Shown one piece after another: positions 1-64,000 of a DNA stretch of 64,000 bases. The stretch covers positions 4,979,501 to 5,043,500 of the forward strand of contig NZ_JAPEMC010000001.1 in NCBI RefSeq assembly GCF_026343115.1, given 5' to 3'. Both the position numbers and the translations under genes were made by a program. Numbering within the stretch: position 1 is the first letter of the stretch; each line of letters starts with the position of its first letter. The stretch comes from Streptomyces sp. NBC_00102 (GTDB lineage Bacteria > Actinomycetota > Actinomycetes > Streptomycetales > Streptomycetaceae). Under the pieces are notes generated by a model, which made no database searches, was not told the origin of the DNA, and worked only from the letters and a program-made list of their open reading frames with translations.

Positions 1-268
1 CCCCGCTGACCCGGCCCGTGTAGTCGCCGTGCGAGATCGACCGGGCCACCGCCCGCATCTCGTCCAGCGGCGCGGTCAGCCCGTGTGCCACGAACTGGGT
101 TATCAGCAGCGTCGCGATCACCGAGAACACGGTGATGAACTGGAACTCGGTCCGGGTCCGCAGCGCCACCACGAGCAGCCCCGTGGTGATGAAGACGGAC
201 ACCACGACGAGCGTGCCCAGCTTGGCTTTGATCGAGAACGGGCGCAGGCCGGGCCCGGAACGGGTCAT
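1..268 (-). CDS. Sensor histidine kinase, N-terminal part (cut by window edge)
   Basis: Only the first 89 or so codons are present and the gene runs off the left edge. The start ATG (266-268) overlaps the stop of the response regulator upstream, so the two are translationally coupled. The protein opens with a short basic leader, then two hydrophobic stretches (about residues 17-34 and 43-62) with only a very short loop between them. A HAMP-like segment with the sequence LTAPLDEMRAVARSISHGDY follows. This is the usual layout of an OmpR-class sensor kinase, but the DHp and ATPase domains lie outside the window. Partnership with the adjacent regulator is inferred from the overlap. The signal it senses cannot be judged. 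Confidence 0.85.
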   Translation of the reverse strand, partial: MTRSGPGLRPFSIKAKLGTLVVVSVFITTGLLVVALRTRTEFQFITVFSVIATLLITQFVAHGLTAPLDEMRAVARSISHGDYTGRVSG

Positions 269-1002
269 GCTGCCGGGGTCTCCAGCGCGTAACCGACACC
301 GTGCACCGTACGGATGCGCTCGGCGCCGATCTTGCGGCGGAGCGCCTTGATGTGGCTGTCGACCGTGCGGGTGCCCGAGGCGTCCGCCCAGTCCCAGACC
401 TCGGCGAGCAACTGCTCGCGGGAGAGCACCGCGCGCGGGGTGTTCGCCAGGCAGACCAGCAGGTCGAACTCCGTCGGCGTCAGATGGACGTCGTCGGCGC
501 GCACCCGGACCCTGCGCTGCGCGTGGTCGATCTCCAGCTCGCCGAGGCGCAGGATCCCGCTGCGCGGCGTCACCGCGGCCAGCGCGGCCCGCTCGACCCG
601 GCGCAGCAGTACGTGCACCCGGGCCGCCAGCTCCCGCATGGAGAACGGCTTGGTCATGTAGTCGTCCGCGCCGACCCCGAGCCCGACCAGCATGTCGGTC
701 TCGTCGTCCCGCGCGGTCAGCATCAGCACCGGCACCGGGCGCTGCGCCTGCACCCGGCGGCAGACCTCCAGGCCGTCGAAGCCCGGGAGCATGATGTCGA
801 GCACCATGAGATCGGGCTGCCACGCCTCGGCCGCGTCCACGGCGGCCGGGCCGTCCAGTGCGGTCTGCACCAGGAAGCCCTCCGCCCGCAGACGCGCGGC
901 GATGGCATCGATGATCGTGGCGTCGTCTTCGACCACCAGCACCCGGCGCTGCGCTCCGGGGGTGGCCGCGACGCCGTTGTGGTTGGTGTGTGTCTGTTCC
1001 AT
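265..1002 (-). CDS. OmpR/PhoB-family response regulator
   Basis: About 245 residues. The receiver domain (about 20-135) has the acidic pair D26/D27, the phospho-acceptor D69 in VLDIMLPG, T96 and K118 in TKPF. A C-terminal winged-helix domain (about 150-240) carries TPTEFDLL and ends in the typical VHGVGYALE. It should bind DNA once phosphorylated by the kinase encoded immediately downstream (4-bp overlap). An ATG at 1033-1035 would add 11 residues, but its GGAGGA sits right against the start codon, so I prefer the ATG at 1000-1002. Its own ribosome site is weak, so the start is uncertain. Function is clear at family level; target genes are unknown. Confidence 0.9.
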   Translation of the reverse strand: MEQTHTNHNGVAATPGAQRRVLVVEDDATIIDAIAARLRAEGFLVQTALDGPAAVDAAEAWQPDLMVLDIMLPGFDGLEVCRRVQAQRPVPVLMLTARDDETDMLVGLGVGADDYMTKPFSMRELAARVHVLLRRVERAALAAVTPRSGILRLGELEIDHAQRRVRVRADDVHLTPTEFDLLVCLANTPRAVLSREQLLAEVWDWADASGTRTVDSHIKALRRKIGAERIRTVHGVGYALETPAA

Positions 1003-1154
1003 CGCCCCGCCCCTGCCCGCTCCCGCGGAGATCATTCCTCCGGGGGCCGCGGTCTTCGCTCGTTTATTTCTTGCGTGTGTGGTCCGTCTGCCGGGCAGCA
1101 GCGTAGATGCAGCGGACGCCTTTCGGCTACGCAGGGTTGTGCCCCGTCTGGAAG

Positions 1155-1228
1155 GGATACCCCGGCCGGGGTGGAGGAAAGCGTGCCTTGTCCGGGTATC
1201 CCCGCCCGGCTGGATACCCCGGCGGGGT
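1155..1228. repeat. Cluster of GGATACCCCGG repeats with palindromes
   Basis: GGATACCCCGG occurs at 1155-1165 and 1212-1222, with an inverted GGGTATCC at 1194-1201. ACCCCGGCCGGGGT (1159-1172) is a perfect palindrome. GGGTATCC (1194-1201) and GGATACCC (1212-1219) form an inverted repeat with a 10-base spacer. The cluster lies just past the 3' end of the spermidine-synthase-like gene and upstream of the response regulator. It could be a terminator for the former, operators for the latter, or both. Confidence 0.55.
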
Positions 1229-1230
1229 GC

Positions 1231-1941
1231 TCAGGAGTTCCGAAGTGCGAGATGAACCACGTCGGGCACACCTCGGGCAACGGACACCTCTTCGGTCCGT
1301 ACCCCCTCGAATCCGGCACTTTGCAGAGCCTGTTCGAACGATTCGGACGGTTGTGCGGACCAGATGGCGAGAACGCCCCCCGGAGTCAGTCGTTCCCGGC
1401 AGAGGGCGAGGCCGGAAGGGGAATAAAGGCTTCCGTTGTCGTCGGTCACGGTCCACTCCGGACCGTTGTCGATGTCCAGACACAGTGCGTCATAACGCTC
1501 CGTAGTCGTACGGAGGTGCTCGACCAGGTCGGTGCGGAGGATCGAGGTCCTGGGGTCGGCCAGGGCGCCGCCCGAAATCCGGTCCAGCGGACCCCGCAGA
1601 TGCCACTCCACGATCGCCGGTTCCCGCTCGACCACGATGATCCGGCCCCAGCGCTCCCGTGTCGCGGCCCGGACCAGTGAGAAGCCCACCCCCAGCCCGC
1701 CGATGAGCACCGAGGGGGCCGGGCGCGCCGGCGGCAGCGCCGCGAGCGCCGCGTCGATCAGCAGCCGCTCTGACCGGCCGTCCGAGGTGTCCATGAGGAA
1801 GCATCCGTTGGCGATGATCTCGAAGTGCTCGCCCCGCTCGCGCAGCACCACCTCGCCGAAGGGGCCGTCGCGGCGGTCGAGGGTGACGGGGGCGAGGGCG
1901 GTGGGGTCGGCGTGAAGGCGGGGGGAAGGGCTGACGGGCAT
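1231..1941 (-). CDS. Spermidine synthase-like (aminopropyltransferase-fold) protein
   Basis: 236 residues with a Rossmann methyltransferase/spermidine-synthase fold: the nucleotide-binding loop IGGLGVGFSL (about 80-89), the acidic end of the next strand in VVERE (about 104-108), and a later ALCLDIDNGPEW. It is shorter than true spermidine synthases and lacks a clear full set of polyamine-site residues, so a methyltransferase or another alkyl-transfer role is possible. The start is the ATG at 1939-1941, preceded by GGAGAG at good spacing; an upstream in-frame ATG has no such signal. It is transcribed towards the response regulator but separated from it by a repeat-rich gap, so it is probably not in the same operon. 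Confidence 0.75.
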   Translation of the reverse strand: MPVSPSPRLHADPTALAPVTLDRRDGPFGEVVLRERGEHFEIIANGCFLMDTSDGRSERLLIDAALAALPPARPAPSVLIGGLGVGFSLVRAATRERWGRIIVVEREPAIVEWHLRGPLDRISGGALADPRTSILRTDLVEHLRTTTERYDALCLDIDNGPEWTVTDDNGSLYSPSGLALCRERLTPGGVLAIWSAQPSESFEQALQSAGFEGVRTEEVSVARGVPDVVHLALRNS

Positions 1942-2245
1942 GGTGGGTGCTCTCCGGTCTCCGGTGGCGGCGGACGGGTCGAGGCCGTCCATCCTGGCCC
2001 CGTGGGTGCCCGTGGCGCCAACTGTTTGACGGTGCACGGGTGGTGGCGGGTCGTCGCGGTGCGCTCGGTGGCCGGTGGCGGCGGCCGGGCGTGGCCGCCC
2101 GGGCGTGCGGGGTGGCCGGGGGGCGCAGGCCGTCTCCGTCGGCGGGGCCCACCCGTCAACGACCGCGGCTCCGCCGAGGACACCGTCCGGCAGGTTCCGG
2201 CGGGCGCCGTTGTCCGGGGTGCGGGAGTCCTGTTACCGTACCCCA

Positions 2246-2268
2246 ACTCCTCAGAGGACCTGAGGAGT
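2246..2268. promoter_or_regulatory. Inverted repeat upstream of the MFS gene
   Basis: Perfect 9-base arms, ACTCCTCAG (2246-2254) and CTGAGGAGT (2260-2268), are separated by AGGAC. The repeat overlaps the ribosome-binding region of the MFS gene, so it could be an operator or an RNA hairpin. The leader of the GntR gene has the related CTGAGAAGT (about 3632-3640), which suggests the GntR protein may bind both. Confidence 0.5.
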
Positions 2269-2277
2269 GAGGCGTGC

Positions 2278-3615
2278 ATGAGCGACGGACGGGAACCGGC
2301 GATGACGATGACGACGGGCCGCGGCGAACCGCGGCGGCAGAGGGGGAGCCGCGTGCCGCGGCCGGACGTGGCTGGGGGTGCGGCCGGTGCCCACGGCGTA
2401 CGGAAGGGGCAGTTGGGGTTCCTGACGGGCACCCACGTGGTCAACGACCTGTACCAGGGGGCCCTGCCTGCGCTCCTGCCGTTCCTGGTCTCCGAACGGC
2501 ACTACAGCTACTCGGCACTGTCGGGCATCTCGCTCGCCGCCACCGGCCTCTCCAGCGTGGTGCAGCCGCTCTTCGGAGCGCTGGCCGACCGCTCGCCCCG
2601 GCCCTGGCTGGTGCCCGCCGGATTCCTGGTGGCCGCGGCGGGCGTGGCCGGTACCGGGCTGTTCTCCGGCTACCTGCTCACCTGGATCTGCGCGGCCGTC
2701 GCCGGGATCGGCATCGCCGCCTACCATCCGCCCGCCACCAACCAGGCGCGGGCGGCGGGCGGAAGCTCGCAGAAGGCGATGAGCGTCTTCTCGGTCGGCG
2801 GCACGCTGGGCGGTTCGCTCGCCCCCGGGTGCGTCACGCTGGTGGTCGGGGCCGCCGGACTGCGGGGCACCTGGCTGCTCGCCGTACCCGCCCTGGTGAT
2901 GGCCGCGCTCTGGGTGGCCAAGGGGCCCTGGATGCGGGCCCGCGGCATCCCGGAGGCCACGGTGGTCGACCCGGCCGCGGGTTCCCGCTCGGGCGGCTCC
3001 GGGGTCCCCGACGACTGGCGCCTGTTCGGCCGGCTGGTCGTGGTCGCGGCCTGCTGGTCCGTCCCCTACGTGACGACGGTGTCCCTGGTCTCCCTCTTCA
3101 TGATCCGTGAGCTGGACAGCTCGCAGGGGGCCGCGGCGGCCGTGCTGACCTCGTTCACGCTCGCCGGGGCGGCCGGGACCCTGGCCGGAGGATGGGCCGC
3201 CGACCGTTACGGGCGCCTGGCCGCGATCCGCTGGGGGTACGTCGTCTCGGTGCCCGCGATGGCCGCGCTGGTCCTCGCCCCCGGGGTGGCGGTCGGTGCG
3301 ATCGGCGTCGCCGTACTGGGCTTCGCCCTGTTCGTACCGTTCTCCTCGCAGGTGACCCTGGCCCAGGACTACCTGCCCCACCGACCCGGCACGGCAAGCG
3401 GCGTCACGCTGGGGCTGACCATGTCGGTCGGCGGACTCGGCTCCCCGCTCTTCGGCCGGCTCGCCGACGCCCACGGATTGCGCGTCACCTTCGGGGTGGT
3501 GCTCGCGTTCCTCGTGATCAGCCTGCTCGCCGCGCTGCGGCTGCGGGAACGGACGCCGTACGTGCCGGCGGCGGCGGTGGCCGGGGGACAGGAGGGTTCC
3601 GGGAGCGTCGGTTAA
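2278..3615 (+). CDS. MFS transporter, fosmidomycin-resistance (Fsr) type
   Basis: 445 residues with about 12 hydrophobic segments. After a basic, disordered N-terminus of about 40 residues comes THVVNDLYQGALPALLPFL, typical of the Fsr branch of the major facilitator superfamily. The loop 2-3 motif is present as GALADRSPRPW, and its counterpart in the second half as GWAADRYGRL. It is expected to be an inner-membrane proton-driven exporter; the substrate is not predictable, and family resemblance does not prove fosmidomycin export. The start ATG at 2278 follows GAGGAG. A GntR regulator follows after 95 bases in the same direction, and a strong inverted repeat covers the leader, so local regulation is likely. 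Confidence 0.88.
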   Translation: MSDGREPAMTMTTGRGEPRRQRGSRVPRPDVAGGAAGAHGVRKGQLGFLTGTHVVNDLYQGALPALLPFLVSERHYSYSALSGISLAATGLSSVVQPLFGALADRSPRPWLVPAGFLVAAAGVAGTGLFSGYLLTWICAAVAGIGIAAYHPPATNQARAAGGSSQKAMSVFSVGGTLGGSLAPGCVTLVVGAAGLRGTWLLAVPALVMAALWVAKGPWMRARGIPEATVVDPAAGSRSGGSGVPDDWRLFGRLVVVAACWSVPYVTTVSLVSLFMIRELDSSQGAAAAVLTSFTLAGAAGTLAGGWAADRYGRLAAIRWGYVVSVPAMAALVLAPGVAVGAIGVAVLGFALFVPFSSQVTLAQDYLPHRPGTASGVTLGLTMSVGGLGSPLFGRLADAHGLRVTFGVVLAFLVISLLAALRLRERTPYVPAAAVAGGQEGSGSVG

Positions 3616-3710
3616 GTTGTCCGAGCATCTGAGAAGTGGCGGGGTCGGTGGCGACGCCGCCATTCCTCGTCGGAGCCCATTCCACCCCTCGGTCCCAGGG
3701 AGCGTCACCC

Positions 3711-4391
3711 ATGGCGGTACGGCCGGTGCAGCGCACCTCGCTCGTCGAAGGCGCGGTCGCCGAACTGCGCCGCCTGCTCGCGGCGGAGCACTGGCCGGTG
3801 GGCGCCCGGCTGCCCGGTGAGGTCGAACTGAGCAGGCTGCTCGGTGTCGGCCGGTCCACCGGCCGGGAGGCGGTCCGGTCGCTGATCGCCTCCGGGCAGC
3901 TCCGCTCCCAGCAGGGCTCCGGCACCTACGTGGTCTCCACCGCGCCCGTCGAGGAGTTCGACCGGGGGCTCCGCCGGGCGGCCGTCGCCGACGTGTACGA
4001 GGTGCGGATCGCCCTGGAGGTCGAGGCGGGCCGGCTCGCCGCGATCCGGCGTACCGACGAGGACGCCGCCGTCCTCGGTGAGCTGCTGGCCGAGCGGAGC
4101 GCCGCCTGCTCCGACGCCGATCTGGTGGACGCCGATCTGCGACTGCACCACGCGGTGGTCGCCGCCGCCCACAACCCAGTCCTTGCCCAGGTGTTCGACT
4201 CCTTCCTCGGCGCGCTCCGGGTCGCCGCCCGGGACGCGGTGGCCGACGGCGACGTGCACGGCGGCCCGGGCGGCGGCGACGCCCGGGCCCACGAGGACCT
4301 CGTTGCCGCGATCGTCGCGGGGGACCCGCAGGCGGCCGAAGAGGCGACCCGCCGCAACCTCGAAAAGGCTCTGGAGCGCCTGCGCGGATAG
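3711..4391 (+). CDS. GntR-family regulator, FadR/FCD subfamily
   Basis: 226 residues. The N-terminal winged helix (about 5-72) has RLPGEVELSRLLGVGRSTGREAV-type spacing and ends with the wing signature QQGSGTYV. The C-terminal all-helical FCD-type domain (about 85-220) has acidic and His residues (DADLRLHHAVV, and H in RAHEDLVAAI) at positions used for metal or ligand binding in this family. The chosen ATG at 3711 has GGGAG eight bases upstream; the reading frame is open further upstream but without a start signal. It follows the MFS transporter and probably controls it in response to a small carboxylic acid. That ligand class is inferred from the family, not from this sequence. Confidence 0.88.
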   Translation: MAVRPVQRTSLVEGAVAELRRLLAAEHWPVGARLPGEVELSRLLGVGRSTGREAVRSLIASGQLRSQQGSGTYVVSTAPVEEFDRGLRRAAVADVYEVRIALEVEAGRLAAIRRTDEDAAVLGELLAERSAACSDADLVDADLRLHHAVVAAAHNPVLAQVFDSFLGALRVAARDAVADGDVHGGPGGGDARAHEDLVAAIVAGDPQAAEEATRRNLEKALERLRG

Positions 4392-4436
4392 GTCTCCCAC
4401 CTGCCCGGTCGTGTCCGGGCCCCGTACGCCCCAAGA

Positions 4437-4457
4437 AATGGACTACACAGTCCACTG
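4437..4457. promoter_or_regulatory. Operator-like site 1 upstream of the SDR gene
   Basis: TGGAC and GTCCA arms flank a 6-base core. It aligns with site 2 exactly 30 bp downstream, sharing the pattern G-x-A-C...A-C-x-G-T-C-C-A. It lies in the promoter region of the SDR gene. A likely binder is the TetR protein encoded just after that gene. Confidence 0.55.
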
Positions 4458-4466
4458 TGGGTTAAC

Positions 4467-4487
4467 TTTGAACCGTACGGTCCAATC
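4467..4487. promoter_or_regulatory. Operator-like site 2 upstream of the SDR gene
   Basis: Contains the perfect palindrome ACCGTACGGT (4472-4481) within a 21-base element related to site 1. Two similar sites on one face of the helix suggest cooperative binding of a dimeric repressor. Confidence 0.55.
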
Positions 4488-4514
4488 TGGGTTCCGAGAA
4501 GGAGTGCGGCAGTC

Positions 4515-5276
4515 ATGACGGCACGACTGGACAAGAGGACGGCGCTGGTCACCGGCGCGACCAGCAACATCGGACGGGCCATCGCGCTGGCCCTCGGCGC
4601 CGAGGGGGCCCATGTCGTGGTGTCCGGCCGTGACAGCGGGCGCGGTGAGCGGGTGGTGGCCGAGATCCGGGCCGCAGGAGGGAGGGCCGACTTCGTCGCC
4701 GCCGACCTGGACGGCACCGCCGCCGCCTCCCGGTCGCTCGCCGACCGGAGCACCGAGGTGCTCGGCGGCCGGATCGACATCCTGGTGAACAACGCGGGCA
4801 TCTATCCGCCCTCCACCACGACCACCGCCGACGAGGCCACCTTCGACCAGGTGTACGGGGTGAACGTGAAGGCCCCCTTCTTCCTCACCGCTGCCGTGGC
4901 CCCGGCCATGGTGGCGGCCGGCGGCGGCGCCATCGTCAACCTCGGCTCCTGGATCACCCGCCTCGGTGTCGCCTCCAACGCGCTCTACAGCTCCACCAAG
5001 GGCGCCGTCGAGACCCTCACCCGCGCCTGGGCCGCCGAGTTCGGGCCGTCCGGAGTACGGGTCAACGCGGTCTCGCCCGGTGTGGTCCACGAGCCCTCCG
5101 ACGAACCGCTGCCCGGCGACGTGATGATGAACGGCACCCCGGCCGGCACCTACGGCAGGCCCGAGGACATCGCCCGAGCCGTCGTCTACCTGGCGAGCGA
5201 CGACTCCTCCTTCGTGCAAGGCATCGTCCTGGACGTGGACGGCGGCCGGACCTCCACCGCGGTGATCGCGGCCTGA
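4515..5276 (+). CDS. Short-chain dehydrogenase/reductase (classical SDR)
   Basis: 253 residues, the normal length of a classical SDR. The cofactor loop is TGATSNIG (about 12-19), the structural motif is NNAGIYP (about 94-100), and the catalytic residues are Ser in LGSW and Tyr/Lys in YSSTK. A basic residue after the second strand (VVSGRDSGRG) points to NADPH use. The ATG at 4515 follows AAGGAG. It resembles 3-oxoacyl-ACP reductase-like enzymes, but such similarity does not fix the substrate. A TetR gene follows in the same direction, and two related operator-like sites lie upstream, so it is probably an inducible, TetR-controlled oxidoreductase. Confidence 0.9.
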   Translation: MTARLDKRTALVTGATSNIGRAIALALGAEGAHVVVSGRDSGRGERVVAEIRAAGGRADFVAADLDGTAAASRSLADRSTEVLGGRIDILVNNAGIYPPSTTTTADEATFDQVYGVNVKAPFFLTAAVAPAMVAAGGGAIVNLGSWITRLGVASNALYSSTKGAVETLTRAWAAEFGPSGVRVNAVSPGVVHEPSDEPLPGDVMMNGTPAGTYGRPEDIARAVVYLASDDSSFVQGIVLDVDGGRTSTAVIAA

Positions 5277-5307
5277 ACCCGGGCCCCATCGCGGTGGCCG
5301 CGCCGGG

Positions 5308-5342
5308 CGGGCCCGCAGGTGCGGACGCGTCCGGCGGGCCCG
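5308..5342 (+). terminator. Hairpin after the SDR gene
   Basis: CGGGCCCGC (5308-5316) pairs with GCGGGCCCG (5334-5342), and the loop contains the palindrome CGGACGCGTCCG (5322-5333). There is no T tract, as is common in actinobacteria. Confidence 0.55.
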
Positions 5343-5462
5343 GGCCGGTACCCCCGTGGCCCGTACGCCCGGTTATACGATGGGCCGACCAGGCGAAATC
5401 CGGTACGCGCGCCTCCCGGGCGGCACCGCCGGGCGCCCCCTGCACCCCCAGGAAGCGGACCC

Positions 5463-6062
5463 GTGGCACAAGGCCTGACCAGCAAGGGCGCCGCCACGCG
5501 GCAGCGCATCGTCGACGGCGCCGCCCAGCTGATGCGCGAGCGCGGGCCGGAGGTCTCCCTCGACGAGATCCGCGGCGCGACCGGCACCAGCAAGAGCCAG
5601 CTCTTCCACTACTTCCCCGAGGGCCGGTCCGCCCTCCTCGTCGCCGTCGCCCGGCACGAGGCCGAGGCAATCCTCGCCGACCAGCAGCCCCACCTCGCAC
5701 ACCTCACCAGCTGGGCCGCCTGGGACGCCTGGCGGGACGCGGTGCTCGACCACTACCGCCGCCAGGGCCGCCGCTGCCCGCTCAACGTCCTCACCGGCCA
5801 GCTCGCCGGGGACGACCCCGAGGTGCGCGCCGTGGCCGAGGACCTGATGGACCGCTGGCAGGCCCATCTGGCCGCCGGAGTACGGGACATGCAGCGCCAG
5901 GGTCTGATGTCGGCCACCCCGGACGCGGAGCGCGCGGGGGAGTCGGTCCTCGCCGCCGTGCAGGGAGGCGCCTTTACCCTGATCGCCACCGGCCGCCTCG
6001 GCCCGCTGGAATCCGCCCTGGACCTGGCCCTGGACCACCTCCGGATGCGGGACGCCGGCTGA
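5463..6062 (+). CDS. TetR-family transcriptional regulator
   Basis: 199 residues. The N-terminal helix-turn-helix (about 10-55) reads TRQRIVDGAAQLMRERG followed by GATGTSKSQLFHYFPEG, the standard TetR signature with Ser-Lys-Ser in the recognition helix. The C-terminal domain (about 80-190) is helical and has CPLNVLTGQLA, as in AcrR/YcdC-like members. The start is the GTG at 5463 with AGGAAG upstream; a TATACGAT stretch about 80 bases before it could be a -10 element. It lies after the SDR gene and probably represses it through the two operator-like sites at 4437-4487. Confidence 0.88.
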   Translation: MAQGLTSKGAATRQRIVDGAAQLMRERGPEVSLDEIRGATGTSKSQLFHYFPEGRSALLVAVARHEAEAILADQQPHLAHLTSWAAWDAWRDAVLDHYRRQGRRCPLNVLTGQLAGDDPEVRAVAEDLMDRWQAHLAAGVRDMQRQGLMSATPDAERAGESVLAAVQGGAFTLIATGRLGPLESALDLALDHLRMRDAG

Positions 6063-6102
6063 ACGGCCGCGGGGCCACTGCCCGCCGGGGTACGGTCTCG
6101 CC

Positions 6103-6759
6103 ATGTCCCGATCAGCCGAGACCCGTTCCTCCCGACCCCCCGTCACCGCGGACGACCTCGACCTCGCCGTCGTGCTCGCCGTCGATGCCCTCCAGCACGC
6201 GCCTTCGGCCGCATGGGACGGAAAGGCCGGTTCGCTCGAGTGGACCTGCTGGGAGACCGTCGAGCACCTCAGCGACGACCTCTTCGCGTACGCCGCGCAA
6301 CTGGGCCCCCGAACACCGCCCATGAAGGGCGAGGTGCCGTTCCTGTGGGAGAGCCGACGGCCCGGCGGTCCCGCCAACGCGATCCACGCGGACCGCGAGG
6401 CCGGTCCCGACGGCCTGCTCCAGGTGCTGGAGGCCAGCGGCGCGCTGCTGGTCGCCATGGTGCGCACGAAGCCCCCGCACACCCTCGCCGACCACTGTTA
6501 CGGTGCCTCCGACCCCGAGGGCTTCGCCGCCATGGGGATCGTCGAGACCCTGGTGCACACCCACGACCTGACCCAGGGGCTCGAACTTCCCTGGAACCCG
6601 CCCGCCGGCCTCTGCTCGCGGGTGCTCGGCCGGCTGTTCCCGGACGCCCCGGCGGACACGGACCCCTGGACCACGCTGCTGTGGGCGACCGGCCGCGCCG
6701 ACCTGCCCGGGTGCCCCCGGCCGGCCACGTGGCGCTGGGACGGCACACCCCGGGAGTGA
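6103..6759 (+). CDS. Maleylpyruvate isomerase/DinB-fold family protein (mycothiol-type)
   Basis: 218 residues. The four-helix DinB/mycothiol-dependent isomerase fold is suggested by WTCWETVEHLSDDLFAYA near the N-terminus and by GIVETLVHTHDLTQGL (about 145-160), which supplies the conserved metal-binding His and Asp residues. Members typically use mycothiol and a divalent metal in isomerase or detoxifying thiol-transfer reactions in the cytosol. No pathway genes lie beside it, so the substrate is unknown. The ATG at 6103 starts 41 bases after the TetR gene in the same direction; co-transcription is possible. Confidence 0.75.
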   Translation: MSRSAETRSSRPPVTADDLDLAVVLAVDALQHAPSAAWDGKAGSLEWTCWETVEHLSDDLFAYAAQLGPRTPPMKGEVPFLWESRRPGGPANAIHADREAGPDGLLQVLEASGALLVAMVRTKPPHTLADHCYGASDPEGFAAMGIVETLVHTHDLTQGLELPWNPPAGLCSRVLGRLFPDAPADTDPWTTLLWATGRADLPGCPRPATWRWDGTPRE

Positions 6760-6770
6760 AGGATGTCCGC

Positions 6771-7343
6771 ATGACGACGGCCGCAGAGGTGCTGTCCGTC
6801 CTGTCCCTGCTGCGGCGGGCCGGGGCCGAGGTCTGGATCGGCGGCGGCTGGGGGATCGACGCGCTGATCGGCGAGCAGACCCGGGACCACCGCGACCTCG
6901 ACCTGATGCACCGCCGGGACCAGGAGCCCGCCGTGCTGGCCGCACTGGCGGGCGCCGGCTTCACGGAGAGCCTCGACCAGCGCCCCGTACGGTTCGTCCT
7001 CACGTCCTCGGAGGACGGGGTGTCCCCGTCGGGCCGGTCGTCCCCGTCGCGCAGGTCGCCTTCCCCGGCGGGCCGGTCGTCGTCCCCGTCGTACCGCGAG
7101 CTGGACCTGCATCCGCTGGTCTTCGCCGCCGACGGCTCCGCCGTACAGGCGTCGCCCGAACCGGACCGCCCCTTCCGGTACCCCGCCACCAGTTTCGTGA
7201 CGGGCACCATCGGGGGCACGCGCGTCCCGTGCCTCTCGGCCGAGCAGCAGGCCTACTTCCACCAGGGGTACGAACCCACTCCGCGCGACCTGCACGACAT
7301 GGCCCTGCTGCGCCGCGCCTTCGGGACCGCCACGCACTTCTGA
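6771..7343 (+). CDS. Lincosamide/aminoglycoside nucleotidyltransferase-like protein
   Basis: 190 residues. The N-terminus has the nucleotidyltransferase signature GGGWGIDALIGEQTRDHRDLD, with paired acidic residues in DLDL for metal binding. A later ELDLHPLVF supplies a third acidic site, and the C-terminus has LSAEQQAYFHQGYEPTPRDLHD, seen in Lnu(A)-type lincosamide adenylyltransferases and 2''-type aminoglycoside enzymes. A Ser/Arg/Pro-rich insert of about 25 residues (bases about 7019-7097) interrupts the fold before ELDLHPL and is unusual for the family. Intrinsic resistance is possible, but activity cannot be assumed. The ATG at 6771 follows GAAGGA. Confidence 0.75.
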   Translation: MTTAAEVLSVLSLLRRAGAEVWIGGGWGIDALIGEQTRDHRDLDLMHRRDQEPAVLAALAGAGFTESLDQRPVRFVLTSSEDGVSPSGRSSPSRRSPSPAGRSSSPSYRELDLHPLVFAADGSAVQASPEPDRPFRYPATSFVTGTIGGTRVPCLSAEQQAYFHQGYEPTPRDLHDMALLRRAFGTATHF

Positions 7344-7347
7344 CAGG

Positions 7348-7365
7348 GCCGGGGTTCGCCCCGGC
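7348..7365. terminator. Bidirectional hairpin with TTCG loop
   Basis: GCCGGGG and CCCCGGC close a TTCG tetraloop. It sits exactly between two convergent genes and can serve both. Confidence 0.7.
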
Positions 7366-7671
7366 TCAGGCGGCTGCGGGAGCGCCGAGCAGCTCGGACG
7401 CGTGCTGGAACGTGTCGGTCACGGGCGCGGCCGCGCGGGGAACCGCGGGGCAGGTGAAGCCGAGCTGGGTCATGGCCCGGAGGACCTCGCCGGCGCTGAA
7501 GTCCCGGCGGTCCTGGCGGGTGATGACCTGGCCCACCTGCTTCACGGGGTAGGTGCGGCGGCCCACGATCACGCACTCGCCGACGGCCGGCTCCGGCTTG
7601 ATGCCCTTCATGGCTTCCAGGACTCCGCTCTTGGTGAGCTCGAACGGGAAGCGGGCGATGACGCAGCGCAT
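7366..7671 (-). CDS. Conserved hypothetical protein of the cold-shock neighbourhood
   Basis: 101 residues, starting at the ATG at 7669-7671. It is basic in the middle and has no signal peptide or membrane segment. The stretches MRCVIARFPFELTKSGVLEA and RRTYPVKQVGQVITRQDRRD look strongly constrained, and I recall similar small proteins beside CspA-type genes in Streptomyces. It lies downstream of, and in the same direction as, the cold-shock gene and a second small gene. No catalytic motif is visible. A nucleic-acid-related role in cold or stress adaptation is a guess from context only. Confidence 0.75.
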   Translation of the reverse strand: MRCVIARFPFELTKSGVLEAMKGIKPEPAVGECVIVGRRTYPVKQVGQVITRQDRRDFSAGEVLRAMTQLGFTCPAVPRAAAPVTDTFQHASELLGAPAAA

Positions 7672-7726
7672 GATGCCTCACAGAGAGAAGAGAAGGGGTG
7701 GTTGCTGTCGTGCTGAGCGGGTCGGT

Positions 7727-8032
7727 TCAGTGGGCCAGGGCCGGAGCACCGTCCCGGTCGGCGGCGAGGAGGTCGCGCAACTGGATCCGGTCCGTGTACG
7801 AGGCCCCGTCCCGGACGGCGCCGAGCCCGGCCAGGGTGACCGACCCGGTGCGCAGTCCGTCGTTGTCGCAGACGAGCAGGTGATCGACGCGGGCACTGGC
7901 CATGACCGACAGAGCCACCTCGACGGTCATGTCGTCGCCGACCCGCGGTTCGCGGGCTTCGTCATCGAAAGGATGGACGGCGTCGGCGGGGCGAATGTGG
8001 AAGGAGAGTCTGTCCGTACGAACGGGGCCCAA
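7727..8032 (-). CDS. CBS-like small conserved protein
   Basis: About 101 residues. The core EVALSVMASARVDHLLVCDNDGLRTG followed by SYTDRIQLRDLL resembles one CBS half-domain (helix, strand, turn, strand, helix). A single half-domain would need to dimerise to bind an adenine nucleotide. The start is most likely the TTG at 8030-8032, with GAGGAAGG six bases upstream; an internal ATG at 7928-7930 would give a product one third shorter. It lies between the cold-shock gene and another small gene, all in the same direction. Function is unproven. Confidence 0.7.
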   Translation of the reverse strand: MGPVRTDRLSFHIRPADAVHPFDDEAREPRVGDDMTVEVALSVMASARVDHLLVCDNDGLRTGSVTLAGLGAVRDGASYTDRIQLRDLLAADRDGAPALAH

Positions 8033-8200
8033 GAGGAACCTTCCTCGATGCGGCGCCGATCAAGGAATTCCCGCAGCGGGCGAAATTCACCGCGGGAATG
8101 TCGAGAATGCGCCGAACGGAATGCGAAATCGGATCAGGTCTGCGGTGAATCGACTGCGGTGGTGAAACGGCGGTGCTCCGTGGGGATGAAACCGGGCGTA

Positions 8201-8410
8201 TCACGGTCGGACGGGAACGATGTTCTCCGCCGTCGGGCCCTTCCGGGTCGGTGCGATGTCGAAGGTGACCTGCTGTCCTTCGAGCAGCTCGCGGAAGCCC
8301 TCGGCGGCGATGTCCGAGAAGTGGGCGAACACGTCCGGGCCGCCGCCCTCCTGCTCGATGAAGCCGAAACCCTTGGCCGCGTTGAACCACTTCACGGTGC
8401 CGGACGCCAT
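8201..8410 (-). CDS. Cold-shock protein, CspA family
   Basis: 69 residues, the usual length. Both RNA-binding motifs are visible: RNP1 as KGFGFIEQ (about 13-20) and RNP2 as VFAHFS (about 27-32), in the five-strand OB fold that binds single-stranded RNA or DNA in the cytosol. It starts at an ATG with AAGGAG upstream. The C-terminal [17 protein letters not shown] is typical of actinobacterial Csp proteins. A long untranslated region upstream suggests mRNA-level control, as known for the family. Confidence 0.95.
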
Positions 8411-8723
8411 GTCATATCTCCTTGGGGCATTACGCCGGAAACCGCAGTGCGTGGATGCCGGGTCGCCGCGGTGATGCGTCGTCCGAAAAGGACCGAAAAC
8501 GAGAAAGGCGCCCAGTCGTCAGAAAGGTCGACGAGGGTGCTCAGAATTCCAGGGCCACGGCAACTGGGTTCGACGATAGCACGCGGCAGCTGTGGGCAGG
8601 TGGGGTGTCAATTCCGTTCCGGTCGCCCGGCTGAAACGCTTCGTGCGCGGTGTACTCAAAACTATTCTCGCGGGCACAGAAATCTCCCCGCGGAGGGCAC
8701 AGCTCTTCCGGAGGGGCGGGTGG
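8411..8723. other. Intergenic: cspA leader and promoter region
   Basis: 313 bases without a convincing gene. On the minus strand it must hold the cold-shock promoter and leader. I do not see a clean -10/-35 pair. The part near 8600-8690 is less GC-rich than its surroundings, with TATTCTCGCGG on the plus strand. Confidence 0.5.
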
Positions 8724-9121
8724 TCACCACTCGATCACACGGTCGCGGAACTCCTGGAAGCCGTGCCACCCGGAGAGTTCCCGCAGAGAGATCAGGTCCC
8801 CCGTGGAGCAGTCCAGCGCCTTGCAGCCAAGGGCGTCCGCGAGGCGGAGGACGGGTGTGAGCGCGTCGTCGCCGGAGCCGCGGATGTTAGCATGACCGAG
8901 TCCACGGGGTCGTCGCCGCCGATGCCCAGTTCGATGGACCAGGCGGGCCCGAGGAGTGTGCCCCAGGTGGGGTCCGAGAGGTCGGTTCCGGGGGCGGCCC
9001 GGCTCACGGCCGCGAGTACGTCCGGCGGCCGGCCGAGTGGGGGCGGGGTGTAGTCGTCGGGCAGGTCCCGCACCGAGGTGACGCTGTCGGGCAGGCGGAG
9101 GAGAAGGACGTCCCAGCTCAT
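8724..9121 (-). pseudogene. Frameshifted conserved hypothetical gene (MSWDV family)
   Basis: Starts at ATG 9119-9121 with MSWDVLLLRLPDSVTSVRD and reads well to DPVDSVML. At about 8885-8892 the frame breaks. The next frame continues with NIRGSGDDALTPVLRLADAL in spirit, then GCKALDCSTGDLIS and WHGFQEFRDRVIEW, and ends at the TGA at 8724-8726. The total span is 398 bases, one short of a multiple of three, consistent with a single-base deletion near CTAACATCC. Similar small proteins of unknown role occur in Streptomyces. A sequencing error is possible. If the lesion is real, the product loses its C-terminal third. Confidence 0.8.
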
Positions 9122-9423
9122 GCGGACCTTCCGGACGGGGACGGGAACGTGGACCGACGCGGTGCCGTTGTGGCGGGGGCGACGTTCCGGGCGCCCATGC
9201 GTCCCGCCCGATCGTCGCGGTGTCCGGTCATCGTGACAGGCGCCACCGACATCGGGCCGTCGGCCCCGGGTGGGCGGGCCTGGGCTGCGAGGCGGGCGGA
9301 GAGGTCCGGGCGGAGGGGCGGGAGGTGTGGGTCCGGAACGCCCGGAACTTGCCTCCATGGGCCGGTCACCCCCCGATCGCTCACAGCGAACACCCCCCGG
9401 GGAACATTCCTCGGCTCACAAGC
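9122..9423. other. Intergenic region before lon
   Basis: About 300 bases between the frameshifted gene and lon, which point away from each other. Only the lon-proximal end has a clear element (the HAIR site). No gene with convincing codon use is seen on either strand. Confidence 0.5.
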
Positions 9424-9444
9424 ATTGAGCGTGCATAGCTCAAC
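9424..9444 (+). promoter_or_regulatory. HAIR element (HspR operator) upstream of lon
   Basis: TTGAGC (9425-9430), seven bases, then GCTCAA (9438-9443). This closely matches the HspR-associated inverted repeat, whose consensus is CTTGAGT, seven bases, ACTCAAG. It lies 22 bases before the lon start. HspR control of lon is established in Streptomyces lividans; the site here supports the same heat-shock regulation. Confidence 0.85.
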
Positions 9445-9465
9445 TTGACTGCCGAAGGGAAGATC

Positions 9466-11883
9466 ATGGCTACCGACACCAAGGCGTCCACCCCGTTCGA
9501 CCTGCCCGTGCTGGCGCTCGACGACGAAGTCGTGCTGCCGGGCATGGTGGTTCCGCTCGATCTTTCCGACAGCGAGGCCCGCGCCGCCGTGGAGGCCGCG
9601 CAGGTTGCCGCCGGTGAGGGCAGCAAACCCGAGGTGCTTCTTGTTCCGCGCATCGACGGCACCTACACGGGGACCGGTGTCCTCGGTACGGTCGAGCAGA
9701 TCGGGCGGCTCTCCGACGGGGACCCCGGGGCGATCGTGCGGGCGCGCTCGCGGGTACGCATCGGCACCGGTACCACCGGTCCCGGGCGGGCCCTCTGGGT
9801 CGAGGCGACCCGGATCGACGAGAACGTGCCCGACCCGCTGCCGGGCGCGGTCGCCGAGCTGGTCAAGGAGTACAAGGCGCTCGCGACCAGCTGGCTGAAG
9901 AAGCGGGGGGCCTGGCAGGTCGTCGACCGGGTGCAGCAGATCGAGGGCGTTTCCGCGCTCGCCGACAACTCCGGGTACTCGCCCTTCCTGACCACCGCGC
10001 AGAAGGTGGAGCTGCTGGAGACCACGGACCCGGTCGCCCGGCTGAGGCTAGCCGTGCAGTGGCTCGGTGAGCACCTCGCCGAGCAGGACGTGGCCGAGTC
10101 CATCGCCAAGGACGTCCAGGAGGGCGTCGACAAGCAGCAGCGCGAGTTCCTGCTGCGGCGCCAGCTCGACGCCGTACGCAAGGAGCTGTCCGAGCTCAAC
10201 GGCGACCCGGGGGACGAGTCCGACGACTACCGGGCCCGTGTGGAGGCGGCCGACCTGCCCGAGCACGTCCGGGAGGCGGCGCTCAAGGAGGTCGAGAAGC
10301 TGGAGCGCTCCTCGGACCAGAGCCCCGAGGGGGCCTGGATCAGGACCTGGCTGGACACCGTCCTGGAGCTGCCCTGGAACGAGCGGACCGAGGACGCGTA
10401 CGACATCCGGGGCGCGCGGGCGATCCTCGACGCCGAGCACGCCGGGCTCGATGACGTGAAGGAGCGCATCACCGAGTACCTCGCGGTCCGCAAGCGGCGG
10501 GCCGACCGGGGCCTCGGCGTCGTCGGCGGGCGGCGCGGCGGCGCGGTGCTGGCGCTCGTCGGCCCGCCCGGCGTCGGAAAGACCTCGCTCGGTGAGTCCG
10601 TCGCGCACGCCATGGGCCGCGAGTTCGTCCGGGTGGCGCTCGGCGGTGTCCGGGACGAGGCGGAGATCCGGGGCCACCGGCGTACGTACGTCGGCGCGCT
10701 GCCGGGGCGCATCGTCCGGGCGATCAAGGAGGCCGGCTCGATGAACCCGGTCGTGCTGCTCGACGAGATCGACAAGGTCGGCTCGGACTTCCGGGGCGAC
10801 CCGGCCGCCGCCCTGCTCGAAGTGCTGGACCCGGCGCAGAACCACACCTTCCGCGACCACTACCTGGAGGTCGAACTCGACCTCAGCGACGTGGTCTTCC
10901 TCGCCACCGCCAACGTCCTGGAGGCCATCCCGGAGGCATTGCTCGACCGCATGGAGCTGGTCAGGCTCGACGGGTACACCGAGGACGAGAAGGTCGTCAT
11001 CGCCCGCGACCACCTGCTCCCGCGCCAGCTGGAGCGGGCGGGTCTGGAGCAGGACGAGGTCGTGCTGGAGGAATCGGCGCTGCGCAAGCTGGCCGGCGAG
11101 TACACCCGTGAGGCGGGCGTACGGAACCTGGAGCGGGCCGTCGCCCGGCTGCTGCGGAAGGTCGCGGCCCAGCACGAACTGGGCGACCGGGAGCTGCCGT
11201 TCGCGGTCACCGACGCCGATCTGCGGGGCCTGATCGGTCGGCCGCACCACGTGCCCGAGTCCGCGCAGGACCCGGCGGAGCGCCGTACCGCCGTACCGGG
11301 CGTGGCCACCGGCCTCGCCGTCACCGGTGCGGGCGGCGACGTGCTTTTCGTCGAAGCCTCGCTGGCCGACCCGGAGACCGGGGCGTCCGGACTGACCCTG
11401 ACCGGTCAGCTCGGCGACGTGATGAAGGAGTCCGCGCAGATCGCGCTGAGTTTCCTGCGGTCGCACGGTGCGGAGCTGGAGCTGCCGGTCGCCGATCTCA
11501 AGGACCGGGGCACCCACATCCACTTCCCTGCGGGCGCGGTCCCGAAGGACGGCCCGAGCGCCGGCATCACCATGACGACGGCGCTGGCCTCGCTGCTCTC
11601 CGGACGGCTGGTCCGTACGGACGTGGCGATGACCGGTGAGGTCTCGCTGACCGGTCGGGTGCTGCCGATCGGCGGCCTGAAGCAGAAGCTGCTGGCGGCG
11701 CACCGGGCCGGGATCACCACCGTGGTGATCCCCAAGCGGAACGAAGCGGATCTGGACGACGTCCCCGCCGAGGTCCTGGAGAAGCTGGAGGTCCACCCGG
11801 TGACGGATGTCCGCCAGGTGCTGGAGATCGCCCTCGCCCCGGCCGGCGCCGCTGTGCGGGAGAAGGTTCCGGCCGCGGCGTGA
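9466..11883 (+). CDS. lon: ATP-dependent Lon protease
   Basis: 805 residues with the full LonA layout: an N-terminal substrate domain (about 1-210), a coiled region, an AAA+ module with Walker A GPPGVGKT (about 366-373) and Walker B VVLLDEIDK, and a C-terminal protease domain. Catalytic Ser is about 698 in KDGPSAGIT and the Lys partner about 741 in GGLKQKL; the 43-residue spacing matches E. coli Lon. It degrades misfolded and regulatory proteins in the cytosol. The ATG at 9466 has AAGGGAAG upstream. It is a single-gene unit between a HAIR operator and a strong hairpin, so it should be heat-induced through HspR. Confidence 0.98.
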   Translation: MATDTKASTPFDLPVLALDDEVVLPGMVVPLDLSDSEARAAVEAAQVAAGEGSKPEVLLVPRIDGTYTGTGVLGTVEQIGRLSDGDPGAIVRARSRVRIGTGTTGPGRALWVEATRIDENVPDPLPGAVAELVKEYKALATSWLKKRGAWQVVDRVQQIEGVSALADNSGYSPFLTTAQKVELLETTDPVARLRLAVQWLGEHLAEQDVAESIAKDVQEGVDKQQREFLLRRQLDAVRKELSELNGDPGDESDDYRARVEAADLPEHVREAALKEVEKLERSSDQSPEGAWIRTWLDTVLELPWNERTEDAYDIRGARAILDAEHAGLDDVKERITEYLAVRKRRADRGLGVVGGRRGGAVLALVGPPGVGKTSLGESVAHAMGREFVRVALGGVRDEAEIRGHRRTYVGALPGRIVRAIKEAGSMNPVVLLDEIDKVGSDFRGDPAAALLEVLDPAQNHTFRDHYLEVELDLSDVVFLATANVLEAIPEALLDRMELVRLDGYTEDEKVVIARDHLLPRQLERAGLEQDEVVLEESALRKLAGEYTREAGVRNLERAVARLLRKVAAQHELGDRELPFAVTDADLRGLIGRPHHVPESAQDPAERRTAVPGVATGLAVTGAGGDVLFVEASLADPETGASGLTLTGQLGDVMKESAQIALSFLRSHGAELELPVADLKDRGTHIHFPAGAVPKDGPSAGITMTTALASLLSGRLVRTDVAMTGEVSLTGRVLPIGGLKQKLLAAHRAGITTVVIPKRNEADLDDVPAEVLEKLEVHPVTDVRQVLEIALAPAGAAVREKVPAAA

Positions 11884-11929
11884 GCGGCACGGCGTGACGG
11901 ACGTGCCGCCGCGCGCGTGACCGGCACGG

Positions 11930-11969
11930 ACGGCCCGCCGCCCCGGAGACTCCGGGGAGGCGGGCCGTT
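11930..11969. terminator. Strong bidirectional terminator after lon
   Basis: Two stacked stems: ACGGCCCGCC with GGCGGGCCGT outside, and CCCCGGA with TCCGGGG inside around GAC. It lies between convergent lon and the deacetylase gene. Confidence 0.8.
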
Positions 11970-12004
11970 CCCGCGCTCGCGACCCGGGGGAGCCGTTCCC
12001 CGGA

Positions 12005-12784
12005 TCAGGGGCGGTAGATCGTGCCCGGTACGGGCTCGGCCGGGGCCATCAGTTCGGGGACGGTCACGAAGGTGTAGCCGCGTGCCCGCAGGGCGTCGAT
12101 GATCCCCGGTACGGCGGGCACGGACCCCTTGTATATGTCGTGGAGCAGGATGATGCCGTCCCTGCTCGCCTGGTCCAGGATGCGCTTCTCGATCAGCGCC
12201 GAGTCGGTGGTCGAGTAGTCCTTGGCCGTCGCGCTCCACAGGATCTGGGAGAGCCCCAGATCCTTGCAGATCTCCGAGACCGTGTCGTCGGTACGTCCCT
12301 GGGGCGGGCGCATCAGCCGGGGCTTCTTCCCGGTGATCTTCGCTATGGCGTCCTGCGTCTTCTCCAGCTCGGCCCGTATCTCGTCGGGCTTCTTGTCCGT
12401 CAGGATCTCGTGCGACCAAGTGTGGTTGGCCACCTCGTGGCCCTCGTCCGCGATGCGCCGCACGGTGTCGGGGTGCTTGAGGACGTGGTTCTTGCCCAGC
12501 AGGAAGAAAGTCGCGTGCACCTTCTTCTCCTTGAGCACGTCCAGCAGGTGCGGGGTGTCCGCGCCGGGCCCCGCGTCGAAGGTCAGGGCGATGCACTTCG
12601 CGACGCGGCAGTCCACCGGGCCGAGTTCGCCCTTCGCGTCGGAGCCCGCCTCCTTGCGGGCCGAGGCGGGTGCGGTGGTGGCCATGGAACAGCCGCCCAG
12701 AGCGAGTGTGAGCGCGGTCACCAGGGCGGGGGTCAACCAGCTGCGCGTCTTGGGCATCCTTCTGGGCAAGGCGGCTCCATCCAT
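12005..12784 (-). CDS. Polysaccharide deacetylase, lipoprotein (CE4 family)
   Basis: 259 residues. A signal peptide with the lipobox LALGGC (about 31-36) predicts a lipid-anchored extracellular protein. The NodB-type domain follows: ALTFDAGPG supplies the catalytic Asp, HTWSH the two metal His residues, RPPQGRTDD the RPPxG-type motif, and ILLHD the C-terminal His. The second Asp of the usual TFDD motif is Ala here (TFDAG), as in a number of family members. It likely removes acetyl groups from peptidoglycan or another surface glycan. The start could instead be the ATG at 12755-12757, nine codons in, which gives a more typical signal peptide. It is convergent with lon. Confidence 0.88.
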   Translation of the reverse strand: MDGAALPRRMPKTRSWLTPALVTALTLALGGCSMATTAPASARKEAGSDAKGELGPVDCRVAKCIALTFDAGPGADTPHLLDVLKEKKVHATFFLLGKNHVLKHPDTVRRIADEGHEVANHTWSHEILTDKKPDEIRAELEKTQDAIAKITGKKPRLMRPPQGRTDDTVSEICKDLGLSQILWSATAKDYSTTDSALIEKRILDQASRDGIILLHDIYKGSVPAVPGIIDALRARGYTFVTVPELMAPAEPVPGTIYRP

Positions 12785-12831
12785 CGGTCGGCACGGCGCG
12801 GTACAGCCGTACGTCCGGTACGGCAGCCCGG

Positions 12832-12853
12832 ACTATACATACCGCGTATACAT
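12832..12853 (-). promoter_or_regulatory. Candidate -10 box and overlapping inverted repeat
   Basis: On the minus strand TATAGT (12832-12837) is a good -10 for the deacetylase gene. It overlaps an imperfect palindrome with arms ATACATAC (12835-12842) and GTATACAT (12846-12853), six of eight positions matching. The AT-rich character stands out from the surrounding DNA and suggests a repressor site, possibly of a GntR- or TetR-type protein. Confidence 0.45.
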
Positions 12854-12895
12854 TGGGTGCATAGTGGGGGGGGCGGGTGCCCGGCGGAACGCCGC

Positions 12896-12927
12896 GGCCC
12901 CGGCGACGGACGGTCGTCACCGGGGCC
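12896..12927 (-). terminator. Hairpin after the lysozyme gene
   Basis: GGCCCCGGCGACG pairs with CGTCACCGGGGCC (one mismatch) 36 bases past the lysozyme stop. Confidence 0.65.
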
Positions 12928-12962
12928 ACGGGCTGTTCAGGGGTGCGGAACGCGAGGTCGTG

Positions 12963-13787
12963 TCAGCCGTTCGCCAGGGCCTGTACGCGGTCCAGCGCGC
13001 CGTTGAACTTGTTGTGGTCCCCGACCGTCGTACCGGTCGAGGTGTACTGCCAGATCGTGTAGTAGTCCCAGCCGGCCGGGAGTTCGCCGACCGTGGTGTT
13101 GTAGCGGGCCACCCAGAGCGGGTTGGTCGCGCCGAAGCCCGCGTTGTTGCCGGTGCAGGTCGTCCACCAGCTGGTGGCCGTGTAGATCACCGCGTCCCGT
13201 CCGGTGCGCGCCTTGTACGTGTTCACGAAGTCGCGTATCCAGGAGACCATCGCGGCCTGCGTCTTGCCGTAGCACTGGTCCCCGTACGGGTTCCACTCGA
13301 TGTCCAGCACGCCCGGGAGGGTCCGGCCGTCCCTGGACCAGCCGCCGCCGTTGTCGGCGAAGTAGTTCGCCTGCACGGCCCCGGAGGTCGTGTCCGGGGT
13401 GGCGAAGTGGTACGAACCGCGGATCATCCCGACGTTGTACGAACCCGTGTACTGCTGCGAGAACGAGGTGTTCTTGTAGTACGTCCCCTCGGTCGCCTTC
13501 ACGTACGCCCACTTCACGCCGGCGCTCCACAGCGTCGACCAGGCGACGTTGCCCTGGTGGCTGCTGACGTCGACGCCCTCGGTCTGGGTCGCGCTCGTGC
13601 CGACCGGCAGCGAGCCCCGGCCGTCGTGGGCGACGACGCCCATGCCGAGCGAGGCCGTGCCCCGGGCCGGGACGTCGGCCGCCGAGGCGGTGCCGGGCAG
13701 GGAGAGGAGAAGGGGGAGTGCGGCGAGCAGGGCGCCGGCCGGAGCGAGCAGACGAGCCGTGCGGGAACGGGATCTGTGCTCGGACAT
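12963..13787 (-). CDS. Secreted GH25 lysozyme (N-acetylmuramidase)
   Basis: 274 residues. A signal peptide (basic start, hydrophobic core, cleavage near ASAAD at about 36) is followed by a short linker and a GH25 domain (about 70-270). Catalytic-site residues are visible in GVDVSSHQG (Asp at the barrel end) and VLDIEWN (the Asp-x-Glu pair). Trp/Tyr-rich segments near YYTIWQYTSTGT complete the fold. It cleaves the muramic acid-glucosamine bond in peptidoglycan outside the cell, like cellosyl from Streptomyces. The start ATG at 13785-13787 has CGGAGG seven bases upstream. A MarR gene is divergent from it across a 237-base gap. Confidence 0.93.
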   Translation of the reverse strand: MSEHRSRSRTARLLAPAGALLAALPLLLSLPGTASAADVPARGTASLGMGVVAHDGRGSLPVGTSATQTEGVDVSSHQGNVAWSTLWSAGVKWAYVKATEGTYYKNTSFSQQYTGSYNVGMIRGSYHFATPDTTSGAVQANYFADNGGGWSRDGRTLPGVLDIEWNPYGDQCYGKTQAAMVSWIRDFVNTYKARTGRDAVIYTATSWWTTCTGNNAGFGATNPLWVARYNTTVGELPAGWDYYTIWQYTSTGTTVGDHNKFNGALDRVQALANG

Positions 13788-14024
13788 GGGTGTGCCTCCG
13801 TGGTTCGGTGGGGGACGGTGGGAGGAACCGCGAAACCGGGGTACGGGAGGGGCCGGACCCCGGTGGGCGCGCCTTGTCACGAACACGCCCAGCGATGACG
13901 CTACGCGCGTTGACCCGCCCTCCGGAAGAGGGCCCGGGACCCGCCTGTGGTCTACTCCTGCGAAATACTGGCCCAGCTGCGGAAAAGCCCCGCGGCGGGG
14001 AGAAGTTTCAGAGGTGGAAAACGC

Positions 14025-14522
14025 ATGAGGGGTGCCGTGGTGGAGGAGAGCGACAGCCGGACCGGTCCCGACACCGCCGCCGGGGTTCCGGCGGACCAGG
14101 AGTTCCTCGCCCTGGAGCACGAACTGGCCGTGATCCTGCGGCGGGCGCGCGCCACCTCCGGTGAGATGGCGCGCGAGGTCCACCCCGAACTGGAGTCCGC
14201 CGCCTACGGCTTGCTCGTCCGCCTGGAATCCGCGGGCCGGCAGCGGGCCACCGAGCTGGCGGCCTGGTTCGGCGTCGGCAAGGCCACCATGAGCCGTCAA
14301 CTCCGCGCCCTGGAGGATCTCGGTCTGGTGAACCGTGAGCCGGATCCCGAGGACGGCCGCGCCTCGCTCGTCCACCTCACCGAGGAGGGTCTCGCCCGGT
14401 TCCGCCACGTCCGCGACGCCCGGCGGGCCCGCTACGTCCGCAAGCTCGCCGACTGGGACCGCGCCGAGGTCGCGGAACTCGCCCGGCTGCTGCACCAGTT
14501 CAACGAGCGCGCCGAGGGGTGA
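14025..14522 (+). CDS. MarR-family transcriptional regulator
   Basis: 165 residues. The winged helix-turn-helix is clear: RATELAAWFGVGKATMSRQL for the HTH, then LEDLGLVNREPDPEDGRASLVHLTEEG for the wing with the Asp-x-Arg signature. Helices at both ends form the dimer interface. MarR proteins bind palindromic promoter DNA and respond to small molecules or oxidants; no Cys sensor is visible. The chosen ATG at 14025 has GAGGTGG upstream; a GTG at 14040 is an alternative. It is divergent from the lysozyme gene and convergent with a PP2C-like gene, so its target is not obvious. Confidence 0.88.
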   Translation: MRGAVVEESDSRTGPDTAAGVPADQEFLALEHELAVILRRARATSGEMAREVHPELESAAYGLLVRLESAGRQRATELAAWFGVGKATMSRQLRALEDLGLVNREPDPEDGRASLVHLTEEGLARFRHVRDARRARYVRKLADWDRAEVAELARLLHQFNERAEG

Positions 14523-14558
14523 CGGCGGGCCGGGGCGCGAGGGGGCGGGCTCAGGGGC

Positions 14559-15344
14559 TCAGAGCTCCACCAGCGCCACCGTGGCGTCGTCGTGCCGCTT
14601 GCCGCGGCCCAGGTGGACCCGGTCCGTGTCGGCCCGCTCCCGTTCCCGTACCCGGTCGATGAGGCGCTGGGGACCCGCCGAGCGCAGCAGCCCGAACAGG
14701 GCCTTCCAGTCCCCCTCCCGGAACATCTCGGTCCAGCGGCTCGCCCCGTCCGTCAGGGCGGCCATCGCCCGCACCTCGCCGAGCGGCAGACCACCCGTCA
14801 CCGCACGTGACGCGACGGCCGGATCGGCGGCGGCGGTGAAGAATCCGCCCTCCATGTTGCGGGCCAGGGTGTCCGTCAGCTCCGTGGACGAGAGGGTTCC
14901 CGGCGGAAGTCGGTCGAGCCGGTCGTCGACCACCGCGCGTACGCTCCCGTCCGGGGACTCCAGCAGCAGCACCGAATCGGAGAGCACCAGGTACTCGACC
15001 GCCGCCTCGTCCCAGCGGGCCATGACGACGGTTGCCTGAGGCGTCCTTACGTGAGAAAGGTCACAGGAGATGCGATGGGCGTCCGCGGTGCGCCGGATCG
15101 ACTCCGCCAGGATCTCCCGCAAGGTCAGATCCGGGCGTGAAGCGGACAGTTCGGCCAGCGCTCCGCCCAGCCGCGAGGTGAACCAGGGCACCGAGTGCAC
15201 ACAACCGTCGTCGCCGGGAGGGGGAGTCACTCCGTCCAGCAGGACCAGGCACCCACCCTGGCCGGACGCGGGGAGGGCGGCCATGACCCAGTCTTCGTCG
15301 GGGCGTTCGGGGCTGCCGGGCGTACCGGCGAGTTCGATGCGCAT
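14559..15344 (-). CDS. PP2C-like protein (SpoIIE/PPM fold)
   Basis: 261 residues. PPM-fold motifs are visible: LVLLDGVTPP (DG pair), VVMARWDEAAVEYLVLSDS, AALTDGASR and a terminal HDDATVALVEL that provides the last metal Asp pair. The order and spacing fit metal-dependent Ser/Thr phosphatases, although the N-terminal motif 1 aspartate region is divergent. It probably acts in the cytosol on a phosphoprotein, perhaps linked to the adjacent signalling operon, but that link rests on position only. The start ATG at 15342-15344 (MRIELAG) is preferred over one nine codons upstream, although neither has a strong ribosome site. Confidence 0.8.
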   Translation of the reverse strand: MRIELAGTPGSPERPDEDWVMAALPASGQGGCLVLLDGVTPPPGDDGCVHSVPWFTSRLGGALAELSASRPDLTLREILAESIRRTADAHRISCDLSHVRTPQATVVMARWDEAAVEYLVLSDSVLLLESPDGSVRAVVDDRLDRLPPGTLSSTELTDTLARNMEGGFFTAAADPAVASRAVTGGLPLGEVRAMAALTDGASRWTEMFREGDWKALFGLLRSAGPQRLIDRVRERERADTDRVHLGRGKRHDDATVALVEL

Positions 15345-15546
15345 GGCAACCAGTCTGCACGACGCCTTCACATCGTCTGCATGCTGCGAACGTCGGTGCG
15401 TACCAGCAGGTCAGACCGGCCCGCGGGGCGGCGCCGAGGGCATCGGCGCGGTGCGGGCGGGCATCCTGCCAAAGCGCGCGCGGAAGGTCCACCCGGCGTG
15501 CGACGCATGGGGCGTGGCCGCACAGGGGAGACTTGTTCGCCCGCTC

Positions 15547-15572
15547 ACGAGTGATGTTCACTCGTTCGAGTG
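15547..15572. promoter_or_regulatory. Overlapping palindromes upstream of the conservon
   Basis: ACGAGTGA (15547-15554) and TCACTCGT (15558-15565) form a perfect inverted repeat around TGT. CACTCGTTCGAGTG (15559-15572) is a second perfect palindrome sharing an arm. Three copies of the half-site CACTCG thus lie within 26 bp, in the gap between the PP2C-like gene and the divergent conservon. Confidence 0.6.
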
Positions 15573-15653
15573 GCGGAGCAGTCGTTGTGCGCCCCCCTCC
15601 CAAAAGGGCTGGAATGGTCAGAAGCCGGACCAGGAGTGGGGGAATGCGTGCAT

Positions 15654-15668
15654 GTGACGTTGCGTCAC
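15654..15668. promoter_or_regulatory. Palindrome just before the conservon kinase
   Basis: GTGACG and CGTCAC flank TTG, 14 bases before the first start codon. It resembles Crp-type half-sites, but the spacing is one base too long. It could also form a small hairpin in the mRNA leader. Confidence 0.4.
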
Positions 15669-15681
15669 CTCTGCTTCATGG

Positions 15682-18600
15682 GTGGACGAGTCAAGAATGC
15701 GAGCACCGGTGCAGAAGAAGCGGCCGCGGGGCAAGGTCGGCACGCAGGACGTTTCCGGGGCGACCGCTCCGGTGGCGGGCGGCGACAAGCGCAGGGCGCG
15801 CGTACGCAGCCGGCTCGTGGCGGGCGTCGCCGTCGTCGGGATCACCGTCATAGCGGCGGGCGCCCCGGCGGCCCTCGGTGCCTCCTCCGACCTCAACGAG
15901 TCGCAGAACCTCGTGACCCTGGCCGAACTCGACCAGCAGGCCATCACGCTCGCGCACTCGCTCGCCGACGAACGGGACGCGATCACCGCGTACATCGCGG
16001 GCGGCCGTAAGACCTACGGCGGCAAGGACGGTGACGGCGACGACGGCGCCAAGCCGGGCGCCGACAGCCTCAGCGCCCGGGTCGACCAGCAGATCGACGA
16101 GATCCGCGAGGCCGCCCCCGCCACGCTCCGACGGGACCTCTCCACCGTCCCGTCGCTGCGCCGCGACGCGGTCGGCGGCAAGGGTTCGGCCCTCGCCACC
16201 CATCAGGCGTACTCCGAGGTCATCGCCAAGCTCCACGACCTCGCCGCCGACCTCGCCGAGAGCACCCCACCGCGCGCGGCCGCGGCCACGCGCGCGCCGC
16301 TGGCCCTCTCCACCGCCGTCGAACAGGCCTCCGCCACCCGGGGACTGCTGCTCGCGGCCCTCGCCGTGCCCAGCCCGGAGCCCGTCCAGGAGTACGACCC
16401 CTACACCGGGCTCCCCGTGACGAGCGGCGACGACGAGAAGTCGGCCGACGACCGGGCCCGGGACGAGCTGAGCGCCGCCGCCCAGCAGGCCCGGGTCCGT
16501 GAACTCGCCGCCCTGGCCGACTTCGACCAGGCGGCGGGCGCCGGCGCCCGCGACAAGCTCTCCTCCACCGTCACCGGACCCGAGGTCAACAGCGCCGACA
16601 AGTACCTCGCCGCCCTGACCGACAGCCCCGAACTCTCCGACGCCGACCGGGAGACCAGCTCCAAGAAGCTGTCGGCCGCCCTCTCCGCGCGCATCGACCG
16701 GATGCGCGGCGTGGAATCGGCGCTCGGCACCGCCCAGGTGCAGCGGCTGGAGAAGCTCCGCGACGACGACGTCACCGGGCTCGAACTCTCCCTCGCCCTG
16801 CTCGGCGGCTGCTTCCTCATCGCGGTCGGGGTCTCCACCGCGGTCGCCCGCACCCTCACCCAGCCGCTCGCCGTCCTGCGCATCGGCTCCGCCCGGCTGG
16901 CCGCCGAACCCGAGTCGGCCGAAGCGATCGCCTACCGGGGCCGCAACGACGAGTTCGCCCAGGTCGTCCGCTCGATCAACGCGCTGCACGAACGACTGCT
17001 CGCCCTGCACGGCGAGTTCGCCGGGCAGACCGGCGGACTCCGCGCGGAGCACGCCGAACTGATCGCCGGCCGCGAGGCCCTCAGCCTCCAGCGCGCCGAA
17101 CTCCAGGTCCAGGTCGCCGACCTCACCGCCGAACTCCAGCGGCTGCGCACCACCGTGCACCACACCTTCGTCAACCTCTCGCTGCGCAGCCTCGGGCTCG
17201 TCGAGCGCCAGTTGGGTGTGATCGAGAACCTGGAGGAGCGGGAGCAGGACCCCGAGCGGCTGGCCACCCTCTTCAAGCTCGACCACCTCGCCACCGTGAT
17301 GCGCCGCCACGGCGAGAACATGCTGGTCCTCGCGGGCGCCGACCACGGCCAGGGACACGCCGGGCCGATTCCGCTGGTCGACGTGGCCCGCGCCGCCGTC
17401 AGTGAGATCGAGCGGTACGAACGCGTCACGATCCAGTCCCTGCCGCCGTACGCCCAGGTCGCCGGGTTCGCCGCGGACGACCTGAGCCACCTGGTCGCCG
17501 AACTCCTGGAGAACGCGACCGCGTTCTCCCCGCCGGACTCGCGGGTCGAGCTCTCCGGCTGGCTGCTGGAGACCGGCGAGGTGATGCTCTCCGTGCAGGA
17601 CGAGGGCATCGGGATGTCGGCCGCACGGATGGAGGAGGTCAACCTCCGCCTCGCCGACCCGGCGTCCTTCCGGACCGGGGAGCCCGGAGACGACGGCGCC
17701 GGACTCGGCCTCCAGGTCTCCGCGCTGCTGGCCGCGCGCCACGGTGTACAGGTGCGGCTGCAGCCGCAGAAGACCGGCGGCGGTGTGACGGCGGTCGTCG
17801 TGCTGCCGCAGGCCCTGCTGCCGAAGGCCCCGCCCGCTGCCTCGCCGCCGCCGGTGAACGTACCGGGCGGCGCGCCGGCGCTGAACCTCCCGGGTTCGGT
17901 CGCCGAGGCGAACTCCAACACGCTGCAGGGACGTTCGCCGGCGCTCCCCGCCGGCGACCCGCTGATCGCCGCCGCCGAGCGGACCATCCGGGACGCCGGC
18001 GCCGACGCGGCCCCGGCCGCAGTCCCCGCCGCGCCCGGGGAACCGGCCGTCGCCCCGTCCCCGGCACCCGCCGAGTCCCCGGCCGAGACCACCATGCAGT
18101 TCCGCCTCCCGCCCGTTCCGGAGGCGGCCCCGGAAGCGGCGCCCGCACCGGCCCCGGAAGCGGCGCCCGCACCGGCCCCGGAAGCCGCCCCCACGCCGGC
18201 CCCGGAAGCGACCGGAAACCCGTACGCCATCGGCCCCGACCGGCACGAGCGGCCCGCCGACACCGCCGGTACGACCGCCCCGGCCGCCCACGACCCCTAC
18301 GAGGCGCCGGAGCCCCGGCCCTTCCCGCTGCCCGGGAACGCGCAGCACGCGTACCCCCAGGCCCCGCCGGTCCCCGAGCCCGCCCCGCTTCCCACGAGGG
18401 AGGCCGCGTCCACCGAGTCCGTGCCGGCTCCCCGGCAGCCCGAGCGGGTCACCGACAAGGGGCTGCCCAAGCGCACCCCCCGGGTGGTCAAGCCCGCCGA
18501 CGCACCCTCCGGGGAGCGCACGGGCAGCCTGGACAAGGAAGCACTCCGGCGGCGGCTCGGCGGATTCCAGCGAGGAGCACGTGAGGGCCGCCGGGACGTG

Positions 18601-18723
18601 GAGGCGGAGATCGCGGAAGGCGTGGAGCCCGACGCACCGATCGCGCCGGACGCACGCACCGACCTGGCCGGCCGCCCGGACGGCCAGGAGACGGGGGACA
18701 CTGTCGAGGAGGCACGCAGTTGA
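15682..18723 (+). CDS. Conservon histidine kinase-like protein (CvnA type)
   Basis: 1013 residues. After a basic start come a membrane segment (about 36-58), a large extracytoplasmic helical domain like the nitrate/nitrite-sensing NIT domain (about 70-360), a second membrane segment (about 372-392) and a HAMP region. An ATPase domain follows with the N box LVAELLENATAFSPPDS and G boxes DEGIGMS and GAGLGLQV. The last 290 residues are a Pro/Ala-rich disordered tail that includes three 24-base repeats at 18136-18207. The GTG at 15682 or the ATG at 15697 may start it. It heads a four-gene conservon, in which such proteins form a membrane signalling complex with roadblock and GTPase partners. Confidence 0.92.
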   Translation: MDESRMRAPVQKKRPRGKVGTQDVSGATAPVAGGDKRRARVRSRLVAGVAVVGITVIAAGAPAALGASSDLNESQNLVTLAELDQQAITLAHSLADERDAITAYIAGGRKTYGGKDGDGDDGAKPGADSLSARVDQQIDEIREAAPATLRRDLSTVPSLRRDAVGGKGSALATHQAYSEVIAKLHDLAADLAESTPPRAAAATRAPLALSTAVEQASATRGLLLAALAVPSPEPVQEYDPYTGLPVTSGDDEKSADDRARDELSAAAQQARVRELAALADFDQAAGAGARDKLSSTVTGPEVNSADKYLAALTDSPELSDADRETSSKKLSAALSARIDRMRGVESALGTAQVQRLEKLRDDDVTGLELSLALLGGCFLIAVGVSTAVARTLTQPLAVLRIGSARLAAEPESAEAIAYRGRNDEFAQVVRSINALHERLLALHGEFAGQTGGLRAEHAELIAGREALSLQRAELQVQVADLTAELQRLRTTVHHTFVNLSLRSLGLVERQLGVIENLEEREQDPERLATLFKLDHLATVMRRHGENMLVLAGADHGQGHAGPIPLVDVARAAVSEIERYERVTIQSLPPYAQVAGFAADDLSHLVAELLENATAFSPPDSRVELSGWLLETGEVMLSVQDEGIGMSAARMEEVNLRLADPASFRTGEPGDDGAGLGLQVSALLAARHGVQVRLQPQKTGGGVTAVVVLPQALLPKAPPAASPPPVNVPGGAPALNLPGSVAEANSNTLQGRSPALPAGDPLIAAAERTIRDAGADAAPAAVPAAPGEPAVAPSPAPAESPAETTMQFRLPPVPEAAPEAAPAPAPEAAPAPAPEAAPTPAPEATGNPYAIGPDRHERPADTAGTTAPAAHDPYEAPEPRPFPLPGNAQHAYPQAPPVPEPAPLPTREAASTESVPAPRQPERVTDKGLPKRTPRVVKPADAPSGERTGSLDKEALRRRLGGFQRGAREGRRDVEAEIAEGVEPDAPIAPDARTDLAGRPDGQETGDTVEEARS

Positions 18724-19199
18724 CTGCGCCCAGCACGCTCGGGCTGAGCACCGAAGCCCGGAACCTGCACTGGTTGCTGAGCAATCTGGTGGAGGAGGTA
18801 CCAGGAGTCCACTCGGTCACGGTCGTCTCGTCCGACGGGCTCATGCTGCTCTCCTCCGACCCCGGTCACCAGGCCGCTCCGGCCGCCGGGAACCAGCAGA
18901 GCCCGAGGGGTTCCAGCGCCGACCTCGCCACCATCGTCTCCGGCATCGGATCCCTCACCATGGGGGCCGCGAAGCTGATGGACGGCGGCGGCGTCAAGCA
19001 GACGATGGTCGCGATGGAGGAAGGAAGCGTCTTCGTCATGTCGATCAGCGACGGCTCCCTCCTCGGCGTCCACGCCACCCCCGACTGCGACATGGGTGTC
19101 ATCGCCTACCACATGGCGCTCTTCGTCGGCCGGGCCGGACATGTCCTCACCCCCGAACTCCGCAATGAGCTGCGCAAATCGATGGAGAGCTCCCAGTGA
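18720..19199 (+). CDS. Roadblock/LC7-domain protein (CvnB type)
   Basis: 159 residues, starting at a TTG (18720-18722) that overlaps the kinase stop codon, with a strong GAGGAGG upstream. The roadblock/LC7 fold covers about 12-125: NLHWLLSNLVEEVPGVHSV, the signature VSSDGLMLLSS, and a C-terminal DCDMGVIAYHMALFVGRAG. In conservons this small protein bridges the sensor kinase and the Ras-like GTPase and can act as its regulator. The 4-base overlaps on both sides indicate tight translational coupling and fixed stoichiometry. Confidence 0.93.
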   Translation: MTAPSTLGLSTEARNLHWLLSNLVEEVPGVHSVTVVSSDGLMLLSSDPGHQAAPAAGNQQSPRGSSADLATIVSGIGSLTMGAAKLMDGGGVKQTMVAMEEGSVFVMSISDGSLLGVHATPDCDMGVIAYHMALFVGRAGHVLTPELRNELRKSMESSQ

Positions 19200-19609
19200 C
19201 GTCCGCCGCCGAACCCGCCCGCAGGCTCCCCGTGCGGGGGTCCGAACGGAAGCCCGCACGGGTCCGCCCGTACTCCCTCACCGGGGGGCGCACCCGCTTC
19301 GGACACGTGCTGCTCGTCGAGACCTTCGTCGCCGCGCTGGAGGCCCCCGAGGAGCGCCGCGAGCTCACCAACGGCAACCTCAACACCCGGGTCATGCCGG
19401 AACTCCTGGCGATCGTCGAACTCTGCCGCCGTATGCGTACGGTCGCCGAGATCTCCGCCCTGCTGAAGATGCCGCTCGGTGTGGTCCGGGTGCTGCTCAG
19501 CGACCTGGCCGACCAGGGAAAGATCCGCGTGTACGGAACCGGCCACGGCGCCGGTCAGCCCGACCGCGCACTGCTCGAAAGGGTGCTCAATGGACTCCGT
19601 CGTCTCTGA
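19196..19609 (+). CDS. DUF742 protein (CvnC type)
   Basis: 137 residues, GTG start at 19196 overlapping the previous stop. The DUF742 domain fills most of it: VRPYSLTGGRTRF near the start, then a winged-helix-like half with ELCRRMRTVAEISALLKMPL and VVRVLLSDLADQGKI. The last part resembles a DNA-binding helix pair, but members are thought to act as adaptors in the conservon complex. Its 3' end overlaps the GTPase gene by 20 bases. Confidence 0.93.
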   Translation: MTSAAEPARRLPVRGSERKPARVRPYSLTGGRTRFGHVLLVETFVAALEAPEERRELTNGNLNTRVMPELLAIVELCRRMRTVAEISALLKMPLGVVRVLLSDLADQGKIRVYGTGHGAGQPDRALLERVLNGLRRL

Positions 19610-20309
19610 GCCGAAGCTCTCCGCGCCGACGCTCGCCGAGCCCGCGCCCACCGCACCGGCCCCCGCCGAGCCGACGCTGTTCACCCCGCGTCAACCGGAC
19701 GCCAAGGACCGGGCACGCCCTGTCGAGGACCCGGTTCAGGCGTGGCAGCTGGACCATACGCGCGCGCCCACCGCGACCAAGATCGTGGTGGCCGGCGGCT
19801 TCGGCGTGGGCAAGACGACCTTCGTGAGCGCGGTCTCCGAGATCACCCCGCTGAAGACCGAAGCGGTCATGACCCGGGCCAGCGAGGAGACCGACGACCT
19901 CACCGCGACCCCGGACAAGGCCACCACCACCGTGGCCATGGACTTCGGGCGCCTCACGCTCGACGACGACCTCGTCCTGTACGTCTTCGGCACGCCCGGC
20001 CAGCAGCGGTTCTGGTTCATGTGGGACGACCTGGTGCGCGGCGCCATCGGCGCGATCGTCATGGCCGACACCCGCCGCCTCTCCGACTGCTTCCCGGCGC
20101 TCGACTACTTCGAGAGCTGCGGGCTGCCGTACATCGTGGCCGTCAACCACTTCGAGGGGTCCGACCTCTACGAAGCGGTGGACGTCAGGGAGGCCCTGAG
20201 TGTGCCTCAGCACGTGCCTGTGATGATCATGGACGCGCGTAACAGGATCACCGTCGTCGAGTCGCTGCTCACCCTCGTGGGGCATGCTCTCGACGCCACC
20301 CCTGTCTGA
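19590..20309 (+). CDS. Small Ras-like GTPase (CvnD type)
   Basis: 239 residues. A Pro/Ala-rich N-terminal extension of about 60 residues precedes the G domain. The P loop is GGFGVGKTT (about 70-78), switch II is GTPGQQRFWFMW (about 131-142), and NHFE stands where NKxD would be, as in the conservon and MglA branch. It should bind and hydrolyse GTP and cycle with the roadblock protein. The start ATG at 19590 lies inside the end of the DUF742 gene. The flavin monooxygenase gene follows after 45 bases, so the operon probably continues. Confidence 0.93.
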   Translation: MDSVVSEPKLSAPTLAEPAPTAPAPAEPTLFTPRQPDAKDRARPVEDPVQAWQLDHTRAPTATKIVVAGGFGVGKTTFVSAVSEITPLKTEAVMTRASEETDDLTATPDKATTTVAMDFGRLTLDDDLVLYVFGTPGQQRFWFMWDDLVRGAIGAIVMADTRRLSDCFPALDYFESCGLPYIVAVNHFEGSDLYEAVDVREALSVPQHVPVMIMDARNRITVVESLLTLVGHALDATPV

Positions 20310-20354
20310 GAAGCGCCCCCCGATCGACGCACCACGTAAACGGAGAAGTTTCCC

Positions 20355-21590
20355 ATGCGGAAGATACTCATAGTCGGAGCCGGCCAGTCCGGACTCCAGC
20401 TCGCCCTCGGCCTGCAGTCGCGCGGGTACGAAGTCACCCTCATGTCGAACCGTACGGCCGACGAGATCCGGACCGGCCGGGTCATGTCCACGCAGTGCAT
20501 GTTCGACACCGCCCTGCAGTACGAGCGTGACTACCAGCTCAACTTCTGGGAAACCCAAGCCCCGAAGATCGAGGGCCTCGGCGTCTCGGTCGCCGGTCCC
20601 GACTCCTCGCGGGTCATCGACTGGGTCGGCAAGCTGGACGGCTTCGCGCAGTCGGTGGACCAGCGGGTGAAGATGGCCGGCTGGATGGAGACCTTCGCCC
20701 AGCGCGGCGGGCAGCTCGTCATCCACGGTGCGGCCGTCTCGGACCTGGACTACTTCTCCCGTACGTACGACCTGGTGATGGTCTCGGCCGGCAAGGGCGA
20801 GCTGGTCTCCATGTTCGGCCGGGACGCCTCGCGTTCGCCGTTCGACGCCCCGCAGCGGGCGCTGGCGGTCTCGTACGTCCACGGCATGGGCCCGCGCCCG
20901 GAGCACCCGGAGTTCGACGCGGTCCGCTGCAACCTGGTGCCTGGCGTCGGCGAACTGTTCGTGATGCCGACCCTGACGACCTCGGGGCGCGCGGACATCC
21001 TGTTCTGGGAGGGCGTCCCGGGCGGTCCGCTCGACGTCTTCCAGGGCATCAAGGACCCCTCGGAGCACCTGGCCAAGACGCTGGAGCTCATGGAGCGGTT
21101 CACGCCGTGGGAGTACGCCCGCGCCACCAAGGTCGAGCTGACCGACGCCAACGGCACCCTCTCCGGCCGTTACGCGCCGACCGTCCGCAACCCGATCGGC
21201 CGGCTCCCCGGCGGCGGGCTGGTGCTCGGCGTGGCCGACGTGGTCGTGGCCAACGACCCCATCACCGGCCAGGGCTCCAACTCGGCCTCCAAGTGCGCCA
21301 ACGCCTACTTGGAGTCGATCATCGAGCACGGCGACCGCGCGTTCGACGCCGACTGGATGCAGGCCACCTTCGACCGTTACTGGGACACCGCCCAGCACGT
21401 CGTGAAGTGGACGAACGCCATGCTCGGCGTCCCGCCGGAGCACGTGCTGAACCTGATCGGCGCCGCCGGCCAGATGCAGCCGGTCGCCGACCGCTTCGCC
21501 AACGGCTTCAACGACCCGGCCGACTTCGACAACTTCTTCTTCGAGCCCGAGAAGACGAACGCGTACCTGGCCTCCGTCGCGGGCGCCTGA
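20355..21590 (+). CDS. StyA-type FAD-dependent monooxygenase
   Basis: 411 residues. It starts with the FAD Rossmann motif VGAGQSGLQLALGL (about 7-20). GRVMSTQCMFDTALQYERDY is typical of the styrene/indole monooxygenase large subunit, and LVMVSAGKGEL and GQGSNSASKCAN fit the later FAD-contacting region. These enzymes epoxidise or hydroxylate hydrophobic substrates using FADH2 from a separate reductase; no reductase gene is nearby. The start ATG at 20355 has CGGAGAAG upstream. It lies 45 bases after the GTPase, before the first terminator, so it looks like the output gene of the conservon, comparable to the P450 found after other conservons. Confidence 0.9.
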   Translation: MRKILIVGAGQSGLQLALGLQSRGYEVTLMSNRTADEIRTGRVMSTQCMFDTALQYERDYQLNFWETQAPKIEGLGVSVAGPDSSRVIDWVGKLDGFAQSVDQRVKMAGWMETFAQRGGQLVIHGAAVSDLDYFSRTYDLVMVSAGKGELVSMFGRDASRSPFDAPQRALAVSYVHGMGPRPEHPEFDAVRCNLVPGVGELFVMPTLTTSGRADILFWEGVPGGPLDVFQGIKDPSEHLAKTLELMERFTPWEYARATKVELTDANGTLSGRYAPTVRNPIGRLPGGGLVLGVADVVVANDPITGQGSNSASKCANAYLESIIEHGDRAFDADWMQATFDRYWDTAQHVVKWTNAMLGVPPEHVLNLIGAAGQMQPVADRFANGFNDPADFDNFFFEPEKTNAYLASVAGA

Positions 21591-21612
21591 CCCGCACCGC
21601 TTCTCCTTCTGG

Positions 21613-21650
21613 CACCGTCCATCGGCAATTCGCCGGTGGGCGGTGTCTTT
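21613..21650 (+). terminator. Terminator after the conservon operon
   Basis: CACCG and CGGTG outside, CCATCGGC and GCCGGTGG inside (one wobble pair), loop AATTC, then TCTTT. It marks the end of the five-gene unit. Confidence 0.75.
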
Positions 21651-21691
21651 CGCTTGGGCGGGGGCTGTCCGTGACGAGCCGACAGTCAATA

Positions 21692-21705
21692 TTGAACACG
21701 TTCAA
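21692..21705. promoter_or_regulatory. Palindrome TTGAACACGTTCAA
   Basis: A perfect 14-base inverted repeat (TTGAAC, AC, GTTCAA) in an unusually AT-rich patch, 116 bases before the membrane-protein gene. TetR-type operators often look like this. No TetR gene is adjacent. Confidence 0.5.
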
Positions 21706-21820
21706 ATTCCCTGGCAGGATGAGTGCTGCCGCAGCCGCCCATCGGGCGTGCCGCGATGTTTCGGTGCGCCGCTCGCCGCGTTGTCCGGCGTGCCGCCGCC
21801 CTGTCGTGAGGGGGCTCTCC

Positions 21821-22687
21821 ATGGAGAGAGAACGGTCGTTCGACCGCATGATGTGGATCTCAATGCTCGTGCTGTTCCTGGAGGCGGTGACCGTCGCCAT
21901 CCTTACCGAGCTCCACGGGCAGACGCAGGAGTCTCCGAACGCGGACATCAACGCCCTGGGGCTGTTCCTGATGCCCTTCCTGGCGATACCGGGCGCCCTC
22001 CTCGGAGCCGTGCTGTCGCTGCTCCTGGTGATCCCCACCGTGCGGCTGAGCGAGGCGCTGGGGCGCAGGTTCACCGGGCGTGAGATCTGGTGGTGGGTAC
22101 CGGCGGTCGCCGCGGCCGGGCTCGCGCCGCTGGGTCTGCTCGCAGCCCTGACCGGCTTCCTCGGGCCGATCGACGCGGTGAGCGCATGGTGCGCGGCGAC
22201 GGTGCTGCTCTCCGTGGCCGCCCTCTTCACCCGCATCGCGCGCAAGGGGCTCTTCGGCAGTGTCCTGCTGTGGGGCACCCTGGCGGTGCTCGGCACCGGC
22301 GTCCTCGGGGTCATGGCCCTCGACCTCGGCATCGTCGACGCGTACGCCCCACCGGTCGTCAGCCGCGCGTCCCTGGTGGGCGAATGGACCGACGGGAACG
22401 GCGGGACCCTGACCCTGTCGGACGACGGCGTCGCGGTGGTCTCGGCCGTCGGGGACCCGGCCTACGACGCCGAGGACACCGAGGGGATGGAGCGGTGCAC
22501 CGGCCGGGGCACCTGGAGCTACGACCGCGGCGAGGGGCCCAGGGGGCAGGCGATCGCCGTCACCGTCCCGGAGTGCGACTGGACGCCGTGGGAAGTGGGC
22601 GGCAGTGACGGCCGGGTCACCGTCTACCAGTACGTCGGCGACCCGGACGCCTGGGTGCTGTACACCCTGACGAAGCTCCCCCGGTGA
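21821..22687 (+). CDS. Hypothetical multi-pass membrane protein
   Basis: 288 residues. Four to five hydrophobic segments lie in the first 180 residues, for example MLVLFLEAVTVAIL, the stretch from LFLMPFLAIPGALLGAVLSL, and LWGTLAVLGTGVLGVMAL. A soluble C-terminal part (about 190-288) contains LVGEWTDGNGGTLTLSDDG and ERCTGRGTWSYDRG. That part looks like a small lipocalin-like beta domain, probably extracellular, with two Cys residues that could pair. The ATG at 21821 follows GAGGGGG. No known function. The next gene overlaps by four bases and repeats one membrane segment. Confidence 0.75.
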   Translation: MERERSFDRMMWISMLVLFLEAVTVAILTELHGQTQESPNADINALGLFLMPFLAIPGALLGAVLSLLLVIPTVRLSEALGRRFTGREIWWWVPAVAAAGLAPLGLLAALTGFLGPIDAVSAWCAATVLLSVAALFTRIARKGLFGSVLLWGTLAVLGTGVLGVMALDLGIVDAYAPPVVSRASLVGEWTDGNGGTLTLSDDGVAVVSAVGDPAYDAEDTEGMERCTGRGTWSYDRGEGPRGQAIAVTVPECDWTPWEVGGSDGRVTVYQYVGDPDAWVLYTLTKLPR

Positions 22688-22881
22688 GTGCGGCGCGGAT
22701 GTCGCGGGAGGAGTGGAAGCGGCACTACCGGCGGATGACCCGGGTGTCCCTGCTCGTGCCGGCCGCGCTCTTCGCCCGGATCGCGCGCGAGGGTCTTCTC
22801 GCCGGCATCGCCCTGTGGGGCGCGCTGATGTGGCTGAGCGTCGGCACGCTCGGGGCGGCGGTCCACCACTTCCGGGCATGA
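22684..22881 (+). CDS. Small membrane protein coupled to the previous gene
   Basis: 65 residues, GTG start overlapping the preceding stop. It has a basic N-terminus and one hydrophobic segment. ALFARIAREGLLAGIALWGA matches the segment ALFTRIARKGLFGSVLLWGT of the upstream protein almost position for position, so it looks like a truncated duplicate of that membrane part. It may be a remnant or a small partner of the upstream protein. Codon use is normal for the window. Confidence 0.5.
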   Translation: MSAARMSREEWKRHYRRMTRVSLLVPAALFARIAREGLLAGIALWGALMWLSVGTLGAAVHHFRA

Positions 22882-22896
22882 GCGCGCAGCCCCCCG

Positions 22897-24294
22897 TCAC
22901 TGTTCGGGCGGCTCGACCGATGCGTCGTACCCCGTGTCCGAACCCTCCGACGCCCCCTCCGGCAACTCCGGCCGGACGTACGTGGTCAGCGGTACGCCCT
23001 CCGGGTCGGGGCGTACGGCGCCGAGCAGCGGGTTCGACGCCAGCGGCGACACCTTCACCACCGCGCCCGGCCTCGGCGCCTGCACCACCAGGCCGTCACC
23101 GATGTACAGCGCCACGTGCGTGGCCTCCGGGTAGTACACGACGAGGTCGCCCGGGCGCAGCGAGGAGACCGGGACGCGGGGCAGCCCCGCCCACTGCTCC
23201 TGCGAGGTCCGGGGGACGGCCAGCCCGGCATGCTCCCAGGCCCGCATGGTGAGCCCGGAGCAGTCGAAGGTGTCCGGCCCCTCGGCCCCCCACTCGTACT
23301 CCTTGCCGATCTGCTCGATCGCGTACGCCACGGCCTCGGCGCCCTGCCCGGACGGCGGCCGCGTCGAGCCGAGGGCGCCGGAGGCGACCAGATCCTGCTG
23401 GGCCGCGTCCACCTCGTCGTCCTCCAGGGCCGAGACCGCGCCGAGTTGGGCGGGCGTCAGGCCCGCGAGCCGCGCCTCCACCCCGTCCAGCGCCGTCCGT
23501 ACGGAGTCGCGTCGCCGCCGCTGCTCCGCCGCGAGCGCCCGCTGCTCGGCGAGCGCCTTGCGGGCGGCGGCCGCGAGGACCCCGGCCCGCTTCTCGGCCT
23601 TGGTGAGGCGGTCGACGGTGGCCGCGCGCCCGGCCGCCGCCCGGTCGATCACATGGCTCTGGTCGAACACGCCGGACGGGCCGTCCGCCAGCAGCAGCCG
23701 GAGGTACGCGGAGAAGTCGGACCGGTCCCGGTACTGCTCGCGGGCCAGCCGCCCGGCGTCCGCACGCCCGCTGCCGAGCGTGCGACGGGCCCTCGTCAGC
23801 CGGTCGTTCACCGTGCGGGTGGCGGCCGTCTGCCGCCTCAGCTTCTCGTCGGCCGCGTTGAACTTCTCGGTCGCCTGCTCCATCTGCCGATAGAGAGTCC
23901 GGAGTTCGGTGAGCAGGGCGGGGGTGGCGTCGGGTGCGGACAAGGGGGTGGCATCGGGAACGTCCGACGGGTCCCCGGTGCCGGCGGGGGCGTCGTCCTC
24001 CTTCTCCTTCGCGGGGGAGGGCGTGGCGGTCGCGGACGGCGTACGTCCCGCGAGGGCCTCGGAGGCGTCCACGGTCACGCCGGGGGACGGGGTGGGGGAC
24101 GGAGCGGGAGACGGGGTGGGGGACGGGGTGGGGGACGGGCCGACGGACCTCTTCGGCCGGGGGGACTCCTTCGCGGAGACCTCGGGGGGCTCGGGTGCCG
24201 GGCGTGGGTCCGGGGCGGCGCCGGACGGGGCGCGGGCGGCGACGGCGGCCAGGACCGCCGTCGCGCAGACCGCTCGCAGAAGCCTGCCTGACAC
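22897..24294 (-). CDS. Secreted NlpC/P60 peptidoglycan hydrolase
   Basis: 465 residues. The GTG start (24292-24294) has GGAGGTG upstream. A signal peptide is followed by a Pro/Ser/Thr-rich linker with SPTP repeats, a long coiled coil (about 125-300) and a C-terminal NlpC/P60 domain (about 320-435). Catalytic Cys is in DTFDCSGLT and His in THVALYIGDG. It is expected to cut the D-Glu-mDAP or a related bond in peptidoglycan stem peptides. The coiled coil probably inhibits or positions the enzyme, as in RipA-like proteins. A good -10 box and a palindrome lie about 80-105 bases upstream. Confidence 0.92.
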   Translation of the reverse strand: MSGRLLRAVCATAVLAAVAARAPSGAAPDPRPAPEPPEVSAKESPRPKRSVGPSPTPSPTPSPAPSPTPSPGVTVDASEALAGRTPSATATPSPAKEKEDDAPAGTGDPSDVPDATPLSAPDATPALLTELRTLYRQMEQATEKFNAADEKLRRQTAATRTVNDRLTRARRTLGSGRADAGRLAREQYRDRSDFSAYLRLLLADGPSGVFDQSHVIDRAAAGRAATVDRLTKAEKRAGVLAAAARKALAEQRALAAEQRRRRDSVRTALDGVEARLAGLTPAQLGAVSALEDDEVDAAQQDLVASGALGSTRPPSGQGAEAVAYAIEQIGKEYEWGAEGPDTFDCSGLTMRAWEHAGLAVPRTSQEQWAGLPRVPVSSLRPGDLVVYYPEATHVALYIGDGLVVQAPRPGAVVKVSPLASNPLLGAVRPDPEGVPLTTYVRPELPEGASEGSDTGYDASVEPPEQ

Positions 24295-24372
24295 GTCATC
24301 ACCTCCGGTGACGGTGCGGGGCCGGTCCGTGCGCCGGACGGGGTCCGGACCGGGCCGATCGGGCCCCTAAAA

Positions 24373-24399
24373 GTGTGCGAATCATATTTATCCGCTCAC
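24373..24399 (-). promoter_or_regulatory. Palindrome over the P60 promoter
   Basis: On the minus strand GTGAGCGGAT and ATTCGCACAC are imperfect inverted arms around AAATATG. TATGAT within it is a good -10 for the NlpC/P60 gene. A repressor bound here would block that promoter. Confidence 0.5.
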
Positions 24400-24513
24400 T
24401 TGGTGCCCGGCGGCGCAAGCACCACGCGGCGTGGCGCCCCGCGTCACCCCGTACGGCGGGGGCCGGAGCGCCGACCGCCGACCGCCGTCCGCCACCAGCC
24501 GGCCGCCGCCCGG

Positions 24514-27174
24514 TCAGCTCACCGGGAACGCGTAGACCGCCCGGCCCCGCAGGACGACCGCGGTCTGTCCGGTCGTGAGGGTCCGGTACGGGCCGGTGAC
24601 GGTGGCGCCCTTGGGCTCCGCCACCCCGATGTCCTGGAACTTCCACAGCCGCCGGCCGTCCCGCGCGTCGAACGCCGTCACCTGCGTGGTGTCCGAGGCG
24701 AGGACGGTGTCGCCGGACGCGGTGACCGCGAGGGCTGGCGCGGAGCCACCGGCCGGTACCTCGGTGGAGCGCAGCCAGAGGAGCTTGCCGGTCTCGCGCT
24801 CGACCAGACCGACCTCCTGGCTGCGGTTGGTGGTGGCGATCAGGTCGCCCGACTCCACCGGAACGCCGAACTCCGAGGACGCGGCCGTACCGTCGAGCCG
24901 CCACAGTCGCTTCCCGGACTCCGTGTCCCAGCTCTCCAGGTTGCCGCCGACCGCCGCGAAGAGCCGCCCCTCCTCATCGCCGCCCGCCGCGCCCCGGACC
25001 GGGACCGCGCCGAACTGCCGGCCCCACAGCGGCTTTCCGGTCGCCCGGTCGAAGCAGCGGAAGGTGCCCTTCCCCTTGGTCGCGTGCACATCGGCGGGGG
25101 TGAGGGTGGAGGCGTCCTGGCGCACGACGATGTCGTTGAGGCGGGCGGCCGTCAGCCGGTACTCGGGGCCCGCGTGGTCCCGGCCCGCCGGTACCTGGAC
25201 CCGCCACACCTCCTGGCGGCTCACCAGGTCGTACGCGAAGAAGTACGCCTGATCGACCTGCTTGTCCTTGCCCGGCTTCTTGCCCTTGGCCGGCTTCGGG
25301 GCCTCCACGGTCACCGTCCGCGCGCCGGAGAACCAGACGACGGAGCCGGACTGCCCGGTCAGTGTGCCGACCCGGAGTCCGGGCAGGCCGGCGAACCCGT
25401 CCGCGTACCGCACCCGGTGCTTCACCTCGCCGGTCTCCGGCGACAGCCAGAGGAACGCGGTCGGGCCCGCGACGAAGACGAGGCTGTCCCCGGCGGCGAG
25501 CGCCGCCTGACCCTCGGCGGCGTCCGCGCGCTGCCACAGCTTCTTGCCCGTACGGAGATCGACCGCGGTCGCCTGGACCTTGCTCGTCAGCACCAGCAGT
25601 CGGTCCTGCCAGAGTGCGGCGGTCAGCGGCTCCGCCTCGGACGCCGGGTGCGCGTACGTCCAGGTGAGGGCGGGCGGCTGTCCCGGCAGAGCGGGCCCCC
25701 TGCTGGGCCCGGGTTTGCCGTCGGCCACCGGGGCGGGCGTGCCGTCGTCCCCGAGGGCGCCCACCGCGATGCCGCCGGCCAGCAGGCCCAGCGCACCGGC
25801 GGCGACCGTGGCCAGCAGCGACCTGCGGGTGGGGAAGAGCGCGGTCCGGTCCGGTCCCGGAGGTGCCTGCCGCACCGGCGGGGTTCCCGGGCCGGTGGGC
25901 AGGGAGCCGCCGCCCGGGAGGGAGGTGCCGGAGTACGGCAGCGGGTACGCCGGAGCGGCCGGCGCCTGGCCGGAGAGCGAGCCTCCGGCGGGCGACGCCA
26001 GGGCCCGGCGCGCCGGAAGCAGCGAGCCCGGGGAGGGGGCGGCCGACGGGACGGCGAGGGCGGCCGGCGCGGGCTGCCGGGTCGCCAGGGCCCGACCGGG
26101 GGAGTGCTCCGGGGCGTCCTGCGCCGGGGCAGCCCCGAGTGCGGCGAGCCGGGTGGTGGGGTGGTCCGACAGTCCCTCGCGGGAACGGGTGTCGAGGAAC
26201 CGGGTGGCCGTCTCCCCGTCCGGGGCCGCAGGGGCGGCCGGGGGCTCCACCGGGGCCTCCAGCGCCCGCGCCCGGGCCTCCTGGTCCGCCACCGCCGCCG
26301 ACAGGGGTGCGGGCAGCCAGCCGTTCCGGGCGAGCGCCGCCGCACCCTCCAGCGCCAGCGACGCGGCGACGGACGCGGCACTCGGGCGGCTTCGCGGATC
26401 CTTCGCCAGGCACCCGGCGACCAGTTCCCGCAACTCGGCGGGTACGCCGTCCAGCCCGGGCTCCCCGCGCGCGATCCGGTCCGCCGTCCGCTCGGCCGGG
26501 CCCTCGGCGAACGGGGTGGCCCCGGTCGCCGCGTACGCCAGCAGCAGCCCGAGCACGAAGAGGTCGGACGCGGCGCCCACCTCGTGGCCGGCGATCTGCT
26601 CCGGGGTGAGGTAGCCGAGCCGTACGGAGAGCTGCCCGCCCGGCAGTGCCTCGGCGGCGGCGGCCCCGCCCAGCGGCCCGAAGGCGGTCAGCCGGGGGCC
26701 GTCGGCGGCCAGCAGCACCGTGCCCGGCGAGAGGCCCTGCAGGGCGGAACCGGTGGCGTGCACCCGGGCCAGCACCTCCGCGACGCCCGCGCCCAGTATC
26801 CGTACCGCCCGCTCGGGCAGCGGCCCCGCGACGGCGATGGCCTCGGCGAGCGTCAGCGCGGGGACGAAACGGGTGGCGGTCCAGAGCCGCTCCGGCCCGG
26901 AGGCCGCGCCCGGACTGTCACCGTCGCCCGGGACGTCGAGCGGCGGCTGCACCCAGCCGCCGGCCAGCCGTTCGGCGGTGCGGACCTCGGCCAGGAAGCG
27001 GCGCCGGAAGGCGGGCACCGCGGCGAGCTCCGGCCGTGCGGCGGTGACCAGCACCAGATCCCCGGCGTCCGCCCCGCGCGCCACCCAGCTCACCGCGCTC
27101 GCCGTCCCGCGGTGACGGGCCAGCACGGTGTACGGGCCGAAGCGGCGTGGATCGTCCTGACGCAGCGCCTCCAT
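24514..27174 (-). CDS. Pseudokinase fused to a PQQ-type beta-propeller
   Basis: 886 residues. The N-terminal part (about 12-285) has the Hanks-kinase outline with clear C-lobe landmarks: LGYLTPEQIAGHEV, SDLFVLGLLLAYAATGATPF and CLAKDPRSRPSA. The catalytic residues are gone: the ATP lysine strand reads LVLVTAARPE, the HRD loop reads LQGLSPGTVLL, and DFG reads TAFGPLGG. It should therefore be a pseudokinase. A Pro/Ala linker and one membrane helix (about 448-470) lead to PQQ-like propeller repeats (about 490-886), such as AVDLRTGKKLWQRAD and TAFDARDGRRLWKF. Topology places the propeller outside the cell. A ligand-sensing or cell-wall role is likely but unproven. Confidence 0.88.
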   Translation of the reverse strand: MEALRQDDPRRFGPYTVLARHRGTASAVSWVARGADAGDLVLVTAARPELAAVPAFRRRFLAEVRTAERLAGGWVQPPLDVPGDGDSPGAASGPERLWTATRFVPALTLAEAIAVAGPLPERAVRILGAGVAEVLARVHATGSALQGLSPGTVLLAADGPRLTAFGPLGGAAAAEALPGGQLSVRLGYLTPEQIAGHEVGAASDLFVLGLLLAYAATGATPFAEGPAERTADRIARGEPGLDGVPAELRELVAGCLAKDPRSRPSAASVAASLALEGAAALARNGWLPAPLSAAVADQEARARALEAPVEPPAAPAAPDGETATRFLDTRSREGLSDHPTTRLAALGAAPAQDAPEHSPGRALATRQPAPAALAVPSAAPSPGSLLPARRALASPAGGSLSGQAPAAPAYPLPYSGTSLPGGGSLPTGPGTPPVRQAPPGPDRTALFPTRRSLLATVAAGALGLLAGGIAVGALGDDGTPAPVADGKPGPSRGPALPGQPPALTWTYAHPASEAEPLTAALWQDRLLVLTSKVQATAVDLRTGKKLWQRADAAEGQAALAAGDSLVFVAGPTAFLWLSPETGEVKHRVRYADGFAGLPGLRVGTLTGQSGSVVWFSGARTVTVEAPKPAKGKKPGKDKQVDQAYFFAYDLVSRQEVWRVQVPAGRDHAGPEYRLTAARLNDIVVRQDASTLTPADVHATKGKGTFRCFDRATGKPLWGRQFGAVPVRGAAGGDEEGRLFAAVGGNLESWDTESGKRLWRLDGTAASSEFGVPVESGDLIATTNRSQEVGLVERETGKLLWLRSTEVPAGGSAPALAVTASGDTVLASDTTQVTAFDARDGRRLWKFQDIGVAEPKGATVTGPYRTLTTGQTAVVLRGRAVYAFPVS

Positions 27175-27239
27175 GGCGCACCCCCCTCGTGACCGTCCCT
27201 CGGCACCTGACCGCCGATCCTAAGGGCTGTCCCGCGCGG

Positions 27240-27533
27240 TCAGCCGCCGCTGTTCGGCTTCGTCCAGGGCCACTTGGGGCGGAAGCGCTCCCGTCCCCCG
27301 GGGGCGTACTCGTACCGCCAGCCGCGCTGGATGTGGAGCCGGGGGGTGTGTCCGGCCGGAACACGGCGGTACGCGTGGACCGTCGGCGGGCCGCCGTCCT
27401 CGGCCGGCACCGGCACCACGTACCACTGGGGCGGGTGGCCGGTGGGGCCGGTGAGGACGGGCAGGACCCTGCCGTCCAGGGGGCCGCCCTCGAAGGGGGT
27501 GTTCTCGCTTCTCACCCGCACAGTCTCGCCCAC
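27240..27533 (-). CDS. Conserved hypothetical protein
   Basis: About 97 residues from a GTG at 27531-27533; a GTG nearer FEGGPLDG would shorten it slightly. The sequence has [18 protein letters not shown] near the start and [20 protein letters not shown] later, a pattern of small beta-rich proteins. There is no signal peptide or membrane helix. It lies upstream of the diiron oxygenase stop in the same direction but is not clearly linked to it. Function unknown. Confidence 0.65.
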
Positions 27534-27647
27534 CGGACACCGACGGCGACGGCGACCCGGGGCGGGCGGTGACGGCCGGGCCGTGCGGGGGACGCGGGGC
27601 CGGGGGGACGCGGGGCCGGTCGGGAGCCGGGCCGTACGCCCCCGGAC

Positions 27648-28583
27648 TCAGGCCAGCAGGCCCGACTTCCGCCACAGTTTGCGGCTCACCCCGTTCATCA
27701 CGCCGATGTCGTCGAAGAAGTCGGTGAGCCGCTTGGCGCCCGACTGCATGACCTCCTTGCGGTGCCCGCTCGCCTTGACCTGGGCGAGTGCCTCGCGGCG
27801 GTCCAGGCCCACGTTCTCGTACACCTGCGGATTGATGAAGCAGACGGAGAACACCCGGGCCGCTTCGCCCGAGGTCAGCCGGGTCAGCTCCCGCTCCCAG
27901 CGCGGGGCGGTCACCATCTGGCGGCGGAGCTCCTCGCGGGCGTACCGGACGTGCCGGGCCTCCTCGACGACGTGGATGCGGGTCACCCCGCGCACCAGGG
28001 TCTGGACGCGCTCGTCCGGGAAGGTCAGCCGCTGCATCCAGTCGAGGATCTCCTCGCCCAGCAGGGTCGCGGCGAACGAACCCGGGGTGGTGGAGACGCT
28101 CTTCAGGACCCGCGCCACGTTGTGGTAGCCGCGCGGAACCGGGTACGTGGGGGCCTGGCCCCACTGGATCATCTTGCCGAACATCATCGAGTGGCGGCAC
28201 TCATCGGCTATCTCGGTCAGTGCGTACCGCACGTGGTTGCTGGTCACCGGCTTGTCGTAGATGTGCCGGACCAGCAGCTGCATCAGGATGATCTCGAACC
28301 AGATGCCCAGCGAGGCGAGCGACGCCGCCTCGTGCCGGGCGAGGTCCATCCGCTGCTCCTCGGACATCTTCCGCCAGAGCGGGGTGTCGTAGAGGGAGAC
28401 CAGCTCGGGCGGCCAGAACCATTTGCCGTCCTCGATCGCCGAGTCCCAGTCGATCTCGGTCTCGGGGTCGAAGGAGTGCTTGGCCGAGGATTCGAGCAGG
28501 CGCTCGGCGATCTGCTCGCGGTCCCGGAGCGGGCCGAGCGCGTCGCGGAGGACCTGGACGTCGTGTTCGCTCACTGTCGTCAT
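27648..28583 (-). CDS. AurF-type diiron oxygenase
   Basis: 311 residues, all helical by pattern. Candidate iron ligands are ARHEAASL, EIADECRHSMMF, the Glu pair in LLGEEILDW, and VVEEARHVRYAREE, which together provide the Glu and His set of the p-aminobenzoate N-oxygenase (AurF) family. Such enzymes oxidise aryl amines or act as ferritin-like oxygenases in the cytosol. No biosynthetic cluster surrounds it, so the substrate is open. The ATG at 28581-28583 is preferred over one six codons upstream and has GAGGT before it. Confidence 0.85.
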   Translation of the reverse strand: MTTVSEHDVQVLRDALGPLRDREQIAERLLESSAKHSFDPETEIDWDSAIEDGKWFWPPELVSLYDTPLWRKMSEEQRMDLARHEAASLASLGIWFEIILMQLLVRHIYDKPVTSNHVRYALTEIADECRHSMMFGKMIQWGQAPTYPVPRGYHNVARVLKSVSTTPGSFAATLLGEEILDWMQRLTFPDERVQTLVRGVTRIHVVEEARHVRYAREELRRQMVTAPRWERELTRLTSGEAARVFSVCFINPQVYENVGLDRREALAQVKASGHRKEVMQSGAKRLTDFFDDIGVMNGVSRKLWRKSGLLA

Positions 28584-28623
28584 GACTGGGGTACCTCGCA
28601 CGTGGGTTACCTGGGGTCACCTC

Positions 28624-28654
28624 TTATTGGACTGCTTGTCAGCAAGGCCGTCAA
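28624..28654 (-). promoter_or_regulatory. Possible promoter of the diiron oxygenase gene
   Basis: On the minus strand TTGACG (28649-28654) is a fair -35. The AT-rich CCAATAAGAG about 17-19 bases on is a weak -10. CTTG and CAAG arms with a TCAG spacer lie between them. Confidence 0.3.
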
Positions 28655-28792
28655 TCCCTCGGGTCCTACTTGTCGGCCCTCGGTCCCATGGCGTGCGTCA
28701 CGCCAACTGCTGTGCGGAACAGTCTTGTTGCCGAGCCGATACGGAGGCCGAAACCGGTGGGCGCGGGCGGCGGGCCGCGAGAGAATGACCGT

Positions 28793-29719
28793 ATGACGAA
28801 CTCCTCGCGGAACACTCCGGCGGACGTTCCCCGGGCGGACGCCGACGCGGCCCGCCGCAGCCTCGAAGGGCTCTCCCTCGGCGACGCGTTCGGCGAGCGG
28901 TGGTTCCCCCTCTTCCGTGAACGCCGGCAGGCGGTCCGCGAGATCACGGACCGCCGGACCCCCTGCGAACCCCGATGGCACTGGACCGACGACACCGCGC
29001 TGGCCCTCGCCCTCGACCAGGTCCTCGCCGCCCGCGGCGAAGTCGTCCAGGACCGGCTGGCCCTCACCTTCGCCCTCACCTTCGACGCGGACCAGGGGCG
29101 TGGCTACGGCCACGGCATGCACATGCTGCTGCCCCAGCTGCTGACCGCACCCGCCGACTGGCGCACCCTCGCCCCCGGGCTCTTCGAGGGAGGCAGCCTC
29201 GGCAACGGGGCGGCCATGCGGGTCGCCCCGCTGGGGGCCCGCTTCCACGCCGACCTGGACCACGTCTCCCGGCAGGCACGCCTCCAGGCCGAGGTCACCC
29301 ACGCCCATCCGGAGGGCATCGCCGGCGCGGTCGCCGTGGCGGTCGCGGCGGCCCTCTCGGTCCGGGGCGCACTCGCGCTCTCCGCCGTCGCGGAGCGCAC
29401 GCCGGAAGGGCTCGTACGGGACGGTCTGCACCGGGCCGCGGAGCTGCCGTTCGCCACCGAACCCTGGCGGGCCGCCGACGTCCTGGGCAACGGGCAGCGC
29501 GTCCGGGCCGACGACACGGTGCCCTTCGCGCTGTGGACCGCGGCGCGTCACCCGGACGACCTGGAGGCGGCGCTCTGGTCCACCGCCGAGGGCTTCGGTG
29601 ACGTGGACACCACGTGCGCCATCACCGGCGGGGTGGTCGGCGCCGCCACGGGGACCGGGCGGGTGCCCGGTGAATGGCTGCACAAGCGGGAGCCGTTGAC
29701 GGGTTTTCCGGAGTCCTGA
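28793..29719 (+). CDS. ADP-ribosylglycohydrolase family protein
   Basis: 308 residues. The family motifs are all present: GLSLGDAFGE near the start, HWTDDTALALAL for metal binding (Thr-Asp-Asp), GSLGNGAAMRVAPLGA in the middle, and GFGDVDTTCAITGGVVGA near the end, where the Asp-x-Asp-Thr-Thr motif binds the second magnesium. It should remove ADP-ribose from a modified protein, nucleic acid or metabolite in the cytosol. No ADP-ribosyltransferase gene lies nearby, so the partner is unknown. The ATG at 28793 is preferred from the preceding GAGAGA; it is divergent from the diiron oxygenase. Confidence 0.92.
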   Translation: MTNSSRNTPADVPRADADAARRSLEGLSLGDAFGERWFPLFRERRQAVREITDRRTPCEPRWHWTDDTALALALDQVLAARGEVVQDRLALTFALTFDADQGRGYGHGMHMLLPQLLTAPADWRTLAPGLFEGGSLGNGAAMRVAPLGARFHADLDHVSRQARLQAEVTHAHPEGIAGAVAVAVAAALSVRGALALSAVAERTPEGLVRDGLHRAAELPFATEPWRAADVLGNGQRVRADDTVPFALWTAARHPDDLEAALWSTAEGFGDVDTTCAITGGVVGAATGTGRVPGEWLHKREPLTGFPES

Positions 29720-29805
29720 CGCCGTGCGTGGGTGGCGCTCTCCCGGCCGACCGGGGGCCGGCCGTTGGGCAGGGACCTGTCAGGGCGGTGCCGTAGCGTG
29801 GAGGC

Positions 29806-30801
29806 ATGACCACGCCGCCGCCCCAGCAGCCGGGCCCCTTCGAACCTCCCACGCCGCCGTCCCAGCAGCCGGGCCCCTTCGGCCCTCCCGCGCCGCCGTC
29901 CCAGCAGCCGCCGCAGTACCCGCCGTACCCCGGTCAGCCGAACCCGCCCCAGCCGCAGCCGGGATACGGCTACCCGAACGCCCCGCAGCAGCCCGGGTTC
30001 GGCGACCCGAACGCGCCGCAGCAGCCGGGATACGGCTACCCGAACGCCCCGCAGCCCGGGTACGGCCATCCGAACGCGCCCCAGCCGCAGTCCGGTTGGG
30101 GACAGCCCGGGATGCCCGGGATGCCCGGGCAGCCGACGGCGCCCGGCTGGCCGCAGCAGCAGCCCCCGCGCAAGAAGCCGGTCAAGCTCATCGTCGGCAT
30201 CGTGGTCGGAGCCCTCGTGGTGGCCGCCGGTGTCGTCTACGGGGTCGCGCAGCTCGTCGACAAGGGCTCCGACGCGGCCTTCCCCGAGGCGAAGAACAAG
30301 CTGGTGGTCCAGAAGACCCTGCTGGACGGGGAGTTCACCCTGTTCCAGGACAGATCCGCCACCGAGGGCAAGGAGATCGAGGACACCCCCGACCTCAGCA
30401 TCCGCGACCCCAAGGCCGTCGTCGTCCAGTACGACTCCGAGGACGGCGGTGTCCTCATCGTCTCCGGGATGTACGGCCGCATAGCCAATCCCGCGTTCAC
30501 GCGGGGCTCCATCATGAAGGGCGCGGCGGGGTCCGGCGGGGGCGACTCCCTGGCGGTGCCCGCCAAGAAGTTCACCCCCGACGGCTACGACATCACGATC
30601 GAGTGCCAGGTGCAGCAGTCGGGCACCGGGGACGCGGTCTCCCTCATCCCGATGTGCGCGTGGGGCGACGACAACACCGGGGCGATGGTCGCGATCCTGC
30701 GCGCCGACGACGTCACCCTGGCCCCTGAGGACATCGATCTGGAGAAGGCCGCGGAGGAGACGGCGAAGGTGCGCGAGGAGATGCTGAAGCCGATCGGCTG
30801 A
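29806..30801 (+). CDS. Membrane-anchored hypothetical protein with Pro/Gln/Gly-rich N-terminus
   Basis: 331 residues. Residues 1-120 are low complexity with repeats such as GYGYPNAPQ (five related copies), typical of actinobacterial membrane proteins. A basic patch and one membrane helix (about 128-150, IVGIVVGALVVAAGVVYGVA) follow, then an exported domain of about 180 residues with no signature I recognise. GDAVSLIPMCAWGDDNTGAM with its flanking strands suggests a small alpha/beta fold with two Cys residues (ECQVQQ and MCAW) that could form a disulfide. Function unknown. The ATG lies 86 bases after the ADP-ribosylglycohydrolase gene. Confidence 0.8.
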   Translation: MTTPPPQQPGPFEPPTPPSQQPGPFGPPAPPSQQPPQYPPYPGQPNPPQPQPGYGYPNAPQQPGFGDPNAPQQPGYGYPNAPQPGYGHPNAPQPQSGWGQPGMPGMPGQPTAPGWPQQQPPRKKPVKLIVGIVVGALVVAAGVVYGVAQLVDKGSDAAFPEAKNKLVVQKTLLDGEFTLFQDRSATEGKEIEDTPDLSIRDPKAVVVQYDSEDGGVLIVSGMYGRIANPAFTRGSIMKGAAGSGGGDSLAVPAKKFTPDGYDITIECQVQQSGTGDAVSLIPMCAWGDDNTGAMVAILRADDVTLAPEDIDLEKAAEETAKVREEMLKPIG

Positions 30802-30836
30802 GCCCACCGGTGACCGGGGGCGCGTTCCGTGTCACC

Positions 30837-30885
30837 CCGGCGGGAAGGCGCCCGGCGGGAAGGCGCCCGGCCGCGGACCGGGCGC
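30837..30885. terminator. Repeat and hairpin between convergent genes
   Basis: Two tandem 15-base units (30837-30866) lead into GCGCCCGG (30863-30870) pairing with CCGGGCGC (30878-30885). It probably ends transcription from the plus-strand membrane-protein gene and perhaps the PBP gene. Confidence 0.45.
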
Positions 30886-31013
30886 GCCGGTCCGTTCCCG
30901 CATCCGCACCCACCGTTCCGGTCCTGTCCACCCACGCCGGTGTCACCCGCGCCCAGGGGACACCTGCGCCGGTGACGCGATCGCCCCGTGCGGACGGGGC
31001 GCCCCCCGCAGAG

Positions 31014-32492
31014 TCACCCCTGCGACAGGGCCGCCTCCATCACCGCGCGCGCGATCGGCGCCGCGCTGCCGCCGCCGCTGATGTCCGCGCGGTCCGCCGC
31101 GGCGTCCTCCACCACCACCGCGACCGCCACCTCGGGCCGCGCCGAGCCCTCCGACTGCGCCCACGAGATGAACCAGGCATACGGCGCCCCCGTGTTGTCG
31201 ACCCCGTGCTGCGCGGTACCCGTCTTGCCGCCGACCGTGACGCCGCCGATCGCCGCGTTGGTCCCGGTGCCGTTCTCCACCACGTCGACCATCATCCGCC
31301 GCAACTGGACGGCGGTCGACGGACTCATCGCCCGCCGGTAGGAGCGGGTGGACGTCTGCGACACCGTGTCGCCGTCGTGCTTGGTCGTACGGTCCACCAG
31401 CCGCGGGTGGGCGATCTCGCCGTCGTTCGCCACGGCGGCGGCGACCATCGCCATCTGGAGCGGGGTGGCCGTCGTGTCGAACTGCCCGATCGAGGACTGC
31501 GCCAGCTGGTCGTCGCTCATCTCCGTGTCGAAGTTGCTCTTCGCCACCCCCGACGGAATCCGCAGCCCGGCGTCGTTGAAGCCGAAGTTCTCCGCCGCCT
31601 CCACCATCCCGTCCAGGCCCACCCGCACCCCCAGATGCGCCATCACGGTGTTGCAGGAGACCCGGATCGCCTCCGCCAGCGACGCCTTCTCGCAGCCGCT
31701 CGACTCGTTGGGCAGCACGGTGGACGTACCCGGCAGGACGTACGGGGACGGGGTGTCGGTCTCCTCGTCGGGGTCGTCCACCACCCCGGCGTCCAGCGCC
31801 GCCGCCGCCGTCACGATCTTGAAGGCCGAACCCGGCGGATAGGTCTGCCGGATGGCCCGGTTGAGCATCGGCAGGCTCGCCGAGGCGTTGAGCCGCGCCC
31901 ACGCGGAGGTCACCGCCGAACCGGTGCCGGAGATCTGCTCGGGGTCGTAACTGGGCGAGGAGACCAGGGCCAGGATCTCCCCGGTCGACGGATCCATCGC
32001 GGCCACCGCGCCCTTGCGCCCGGCGAGGCCCTCGTACGCGGCACGCTGCACCGCGTCCCGGACGGTGGTGACCACGTCGCCGCCCGGCTGCCGGCCGCGC
32101 GTGAGGTCGTTCCAGAGCGGCAGGGGGGCGAGCAGCGAGTCGGTCCCGGAGAGGACGTCGTCCTCGGCGTTCTCGATCAGGGTGGTGCCGTACGTCTGAG
32201 AGGCGTAGCCGGTGACGGGCGCGTACAAGGGGCCGTGCGGGTAGGTGCGTTCCCAGGCGAGCTGCTCGCCGGTGTCCTTGGAGCCGGTGACGGTGGCCGT
32301 CGCGTCGGCGCTGCCCGTGTGCACCAGGATGTTGCCGCGCGGCTGGTCGTAACGGGCGATGGTGTTGCGGCGGTTGGCGGAGTTGGAGGTCAGTTCGTCG
32401 GCCTCGAAGACCTGCACCCGTGCCGCGTTCACCAGCAGCGCGGCGAGGAGCAGCAGACAGAAGGCGGCGGCCCGCCGGATGTACCGGATCAC
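31014..32492 (-). CDS. Class B penicillin-binding protein (transpeptidase)
   Basis: 492 residues. One N-terminal membrane helix (about 8-26) anchors an exported protein. A dimerisation-type region (about 40-160) precedes the transpeptidase domain. The active-site set is complete: SAFK with nucleophile S222, SCN (279-281) and KTG (423-425). It cross-links peptidoglycan. The GTG start (32490-32492) overlaps the stop of the RodA/FtsW gene, with GGAGGA upstream, so polymerase and transpeptidase are made together. It resembles the PbpA branch of actinobacteria rather than FtsI. Confidence 0.95.
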   Translation of the reverse strand: MIRYIRRAAAFCLLLLAALLVNAARVQVFEADELTSNSANRRNTIARYDQPRGNILVHTGSADATATVTGSKDTGEQLAWERTYPHGPLYAPVTGYASQTYGTTLIENAEDDVLSGTDSLLAPLPLWNDLTRGRQPGGDVVTTVRDAVQRAAYEGLAGRKGAVAAMDPSTGEILALVSSPSYDPEQISGTGSAVTSAWARLNASASLPMLNRAIRQTYPPGSAFKIVTAAAALDAGVVDDPDEETDTPSPYVLPGTSTVLPNESSGCEKASLAEAIRVSCNTVMAHLGVRVGLDGMVEAAENFGFNDAGLRIPSGVAKSNFDTEMSDDQLAQSSIGQFDTTATPLQMAMVAAAVANDGEIAHPRLVDRTTKHDGDTVSQTSTRSYRRAMSPSTAVQLRRMMVDVVENGTGTNAAIGGVTVGGKTGTAQHGVDNTGAPYAWFISWAQSEGSARPEVAVAVVVEDAAADRADISGGGSAAPIARAVMEAALSQG

Positions 32493-33868
32493 TGCTCGTC
32501 CTCCACGATCGGGGCGATGACGCCGGTCTCCGGCTGCCCCGGGCGGGGCCTCCGGGCCTGGTCGCTCAGCCGGATCAACAGGGCCACGATGATCCAGTTG
32601 GTGACGACCGAGGAACCGCCCTGCGCCAGGAACGGCATGGCCATGCCCGTCAACGGGATCAGCCCCATCACCCCGCCGGCGATCACGAACACCTGGAGCG
32701 CCAGGATCGAGGCGAGCCCCACGGCGAGCAACTGCCCGAACGGATCGCGCAGCGCCAGCCCCGCCCGGTAACCGCGCGCCACCATCAGGGCGTACAGCAG
32801 GAAGATCGCGGTCAGCCCGGCCAGGCCCAGCTCCTCGCCGGCCGTCGCCAGGATGAAGTCGGACTTCGCGGCGAAGCCGATCAGCACGGAGTGCCCGAGC
32901 CCGAGGCCCGTACCGAGCATCCCGCCCTCGGCGAACGCGAAGAGCGACTGCGCCAGCTGGCTCGGCCCCTGTCCGGCGTCGATCGTGGCGAAGGGATCCA
33001 GCCAGTCCTGCACCCGGCTGTGGACATGCGGTTCGAACGAACCGACGACGAAGGCCCCGACCGCCGCCAGCAGCAGACCGACCGCGATCCAGCCGATGCG
33101 CCCGGTCGCCACGTACAGCAGGATCACGAAGAGGCCGAAGAAGAGCAGCGAGGTGCCCAGGTCCCGTTCGAGGACGAGGACACCGACGCTCAGCAGCCAG
33201 ATCGCCACGATGGGACCGAGCACCCGGCCGGTGGGCAACTGGAGCTTCCAGACCGTGCGGCCGGAGTACGCCAGCGCGTTGCGGTTGGCCGCGAGGTACG
33301 CGGCGAAGAACACCGCCAGCAGGATCTTCGCGAACTCGCCCGGCTGGAAGGAGAACCCGCCGACCCTGATCCAGATGCGGGCACCGTTCACCGCCGGGAA
33401 GAAGATCGGCACGATCATCAGCACCAGCGCGGTCGCGACCGAGAGATAGGCGTACCGCTGGAGCACCCGGTGGTCGCGGAGCAGGAGCACCACCACGATG
33501 AAGAGCGCCACCCCGAGCGTCGACCAGATCAGCTGGGTGGGCGCCGCCGTGTCCGAGGGCGTCTCCAGGTCGAGCCGGTAGATCAGCACCAGGCCCAGCC
33601 CGTTGAGCAGCACCGCGATGGGGAGCAGCAGCGGATCGGCGTACGGGGCGCGGAAGCGGACCGCGAGATGGGCGACGAGCGCCAGCAGCCCGAGCCCGCC
33701 GCCGTAGCGGGCGACATCGGGCGGCACCGTGTCGTCGTGGGCGAGGCCGACCGCCGCGTAGCCGTAGACGGAAATGAGGACGGCACCGACGAGGAGGGAG
33801 AGCTCCACGCCGCGCCGTTTGGGCAGCCGGAGCGGGGGCGGGGGAGAGTCCACCGTCGGTGCGGTCAT
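32489..33868 (-). CDS. SEDS-family peptidoglycan polymerase (RodA/FtsW-like)
   Basis: 459 residues with about 12 hydrophobic segments. SEDS landmarks are visible: NGARIWIRVGGFSFQPGEFAK, the Asp-containing LERDLGTSLLFFGLF, and GLGLGHSVLIGFAAKSDFI with the later GMAMPFLAQGGSSVVTNW. It links lipid II into glycan strands in the membrane and works with a class B PBP, here encoded right after it with a 4-base overlap. The ribosome site before ATG 33866-33868 is weak. Whether the pair serves tip growth, sporulation septation or spore wall cannot be read from the sequence. Confidence 0.95.
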   Translation of the reverse strand: MTAPTVDSPPPPLRLPKRRGVELSLLVGAVLISVYGYAAVGLAHDDTVPPDVARYGGGLGLLALVAHLAVRFRAPYADPLLLPIAVLLNGLGLVLIYRLDLETPSDTAAPTQLIWSTLGVALFIVVVLLLRDHRVLQRYAYLSVATALVLMIVPIFFPAVNGARIWIRVGGFSFQPGEFAKILLAVFFAAYLAANRNALAYSGRTVWKLQLPTGRVLGPIVAIWLLSVGVLVLERDLGTSLLFFGLFVILLYVATGRIGWIAVGLLLAAVGAFVVGSFEPHVHSRVQDWLDPFATIDAGQGPSQLAQSLFAFAEGGMLGTGLGLGHSVLIGFAAKSDFILATAGEELGLAGLTAIFLLYALMVARGYRAGLALRDPFGQLLAVGLASILALQVFVIAGGVMGLIPLTGMAMPFLAQGGSSVVTNWIIVALLIRLSDQARRPRPGQPETGVIAPIVEDEQ

Positions 33869-34096
33869 GCCAGGAACGTAGCAAGTAAGGGAGGTTATTT
33901 CCCTTATGTCATAGTGCGGCGGTCGCGGTGCGGCGGTCGCGTGGATGCTCCGGCCCTCGGTGCCTCCCGGGCGGAACCGGCCGAAGGCGGGCGGGGACGC
34001 GCCACCGCCCGGGTGCTCGCGAAGCGAACGGCCCGGGCGGCGGGGTGTGGTGTCGGGGTGTCAGTGCTTACCCGGCGGGGTCGGCACCGGGCGGGG

Positions 34097-34579
34097 TCAG
34101 CACCAGGCGGGTGCGGCGCCGATGTTCTCGATGTAGCGCGCCGAGCCCCACGCCCAGGTGCCGTTGGTCAGCAGGTACCAGCGGTCGTTGCCGTCCACGC
34201 TGTCGCCCCGGGTCTTGCAGAAGATGTCGACGATCGTGCCGTACGGCACCTCGCCCACCACCCGGCTGCTGCGGGTCGGACGGTCGCGGAGCAGCAGGCT
34301 CGGCCGGGCGATGACCCGTCCCCGGTACGTGACCGCAGGCGCGGCCGGCTGGGCCTGCGGCCCGGCGGGCTTCACCTGGGGCTCGACCGCCGGCTTCCCG
34401 TGGGTGGCGGGCCCCCAGTGGCCGTGGTCGGGTACCGGGTCGGTGGCGGCGATGACGTGGTGGTGGTCCACCGGCTGCGGGACGGGGCCTGCGGCGAAGG
34501 TGGGTGCGGCGGCCGTCAGCGCGGCGAGCACGCCGGCGGCGACACCGAGACCGATGCGGCGGAGGGACGAAGAGGACAT
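34097..34579 (-). CDS. Secreted SH3-like domain protein
   Basis: 160 residues. A signal peptide (about 1-30, cleavage after TFAAG) is followed by a His/Pro-rich spacer with DHHHVIAATD, then an SH3-like domain (about 90-160): LLLRDRPTRSSRVVGEVPYG, IVDIFCKTRGDSVDGNDRWY and WAWGSARYIENIG. The two Cys residues (IFCK and the last codon, AWC) probably form a disulfide. Such domains often bind cell-wall peptides. The ATG has GGAGG upstream. No enzyme domain is attached, so it may be a wall-binding or inhibitor protein. Confidence 0.85.
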   Translation of the reverse strand: MSSSSLRRIGLGVAAGVLAALTAAAPTFAAGPVPQPVDHHHVIAATDPVPDHGHWGPATHGKPAVEPQVKPAGPQAQPAAPAVTYRGRVIARPSLLLRDRPTRSSRVVGEVPYGTIVDIFCKTRGDSVDGNDRWYLLTNGTWAWGSARYIENIGAAPAWC

Positions 34580-34854
34580 GCTGCCTCCAGGAACGTGAAC
34601 GAGGTGCGGGGCCGCGACCGAGGGGCCGCTCTCCGCACGCTAGGTTCGCCACGCTGCGCACGTACAGGGTCGCTCTGGGTGATGTACGCGGACGGGGGAC
34701 GCCCGCTGGGCCGTCCGGGTGTATCCGTCGGACCGCCCGACCCGCGGGAGCGGTCTTCGGGCGGGCCCGCGGGCCGGTGCGGCACGGGGCCGACGCGGCC
34801 GGCCCCCGCCGGAACGCCGCACCGATGGCGCGGCGCCCCGGTGGCGCGGGCGCC

Positions 34855-35187
34855 TCAGCCGCTGTAGGGGTTCTGGCCCGGGGTGTGACCCTGCTGCGGG
34901 GCCTGGGCGGGCTGGCCCGCCTGGCCGAACGGGTTGGCGCCGTCCGGGCCCGCCGCGTGCTGGGCCAGCAGGGCTTCCGCCTGCTCCTTGTTTATCTTCT
35001 GCTCCCCGCCGCAGAAGGTGCACTGCGTCGCGTACTTGACGGAGATGGGGAAGAGCGGGATGAAGAACAAGGTGAACTTCGTGACCCGCTTGCGCAGGGT
35101 GTGCGCGGCGGGGTTCCCGCACCAGCCGCACACCATCGTCAGGACGGCCAGCTGGTAGAGGTAGCCCCGCGTACCGAAAATGATCAT
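34855..35187 (-). CDS. Zinc-ribbon protein
   Basis: 110 residues. MVCGWCGNPAAH and TQCTFCGGEQ supply two CxxC pairs of a zinc ribbon that brackets a hydrophobic stretch (FTLFFIPLFPIS), which may contact the membrane. The C-terminal third is a Gly/Gln/Pro-rich tail. The ATG at 35185-35187 follows GGAGAGG. Similar small proteins are conserved in Streptomyces and elsewhere; function unknown. Confidence 0.85.
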   Translation of the reverse strand: MIIFGTRGYLYQLAVLTMVCGWCGNPAAHTLRKRVTKFTLFFIPLFPISVKYATQCTFCGGEQKINKEQAEALLAQHAAGPDGANPFGQAGQPAQAPQQGHTPGQNPYSG

Positions 35188-35312
35188 GTCGTGCCTCTCC
35201 TTGTTGCCTTCTGTACGGTTTCGCCGCAGGCCCGACGGCCCCGCCTCCCCGTGACGCGGCGTACCGGTCGATCCGGCACCCCGGTGGCCCGCCCGTTCCA
35301 CGACCGCCCGGC

Positions 35313-37442
35313 TCAGCCTCGGCCGCCCCCGCCGAGCAGCGCCTGCCGGCACAGCGTCAGCAGGCGTTCGTCCGCGGTGATGTCGGAGGTGCCGAACCCG
35401 CCGTCCCGGGCGTTGTGACGGCGCACGGAGGACAGCTCGGTCCGCAGGGCGCGAGCCGCTCCGGACCCTGCCGCAGCCGCCCCCGTACGCGCCAGAGTGT
35501 CCGCCACCCGGACGCGGACGTACGGCTGCACCGTCCACCCGTCCAGCAGCACCGGCCACACCTGCGCGGACAGTCCCGCAATTTCGCACAGTGCGAGCGC
35601 CGCGTCCACCCGAACCCGGATTTCGTCGTGGTCCAGCAGCGCCCGCAGCCGGGGCCCGGCCACCGCGGCCCGGGCGCCGAGCCGCCCCAGCCCGCGGGAC
35701 GCCGCGCGCACACCCGGCGGATCCTGTGCCGTCAGCGCCTCGATCAGCACCGGCAGGACCGTGTCGACATCGCCGGAGACCGAGTAGAGCGTGTCCGCCG
35801 CGGCGACCGCCTCTCCCGCCTCCGACCGCCGTATCAGCGCCTCCAGATCGCCGACCGCACCCCGCGCCCCGGGCCCGAAGGAGCCGAGTGCCCGCAGTGC
35901 CGACAACCGCAGGTGGGACGCGGAGGACTCCCGCAGGACGCGCAGCACCTCGGGCGTCGCCTCGTCCGCCCGCAGCGAGGCGAGGGCCGCCAGGAGAGGG
36001 GCCGCCTCGTCGTCCGGGGACTTGTCCAGCGGGGCCCGTGCGAGTCGTCGGCGCAGCGCCCCGGTCAACGGGGACGCCGCCCGCCCGAGCCCGCCGACGG
36101 CGTGCCCGAGGTCCCACGGAACACCGGGGCGTCCCAGTACGTCGCCCAGCGCCGGCAGCGCCCGCGGGTCGCCGATGTTGGCCAGCGCCCGCAGCGCCGG
36201 GTCGAGGCTGAGCTGCCCGTACTCCCACGTGCGGACCCAGGTCTCCTCGGTGACGGCGACCCGCGCCGCCAGCGCGTCCGCGGCCGGTGCCGCCAGGCCC
36301 TGGACCTCCGACAGCAGCCCCCCGACGGCGTCGCGGAGGCGGAGATCGGGTTCGGTGAGGAGTCCCCCCAGCAGCCGCACCACCTCGTCGTACGACCCCC
36401 GCCATGCCCGGATCAGCCCGCCGCTCATCCGGACGGCGTCCAGCCGCTGGGCCTCGTCCGGGCTGCACAACTGGTCGGCCAGGAGCGCCACCCGGTCCTC
36501 CACCCGGTCGCCGAGCGCCCCGTGCAGGGTGCGCAGCAGATCGGCGGCCCACGGAGCGCTCCGCCCGGCCTCCTCCGCCGCCTGCAAGGCCCGCAACTGG
36601 CCGATCAGCGTCGGCGCGTGGGCGCCGTCCCGGGAAGCGGCCTCCGCCGCCGACTCCGCGGCGGCCTTCGCGGCGGCCCGGGCGGCGGGACCGGACGGCG
36701 GGTGGGCCGCGCGCAGGGCCCGCAGCAGATCCGCGACCCTGGGCACGAGGTCGACGGGCAGCGCCCCCGGTGCGCACCGCGCCAACTGGGCGAGCGCGGC
36801 CAGCCGGAGGCCCGGCGCGTACTCCTGCATCGCGAGCCGGCTCAGCCAGTGCGCCGCCGTGTCCGCCACCGTGTCGTGGCGCAGCGCGAGCCGCCCCGCC
36901 GCCTCGACCAGGGCGAGACGCACCTCCTCGTCCGGCTCCGCGGGCAACCGCTTGCGCAGCAGCGCCAGGACACGCGGCGGATCGGCGTGGAGGGTGGCGA
37001 GCGCCAACGGGGCCGCGAGGCGCACACCGCGGTCGGCGTCCGCGAGCAGCCCCACGAAGACCTCGGCACCGGCGCAGACGGCCGCGGCCGCCATGGCGTA
37101 GTTGGCGGCGCCCTCGATCTCGTCCTCGTCGAGCTCTTCCTCGTCGTCCTCGTCCAGTTCGATGCCGCCGATGCTGGTCAGCAGCTCGACGATGCTGCCG
37201 CGTTCCGCCACCGAAGGGTCGGCGACCAGCTCGAAGAGGAACGGGATGCACGCGAGGGTGCAGGCGTACACGTCTCCCTGGTGGTGGACGGCGCCGTACA
37301 TCCCGTCCAGCGCGCGTTCCCGTTGTGCCGGGTCCGCCGAGGCCAGGCCCGCCAACAGTGCCGGTACGTCGTCGGCCGGCCCGTAGGCATGGTCCATCGA
37401 GGCCCAGTCCACTTCGTCGATCCCCGCGAACACTCCGGCCAT
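35313..37442 (-). CDS. HEAT-repeat protein
   Basis: About 709 residues made almost wholly of paired helices typical of HEAT/PBS-lyase repeats, for example DPALRALANIGDPRALPALGD and LSALRALGSFGPGARGAVGD. A very acidic stretch (EDDEEELDEDEIEG, about residues 105-120) interrupts the first repeats. Such solenoids act as protein-binding scaffolds; no enzyme site is seen. The ATG at 37440-37442 is preceded closely by GGGGAGGGG, so the exact start is uncertain; GTG codons lie a few residues upstream. It is a single gene with no close partner. Confidence 0.85.
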   Translation of the reverse strand: MAGVFAGIDEVDWASMDHAYGPADDVPALLAGLASADPAQRERALDGMYGAVHHQGDVYACTLACIPFLFELVADPSVAERGSIVELLTSIGGIELDEDDEEELDEDEIEGAANYAMAAAAVCAGAEVFVGLLADADRGVRLAAPLALATLHADPPRVLALLRKRLPAEPDEEVRLALVEAAGRLALRHDTVADTAAHWLSRLAMQEYAPGLRLAALAQLARCAPGALPVDLVPRVADLLRALRAAHPPSGPAARAAAKAAAESAAEAASRDGAHAPTLIGQLRALQAAEEAGRSAPWAADLLRTLHGALGDRVEDRVALLADQLCSPDEAQRLDAVRMSGGLIRAWRGSYDEVVRLLGGLLTEPDLRLRDAVGGLLSEVQGLAAPAADALAARVAVTEETWVRTWEYGQLSLDPALRALANIGDPRALPALGDVLGRPGVPWDLGHAVGGLGRAASPLTGALRRRLARAPLDKSPDDEAAPLLAALASLRADEATPEVLRVLRESSASHLRLSALRALGSFGPGARGAVGDLEALIRRSEAGEAVAAADTLYSVSGDVDTVLPVLIEALTAQDPPGVRAASRGLGRLGARAAVAGPRLRALLDHDEIRVRVDAALALCEIAGLSAQVWPVLLDGWTVQPYVRVRVADTLARTGAAAAGSGAARALRTELSSVRRHNARDGGFGTSDITADERLLTLCRQALLGGGGRG

Positions 37443-37718
37443 CCCCTCCCCGCTCACCACGCTCAACCGCTGCGACGGCACCCGGCCGGAGTTGGTTCCC
37501 GGAACGCCCACGACCGTCTCGCAGCCGAGTCTGCCCCAGGTCCGCCGTGGTCCGCCCACGGGACGGGGCTTTCCCGCCGCCGCGTTCCGAGGCTGTGGGA
37601 GGCCTGTGGGGCGGGTGGTCCGGGAGACGGCCCTGGGGGGCGGCGGTGCGGCGGTCGGGCGGTGGCGGTGGGTGCTCGGTGCGGCCGGGCCGGCGCGGGC
37701 GTGCGCCGTCGTGCGCCG

Positions 37719-38636
37719 TCATGCGCCCGGGCGGCGCTTCCGGCGGCCGGTGGGCAGCGGGCGGGCCCGGTTCGGATTGATGAGCGGCCCGAGCAGATCT
37801 CCGTACCGCTCCAGCCGCGCGGCCATGTCGCCCGCGAGGAACACCAGCTCCTCCGGGGTGCCGCACCCCTCGATCTCCTCCCAGGTGACGGGGGCGGAAA
37901 CGGCCGGCTCGGGGCGGGCGCGGAGCGTGTAGGGGGTGGCGGTGGTCTTCGCGGCGGCGTTCTGGCTGAAATCGACGAACACCTTCCCCGGGCGCAGCTC
38001 CCGCTTCATCCGGTGGACGACCAGATCCGGCAGCGCCGCCTCGGCCTCGACCGCGAGCGTCTTCGCGTACGCCGTCACCTCGTCGGACGGTGTGGGCTCC
38101 AGGGGGACGAGCAGATGCAGACCTTTGGAGCCGGAGGTCTTCCCGTACGCGAGGAGGCCGTCGGTGGCCAGCCGCTCGCGCAGCCACCCGGCGACCGCGC
38201 AGCACTCGACCACGCTCGCCGGGGCGCCCGGGTCCAGGTCGAAGACCATCCGGTCGGCGACCGCGGGGGTGTCCGCCCGCCACTGCGGGGTGTGGAACTC
38301 GACCATGAGATTGGCCGCCCACATCAGCGTGGCCAGGTCCTGGACCATGACCTGGGCGGCCTCCCGCTCCCCGCGGTGCGGGACGCGCGCCGTACGCACC
38401 CAGGCGGGCGTACCGGGCGGCGGGTTCTTGGAGAAGAAGTGCTGGCCCTCCGCCCCGTCCGGATAGCGAAGGAAGGAGACCGGCCGGTCGTACAGATGGG
38501 CGAGCAGGGCGCCCGCGACCGTGGCGGCGTAGTAGTGCAGCACCTCGCCCTTGGTCGTACCGGTGGCCGGGTACACCACCTTGTCCAGGTTGCTGAGCGC
38601 CAGGCGCCGCCCCTCCACCTCCGTGATCGGCGTCAT
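37719..38636 (-). CDS. LigD-type polymerase domain (non-homologous end joining)
   Basis: 305 residues forming a stand-alone primase-polymerase (LigD-pol) domain. LSNLDKVVYPATGTTKGEVL is the usual start. MVFDLDPG carries the catalytic Asp pair, TSGSKGLHLLVPLEP the nucleotide-binding His region, and RPGKVFVDFSQNAAAKTT the third acidic site. It fills gaps and adds nucleotides at double-strand break ends. No ligase or nuclease domain is fused, so a separate LigD ligase is expected elsewhere in the genome. It is divergent from ku across 173 bases. The start is the ATG at 38634-38636; an upstream ATG would add 48 unlikely residues. Confidence 0.93.
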   Translation of the reverse strand: MTPITEVEGRRLALSNLDKVVYPATGTTKGEVLHYYAATVAGALLAHLYDRPVSFLRYPDGAEGQHFFSKNPPPGTPAWVRTARVPHRGEREAAQVMVQDLATLMWAANLMVEFHTPQWRADTPAVADRMVFDLDPGAPASVVECCAVAGWLRERLATDGLLAYGKTSGSKGLHLLVPLEPTPSDEVTAYAKTLAVEAEAALPDLVVHRMKRELRPGKVFVDFSQNAAAKTTATPYTLRARPEPAVSAPVTWEEIEGCGTPEELVFLAGDMAARLERYGDLLGPLINPNRARPLPTGRRKRRPGA

Positions 38637-38809
38637 ACGATAAGAATCACACGAATCGGATGAAGTGCGCGAAAAGGCCACAAAGGCGGCCTTCGGGTGG
38701 CAGGGCGCCGCCGTCCCGGAAGCCCTCCCGAGAGCCGAGAGCCGCCCTGTACGCCGCCCTGTACGCCGACCCGACCACACCTCGGTGCGGTCGTCGGAAG
38801 GAGTCGAGA

Positions 38810-39943
38810 GTGAGCTCCATGAGGTCCATCTGGAACGGCGCGATCTCGTTCGGGCTGGTCAGCATCCCGGTCAAGCTGATGAACGCCACCGAGAACCACT
38901 CCGTCTCCTTCCGTCAGGTCCACCTCACGGACGGAGGGCGCATCCGCTACCGCAAGGTCTGCGAGGTCGACGAGGAGGAGGTGACCTCCGCCGAGACCGG
39001 CAAGGCGTACGAGGACGCGGACGGCACCCTCATCCCGATCACCGACGAGGACCTCGCCCAGCTCCCGCTCCCCACGAACAAGACGATCGAGATCCTCGGC
39101 TTCGTCCCGTCCTCCCGGATCGACCCGCTCCAGATGGAGACCGCCTACTACCTCTCCGCGAACGGGGGCCCGGCGGCGAAGCCGTACACCCTGCTGCGGG
39201 AGGCGCTCAAGCGCAGCGAGAAGGTGGCCGTCGCCAAGTTCGCGCTGCGCGGGCGCGAACGGCTCGGGATGCTGCGGGTGGCGGAGGACGTGATCGTGAT
39301 GCACGGGCTCCTCTGGCCGGACGAGCTCAGGTCGCCCGAGGACGTCGTGCCGGACACCGGGACCAAGGTGCGCGACGCCGAACTCGATCTGGCCGACGCC
39401 CTGATGGACACCCTCGGCGGGGTGGACCTGGACACCCTCCACGACGACTACCGCGAGGCGGTGGAGGAACTGGTCGCCGCGAAGGCCGCGGGCGAACCGC
39501 TGGAGCCCGCCGCCGAAGCGGAGACCGGCGGCAAGGTCATCGACCTGGTCGCCGCCCTGGAGAAGAGCGTCCGCGCGGCGAAGGAGTCGAGGGCGGACGA
39601 GGAGGGCGGAGGCGAGGAGGCCGGGGAGGGCGGCAAGGTGGCCGACGTCCACCACATCGGCCGGTCCACGCGCCGCACGCCGACCGGCAAGACGGTGTCC
39701 CGCTCGGCCGGCGCGGAATCCGGCAAGTCCCGGCCCAAGGAGACCGGGGCGAAGAAATCCACGGCGGAGAAGTCCACGGCGAAGACCGCGACGAAGAAGA
39801 GCACCGCGACGAAGCCGGCGGCCAGGAAGACCACCGCGAAGAAGGCCACCGCGAAGAAGACCACCGCGAAGAGGTCGACGGCGAAGAAGACCACCGCGCG
39901 CAAGAGCACGTCGGGCGGGCGGAGTTCACGATCGTCCGCCTGA
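38810..39943 (+). CDS. ku: Ku protein, DNA-end binding
   Basis: 377 residues. The Ku core (about 1-260) begins SIWNGAISFGLVSIPVKL and contains GRIRYRKVCEVDEEEV, GFVPSSRIDPL and VIVMHGLLWPDELR, forming the ring that threads onto DNA ends. The last 100 residues are an Ala/Lys/Thr tail with KKTTAKK-type repeats, like histone H1 tails. In actinobacterial Ku such tails bind DNA and recruit partners. The GTG at 38810 has AAGGAG six bases upstream; an ATG four codons in is an alternative. It is divergent from the LigD-polymerase gene, so the two form a repair locus. Confidence 0.95.
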   Translation: MSSMRSIWNGAISFGLVSIPVKLMNATENHSVSFRQVHLTDGGRIRYRKVCEVDEEEVTSAETGKAYEDADGTLIPITDEDLAQLPLPTNKTIEILGFVPSSRIDPLQMETAYYLSANGGPAAKPYTLLREALKRSEKVAVAKFALRGRERLGMLRVAEDVIVMHGLLWPDELRSPEDVVPDTGTKVRDAELDLADALMDTLGGVDLDTLHDDYREAVEELVAAKAAGEPLEPAAEAETGGKVIDLVAALEKSVRAAKESRADEEGGGEEAGEGGKVADVHHIGRSTRRTPTGKTVSRSAGAESGKSRPKETGAKKSTAEKSTAKTATKKSTATKPAARKTTAKKATAKKTTAKRSTAKKTTARKSTSGGRSSRSSA

Positions 39944-39949
39944 ACGCCC

Positions 39950-39987
39950 CTGAACGTCTCTGCACGCATCTGAACGTCTCTGCACGC
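39950..39987. repeat. Two 18-base direct repeats after ku
   Basis: CTGAACGTCTCTGCACGC occurs at 39950-39967 and 39970-39987, a 20-base period, just past the ku stop. Confidence 0.8.
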
Positions 39988-40052
39988 CCTGAGGCGTCCT
40001 GTCCGCCGGGTCGCCGACCGCCCGCCGCCGCTGCCCGGCCGCGGCCCGCCTC

Positions 40053-40080
40053 GCCCCGGCCGTACGGGTACGGCCGGGGC
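40053..40080. terminator. Bidirectional hairpin between ku and the next gene
   Basis: GCCCCGGCCGTAC and GTACGGCCGGGGC pair perfectly around GG, between convergent genes. Confidence 0.75.
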
Positions 40081-40088
40081 GGGGCAGG

Positions 40089-41906
40089 TCAGGCGATGTC
40101 GTCCGGGTCGATCGAGGGCAGATCCAGTCCGTAGGGGTCCTGCTCGACGACGTAGGTGCACGAGGTGTAGGTGTAGCCCGGCTCGATCTTCGATCCGTCC
40201 GAGTAGTTGTCCACGGTCGAACCGGTCTCGTGCTTGTACAGGAAGTGGTAGTCACCGGCGGGCAGCCGCAGTCGCACCTTCGGGTAGCTCTTCCCGCCCG
40301 CCTTGCACGCCTGCTGGTTCCCGGCGGTGGTGCTGTCGTACCGGCCGCAGCTCCCGCACGCCTTCAGGGTGACGCTGCCGGTGACCGGGCCGGTGTAGAG
40401 CACCTCCACCCCGTTGGGGGCGTCGTTGCTGATGACCAGCTCCATCGTGGGGCCGCCCGGACGCTTGGCCGGAGGCAGCTTGTTCCCGGCCTGGGGACGG
40501 TCCTCGGCGATCTCGGCGGCTATCGAGATGTTCCGCGCCTGACCCCGCCGCTTGTCGTCCTTGTACGTGTCGGCGAACCCGGTCAGCGTGGAGCGCGCCT
40601 CGCTGAACTTTTTCTCCCGAAACTGGTCCACCCCGCAGGCGTACACCCCGTCCTGGACGCCCCGTTCGGCGCGGGCGGCCGAGGCCTCCAAGCCGTCCCC
40701 GGTCAGGGCGCCGACGGTCGCGCTCAGGCTGCGCAGGGTCTCCGTCACCGTGCAGGGCTCCGCGCCGGCCAGCTTTCCGGCCTCCTCGGTGATCCGCGCG
40801 TCGACGGCCGGAGCCACCTGCCGGGCGGCGGCCGAGTCGGGGAACGTCCGCAGCAACTCGCCCAGTTCGGCGCCCTTGGCGACGGACGCCGCCTCCTCGC
40901 CGTACGAGCCGAGCTCCGAGATCCCGCACTCGTAGAGGGACTCGGACAGTGGGCCGTCCGGCCACTTCGCGAGGTCGCCGAGCAGCTCGGCGCCGGCGCT
41001 CTTCGGCAGAGTACGCAGATGGCGAAGCGGTTCCAGCGCCATGCAGTAGTCCTTCTCGGCATACGGGGCGGAGACCGCCTCGTAATAGGACTTCAGCCGG
41101 TCCGGCACCTTCTTGCCCGCGCGGGAGTCCGGGTGCTTCAGGCCGAGGTCGCGGTAGACGGCGTACGCCTTGGCGTAGCCCGCCTTCGCCGTGGTGAAGG
41201 ACTGGCCGTCCGCCGCGGCCACCGCCCGGTCGGCGGTCTCCAGCCGGTCGAGCAGCATCTGCTGGACCGCCTCGTCGCGCGCCGAGCCGTAGAGCGCGAC
41301 CCCGCCCACCGGAACGGCCAGCAGCACGAGTCCGAGCACGGCGGCCACCACCGGCCGCCAGGAACCGGCGACCGCCGTGCGCCGCGCGATCCTGGCCGCG
41401 TCGAGCGCCGCCGCGACGAGCACCGCGCCGTAGCCGACGAGCAGTCCGGTGGACACACCGTCGGGGTCGGCGGGCAGGACCGCGAGCAGCAGCAGCCCCG
41501 TCGCCGCCAGGCAGAGGGCGGCGCGGAACCAGCGGCGTACGAGGAGATGGCCGAGCCCGAGGCCGCTGAGGCTGAGCAGCCCGGCCGCGGCGGCGCGCAG
41601 CCCGGCACCCGGCGGCGGCGGCCCGACGGGGCCGGCCGGAGGCTGCGCGGCGAACGGCGGCGCGGGAGGAAGCGGGGGAGGCGCGGGCGGCCCGGGCGGA
41701 AGCGGGGGCGGCGGCACGGCCGGCGGCCCCGGCGGAGGTGGCGGCGGTGGCGGTGCGTCGACGGGACCGCCCGGCCGGGCGGCCCCGGTCGGGCCGGCAC
41801 CCCACGCCGCCGTCGGTCCCGGCCCCGAACCGGGCCCCTGAGCGCCGTCGTGCGGGTGCGGATGTCTCTCGTCCGACTCCATACGGTCCCCCCACCGTCG
41901 AGCCAT
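40089..41906 (-). CDS. Large membrane protein with Pro-rich N-terminus and helical extracellular repeats
   Basis: 605 residues. The first 95 are Pro/Gly/Ala-rich. Three to four membrane helices (about 98-200) follow. The exported part (about 210-470) is helical, with tetratricopeptide-like units such as AKAYAVYRDLGLKHPDSRAG, then a C-terminal beta domain with KACGSCGRYDSTTAGNQQAC and LRLPAGDYHFLYKHETGS. Several Cys residues there may form disulfides. Function unknown; the end domain looks like a small lectin- or peptidase-inhibitor-like sandwich. The ATG at 41904-41906, nine bases after GGAGG, is preferred over a GTG three codons upstream. Confidence 0.75.
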   Translation of the reverse strand: MARRWGDRMESDERHPHPHDGAQGPGSGPGPTAAWGAGPTGAARPGGPVDAPPPPPPPPGPPAVPPPPLPPGPPAPPPLPPAPPFAAQPPAGPVGPPPPGAGLRAAAAGLLSLSGLGLGHLLVRRWFRAALCLAATGLLLLAVLPADPDGVSTGLLVGYGAVLVAAALDAARIARRTAVAGSWRPVVAAVLGLVLLAVPVGGVALYGSARDEAVQQMLLDRLETADRAVAAADGQSFTTAKAGYAKAYAVYRDLGLKHPDSRAGKKVPDRLKSYYEAVSAPYAEKDYCMALEPLRHLRTLPKSAGAELLGDLAKWPDGPLSESLYECGISELGSYGEEAASVAKGAELGELLRTFPDSAAARQVAPAVDARITEEAGKLAGAEPCTVTETLRSLSATVGALTGDGLEASAARAERGVQDGVYACGVDQFREKKFSEARSTLTGFADTYKDDKRRGQARNISIAAEIAEDRPQAGNKLPPAKRPGGPTMELVISNDAPNGVEVLYTGPVTGSVTLKACGSCGRYDSTTAGNQQACKAGGKSYPKVRLRLPAGDYHFLYKHETGSTVDNYSDGSKIEPGYTYTSCTYVVEQDPYGLDLPSIDPDDIA

Positions 41907-42040
41907 TCCAGTCACCCTCCTTCCTTCCCTCTCCGCCCTCGTCCACGCGTGGATCCGGATGGTTTGTCACGGACCGGGCGCCGCCTCGGCGCATCGGCGG
42001 CGCGTCGGCGGTGTGCGGGGAGTGCGCCGTCTGCCCGCCC

Positions 42041-42787
42041 TCAGCGCTTCATCAGGGCGAAGACTCCCCAGCCGAGGTACTCGCGCTCGTAGCGGGCGTA
42101 CCGGACGGGGTCGGCGGTGAGCTCCGCGCGCACCCCGGCGGCCAGTTCGTCGTCCGGGTTGCGGTCCAGCCAGTTACGGAGGTTGAGCCACTGGGCGGCT
42201 CGGTACCGGTCCCAGCTGTCCTGGTCCGCCAGTACCATCTCCACGACGTCCCAGCCGAGTTCGCCGAACCGTCCGAGCAGCGTGGGCAGCGCGAGGAAGT
42301 CGGTGACGCTGGTCGCGTGGCAGCCTTCGACGGTTGCTCGGTCCGTGGGCTCCCGGCGCCAGTAGGGTTCGCCGATCAGCATCAGACCACCCGGCCGGAG
42401 ACTTCGCTCCAGCAGCTCGACGGTGCCGGTCAGACCCCCGCCGATCCAGGTCGCCCCGACGCAGGAGGCGAGGTCTACGGGCGCGTCCGCGACGTACCCG
42501 GCGGCGTCGCCGTGCACGAACTCCACCCGGTCCGCCACACCGAGCTCCGCCGCGCGGGCACGTGCCCCCTCGGTGAACACGGTGCTGATGTCGACGCCCG
42601 TGCCGGTGATGGCGTGGTCACGCGCCCAGGTGCACAGCAACTCGCCGGTCCCGCTCGCCAGATCGAGCACCCGGATCCCCTTCTCCAGGCGCAGGGCCCG
42701 GCCCAGGGTCGCCAACTTCTCGGCCGTGAAGGGGTTGTGGATGCGATGGCTGCTCTCTCGGACGGTGAAGATGCGGGGAAGGTCCAC
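42041..42787 (-). CDS. Class I SAM-dependent methyltransferase
   Basis: 248 residues. The SAM site is clear: VLDLASGTGELLC (motif I, about 41-53), GVDIS (acidic end of strand 2), VEFVHGDAAGY (motif II) and LRPGGLMLIGEPYW (motif III, about 131-144). The start is the GTG at 42785-42787 with GGAGGAG upstream. The acceptor substrate is not predictable; the Trp-rich C-terminal half suggests a small molecule. It lies divergent from glyA across a 479-base gap that holds a riboswitch and repeats. Confidence 0.88.
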   Translation of the reverse strand: MDLPRIFTVRESSHRIHNPFTAEKLATLGRALRLEKGIRVLDLASGTGELLCTWARDHAITGTGVDISTVFTEGARARAAELGVADRVEFVHGDAAGYVADAPVDLASCVGATWIGGGLTGTVELLERSLRPGGLMLIGEPYWRREPTDRATVEGCHATSVTDFLALPTLLGRFGELGWDVVEMVLADQDSWDRYRAAQWLNLRNWLDRNPDDELAAGVRAELTADPVRYARYEREYLGWGVFALMKR

Positions 42788-42863
42788 GGACGGCTCCTCC
42801 GTTCTCGCGTCGCGGATCGGGCGACGGCGGTGGTGACGGCTGGTTCGCGGCGCATGCTGCGCA

Positions 42864-42908
42864 CGTGGTGCACGTGGTGCATGTGGTGCACGCGGTGCAC
42901 GTGGTGCA
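42864..42908. repeat. Tandem 9-base repeats (CGTGGTGCA)
   Basis: Five units with few changes (CGTGGTGCA, CGTGGTGCA, TGTGGTGCA, CGCGGTGCA, CGTGGTGCA) and degenerate copies at each side. No coding role is likely. Such arrays can vary in copy number between strains. Confidence 0.85.
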
Positions 42909-43104
42909 CGCGGCGCGCGGAACCGCGCGACGGCGGCATCGCGGCATCGCGGTCGCACGGGTACGGGACACACCCGGCGTGCCCGACCGGGGGCCATCTC
43001 TACCGGCCGCGCTCCGGCGCGTCCACCGAGTATCGGCCGCACCCCGCCGGCGCCATGTCCGCACGCCTTCGTGTTTTCCCGGGCGCCCGACGGGCCGGGC
43101 GGGT

Positions 43105-43228
43105 AACGTCGTGCGTGCCGCGACTGGCGTGCGCCCCCGGGGCGTTGCGTGGAACCGACCACGAGGGAGCGGCGAACTCCGGCCTGCCGGAGGACCACCG
43201 CCGGAGGGCCGTCCGCCTGGGCATCCGG
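43105..43228 (+). ncRNA. ZTP (ZMP) riboswitch upstream of glyA
   Basis: The pfl-motif signatures are present in order: CGACTGGCG (43121-43129), the hairpin GTGG-ACCGA-CCAC region followed by GAGGGAGCGGC (43163-43173), and CCGCCTGGGC (43213-43222), which pairs with GGCG as the pseudoknot. It lies 39 bases before the glyA start. Downstream, CCGGGTC (43225-43231) can pair with GACCCGG (43251-43257), which partly covers the GGGAG ribosome site, so control is probably translational. ZTP riboswitches on glyA are established and report low folate by sensing ZTP/ZMP. Edges are approximate. Confidence 0.88.
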
Positions 43229-43266
43229 GTCCATGCCGCACGACGCGGCCGACCCGGGAGAGTCTC

Positions 43267-44574
43267 GTGACCGCACCCGTCACCACATCCGTACACACAT
43301 CCGCGGCGCCCGCCGCCACCCGTCCGGCGCTCGCCGCCACCGATCCCGTGCTCGCCGGGCTGATCGACGCCGAGGAGCGGCTCCAGGCCGACACCCTGCG
43401 GCTCATCCCCAGCGAGAACTACGTTTCGGCCGCCGTCCTCGAAGCATCCGGCACCGTCCTGCAGAACAAGTACTCCGAGGGCTATCCCGGGCGTCGCTAC
43501 TACGAGGGCCAGCAGGTCGTCGATCAGGTCGAGACGCTCGCCGTCGAGCGCGCGAAGGCCGTCTTCGGCATGGAGCACGCCAATGTGCAGCCGTACTCGG
43601 GTTCCCCCGCCAACCTCGCCGTCTACCTGGCATTCTGCGAGCCGGGCGACACCGTCCTCGGGATGAGCCTGCCGATGGGCGGTCACCTCACCCACGGCTG
43701 GGGCGTCTCCGCCACCGGCACCTGGTTCCGTGGGGTCGGTTACGGCGTGCGCCGCGACACCGGCCGGGTCGACCTCGACGAGGTGCGCGACCTGGCCCTC
43801 GCCGAACGCCCGAAGGTCATCTTCTGCGGCGGTACCGCCGTGCCCCGCACCATCGACTTCGCGGGCTTCGCCGAGATCGCCCGCGAGACCGGCGCCGTGC
43901 TCGTCGCCGACATCGCCCACATCGCCGGGCTGATCGCCGGCGGCGCCCACCCCTCGCCGGCGGGGTACGCGGACGTCGTCTCCACCACTACGCACAAGAC
44001 GCTGCGCGGGCCGCGCGGCGCGATGCTGCTCAGCACGGCCGAGCACGCGCGCGCCCTCGACCGGGCGGTCTTCCCGGGTCTCCAGGGCGGGCCGCACAAC
44101 CAGACCACCGCGGCGATCGCGGTCGCGCTCGGCGAGGCCGCGCGCCCCGAGTTCTCCTCCTACGCCCACCAGGTGGTCGCCAACGCCCGCATGCTCGGCG
44201 AAGAACTGGCCGGGCGGGGGTTCGACCTCGTCTCCGGTGGCACCGACAACCACCTCCTCCTGATCGACCTCACCGACAAGGACGTCCCGGGCAAGACCGT
44301 GGCCAAGGCGCTCGACCGTGCGGGCATCGTCGTGAACCACAACTCCGTGCCGTACGACACCCGCAAGCCCTTCGACCCCTCCGGCATCCGCATCGGCACC
44401 CCCGCCCTCACCACACGCGGCGTCCCGGCCTCCGCCATGGCGGACGTGGCCGCCTGGATCGACACCGTGGTCGACGCGGCACGCACCGGCGACGAGGGCG
44501 TGATCGCCAAGGTCCGGTCCGAGGTGAAGGAGTTGATGGACGCCCACCCGGCACCGGGCCTGCCGCTCGCCTGA
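43267..44574 (+). CDS. glyA: Serine hydroxymethyltransferase
   Basis: 435 residues, close to the family length plus a short N-terminal extension. LRLIPSENYVSAAVLEASG is the folate/PLP entrance signature, NKYSEGYPGRRYYEGQQVVD carries the substrate loop, and STTTHKTLRGPRGA holds the PLP lysine. It interconverts serine and glycine and charges tetrahydrofolate with one-carbon units. The GTG at 43267 follows GGGAGAG. The upstream ZTP riboswitch should raise its synthesis when folate is limiting. A second, unregulated glyA may exist elsewhere in the genome. Confidence 0.97.
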   Translation: MTAPVTTSVHTSAAPAATRPALAATDPVLAGLIDAEERLQADTLRLIPSENYVSAAVLEASGTVLQNKYSEGYPGRRYYEGQQVVDQVETLAVERAKAVFGMEHANVQPYSGSPANLAVYLAFCEPGDTVLGMSLPMGGHLTHGWGVSATGTWFRGVGYGVRRDTGRVDLDEVRDLALAERPKVIFCGGTAVPRTIDFAGFAEIARETGAVLVADIAHIAGLIAGGAHPSPAGYADVVSTTTHKTLRGPRGAMLLSTAEHARALDRAVFPGLQGGPHNQTTAAIAVALGEAARPEFSSYAHQVVANARMLGEELAGRGFDLVSGGTDNHLLLIDLTDKDVPGKTVAKALDRAGIVVNHNSVPYDTRKPFDPSGIRIGTPALTTRGVPASAMADVAAWIDTVVDAARTGDEGVIAKVRSEVKELMDAHPAPGLPLA

Positions 44575-44589
44575 CCGCCGATGTCCTGG

Positions 44590-44624
44590 GGCGGTACGGG
44601 TTCCCGAGGGGAGCCCGTACCGCC
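44590..44624 (+). terminator. Terminator after glyA
   Basis: GGCGGTACGGG and CCCGTACCGCC are perfect 11-base arms around a 13-base loop, followed by a short CTTT. Confidence 0.75.
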
Positions 44625-44738
44625 TCGGGCCTTTCAGCGGTCACGGCCGAAAAATCGATACCTTCTCCCGCTTGCCGAAGAACCGTCTCTGCGGCCACTG
44701 TCCAGACAGGCACGAGCCGTCCAGGAAAGAGACACACC

Positions 44739-46052
44739 ATGCACACGAACAACGCCGACGTCGTCGCCGCCCCCGGCACCCCCTCCGGGCACACCGCCGA
44801 CCCCGCCGCACGCTGCCCGTTCCGGCTCGACCCGGAGGGTACGGACATCCAGGGCGAGGCGGCCCGCATCCGCGCGGGCGGACCGGCCACCCGGATCGAA
44901 CTTCCGGAAGGCGTCCCGGCCTGGGCCGTCGCCGACCCGGCCGTCATCACCCGGCTGCTCACCTCCCCGGCCGTCTCCAAGGACGCCGCCCAGCACTGGC
45001 CCGCCTGGATCGACGGCGAGGTCGGGCCCGACTGGTCACTCGCCCTGTGGGTCTCGATACGCAGCATGTTCACGGCGTACGGCCCCGCCCACACCCGGCT
45101 GCGCAAGCTCGTCTCCGGCGCCTTCACCGCCCACCGCACCAAGGCCCTCGCCCCCGTCGTCAGCCGCATCGCCGAGGAACTGCTCGACGAGATCGAGGCG
45201 CTGCCCGAGGGCGAGCCGGTGGACCTGCGCGCCCGGTACGCCGGACCGCTGCCCGCCCGCGTCATCTGCGAGCTGTTCGGCGTACCGCTGGACAGCCGCG
45301 ACCGGCTCTGCACCCTGTTCGACGCCCTGTTCAGCACCGCGACCCCGGCCGATGAGGTACGCGCCCACGCCGGAGAGCTCTACGGAATCCTCCACGGACT
45401 CGTCGCCCTCAAGCGGGAGACCCCCGGCGACGACCTCACCAGCGCCCTGGTCGCCATCCAGCGCGAGGGGCTCGCTTCCGGCGCCCCGGACCCCCTGGAG
45501 GACCAGGAACTCCTCGACACCCTCGTCCACTTCCTGTCGGCCGGGTACGAGACCACCATCAACCTCGTCGACCACGCCGCGCACGCGCTGCTCACCCACC
45601 CCGAGCAGCTCGAACTGATCCGTACCGGCAAGGCCGGATGGGCCGACGCGATCGAGGAGACCCTGCGCTGGGAACCCGCCGCCGCCAACCTCATGCTCCG
45701 GTACGCCGTCGAGGACATCGACCTCGGCGACGTGGTCGTACCGAAGGGCGACGCGATCGTGATGGCCGTCGCCGGCGCGGGCCGCGACCAGGGCGTGCAC
45801 GGACCGGACGCCGACCGGTTCGACCTCACCCGGCCGACCCGCCGCGACCACCTCGCGTTCGGGTACGGCGTCCACCACTGCATCGGAGCGCCCCTGGCCC
45901 GGATGGAGGGCACCACGGCCCTGACCGCGCTCTTCGCCCGGTTCCCCGACCTGGCGCTCGCCGTGCCGTCCTCGTCCCTGCGCCCCGTGAGGTCCTTCAT
46001 CTCCAACGGCCACCAGGAACTCCCCGTCCTGCGGCACGGCCCCGCGGCCTGA
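44739..46052 (+). CDS. Cytochrome P450
   Basis: 437 residues. The bacterial class I pattern is complete: the I-helix AGYETTINLVDHA with Ala-Gly and Thr-Thr, EETLRWEP (ExxR), and the heme loop FGYGVHHCIGAPLAR with the Cys ligand. It is soluble and needs ferredoxin partners from elsewhere. The ATG at 44739 has AGGAAAGAG upstream. It converges with the butyrolactone-synthase gene. In some signalling clusters a P450 hydroxylates the hormone, so a role in shaping the signal is possible but unproven; an unrelated tailoring role is equally compatible. Confidence 0.95.
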   Translation: MHTNNADVVAAPGTPSGHTADPAARCPFRLDPEGTDIQGEAARIRAGGPATRIELPEGVPAWAVADPAVITRLLTSPAVSKDAAQHWPAWIDGEVGPDWSLALWVSIRSMFTAYGPAHTRLRKLVSGAFTAHRTKALAPVVSRIAEELLDEIEALPEGEPVDLRARYAGPLPARVICELFGVPLDSRDRLCTLFDALFSTATPADEVRAHAGELYGILHGLVALKRETPGDDLTSALVAIQREGLASGAPDPLEDQELLDTLVHFLSAGYETTINLVDHAAHALLTHPEQLELIRTGKAGWADAIEETLRWEPAAANLMLRYAVEDIDLGDVVVPKGDAIVMAVAGAGRDQGVHGPDADRFDLTRPTRRDHLAFGYGVHHCIGAPLARMEGTTALTALFARFPDLALAVPSSSLRPVRSFISNGHQELPVLRHGPAA

Positions 46053-46090
46053 CGGCGCGGACACCACCCGCGGCTCCGGGAGACCGGTGG

Positions 46091-46118
46091 CGGACGGACC
46101 GCTGCACGCGGCCGTCCG
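46091..46118. terminator. Hairpin between P450 and the butyrolactone synthase
   Basis: CGGACGG (46091-46097) and CCGTCCG (46112-46118) lie between the convergent genes and can serve both. Confidence 0.55.
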
Positions 46119-46147
46119 GCACAGGCCTCCCGGAACTCAGACGTCCC

Positions 46148-47185
46148 TCACTCCCGTACGCCGACGGGCGCGGCCACTCCCTCCACCACGCTTCGGAACG
46201 CGACCTCCCCGCGCTGCGTCCCGGTCACCTCCACCGCGACCCCGTCCGGGGCGCCGTCCGGAGTCACTTCGCGGGCGTCGATCCAGCACGGCGCGTCGAA
46301 CTCGACGTACCGGGAGGTCCGCATGTCGGTGGTGAGCGGGCGCCACGAACGGACGCCCGCGCCCGCGACGACGGCGTACGCGGCCTGCTGGCTCGCCTCC
46401 ATGATCACGAGCCCCGGCACATGGTCGACCGGGTGGTCCATCAGCGCCGGATTCCCGGTGTCGGCGATCAACTCCCAGCGGTCCGGGCGGTCCGAGACGC
46501 CGAGCACCACCTCGTCCGCCGCGCCCCGCCCGGTCAGTGCCCCGCCGACCGGCGACGGCATGACCCCGGGCCGTGCGGCGAGGAACGGACCACGCAGCCG
46601 CCGGTAGACCCGGTCGGACACCCAGGAGAACCCGGACTCGCTCGTGACGAAGACCCTCCCGCGCTGTTCCAGGGAGATGGCTATGCGCATGCCTCTGCGC
46701 CCCGTCACGGTGCAGACCGCCTCGGCGCGGACCGGCGCCCGGTCGGTCCGGTGGCGGGGGTCGACCGAGTAACGCATGCCGCTCATCAGGAACTGGTACG
46801 CGGAACTGATCCCGAACTCGGTGTGTGCGAGGCTGAGTCCGATCTGTCGCAGTGTCTGCGCGACGAGCATGTGGTGGTGCACACTGCCGAGTGCGGGCTC
46901 GAAGAAGACGTGCCGGCCGGCCCAGTCGACGTCGAGCGTGTACGTGTTCTCGGCGAGCCGGTGATAGCCGCGGATCAGCACGTCGTCCGGCTGGACCCGG
47001 TGGGCGTCCGCCGGGCGGACCGCGGGCGCGTTGCCGGGTACGCCCCTTCCGGGCGCCGGGACCGGGACGGTGGTCTCCGTCCCCGGTGCCGGGACGGCGG
47101 TCTCCGTCCCCGGTGCCGGGACGGTGTTTTCCGTCCCCGGTGCCGGGACGGATGGTGTGTGTTTCTGCTTCACGATGTGGTGCAT
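46148..47185 (-). CDS. AfsA/ScbA-type gamma-butyrolactone biosynthesis protein
   Basis: 345 residues. After a repetitive 45-residue N-terminus with VPAPGTE-type units, two AfsA-type hotdog domains follow (about 55-190 and 215-335). Typical segments are VDWAGRHVFFEPALGSVHHH, FVTSESGFSWVSDRVYRRL, TGNPALMDHPVDHVPGLVIM and YVEFDAPCWID. AfsA joins a beta-ketoacyl chain to dihydroxyacetone phosphate in the first step of making gamma-butyrolactone-type hormones. It starts at an ATG with GGGGGGAG upstream. It is divergent from an ArpA-type receptor, the standard pairing of signal synthase and receptor. No butenolide phosphate reductase lies beside it. Confidence 0.93.
   Translation of the reverse strand: MHHIVKQKHTPSVPAPGTENTVPAPGTETAVPAPGTETTVPVPAPGRGVPGNAPAVRPADAHRVQPDDVLIRGYHRLAENTYTLDVDWAGRHVFFEPALGSVHHHMLVAQTLRQIGLSLAHTEFGISSAYQFLMSGMRYSVDPRHRTDRAPVRAEAVCTVTGRRGMRIAISLEQRGRVFVTSESGFSWVSDRVYRRLRGPFLAARPGVMPSPVGGALTGRGAADEVVLGVSDRPDRWELIADTGNPALMDHPVDHVPGLVIMEASQQAAYAVVAGAGVRSWRPLTTDMRTSRYVEFDAPCWIDAREVTPDGAPDGVAVEVTGTQRGEVAFRSVVEGVAAPVGVRE
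47072..47152 (-). repeat. Three 27-base tandem repeats in the AfsA-type gene
   Basis: Units at 47072-47098, 47099-47125 and 47126-47152 are nearly identical and encode VPAPGTETA-type nonapeptides. Being a multiple of three bases, copy changes keep the frame. Confidence 0.85.
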
Positions 47186-47359
47186 GTGCTCCCCCCAGGG
47201 ATGAATGCGCACGTGATCGGTGGTGTTCGAGTGCGAATACGGAGCGATCCGCCGGGCCCCAAAAGGTCCGGCGGCCAAGGCCGTTGAGGGCGGGGAGCGC
47301 GGCCCGACGCAGGGCCGCCGGCGCCGCCTCAACTGGAGGCCGCCGCGAAGGGTGCCATA

Positions 47360-47383
47360 GAATACGGACCAGCCGGTTTCTTG
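47360..47383. promoter_or_regulatory. ARE-like operator of the butyrolactone receptor
   Basis: GAATACGGACCAGCCGGTTT followed by CTTG matches the autoregulatory-element consensus well (A-W-A-C, two bases, A-C-Y, three bases, C-G-G-T-T-T). It lies 57 bases before the receptor gene. ArpA/ScbR-type proteins bind such sites to repress their own gene and often the synthase gene. A second copy of the left half, GAATACGGA, occurs at about 47235-47243, closer to the synthase gene. Confidence 0.75.
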
Positions 47384-47439
47384 AGGGGAACGTGCCGGAG
47401 ACACTGAGCCCCGTCAGGCGCATCGTCAGGAGATCTCGA

Positions 47440-48147
47440 ATGGCACGGCAGGAGCGCGCGATCAGGACGCGCAACGCAGTACTGACGGCCGCCGCAGCGG
47501 TCTTCGCCGAGCGCGGCTACGAAGCCGCGACGATCCAGGAGATCCTGGAACGGGCCGCGGTGACCAAGGGGGCGCTCTACTTCCACTTCCCCTCCAAGGA
47601 GGATCTGGCGCGAGGCGTCCTGGACCACGCGGTGACCGAGCCGCCGCCCGAACAGCCCCTGAAGCTGCAGTCCTTCGTGGACATGGGGCTGATCCTCGCG
47701 CACCGGCTCCCGAGAGAGCCACTGTTGCGGGGCGCCGCGCGGATTGCCGCCGATCAGAGCAACCAGCGGTTCTTCGGCAAGCCGTGGCACGACTGGGTCC
47801 AGCTGACGAGTCAGCAGATCGTCGCGGCCCAAGGGCAGGGCGAGGTGCTGCCGCACGTCGATCCCGAGCGGACCGCCCAGACGATGGTCGGCTCCTTCAC
47901 CGGCATTCAGCTGATGTCCCAAGCGGCCACCGAGATGGCCGATTTCGAGGAGCGCATCTCCCTCCTCTACGACCTGGTGCTGCCCAGCATCGCGGTGCCC
48001 GGCGTCCTCGGCCGCCTCGACACCCGGCCCGAGCGCGGCGCCCGCGCCTTCGCGGAGGCCCGCGCCGCCGCCGGGGACCACACCCCCGCGGACCCGGGGC
48101 AGCCGGAAACCTTCGGTGCCGACCGGCCCGCCGTGCGCACGGCCTGA
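47440..48147 (+). CDS. ArpA/ScbR-type gamma-butyrolactone receptor (TetR family)
   Basis: 235 residues. The N-terminal TetR domain reads MARQERAIRTRNAVLTAAAA, ERGYEAATIQEILERAAVTK and GALYFHFPSKEDLA, the exact style of butyrolactone receptors. The ligand domain (about 75-200) contains RFFGKPWHDWVQLT with the conserved Trp that closes over the lactone. It should repress target genes until the hormone binds. The ATG at 47440 follows AGGAG. Divergent from the AfsA-type synthase, with an ARE-like site in its promoter; it likely controls both and perhaps distant antibiotic genes. True receptors and pseudo-receptors can be hard to tell apart; its basic pI and synthase neighbour favour a true receptor. 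Confidence 0.92.
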   Translation: MARQERAIRTRNAVLTAAAAVFAERGYEAATIQEILERAAVTKGALYFHFPSKEDLARGVLDHAVTEPPPEQPLKLQSFVDMGLILAHRLPREPLLRGAARIAADQSNQRFFGKPWHDWVQLTSQQIVAAQGQGEVLPHVDPERTAQTMVGSFTGIQLMSQAATEMADFEERISLLYDLVLPSIAVPGVLGRLDTRPERGARAFAEARAAAGDHTPADPGQPETFGADRPAVRTA

Positions 48148-48315
48148 CCCCGAAGCCCCCGGCCCGATCCTCCGGACGCTGTTGGTTCCCACAGCATCCG
48201 GTCCTCCGTACCGGGCCCCCGCGGTCGGCGGGGTTCGTCCGGCATGTCCCGGGTACCCGGAGTGGCGGCGCATCCGCGCTCCGGCAACCATGGGGCACGT
48301 CGAACGGAGAATCAG

Positions 48316-48573
48316 ATGACCGACCGCAGGCCGGAAGGCCCCGCGTACACCGGCGCCTCGGGAAGCCCGCCGCCGGTGCCCGCCGACATGCCCGACCAGC
48401 AGGTGCAGGAGGGCGAGGACGCGCTGGACGTCCCCCCGCCGCCCTGGGCGGAGCAGGAGACCGAGGCAGGCTCCGACGGCGCCGACCCCGACGAGGCCGG
48501 CGCGGGCGCACACACCGCCCGCAACGCGGGCGTCCACCCGGAGCACCCGACCCCGGACGAGTCCACGGGCTGA
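48316..48573 (+). CDS. Small acidic hypothetical protein
   Basis: 85 residues, very rich in Pro, Glu, Asp and Ala and probably disordered. No domain or signal peptide is seen. The ATG at 48316 has CGGAGA upstream and codon use is normal. It follows the receptor gene by 168 bases in the same direction. Function unknown. Confidence 0.6.
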   Translation: MTDRRPEGPAYTGASGSPPPVPADMPDQQVQEGEDALDVPPPPWAEQETEAGSDGADPDEAGAGAHTARNAGVHPEHPTPDESTG

Positions 48574-48713
48574 CCGTCACCCCGCGGCCGGTGTACGGAA
48601 AGCCGGTGGAGTGCCGGGCGCCCGCATGGCAGGCTCGTCCGCCGATGCCGGGACGGCCGTGCATGCGACGGCGTGCGGTGTCCCGGCCGACGACGAGCGT
48701 CCCGGAGGACCGG

Positions 48714-49144
48714 TTGGCATCGATCAAGACGTTCCACGTCACCTTCGACTGCGCGGAACCCGAGCGCGTCGCCCGCTTCTGATGCGCGGTGCTCGGGTAC
48801 GTCGTACCGCCGCCGGAGGGGTACGCCACCTGGGGCGACTACGACCGCTCGCTGCCGCCCGAGCGCCGGGGAGCCGCCTTCGTCCGCACCGATCCCACCG
48901 GCGAGGGGCCGTGGCTGTACTTCCAGCGGGTTCCCGAGGGCCGTTCGTCAAGAACAGGGTCCATCTCGACGTACGGGCCGGCACGGGCCTCGTGGGTGAC
49001 GAGCGCCTGGCCGTACTCGCAGCGGAGTGCGCCCGGCTGGTCGCGCTCGGCGCGGTGTGCGTGCGGGTTGTGCGCGCCGACGGCTTCGACGAGTCCTGCA
49101 TCGCGAGGCAGTACATCGAGGGCAACGAGTTCTGTCTCGACTGA
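48714..49144 (+). pseudogene. Decayed VOC/glyoxalase-family gene
   Basis: A TTG start at 48714 with GGAGG opens LASIKTFHVTFDCAEPERVA, the usual start of this VOC subfamily. After RF a TGA (48780-48782) stands where relatives have TGG (Trp). The same frame goes on with LGYVVPPPEGYATWGDYDRS, LPPERRGAAF and YFQRVPEG. At about 48943-48950 one base is missing, and the next frame continues with VKNRVHLDVRAGTGLVGDER, SCIARQYIEGNEFCLD and the stop at 49142-49144. Two separate lesions make a true pseudogene more likely than error. The intact protein would be a small metalloenzyme or resistance-type binding protein. Confidence 0.88.
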
Positions 49145-49220
49145 GGGGCGGTGCGGGGCGCGCAGGGGCGCTGCGGGGCGCCGGGGACGACCCGGGCGCC
49201 CGGCGCACGAGAAAGGGCCC

Positions 49221-49240
49221 GACCAGCATTTCTGCTGGTC
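49221..49240 (-). terminator. Terminator after tRNA-Arg
   Basis: On the minus strand GACCAGCA, loop GAAA, TGCTGGTC, then GGGCCCTTTCT. An 8-base perfect stem with a GNRA loop, 18 bases past the tRNA. Confidence 0.85.
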
Positions 49241-49258
49241 AGACCCTCTGTCCGGAAG

Positions 49259-49330
49259 TGCCCCCGGCAGGATTCGAACCTGCGCACCCGGCTCCGGAGG
49301 CCGATGCTCTATCCCCTGAGCTACGGGGGC
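49259..49330 (-). tRNA. tRNA-Arg (anticodon CCG)
   Basis: 72 bases without CCA. Acceptor GCCCCCG pairs with CGGGGGC; the D arm has GCTC and GAGC; the anticodon stem TCGGC/GCCGG holds the loop CTCCGGA with anticodon CCG; the T arm is GCAGG-TTCGAAT-CCTGC; the discriminator base is A. All stems are intact. It reads CGG codons. It is a single tRNA with its own terminator. Confidence 0.97.
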
Positions 49331-49512
49331 GTATCGCGGTGTTGCTCTGCGACGGGTGAAACACTACCAGCTCCCGAGGGGTGTCCGTGAACGGGTATTT
49401 CCGCGGCGCCGGGCGATCCGCCGGCCGCCGCGGGTGCGCTGCCGGGCCGGTCCCCGGGGCGGAAGTGGGCAAAACCCGGACGCGGCCCGGGGGGCGCACC
49501 TACTCTCGAAAC

Positions 49513-49929
49513 GTGTCAGGGGCGTACGGCCGCGTGCTTGTTGTGGACGACAACAAGGTCATCCGGCATCTGATCAGGGTCAACCTGGAGCTTGAGGGCT
49601 TCGAGGTCGTGACCGCGTCCGACGGTGTCGAGTGCCTGGACGTCGTGCACCACGTGCGGCCCGATGTGATCACCCTCGACGTGGTGATGCCCCGGCTCGA
49701 CGGCCCCCGGACCGCCGCGCGCCTGCGCGAGGACCCCCGCACCAGCTCCATTCCGGTCGCGATCATCAGCGCCTGCTCCCCGTACGAGGCGGACCGGGGC
49801 GGCGCCTGCGTGGAGGCGTTCCTGGCGAAGCCGTTCGAGCCCAGCGAGCTGGTGCGGCTGGTGAGCCGCCTCGCGCGGGCCCCGCAGCCCTCCGGGGTGG
49901 ACAGCGGCCTGCGCCGCGCGCTGAGCTGA
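49513..49929 (+). CDS. Single-domain response regulator
   Basis: 138 residues, only a receiver domain. LVVDDNKVIRHLIRVNLELE has the acidic pair, VITLDVVMPRLDGP the phospho-acceptor Asp, IISACSP the Ser in place of the usual Thr, and FLAKPFEP the Lys. The GTG start at 49513 lacks a strong ribosome site. With no output domain it must act by protein contact or as a phosphate relay. It stands ahead of the nrtL-lysA block with its own short gap; the kinase that drives it is not in this region. Confidence 0.9.
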   Translation: MSGAYGRVLVVDDNKVIRHLIRVNLELEGFEVVTASDGVECLDVVHHVRPDVITLDVVMPRLDGPRTAARLREDPRTSSIPVAIISACSPYEADRGGACVEAFLAKPFEPSELVRLVSRLARAPQPSGVDSGLRRALS

Positions 49930-50011
49930 CACCGGCACGCGGGCCGCGGCGGATGCCCGCATGGCGAAACGCGGTCGCGGAGGGCCCCCCTCCCTCGCCT
50001 AGGCTGGTCCC

Positions 50012-51157
50012 GTGACCCCCGCCGACCTCTCCAGGACCGTGCTGCACGCCGTGCGCCGCGCGGTCGACGAGGACGCCCTGCGCGTGGCGGTGCCCGCGCG
50101 CGTACGGGTGGAGCGGACGCGGCCCGGCGGCAGCGGGGACTACGCCTGCGCCGTGGCGCTCCAGCTGGCCCGCCCGGCGGCGCTGCCCGCGTACGAGGTC
50201 GCCCGCATCCTCAAGGACCGCATCGCCGCCGAGCCCGGCATCGGGCGGGTCGAGATCACCGGACCCGGCTTCCTCAATCTCACGCTCGACGCCACCGCCG
50301 ACGGTGCCGCGCGGCTCGCCCTCGTGACCGAGGTGGCGGCGCGCGGGACCGGGTACGGCCACGGGACGGCGCTGAGCGGCGAGGAGCCCCTGCTGACGTA
50401 CGCGCCCGAGGTCCGGGCCGCCGTCACCGCCGACGCGGTGGCCGCGCTGCTGCGGTCCCAGGGCGCCGCCCCGCGTACCGCCCCGGCAGGGCCCGCCGAC
50501 CCCGCGTGGAGCGGCCTCGGGGTCGCCGCCGGGACGGGCCCCGGAGCCGCGCGGGCCGACACCGCGGGGACGATCGGCCCGGTGCCCGCCGGTGTTCCTG
50601 CCGCCGAGCTGCTCGTACGCCTCGGGCCCGACGCCGCCCGCTGGGGGCTGCTGCGGGCCGCCGGCCACGACCGGGCCGCGCTCGGCGACGGACTCCTCGT
50701 CCAGAGCGCCGCCAACCCGCTCTTCCTCGTCCGCTACGCCCACGCCCGCGCCCGTGCCGTCCTCAGGGCCGCCCGCGAACTCGGCGTCCGGGTCGCGCCC
50801 GACGCGTACGGGGCGCCCGACGCGTACGGGGCGTCCGACGCGTGCGGGGCGGACGGCCCGGAGCACGAGGCCCCCTTCGGTGAGCCGGCCGCCCTCACGC
50901 TCGCCGCGCTCCTCGCCGACCACCCGGCGGTCCTGCTCGCCGCCGCCCGGCACCGCGCGCCCGACCGGCTCGCGCGTCATCTCGAAGCCGTCGCGCACGC
51001 CTTCTTCGACTTCCACGACGCCTGCCCCCCGCTTCCCGCCGGCGACGAGAAACCCTCGGCCGCCCACCGCTCCCGGCCGGCCCTCGCCGAAGCCGCCGGA
51101 ACGGTGCTGGCCGGCGGCCTGTCCCTGCTCGGTATCAGTGCGCCCGAACATCTTTGA
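50012..51157 (+). CDS. nrtL: ArgS-related anticodon-binding protein (NrtL type)
   Basis: 381 residues. It resembles arginyl-tRNA synthetase without a complete catalytic core: an N-terminal region with ILKDRIAAEPGIGRVEITGPGFLNLTL-type sequence as in ArgS, then a DALR-type helical C-terminal domain (SAANPLFLVRYAHARARAVL to the end). No HIGH motif is visible where ArgS has it, so it is probably not an active synthetase. The role is unknown; tRNA binding is plausible. Three 18-base repeats (50798-50851) encode DAYGAP-type hexapeptides. GTG start at 50012. It lies 30 bases before lysA, so the two are probably co-transcribed. Confidence 0.88.
   Translation: MTPADLSRTVLHAVRRAVDEDALRVAVPARVRVERTRPGGSGDYACAVALQLARPAALPAYEVARILKDRIAAEPGIGRVEITGPGFLNLTLDATADGAARLALVTEVAARGTGYGHGTALSGEEPLLTYAPEVRAAVTADAVAALLRSQGAAPRTAPAGPADPAWSGLGVAAGTGPGAARADTAGTIGPVPAGVPAAELLVRLGPDAARWGLLRAAGHDRAALGDGLLVQSAANPLFLVRYAHARARAVLRAARELGVRVAPDAYGAPDAYGASDACGADGPEHEAPFGEPAALTLAALLADHPAVLLAAARHRAPDRLARHLEAVAHAFFDFHDACPPLPAGDEKPSAAHRSRPALAEAAGTVLAGGLSLLGISAPEHL
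50798..50851 (+). repeat. Three 18-base tandem repeats in nrtL
   Basis: Units at 50798-50815, 50816-50833 (identical) and 50834-50851 (two changes) encode PDAYGA-like hexapeptides and keep the frame. Confidence 0.85.
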
Positions 51158-51187
51158 GAGACCCGAGAGACCCGAGAGAGCCGAACG

Positions 51188-52579
51188 ATGAGCCGATCCG
51201 CCCACCCCGCCGGACCCCGTCACGCCGATGTCGTCCCCGAGGGGCACTACGCGGCCCCGCCCGCCGACCTGAACATCCTCGACGAGAAGGTCTGGTCGCG
51301 CACCGTCACCCGTGACGCGGACGGCGCTCTCACCGTCGGCGGCATCGAAGTCGCCCGGCTCGCCGAGGAGTTCGGTACCCCGGCCTACTTCCTCGACGAG
51401 GCGGACTTCCGGGCCCGCTGCCGGGCCTGGGCCGACGCCTTCGGCGCCGACGCCGACGTCTACTACGCGGGCAAGGCGTTCCTCTCCCGCGCGATCGTGC
51501 GCTGGCTCCGCGAGGAGGGGCTCAACCTCGACGTCTGCTCCGGCGGCGAGCTGACCACGGCGCTGGACGCCGGGATGCCCGCCGAGCGCATCGCCTTCCA
51601 CGGCAACAACAAGACGGTCGACGAGATCGAGCGGGCCGTCTCGGCCGGTGTCGGCCGTATCGTCCTCGACTCCTTCCAGGAGATCGTCCGCGTCGCGCAC
51701 GTCGCCCAGCGACTCGGCAAGCGCCAGCGGGTGCAGATCCGGGTCACCGTCGGCGTGGAGGCGCACACCCACGAGTTCATCGCCACCGCGCACGAGGACC
51801 AGAAGTTCGGCATCGCGCTGGCCGGCGGCCTCGCGGCCGAGGCAGTGCGCCGGGCCCTCACCCTGGACGGCCTGGAACTCACCGGCATCCACTCGCACAT
51901 CGGCTCGCAGATCTTCGACATGGCCGGTTTCGAGGTCTCCGCCCGCCGGGTGGTCCAGCTCCTCGCCGAGGTGCGCGACGAGCACGGGGTCGAGCTCTCC
52001 GAGATCGACCTCGGCGGCGGTCTGGGCATCGCCTACACCTCCGGCGACGACCCGCGCGAGCCGCACGAGATCGCCAAGGCGCTCGGCGACATCGTCACCC
52101 GCGAGTGCGAGGCCGCGAGCCTCGCCACCCCCCGGATCTCCGTCGAGCCCGGCCGCGCCATCGTCGGCCCCACCGCCTTCACCCTCTACGAGGTCGGCAC
52201 GATCAAGCCGCTCGAAGGGCTCCGCACGTACGTCAGCGTCGACGGCGGGATGTCCGACAACATCCGTACCGCGCTCTACGACGCGGAGTACAGCGTCGCG
52301 CTCGTCTCGCGCACCTCGGACGCCGAGCCGATGCTGGTCCGCGTCGTCGGCAAGCACTGCGAGAGCGGCGACATCGTGGTCAAGGACGCGTTCCTGCCGG
52401 CCGACCTGGCGCCGGGCGACCTGATCGCCGTACCGGCCACCGGTGCGTACTGCCGGTCGATGGCGAGCAACTACAACCACGCGCTCCGCCCGCCCGTCGT
52501 CGCCGTGCGCGACGGAGAGGCGCGCGTCATCGTCCGGCGCGAGACGGAGGAAGATCTCCTGCGTCTCGATGTCGGCTGA
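51188..52579 (+). CDS. lysA: Diaminopimelate decarboxylase
   Basis: 463 residues. The PLP lysine is in [18 protein letters not shown] and [12 protein letters not shown] line the phosphate site, and [14 protein letters not shown] holds the catalytic Cys from the dimer partner. It makes L-lysine from meso-diaminopimelate, the last step of the pathway. The ATG at 51188 has GAGAGAGCC upstream. It heads the lysA-hom-thrC-thrB order typical of Streptomyces. Confidence 0.98.
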
Positions 52580-52599
52580 TGAAATAGATGTCTCAGAAT

Positions 52600-52628
52600 C
52601 CGGACGGGTGACAGAATCGCCCGTCCGG
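52600..52628 (+). terminator. Hairpin between lysA and hom
   Basis: CCGGACGGG (52600-52608) and CCCGTCCGG (52620-52628) are perfect 9-base arms around 11 bases. There is no T tract; it may terminate or attenuate. Confidence 0.5.
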
Positions 52629-52674
52629 TGAGTGAGACTGGTCCACACATCACATGCAGGAGAAACGAGGTCGG

Positions 52675-53976
52675 ATGATGCGTACGCGTCCGCTGAAGGT
52701 GGCGCTGCTGGGCTGTGGAGTGGTCGGCTCAGAGGTGGCGCGCATCATGACGACGCACGCCGACGACCTCGCCGCGCGCATCGGCGCGCCGGTGGAGCTC
52801 GCCGGCGTCGCCGTCCGCCGCCCCTCGAAGGTGCGCGAGGGGATCGATCCCGCGCTCATCACCACCGACGCCACGGCGCTGGTCAAACGCGGTGACATCG
52901 ACGTGGTGATCGAGGTCATCGGCGGCATCGAGCCGGCCCGCACCCTCATCACCTCGGCCTTCGAGCACGGCGCGAGCGTCGTCTCCGCCAACAAGGCGCT
53001 GCTCGCCGAGGACGGCACGGCCCTCCACGCCGCCGCCGAGGAGCACGGCCGCGACCTCTACTACGAGGCCGCCGTCGCAGGAGCCATCCCGCTGGTACGC
53101 CCGCTGCGCGAGTCCCTCGCCGGCGACAAGGTCAACCGGGTGCTCGGCATCGTCAACGGCACGACCAACTTCATCCTCGACAAGATGGACACCAGCGGCG
53201 CCGGTTACTCCGAGGCGCTCGACGAGGCCACCGCCCTCGGGTACGCCGAGGCCGACCCGACCGCCGACGTCGAGGGCTTCGACGCCGCCGCGAAGGCCGC
53301 CATCCTCGCCGGGATCGCCTTCCACACCCGGGTGAAGATCGGCGAGGTGCACCGCGAGGGCATCACCGAGGTCACCGCCGCCGACATCGCTTCCGCCCGC
53401 CGCATGGGCTGCACCGTCAAGCTCCTCGCCATCTGCGAGCGGGCCGCGGACGGGCAGTCGGTCACCGCGCGCGTGCACCCCGCGATGATCCCGCTCAGCC
53501 ACCCGCTGGCCTCCGTCCGCGAGGCGTACAACGCCGTCTTCGTCGAGGCCGAGGCGGCCGGGCAGCTGATGTTCTACGGCCCCGGCGCCGGCGGTTCGCC
53601 GACCGCCTCCGCGGTCCTCGGCGACCTCGTCGCCGTCTGCCGCAACAAGCTCAACGGCGCCACCGGTCCCGGTGAGTCCGCCTACACGCGCCTGCCCGTC
53701 AGCCCGATGGGCGAGGTCGTGACGCGCTACCACATCAGCCTCGACGTCGCCGACAAACCGGGCGTTCTCGCCCAGGTCGCCACGGTCTTCGCCGAGCAGG
53801 GTGTGTCGATCGATACCGTTCGTCAGCAAGGCCGACAGGACGCGAGCGGCGAGGCATCTCTCGTCGTCGTCACCCACCGCGCGCCCGACTCCGCCCTCTC
53901 GGCGACCGTCGAAGCGCTGCGCAAGCTCGACACCGTCCGCGGTGTCGCCAGCATCATGCGTGTTGAAGGGGAGTAA
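52675..53976 (+). CDS. hom: Homoserine dehydrogenase
   Basis: 433 residues. The NAD(P) loop is ALLGCGVVGSEVA; the substrate domain includes YYEAAVAGAIPLVRPLRES and VNGTTNFIL; and a C-terminal ACT domain begins YHISLDVADKPGVLAQVAT and allows threonine feedback. It reduces aspartate semialdehyde to homoserine. The start is either of two tandem ATGs at 52675/52678; an upstream ATG at 52654 would add seven residues and lies over the ribosome site. Confidence 0.97.
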   Translation: MMRTRPLKVALLGCGVVGSEVARIMTTHADDLAARIGAPVELAGVAVRRPSKVREGIDPALITTDATALVKRGDIDVVIEVIGGIEPARTLITSAFEHGASVVSANKALLAEDGTALHAAAEEHGRDLYYEAAVAGAIPLVRPLRESLAGDKVNRVLGIVNGTTNFILDKMDTSGAGYSEALDEATALGYAEADPTADVEGFDAAAKAAILAGIAFHTRVKIGEVHREGITEVTAADIASARRMGCTVKLLAICERAADGQSVTARVHPAMIPLSHPLASVREAYNAVFVEAEAAGQLMFYGPGAGGSPTASAVLGDLVAVCRNKLNGATGPGESAYTRLPVSPMGEVVTRYHISLDVADKPGVLAQVATVFAEQGVSIDTVRQQGRQDASGEASLVVVTHRAPDSALSATVEALRKLDTVRGVASIMRVEGE

Positions 53977-53982
53977 GGACCC

Positions 53983-55053
53983 ATGACCAGCAAGGGCACC
54001 CACCAGTGGCGCGGCATCATCGAGGAGTACCGGGACCGTCTTCCGGTCACGGCTGCGACGCCGATCGTCACACTCCGTGAGGGCGGTACGCCGCTCGTTC
54101 CGGCGCAGGTCCTGTCCGAGCGTACGGGCTGCGAGGTGCACCTCAAGGTCGAGGGCGCCAACCCCACCGGTTCGTTCAAGGACCGCGGCATGACCATGGC
54201 CATCACCCGGGCCAAGGAGGAGGGTGCTCAGGCCGTCATCTGCGCCTCCACCGGCAACACCTCCGCCTCCGCCGCCGCGTACGCGGTGCGCGCCGGGATG
54301 GTCTGCGCCGTCCTCGTGCCGCGGGGCAAGATCGCGCTCGGCAAGATGGGGCAGGCGCTCGTGCACGGCGCCAAGATCCTCCAGGTCGACGGCAACTTCG
54401 ACGACTGCCTGACGCTGGCCCGCTCGCTCTCGGACAACTACCCGGTGGCGCTGGTCAATTCGGTCAACCCGGTCCGCATCGAGGGCCAGAAGACCGCCGC
54501 GTTCGAGATCGTCGACGCGCTGGGCGACGCCCCGGACATCCACGTCCTGCCGGTCGGCAACGCGGGCAACATCACGGCCTACTGGAAGGGCTACACCGAG
54601 TACGCCGGTGACGGCCTGGCCACCCACCGGCCGCGCATGTGGGGCTTCCAGGCCTCCGGCTCCGCGCCCATCGTGCGCGGCGAGATCGTGAAGGACCCGG
54701 CGACGATCGCCACCGCGATCCGGATCGGCAACCCGGCGTCCTGGAACTACGCGCTGGCCGCCCGGGACGAGTCCGGCGGCTTCATCGACGAGGTGACGGA
54801 CCGTCAGATCCTGTCCGCCTACCGCCTGTTGGCCGCGCAAGAGGGCGTCTTCGTGGAGCCCGCCTCGGCCGCCTCCGTCGCCGGTCTGCTCAAGGCCGCC
54901 GAAGAGGGCAAGGTCGACCCCGGTCAGCGGATCGTCTGCACCGTCACCGGCAACGGCCTCAAGGACCCCGACTGGGCCGTCGCGGGCGCACCGCAGCCCG
55001 TCACCGTCCCGGTCGACGCCGCCACCGCGGCGGAGAAGCTCGGCCTCGTCTGA
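53983..55053 (+). CDS. thrC: Threonine synthase
   Basis: 356 residues, the short actinobacterial form. The PLP lysine is in [28 protein letters not shown] binds the phosphate, and [15 protein letters not shown] is the second glycine-rich loop. It turns phosphohomoserine into threonine. The ATG is seven bases after the hom stop, with GGGGAGTAAGGA upstream, so the two genes form an operon. Confidence 0.98.
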
Positions 55054-55114
55054 GCCGCCGGGCCCGGGGAAGCCCAAAGCCCCGGGTCCCGCTCCCGGTT
55101 CACGCATGTACGAC

Positions 55115-55150
55115 GCACCGCCCGGCAGGCGAAACGCCTCCGGGCGGTGC
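55115..55150 (+). terminator. Terminator after thrC
   Basis: GCACCGCCCGG and CCGGGCGGTGC are perfect 11-base arms with an inner AGGCG-AAA-CGCCT stem. It implies that thrB has its own promoter. Confidence 0.8.
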
Positions 55151-55459
55151 GGTGCGGATCGGGCGGATCGGGCCCAACCCCCCTGCCCGGCACGGAGAGC
55201 GCAAGGGACGTGTGCGACACGCATCGTGCGCCTCCCATGCGCCCTATGTCGCCACAGAACCTTCCTTCGATAAGCTGTACGTGACCGGCAGTGCCGTTAC
55301 GGCCCTGTCCCGTTCGTCGTGCGGTGGCCGTGGGGTCCACCATCGGAGCACCGCCGCCCGGAAGTCGTGTTCCGGCCGACCGGACTCCCGTACCGCCACC
55401 CCACCGCCGCAGAGTCACCCGCACGCACCGCATCCCCGCCCCAAGGAGTCCACCAGCCG
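55151..55459. other. Intergenic: thrB promoter region
   Basis: About 310 bases between the thrC terminator and thrB. TTCGATAAGCTG near 55266-55277 may contain a -10 (GATAAG), but no -35 is clear. No other element is seen. Confidence 0.45.
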
Positions 55460-56377
55460 ATGGCCGGTCCCGCGTTCCGAGCCGCCGCCGTCAGGGTGCG
55501 CGTCCCCGCCACCAGCGCCAACCTGGGCCCGGGCTTCGACGCCCTCGGCCTCTCGCTGGGCCTCTACGACGACGTGGTCGTCCGGGTCGCCGACTCCGGT
55601 CTGCACATCGACATCGCCGGTGAGGGCGCCGACACGCTGCCCCGCGACGAGTCGCACCTGCTCGTACGCTCCATGCGCACCGCCTTCGACCTGCTCGGCG
55701 GACAGCCGCGCGGGCTGGAGATCGTCTGCGCCAACCGCATCCCGCACGGCCGCGGCCTCGGCTCCTCCTCCGCCGCCATCTGCGCCGGCATCGTCGCCGC
55801 CCGCGCCGTCACGACCGGCGGCGAGGCCCGCCTCGACGAGGCCGCGCTGCTGGAGCTCGCCACCGAGATCGAGGGCCACCCCGACAACGTCGCGGCCTGC
55901 CTCCTCGGCGGATTCACCCTCGCGTGGATGGACGGCGGATCGGCCCGCGCGATCCGGATGGACCCGGCCGCCGCTGTCGTCCCGGTGGTCTTCGTACCGG
56001 GCAGGCCGGTGCTCACCGAGACCGCCCGCGGACTGCTGCCGCGCCAGGTCCCGCACGTCGACGCCGCCGCCAACGCCGGCCGCGCCGCACTCCTCGTGGA
56101 GGCGCTGACCCGGCGCCCCGAGCTGCTGCTGGCCGCCACCGAGGACCGGCTGCACCAGGAGTACCGCGGCCCGGCCATGCCGGAGAGCCTCGAACTGGTG
56201 CACCGGCTGCGCGCCGACGGGGTTCCCGCCGTCATCTCCGGTGCGGGGCCCACGGTCCTGGCCTTCACGGAGGAGGGCGCCGCCGACAAGGTGGCCCGGC
56301 TCGCGGGTGAGGGATGGGCCGCCAACCGGCTCGCGCTCGACGGTCCGGGCGCGTGCGTACTGCCGCTCGCGCCGTAA
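55460..56377 (+). CDS. thrB: Homoserine kinase
   Basis: 305 residues of the GHMP kinase family. VRVPATSANLGPGFDALGLS is the N-terminal signature, PHGRGLGSSSAAICAGIVAA the ATP loop, and VISGAGPTVLAF the C-terminal glycine motif. It phosphorylates homoserine for threonine synthase. The ATG at 55460 has AAGGAG 13 bases upstream. Confidence 0.97.
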   Translation: MAGPAFRAAAVRVRVPATSANLGPGFDALGLSLGLYDDVVVRVADSGLHIDIAGEGADTLPRDESHLLVRSMRTAFDLLGGQPRGLEIVCANRIPHGRGLGSSSAAICAGIVAARAVTTGGEARLDEAALLELATEIEGHPDNVAACLLGGFTLAWMDGGSARAIRMDPAAAVVPVVFVPGRPVLTETARGLLPRQVPHVDAAANAGRAALLVEALTRRPELLLAATEDRLHQEYRGPAMPESLELVHRLRADGVPAVISGAGPTVLAFTEEGAADKVARLAGEGWAANRLALDGPGACVLPLAP

Positions 56378-56765
56378 GCAGAGGGATTGCCGGTGAAGGA
56401 GAGGGGGAATATTTGTTGGAGCCGGTAGTGTTAATCTCAAGTCGGCAATCGACGTCCACGCGACGCGTTGCTTCGTGTCCCCTTCAGGGACCACCTTTCT
56501 TCCGGGAGCCTCCCCCAACTGCCTGATCAGCCTGTCTGAGCAGTTTCGAGCACGCTCCGGAACCGGCAAGACACCCCTCGTTCGTCCAAGAGTGGGCCGA
56601 GCAGGGGGAGCTCGCGTCGGACCCCGCACGTTCATCTCTCCGCCGCACCCGGCGGACCACCGCCCCGGCACGGTCCGCGATCGAAAAGATCACATACCGA
56701 ATGCCGGACAGCACAACCGGTCGCCGAGCCAGAAGGCCGACGTCCGCTCCAGGGAAGGACCCTTC
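56378..56765 (+). promoter_or_regulatory. Long leader and promoter region of rho
   Basis: 388 bases before rho. GGGGAATATTTG near 56403-56414 and TGTTAATCTC near 56428-56437 are the AT-rich promoter candidates; the spacing resembles, but does not exactly match, the SigR pattern. The long, C-rich transcript fits known autoregulation of rho by premature termination in its own leader. No hairpin stands out. Confidence 0.45.
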
Positions 56766-58796
56766 GTGAGCGACACCACCGATCTGATGGGCGTGACTGC
56801 CGACAAGAGCGTCGACAGCGCCGCGCCCGCCGAAGGTGCTGCCACCGGCACCACCGCACGGCGCCGCCGCTCCGGCACCGGCCTTGACGGCATGGTCCTG
56901 GCCGAGCTGCAGCAGGTCGCGTCCGGCCTCGGCATCAGGGGCACCGCGCGCATGCGCAAGAGCCAGCTGATCGAGGTCATCAAGGAGGCGCAGGCCGGCA
57001 AGGCCCCCGCCGCCAAGACCGCCGCCACCAAGGCGCCCGCCGCCGGTACGGACGCGGAGACCAAGCCCAAGCGCCGCGCCACCTCGAAGGCGCGCACGGG
57101 CGACGAGGCCGCCGCCCCGGCCGAGAAGCCGGCCGCCCAGCAGCAGATCGACATCCCCGGTCAGCCCGCCAGCGACGACCAGCCCGCCGGCGAGCGCCGC
57201 CGCCGCCGCGCCACCGCGCAGGCCGGTTCCCCCGAGGCGAAGGCCGAGCCGAAGCAGGACGAGCGCCCCGCCGAGAAGCAGGACGACCGCGCCGAGGCGA
57301 AGGGCGACGCCCGCGCCGAGTCGGCCGCCGACACCGCCGAGGGCCGTCGCGGCGACCGTCAGGACCGCCAGCGCGGCGACCGCCGGGACCGTCAGCGCGA
57401 CCGCCGCGGCAAGGGCGACGACCAGGGCCAGCAGCGCCAGGGCCAGGGCCAGTCGCAGCGCCAGGGCCAGGGGCAGACCCAGGGCCAGGGCCAGGGTGGC
57501 GGTCAGAGCCAGGGCCAGCAGCACCGTGACAACGGTCCGCAGGACGACTTCGACGACGAGGGCGGCCGCCGCGGCCGTCGTGGCCGCTACCGCGACCGTC
57601 GTGGCCGTCGTGGCCGCGACGAGTTCCAGAGCGACGTGCAGGTGGCCGACGACGACGTCCTGATCCCCGTCGCGGGCATCCTGGACATCCTCGACAACTA
57701 CGCGTTCATCCGGACCTCCGGATACCTCCCGGGCCCGAACGACGTGTACGTCTCGCTCGCCCAGGTCCGCAAGAACGGCCTGCGCAAGGGTGACCACGTC
57801 ACCGGCGCAGTGCGCCAGCCCAAGGACGGCGAGCGCCGCGAGAAGTTCAACGCCCTCGTGCGCCTCGACACCGTCAACGGCATGGCGCCCGAATCCGGCC
57901 GCGGCCGCCCGGAGTTCCAGAAGCTGACGCCGCTGTACCCGCAGGACCGGCTCCGCCTGGAGACCGACTCCAACGTCCTGACGACCCGGATCATCGACCT
58001 GGTCGCGCCGATCGGCAAGGGCCAGCGAGGCCTGATCGTGGCCCCGCCGAAGACCGGTAAGACCATGATCCTCCAGGCGATCGCCAACGCGATCACGGTC
58101 AACAGCCCGGAGTGCCACCTGATGGTCGTCCTCGTGGACGAGCGTCCGGAGGAAGTCACCGACATGCAGCGCTCGGTGAAGGGCGAGGTCATCTCCTCGA
58201 CCTTCGACCGTCCCGCCGAGGACCACACCACCGTCGCCGAACTGGCCATCGAGCGCGCCAAGCGCCTGGTCGAGCTCGGTCACGACGTGGTCGTCCTGCT
58301 CGACTCGATCACCCGCCTGGGCCGCGCGTACAACCTCGCGGCGCCGGCCTCCGGCCGCATCCTGTCCGGTGGTGTCGACTCGACCGCGCTGTACCCCCCG
58401 AAGCGCTTCTTCGGCGCCGCGCGCAACATCGAGGACGGCGGCTCGCTGACCATCCTGGCCACCGCGCTCGTCGAGACCGGCTCGCGCATGGACGAGGTGA
58501 TCTTCGAGGAGTTCAAGGGCACCGGCAACATGGAGCTCAAGCTCGACCGGAAGCTCTCGGACAAGCGCATCTTCCCGGCGGTGGACGTCGACGCGTCCAG
58601 CACCCGTAAGGAAGAGATCCTGCTGGGCAGCGACGAGCTGGCCATCACCTGGAAGCTGCGCCGGGTGCTGCACGCGCTCGACCAGCAGCAGGCGATCGAG
58701 CTCCTGCTGGACCGGATGAAGAAGACCCAGTCCAACGCGGAGTTCCTGCTCCAGATCCAGAAGACGACGCCGTCGCCGGGCAACGGCAACGACTGA
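56766..58796 (+). CDS. rho: Transcription termination factor Rho
   Basis: 676 residues, much longer than E. coli Rho because of an insert. N-terminal SAP-like helix ([20 protein letters not shown]), then a Lys/Ala/Arg/Gln/Gly-rich insert (about 80-295, with QGQGQ repeats), a cold-shock-type RNA-binding domain ([20 protein letters not shown]), and the ATPase core with Walker A PPKTGKT and Walker [17 protein letters not shown]. It is a hexameric RNA helicase that ends transcription. The insert is usual for high-GC actinobacteria and probably adds RNA affinity on GC-rich transcripts. GTG start at 56766 with GGAAGGA. Confidence 0.98.
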
Positions 58797-58815
58797 CGTC
58801 CGCACGGCAGTTGAA

Positions 58816-58855
58816 CGAAACCGCCCCCGCCGCACCCGCGGCGGGGGCGGTTTCG
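58816..58855 (+). terminator. Terminator after rho
   Basis: Two perfect 18-base arms (58816-58833 and 58838-58855) around ACCC; the strongest hairpin in the window. Confidence 0.92.
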
Positions 58856-59142
58856 TCGTGCACGGGCCGCGCCCGGAGGCGATCCGAGACCTTCGCCACA
58901 CTCAGGGTGACCGTCCCGGGGGTGCTCCCACGCGTGTACGAGGAACGAAACCGCAGGTGAGCGAGGTGTCACCGGTAGTTCTCCAGGTCCTGGTGCCACC
59001 CGTTCGGCCGTACGGTGGTCACAGCGCGTCGTGCCACCCTTCTTGGTGCTTCGGCGTCCATCCGAGAGACGACCCGACCGTGCCGGGACCACACCGGCAG
59101 GGGGAACAGGGAGCAGCGCGGAACCGGGAACGAGGAACACCC

Positions 59143-60246
59143 ATGAGCGAGCAGAGCAGAGGCACGGGCCGCATACGCGGCACCGGCGGACGGCGCAGAA
59201 AGCCGCCCCGCCGGAGCCGGGTGAAGAAGATCGTGGCCTGGACGGCCGCGGGGATCGTGGTCCTCGGCGGTTCGGGTCTCGCGTACGCGTACTTCGCGCT
59301 CGACGGCAACCTCAAGGGCGTCGACATCAACGCCGCCCTCGGCACCGACCGCCCCGACGACGTCGACAACGGCTCCGAGGACATCCTGGTGCTCGGCTCG
59401 GACTCCCGTTCCGGCGCCAACTCCGAGTACGGCGCGGACCAGGGCACCGCCCGTTCGGACACCGCGATGGTCGTGCACGTCAACAAGGGCCACAAGTCCG
59501 CGAGCATCGTCTCGATACCGCGCGACACCCTTGTCGACCGGCCCGCCTGCACCGACCCCGCCACCGGGCAGCGGACGGCCGCGGCCACCGGCCAGATGTT
59601 CAACTCGGCCTACCAGGTGGGCGGTCCGGCCTGCGCGGTGAAGACCGTGGAGGCGATGTCCGGCATCCGCATGGACCACTACGTCGAGGTCGACTTCACC
59701 GGCTTCAAGAAGCTCGTCGACCAGCTGGGCGGTGTCGAGATCACCACCAGCGAGGCGATCGACGACCCCAGCAGCCATCTCGTCCTTGCCCCCGGCAAGC
59801 ACACCCTCGACGGCGAACAGGCCCTCGGCCTCGTGCGCACCCGCAAGAGCGTCGGCGACGGCAGCGACCTCGGCCGCATCCAGCTCCAGCAGGCGTTCGT
59901 GAAGGCACTGATGGAGCAGGTCAAGTCGGTCGGGGTGTTCACCAGCCCCGCCAAGCTGTTCGGCCTTGCGAACACCGCCACCAAGGCCATCACCACCGAC
60001 TCCGACCTCGCCTCGGTGACCAAGCTCACCGGCTTCGCCAACGGGCTCAAGAACCTCGGCGCGGACGACGTCGACATGGTCACCCTGCCCGTCCAGTACG
60101 ACCCGGCGAACCCCAACCGGGTGATCCCGCTGGAGAAGGACGCGCAGGAGGTCTGGAAGGCCCTGCGCGCGGACGCCGCGATACCGGCCGCCGCCACCGC
60201 GAACTCGGCCGGCGACAAGGGCTCCGCGGCCACCGTCGTCGACTGA
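59143..60246 (+). CDS. LytR-CpsA-Psr (LCP) family protein
   Basis: 367 residues. A basic cytoplasmic start, one membrane helix (about 29-50), then the extracellular LCP domain (about 80-300): [36 protein letters not shown], and [20 protein letters not shown] with LGRIQLQQ. Asp and Arg residues of the pyrophosphate site are present. LCP enzymes attach anionic glycopolymers to peptidoglycan. The ATG at 59143 follows GAGGAA. The gap from the rho terminator is about 290 bases and has no other gene. Confidence 0.95.
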
Positions 60247-60321
60247 GGCAGGTCCCCGGTACACCACCCCGGGGCGGCCTCGACCGGTCCGGCCGGGAAT
60301 AGACCGGCTCGTACCCCGGTT

Positions 60322-60350
60322 TTGGGAGATACGGCCGGTCCTGGCAGACT
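60322..60350 (+). promoter_or_regulatory. Promoter of rpmE
   Basis: TTGGGA (60322-60327), 17 bases, then CAGACT (60345-60350) fit an HrdB-type promoter 75 bases before rpmE. Confidence 0.6.
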
Positions 60351-60424
60351 GGTACGTCGGCCCCGGTTCACGGACGCGCAATCCGCGCGGACGACCCGGA
60401 GCCCTCCCGAAACTAGGAGACACC

Positions 60425-60649
60425 TTGAAGCGCGACATTCACCCCACGTACGTCGACACGCAGGTCAGCTGCACCTGTGGCGCGTCGTTCACCACCCGGA
60501 GCACCATCGACAACGGCACCATCCGTGCCGACGTCTGCTCCGAGTGCCACCCGTTCTACACGGGCAAGCAGAAGATCCTCGACACCGGCGGCCGTGTGGC
60601 CCGCTTCGAGGCCCGCTTCGGCAAGGGTGCAGGCTCCGCCGCCAAGTAG
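60425..60649 (+). CDS. rpmE: Ribosomal protein L31 (zinc-binding form)
   Basis: 74 residues, TTG start with AGGAG six bases upstream. [20 protein letters not shown] and [14 protein letters not shown] contain the CxC and CxxC Cys residues of the zinc-containing (C+) form. It sits on the large subunit at the subunit bridge. Zinc-independent paralogues are usually encoded elsewhere under Zur control. Confidence 0.98.
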
Positions 60650-60659
60650 CGAGCCACAG

Positions 60660-60708
60660 CGCCGGTTCTCGGGCGCCCTCACGGGGGCGGCCGGAACCGG
60701 CGTTTTTT
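60660..60708 (+). terminator. Intrinsic terminator after rpmE
   Basis: CGCCGGTTC and GAACCGGCG enclose an inner GC hairpin and are followed by TTTTTT (60703-60708), a rare classical T tract here. Confidence 0.92.
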
Positions 60709-60796
60709 CCGGTCGGGTCCTGGGAGGACCCGTGGACCCGACCGGCACCTCCCTCCAGCAGGCCCGTAGAAGTCACCCCCACCCAGGAGCCCGAAG

Positions 60797-61873
60797 ATGT
60801 TCGAGGCGGTCGAGGAACTGATCGGTGAGCACACCGATCTCGAGAAGAAGCTCGCCGACCCGTCGGTCCACGCGGATCAGGCCAACGCGCGCAAGCTCAA
60901 CAAGCGCTACGCGGAGCTGACCCCGATCGTCGCCACGTACCGCTCCTGGAAGGGCACGGGCGACGACATCGTCACCGCCCGCGAGTTCGCCGCCGACGAC
61001 CCCGACTTCGCCGCCGAGGTCAAGGAGCTGGAGAAGCAGCGCGAGGAGCTCACCGAGCGCCTGCGCCTCCTTCTCGTTCCGCGCGACCCGAGCGACGACA
61101 AGGACGTGCTCCTGGAGATCAAGGCGGGCGCGGGCGGCGACGAGTCGGCCCTCTTCGCCGGCGACCTGCTGCGCATGTACCTCCGCTACGCCGAGCGCAT
61201 CGGGTGGAAGACCGAGATCATCGACTCCACCGAGTCCGAGCTCGGCGGCTACAAGGACGTCCAGGTCGCCGTGAAGACCAAGGGCGGCAACGGCGCCACC
61301 GAGCCCGGCCAGGGCGTCTGGGCCCGGATGAAGTACGAGGGCGGCGTGCACCGCGTGCAGCGCGTGCCCTCCACCGAGTCCCAGGGCCGCATCCACACCT
61401 CCGCCGCCGGCGTCCTCGTGACCCCCGAGGCCGAGGAGGTCGAGGTCGAGATCCACGCCAACGACCTGCGCATCGACGTCTACCGGTCCTCCGGCCCCGG
61501 CGGCCAGTCCGTCAACACGACCGACTCCGCCGTCCGCATCACGCACCTGCCGACCGGCGTCGTCGCCTCCTGCCAGAACGAGAAGAGCCAGCTCCAGAAC
61601 AAGGAGCAGGCCATGCGCATCCTGCGGTCCCGGCTGCTCGCAGCCGCCCAGGAAGCCGCCGAGCAGGAAGCCTCCGACGTCCGCCGCAGCCAGGTGCGCA
61701 CCGTCGACCGCTCCGAGAAGATCCGCACGTACAACTTCCCGGAAAACCGGATCTCGGACCACCGCGTCGGCTTCAAGGCGTACAACTTGGACCAGGTCCT
61801 CGACGGGGACCTCGACGCGGTGATCCAGGCATGCGTCGACGCCGACTCCGCCGCCAAGCTCGCCAACGCCTGA
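60797..61873 (+). CDS. prfA: Peptide chain release factor 1
   Basis: 358 residues. GGQ is in [17 protein letters not shown], the peptidyl-tRNA hydrolysis loop, and the stop-codon reading region contains [16 protein letters not shown] (PxT-type tripeptide PST). It releases nascent chains at UAA and UAG. The ATG at 60797 has AGGAG upstream. The methyltransferase that modifies its GGQ glutamine is encoded 41 bases downstream. Confidence 0.98.
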
Positions 61874-61913
61874 TCCCGCCCGCCCCGCCCGTGAACCCGT
61901 ACGGAGATCCGCG

Positions 61914-62759
61914 ATGAACCTGCTGCTCGCCGAGGTGGCCCAGGCCACCCAGCGGCTGGCCGACGCCGGTGTCCCTTCGCCGCGATTCGATGCCGAGGAG
62001 CTCGCGGCCTTCGTCCACGGGGTCAAGCGGGGCGAACTGCACCGGGTGCCGGACGCCGACTTCGACGCGCGCTACTGGGAGACCATCGCGCGCCGCGAGA
62101 ACCGCGAGCCCCTCCAGCACATCACCGGCCGCGCCTTCTTCCGCTACCTGGAGCTCCAGGTCGGCCCCGGGGTGTTCGTACCCCGTCCGGAGACCGAGTC
62201 GGTCGTCGGCTGGGCCATAGACGCGGTCCGCGCGATGGACGTCGTCGAGCCGCTCATCGTCGACCTCTGCACCGGCTCCGGCGCCATCGCCCTCGCCATG
62301 GCCCAGGAGGTGCCGCGCTCCCGCGTGCACGCCGTGGAGCTGTCCGAGGACGCCCTGACGTGGACCAGGAAGAACGCCGAGGGGTCCAGGGTCACCGTGC
62401 ACCGCGGAGACGCCCTGAGCGCCCTTCCCGAGCTCGACGGCCAGGTCGACCTGGTGATCTCCAACCCGCCGTACATCCCGCTCACCGAGTGGGAGTACGT
62501 CGCTCCCGAGGCCCGCGACCACGACCCGCAGATGGCGCTCTTCTCCGGCGAGGACGGCCTCGACACCATCCGCGGCATCGAGCGCACCGCGCACCGCCTG
62601 CTCCGCCCCGGCGGCCTCGTCGTCATCGAGCACGCCGACACCCAGGGCGGCCAGGTCCCCTGGATCTTCACCGAGGAACGCGGCTGGGCCGACGCGGCCG
62701 ACCACCCGGACCTCAACAACCGGCCGCGGTTCGCCACCGCCCGCAAGGCCATGCCGTGA
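61914..62759 (+). CDS. prmC: Release factor glutamine N5-methyltransferase
   Basis: 281 residues. An N-terminal helical domain that grips the release factor is followed by the methyltransferase fold: IVDLCTGSGAIALA (SAM motif I), HAVELSEDA, and the glutamine-binding VISNPPYIPL. It methylates the GGQ glutamine of RF1 and RF2. The downstream t6A gene is in the same operon. Confidence 0.97.
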   Translation: MNLLLAEVAQATQRLADAGVPSPRFDAEELAAFVHGVKRGELHRVPDADFDARYWETIARRENREPLQHITGRAFFRYLELQVGPGVFVPRPETESVVGWAIDAVRAMDVVEPLIVDLCTGSGAIALAMAQEVPRSRVHAVELSEDALTWTRKNAEGSRVTVHRGDALSALPELDGQVDLVISNPPYIPLTEWEYVAPEARDHDPQMALFSGEDGLDTIRGIERTAHRLLRPGGLVVIEHADTQGGQVPWIFTEERGWADAADHPDLNNRPRFATARKAMP

Positions 62760-62833
62760 CCGGCGCCGCGGCCCCGTGCCCGCACCACCCCCCGTACAAG
62801 CCCTACCCGTACACGCTCGAGGAGGCCGGCTGA
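62756..62833 (+). CDS. Possible 25-codon coupled ORF between prmC and the t6A gene
   Basis: The GTG at 62756 overlaps the prmC stop (GTGA), and its TGA (62831-62833) shares a base with the next ATG. The product would be VTGAAAPCPHHPPYKPYPYT plus LEEAG, rich in Pro, His and Tyr. Start/stop overlaps on both sides fit translational coupling through the gap. It may serve only to carry ribosomes to the next gene; there is no other evidence for a functional peptide. Confidence 0.35.
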   Translation: MTGAAAPCPHHPPYKPYPYTLEEAG

Positions 62834-63480
62834 TGGCACGGCGATACGACTGCAACGACGCGACCGACCGTACGACCGGGCTGCGTGAAGCCGCCTCGGC
62901 GGTACGTCGTGGCGAACTGGTCGTGCTGCCCACCGACACCGTGTACGGGATCGGTGCGGACGCCTTCTCCTCGGAGGCCGTCGCGGACCTGCTGGACGCC
63001 AAGGGCCGCGGGCGCAACATGCCCACCCCGGTCCTCATCGGCTCCCCGAACACGCTGCACGGCCTGGTCACCGACTTCTCCGAGCAGGCGTGGGAACTCG
63101 TCGACGCCTTCTGGCCCGGCGCCCTCACCCTCGTCGCCAAGCACCAGCCGTCGCTCCAGTGGGACCTCGGCGACACCCGCGGCACCGTCGCCGTCCGGAT
63201 GCCGCTGCACCCGGTCGCCATCGAGCTGCTCAACGAGGTCGGCCCGATGGGCGTCTCCAGCGCCAACCTGACCGGCCACCCGTCGCCGGAGACCTGCGAC
63301 GCCGCCCAGGAGATGCTCGGGGACTCCGTCTCCGTCTACCTCGACGGCGGACCCACCCCGGGCAACGTCCCGTCCTCCATCGTCGACGTCACCGGCAAGG
63401 TCCCGGTCCTGCTGCGCGCCGGCGCCCTGTCCGTCGAGGAACTGCGCAAGGTGGTACCCGACCTCGAGGTGGCCAATTGA
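62833..63480 (+). CDS. L-threonylcarbamoyladenylate synthase (Sua5/YwlC/TsaC family)
   Basis: 215 residues, the single YrdC domain form. VVLPTDTVYGIGADAFS, the Lys/Arg-rich KGRGRNMPTPVLIGS, FWPGALTLVAK, VAVRMPLHP and GVSSANLTGHPSP are the conserved segments that bind threonine, bicarbonate and ATP. It makes threonylcarbamoyl-AMP for the t6A37 modification of tRNA. The ATG at 62833 has GGAGG upstream. Confidence 0.95.
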   Translation: MARRYDCNDATDRTTGLREAASAVRRGELVVLPTDTVYGIGADAFSSEAVADLLDAKGRGRNMPTPVLIGSPNTLHGLVTDFSEQAWELVDAFWPGALTLVAKHQPSLQWDLGDTRGTVAVRMPLHPVAIELLNEVGPMGVSSANLTGHPSPETCDAAQEMLGDSVSVYLDGGPTPGNVPSSIVDVTGKVPVLLRAGALSVEELRKVVPDLEVAN

Positions 63481-64000
63481 CCGCCCCTGAGGGGCGTGGC
63501 ATAGCGGGGCAGACCGACCACTTCCGCATTCTCCACGTCAGCACCGGCAACGTCTGCCGCTCGCCCATCACCGAGCGGCTGACCCGCCATGCCCTGGTGG
63601 ACCGCCTCGGCGATCCGCTCCAGGGCGGCCTCATCGTGGAGAGCGCCGGCACCTGGGGGCACGAAGGCGCCCCCATGGAGGCGAACGCCGAGATCGTCCT
63701 CGCCGACTTCGGCGCCGACGCCACCGGCTTCGTCGGCCGCGAGCTCCTCGACGAACACGTGATCCGTGCCGACCTGGTGCTCACCGCGACCCGCGACCAC
63801 CGCGCGCAGGTCATCTCCATGGGCCACTCCGCCGGACTGCGCACCTTCACCCTGAAGGAGTTCACCCGGCTCGTGCGGGCCATAGACCCGGCCACCCTGC
63901 CGGACGCCCACGACGAGGGCGTGGTCGAGCGTGCCCGCGCGCTGGTCCGCGCCGCCGCCGCGCTCCGCGGCTGGCTGCTGGCCCCGACCGCGGACGCCGA
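63477..64000 (+). CDS. Low-molecular-weight phosphatase-like protein lacking the catalytic Cys (cut by window edge)
   Basis: At least 174 residues; no stop before the edge. A TTG start overlaps the previous stop. ILHVSTGNVCRSPITERL is the P loop of low-molecular-weight protein-tyrosine phosphatases, but the nucleophilic Cys of CxxxxxR is Ser (AGC); the second Cys and the Arg remain. VESAGTWGHEGAPM and ADLVLTATRDHRAQV also fit the fold. With Ser it should be weak or inactive as a phosphatase and may bind phosphate or phosphoprotein. I believe relatives beside Sua5 in other Streptomyces share this change, from memory only. Confidence 0.85.
   Translation, partial: MTAPEGRGIAGQTDHFRILHVSTGNVCRSPITERLTRHALVDRLGDPLQGGLIVESAGTWGHEGAPMEANAEIVLADFGADATGFVGRELLDEHVIRADLVLTATRDHRAQVISMGHSAGLRTFTLKEFTRLVRAIDPATLPDAHDEGVVERARALVRAAAALRGWLLAPTADA

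Follow-up and report, generated by a model that had tools for sequence, protein, structure and literature searches.

A Streptomyces locus that pairs an AfsA-type synthase and a ScbR-type receptor with a CYP154-like P450, and in which residues may carry information on hormone type

The window, by which we mean the whole 64-kb stretch of DNA that was analysed, contains a small hormone-signalling locus of a soil bacterium, Streptomyces, composed of a cytochrome P450, an AfsA/ScbA-type synthase and a ScbR-type receptor. This triad is a hormone locus of an already known kind, and the unusual residues of its synthase and receptor recur jointly in relatives. AfsA-family synthases join a beta-ketoacyl thioester to a C3 unit and so form a butenolide-type lactone. 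We consider that the locus probably regulates itself: the synthase makes a lactone, the P450 oxidises its side chain, and the receptor, sitting on its ARE operator, responds to the oxidised lactone. By this scheme the synthase would perform the condensation characteristic of its family, yielding a butenolide-type lactone whose alkyl side chain the P450 would then oxidise, as SrrO does on SRB. The receptor would occupy the ARE at 47360-47381 and repress both its own gene and that of the synthase until binding of the oxidised lactone caused it to leave the operator; the added oxygen may be read by the equivalent of Thr131 of AvaR1. Keto and ring reductions, if needed, could be carried out by an SDR and a quinone-oxidoreductase-like (QOR-family) enzyme encoded elsewhere, beside a second receptor.

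The P450 gene (44739..46052, plus strand) and the synthase gene (46148..47185, minus strand) are convergent and 95 bp apart, an arrangement that the preliminary description had given with the right coordinates; the receptor gene (47440..48147, plus strand) diverges from that of the synthase. The triad occupies a variable slot whose right edge is a tRNA-Arg(ccg) (49258..49330, minus strand), with nothing between receptor and tRNA except a decayed VOC-family gene and a small reading frame. Three relatives that lack the triad retain the same tRNA-Arg and neighbours, with the order glyA, tRNA-Arg, nrtL kept and the gap filled by unrelated genes. Thus, glyA is an incidental neighbour and not, as had been suggested, one half of a notable combination with the triad. 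A 21-bp hairpin following glyA (44585..44629, plus strand; fold -53.1 kcal/mol, z -5.35) is a probable terminator at the glyA/P450 boundary, and was not listed by a consensus terminator scan because a T-rich tail is absent. A glyA-P450 operon was considered and rejected in view of this intervening hairpin and the gap contents of the three relatives. A consensus promoter scan of the DNA returned 0 promoters, which is uninformative at such G+C.

The usual reductase had been described as missing, which holds only at the locus, the genome having candidates elsewhere. When srrG, srrP and srrH were compared with the 64 kb by tblastn, no SrrP or SrrH match was obtained at E 1e-5; the only SDR match in the window (37-40% identity, 4536-5246) lies 40 kb from the locus, and no QOR match was found within the window. 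A search of the genome for SrrP also gave no match and, having been run without a positive control, carries little weight. Elsewhere, contig C3 carries an SrrG-like SDR (63%), a QOR-family enzyme and a second receptor, the latter with Ala64 and Ile131, and this set has its own ARE-like site. We infer a part for the C3 SDR and QOR-family enzyme in the hormone pathway. There is a considerable chance, if somewhat below even, that the C3 set instead serves an unrelated signal outside the window pathway: it lies on another contig with an ARE-like site of its own, and the window offers nothing closer than the distant SDR match. Against this, SDR and QOR genes of these types adjoin synthase and receptor at the loci with the closest synthases among 295 genomes (L183 and L184), a further relative (L286) unites P450, synthase, receptor and QOR, and a sister species retains both gene sets, the window locus and the C3 set. 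The gap between P450 and synthase holds an NAD(P)-binding reductase in L143 and L034 and none in L146. We considered whether a reductase had moved out of this gap and rejected the idea, as the closest copy in the genome is only 38% identical and a moved copy was not found.

The P450 is CYP154-like and is our candidate for the hormone side-chain oxidase. It matches Pfam p450 at 99 bits (cut-off 22.8), its best solved relative is CYP154A1 (1odo, E 7.5e-122), and the heme, I-helix and ExxR motifs are all present; its dN/dS is 0.29, below 1 and above that of control pairs (0.12-0.27). The closest relatives found (L284, 91% identity; L286, 64%) each adjoin a synthase in orthologous triads, that of L284 being in the sister species. 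With the exception of L200, L201 and L202, the P450 loci whose flanks were compared are 54 of the 55 top-ranking matches that follow the window in the search of 295 genomes (G102:C707 was left out), and 19 of the 54 have AfsA within 6 kb. AfsA was sought with two queries at more than 90 bits, so that a very distant AfsA could escape, and some contigs are short. In a tree of 137 rows, from which L102 (short) and L195 (duplicate) were dropped, the window P450 and the SrrO-type P450 fall within one starred group of 30 rows with a support of 95. Every row with AfsA within 6 kb belongs to this group (27, counting the SrrO-type one), as do two with AfsA at 7.2 kb; outside it, AfsA was found near 0 of 107 rows in the stretch examined for each. 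One plasmid locus is counted twice in this tree (SRRO_L142 and L103), and three rows (L200, L201, L202) are biased, having been included because AfsA adjoined them. In a likelihood test, a tree in which 22 synthase-linked rows were kept together against 28 others gained 6.3 over the free search (p-AU 0.64). Under a mixture model with 80 rows, the branch with all synthase-linked P450s has a support of 39 and also includes the unlinked L145 and L198; the only starred branch is a 22-row subset containing the window P450 (support 96).

Since the synthase-linked P450s and the SrrO-type enzyme fall in one group in the 137-row tree, the most likely role of the window P450 is oxidation of the hormone, in line with SrrO. 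The preliminary description had proposed as much, and the two closest relatives beside a synthase, together with the SrrO-type grouping, make it probable as far as sequences can tell; in the genomes searched, the orthologues of the P450 (L284, L286, the linked group) do not mostly occur without a synthase. It is unlikely that the P450 is a bystander CYP154 that acts on another metabolite and converges with the synthase by chance. Such enzymes are certainly common in the genus, with a match at E 1e-100 in 217 of 295 genomes, and 110 of the 137 tree rows lack an AfsA gene within 6 kb. Moreover, the P450 shares only 51% identity with the SrrO-type one, and the substrates described for CYP154 enzymes are varied, steroids and terpenoids among them. 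Nor is there an ARE near the P450 start, where the best score is 1.6 bits at 44678, but the sfb4 promoter of S. filipinensis is likewise described as having none (PMC7480387). A chance association also fits poorly with the grouping described above and with the receptor, whose position 131 tracks the presence of the P450 (see below). Finally, gene orientation varies among the synthase-linked P450 loci; the linkage therefore outlives rearrangement.

The synthase matches Pfam AfsA at 83.5 bits (cut-off 24) and NCBIfam ScbA/BarX NF041195 at 251.6 bits (cut-off 200), has a predicted tandem hotdog fold, and is placed by tree and residues in a 'Q-type' subfamily. The genome yielded two AfsA matches, of which the window synthase is the sole Gln-type one found, the other being of the Glu type. 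The family trait of an N-domain Glu and a C-domain Arg is absent: the window synthase has Gln110 (codon 46856..46858, minus strand) at a position that is Glu in 43 of 53 homologues, and Gln266 (codon 46388..46390, minus strand) at one that is Arg in 34 of 53. We take these two positions to correspond to E78 and R243 of ScbA, both presumably essential in that enzyme. This would suit a catalytically weakened synthase in a locus that mainly listens to a hormone from others or from another pathway, as would the dN/dS of AfsA, which at 0.50 lies above the range of nine control pairs (0.15-0.41). Such a weakening is nevertheless improbable, because the ratio is still below 1, Gln is kept at the N-domain position in 42 of 87 loci, and a divergent receptor lies within 4.5 kb in 42 of the 45 loci of the Gln-type search set. 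A structural model of low confidence (mean pLDDT 63) likewise predicts a two-domain fold resembling acyl-ACP/CoA thioesterases; a PDB search with the synthase profile gave 0 matches.

The receptor scores 211.2 bits against the NCBIfam ScbR family NF041196 (cut-off 150), has AvaR1 as its best solved relative and shows a dN/dS of 0.10, below 1. Genuine receptors are described as having a conserved ligand Trp127 and an acidic to neutral pI (PMC7347384, PMC7480387); the window receptor has Trp127 and a pI of 5.89. A palindromic ARE matrix, trained on 25 synthase/receptor intergenic regions of other loci with the window excluded, places a candidate operator between synthase and receptor at 47360..47381, 58 bp before the receptor start. 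Its 22.5 bits are the top score in the whole 64 kb, followed by 14.0 inside afsA and then 8.6; the training regions themselves have best sites between 5.9 and 24.8 bits, which means a poor fit for some of them. The orthologous locus L284 of the sister species carries an identical 22-mer. Profile matches and trained matrix thus agree with the earlier view that synthase and receptor diverge around an ARE-like site.

In the ligand pocket, Gln64, described as conserved among lactone receptors and lying beside the lactone in AvaR1 (PMC7347384), is replaced by Ala64 (codon 47629..47631, plus strand). Thr123 (codon 47806..47808, plus strand) aligns with AvaR1 Thr131, which is reported to hydrogen-bond to the C10 hydroxyl of avenolide (PMC7347384). 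The preliminary description named a furan among the possible products, but a furan of the methylenomycin type is very unlikely to be the ligand: the receptor does resemble the furan receptor MmfR, as described, in lacking Gln64 and in having Leu where AvaR1 has His130 (PMC7347384), but MmfR, at 100.5 bits, stands much further off than AvaR1, at 192.7, and is reportedly bulkier at positions 131 and 85, where the window receptor keeps Thr131 and a small residue, and a furan is less likely than a lactone because the receptor also keeps Thr162 (written 161 or 162), absent from MmfR by the same account (PMC7347384).

Across loci, these residues occur in pairs. Synthase Gln accompanies receptor Ala at position 64, or Glu accompanies Gln, in 81 of 87 loci. 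If the receptor is chosen by divergence and not by score, the tally is Q/A 10, E/Q 31, E/H 2 and E/A 2; the two E/A cases come from the divergent genes of L139 and L118, and both loci have a further receptor that carries Gln64. At receptor position 131, a polar residue occurs in 27/27 loci with a CYP154 within 5 kb versus 3/51 without a P450, an association with only 2 independent contrasts on well-supported branches. Seven of the 87 loci were left out of the position-131 count for short flanks: L193 and L197 (both Gly, with a linked-group CYP154 at 7.2 kb), L287 (Thr; on a contig that stops at the side of the P450), L311 (Ser), L305 and L288 (Val) and L318 (Cys). Both couplings look new at the level of sequence, and both derive from few independent events. 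They allow a broader reading, which we find rather doubtful, in which a single synthase would supply two hormones, each with its own receptor: a lactone reduced by the C3 enzymes would go to the C3 receptor and a P450-oxidised part to the window receptor, Gln-type synthases and Ala64 receptors would mark a separate lactone class, and residue 131 would tell of the P450-made oxygen. If the Gln/Ala class and the residue-131 sign were real, a handful of residues could suffice to predict the class of a hormone. Hormone type is described as hard to predict from AfsA sequence homology (PMC12301235), and receptor similarity as not separating hormone classes (PMC7347384). The two paired signs (Glu or Gln with Gln64 or Ala64; polar 131 with a nearby CYP154) suggest that hormone type may be readable from synthase and receptor residues and provide a direct test of such prediction, for which the two species with both gene sets at separate places offer a tractable case.

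Among known systems, those of the avenolide type (aco, cyp17 and avaR1 of S. avermitilis; orf16*/orf18* of S. fradiae; snbU) resemble the window in having a P450 adjoining the receptor. The parallel with Cyp17 drawn earlier stands to that extent and is otherwise looser, since avenolide synthesis is described as using an acyl-CoA oxidase and no AfsA (PMC7554373), in S. fradiae as in S. avermitilis (PMC7554373, PMC7480387); among the matches listed for 12 distinct proteins neighbouring the window locus (the best 25 families for two of them) there was no acyl-CoA oxidase model. The sfb cluster of S. filipinensis (SfbA, P450 Sfb4, epimerase-like Sfb5, SfbR), compared by its description, also clusters synthase, P450 and receptor, and differs from the window in a local epimerase-like reductase, a pseudo-receptor and another gene order (PMC7480387). 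The SRB butenolide system of Streptomyces rochei (srrX, srrO, srrA, srrG, srrP, srrH), read via the same gene order on plasmid pSGRIFU1 of S. griseofuscus, likewise brings together an AfsA-type synthase, a CYP154-like P450 and a ScbR-type receptor, with identities to the window proteins of 34% for the synthase, 51% for the P450 and 55% for the receptor. Unlike the window locus, it has srrG, srrP and srrH nearby, and it combines a Glu/Arg synthase with a Gln64 receptor, whereas the window combines a Gln/Gln synthase with an Ala64 receptor. SrrO is reported to oxidise C-6' of SRB in two stages, and disruption of srrO to leave antibiotic production in S. rochei unaffected (PMC7564063); the oxidation therefore need not be essential for signalling. 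Of the AfsA/receptor loci in the 295 genomes that have no P450, the closest (L183 and L184, genomes G030 and G157) differ from the window in their SDR and QOR beside the synthase, in having no P450 within 5 kb and in Val or Ile at receptor position 131, and share with it a Gln-type synthase (46-47%) and an Ala64 receptor (60-62%).

The P450 gene (44739-46052, + strand) encodes a protein with a Pfam p450 match and heme, I-helix and ExxR motifs, and its nearest solved structure in a structure search was CYP154A1. The AfsA/ScbA-type synthase (46148-47185, - strand) scores above the ScbA/BarX cut-off and the ScbR-type receptor (47440-48147, + strand) above the ScbR cut-off, with AvaR1 as its best solved relative. 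These family matches confirm the three genes of the preliminary description and their positions. An ARE had also been proposed there; a palindromic matrix, trained on 25 regions between synthase and receptor genes at other loci and not on the window, scored highest across all 64 kb at 47360-47381 (22.5 bits; runners-up 14.0 and 8.6), which bears out the candidate operator as a sequence match. A second ARE-like site within the synthase gene (46305-46326, 14.0 bits) has a counterpart scoring 12.8 in L284, a locus of the sister species, where the start of a small reading frame found 3' of the receptor (about 48317-48573, + strand) is also identical.

The triad occupies a variable slot. After the end of glyA (44574) comes a 21-bp hairpin. 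The order glyA, tRNA-Arg(ccg), nrtL is kept in three relatives (glyA 82-84% identical), whose glyA-nrtL gaps hold different genes without a P450, AfsA or receptor match; the search covered 61 genomes, the window genome counted, with nrtL matched in 18 and glyA in 23 at the thresholds used. Since the gap contents differ in these relatives, the combination with glyA, singled out initially as unfamiliar, is taken to carry no functional message. A decayed gene assigned by eye to the VOC family (48716-49144, + strand) contains an in-frame stop codon and a shift of reading frame. End-joining genes (LigD polymerase-type and Ku) lie at 37722-39943 and are also present in L284.

In a 137-row tree of CYP154-like proteins, a 30-row group (support 95) includes the window P450 and the SrrO-type protein read from S. 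griseofuscus plasmid pSGRIFU1. This group comprises all 27 rows with AfsA within 6 kb, two with AfsA at 7.2 kb and one without, while AfsA occurs in 0 of the other 107 rows within the stretch fetched; the sample contains one plasmid locus twice and three rows picked for AfsA adjacency, and some of its contigs are short. A mixture-model tree of 80 rows starred a 22-row subset including the window (96) and gave the whole linked group, which there takes in two extra rows, a support of only 39. With 50 rows, the tree keeping 22 linked rows together outscored the free tree by 6.3 log units, and the topology test does not reject the linked group (p-AU 0.64). The matches listed from 295 genomes of the genus include no P450 above 60% identity to the window's, apart from that protein itself, and no synthase above 49%. 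A later synthase-profile search of 392 genomes, with 40 loci fetched, yielded two more triads: L284, in the same genomic place, with a P450 91% identical to the window's, and L286, with a P450 64% identical, where a quinone-oxidoreductase-like (QOR-family) gene also lies roughly 1 kb away from the synthase. Because SrrO is reported to oxidize the S. rochei butenolide SRB at C-6' in two stages (PMC7564063), the window P450 is best read as an oxidase of the hormone side chain; and because the srrO mutant is described in the same text as still producing antibiotics, this step may tune signaling rather than enable it.

The receptors were compared at position 131 (AvaR1 numbering), where Thr131 of AvaR1 hydrogen-bonds the C10 hydroxyl of avenolide (PMC7347384). 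The count is limited to loci flanked on each side by 2.5 kb or more, which leaves 80 of the 87. All 27 loci with a CYP154 within 5 kb have Asn (16), Ser (6) or Thr (5), against 3 of the 51 without a P450, all from one clade (L259, L263 and L269); Val and Gly occur at the two loci whose P450 belongs to another family. Outside the count, L193 and L197, with a linked-group P450 at 7.2 kb and Gly at 131, are contrary cases. A Fisher test of any P450 against position 131 gives p = 9.6e-16 on rows that are related. A receptor tree built without the two columns under study (64 and 131) yields two independent contrasts on starred branches, with nearly all pairings agreeing, and seven on the best tree, which is not enough to reach significance. 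The most interesting comparison is that of the window, L284 and L286, which combine Thr with a P450, and L183 and L184 (Val/Ile, no P450). In L313 and L317, receptors nested among SrrA-type receptors have Leu/Met at 131 and no P450 is present; loss of the P450 together with a ligand change is possible there.

Each half of AfsA bears an E-x-x-R-Q motif. In the window synthase, Gln110 replaces Glu in the N-domain copy, Arg113 being retained, and Gln266 replaces Arg in the C-domain copy, Glu263 being retained; Glu and Arg are the usual states (43/53 and 34/53 homologues, respectively). These positions correspond to ScbA E78 and R243, which are reportedly essential. A low-confidence model (mean pLDDT 63) predicts a tandem hotdog fold resembling acyl thioesterases, with both motifs on its two central helices. 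A 27-bp tandem repeat (3.5 copies, 47062-47156) lies in the 5' part of the gene, and the sister-species N-terminus differs at the repeat (dN/dS about 1.2 over 39 aligned N-terminal codons). Between the window and the sister species, dN/dS is 0.10 for the receptor, 0.18 for glyA, 0.29 for the P450 and 0.50 for AfsA. The last exceeds the 0.15-0.41 of nine control AfsA pairs, which leaves room for a weakened synthase; with control P450 values of 0.12-0.27 (eight pairs), synthase and P450 have evolved somewhat faster than controls, yet all values are below 1.

Gln-type synthases form a single clade (support 96). Pairing each synthase with the best-scoring receptor within 4.5 kb at 87 loci, a sample enriched for Gln types by profile search, gave synthase/receptor-64 states of Q/A 41, E/Q 40, E/H 2, and Q/T, A/A, R/A and E/unread one each, so that 81 of 87 show one of the two main states. 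In an earlier set using the divergent receptor, the counts were Q/A 10, E/Q 31, E/H 2 and E/A 2. Gln-type synthases being almost a single clade, the coupling comes close to one event: it yields one contrast on starred branches and three on the best tree. AvaR1 Gln64 adjoins the lactone and is described as conserved among lactone receptors (PMC7347384).

The usual reductase had been reported missing, which holds at the locus: tblastn with SrrG, SrrP, SrrH, both QORs and the gap reductase found no match at the triad, the sole match in the window being a reductase of the SDR type 40 kb away (37-40%). It does not hold genome-wide, since another contig, C3, carries a candidate SDR and QOR. A reductase is present in SRB-type loci, in the sister-group loci L143 and L034 and in the sfb-type locus (PMC7480387); L146, with the window's layout, had none of the queried reductase genes by tblastn. 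The C3 set (L217; C3:56266-57936 and onward) comprises an SrrG-like SDR (63% identity), a second receptor (57% identical to the window's), a QOR-family gene (62% identical to that of L183) and, before the receptor, an ARE-like site (16.8 bits, top of that 19.9 kb); no synthase was seen within the stretch fetched. The same SDR and QOR types stand beside synthase and receptor in L183 and L184, whose synthases are the nearest to the window's in the matches from the 295 genomes, and the C3 set recurs in the sister species (protein identity 94, 95 and 89%). We infer that the pathway is divided between the window and C3, with putative cooperation of the halves. A second AfsA at C3:256 kb is distant (30%), of Glu type, and has its own receptor. 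Gln-type synthases recur across the genus, and 17 of 44 such loci (L254-L293, L183, L184, L193, L197) have a QOR-family gene within 5 kb.

The combination of AfsA with a P450 is already published (PMC7480387, PMC7564063); the two residue couplings were not found in the literature searched, which reached few of the subscription papers. Like the SRB system, the locus has a synthase, a putative side-chain P450, a receptor and an operator, and by this analogy it probably operates in the same manner. Unlike the SRB system, it differs in local accessory genes, synthase residues and receptor Gln64, and for this reason it is no plain SRB member.
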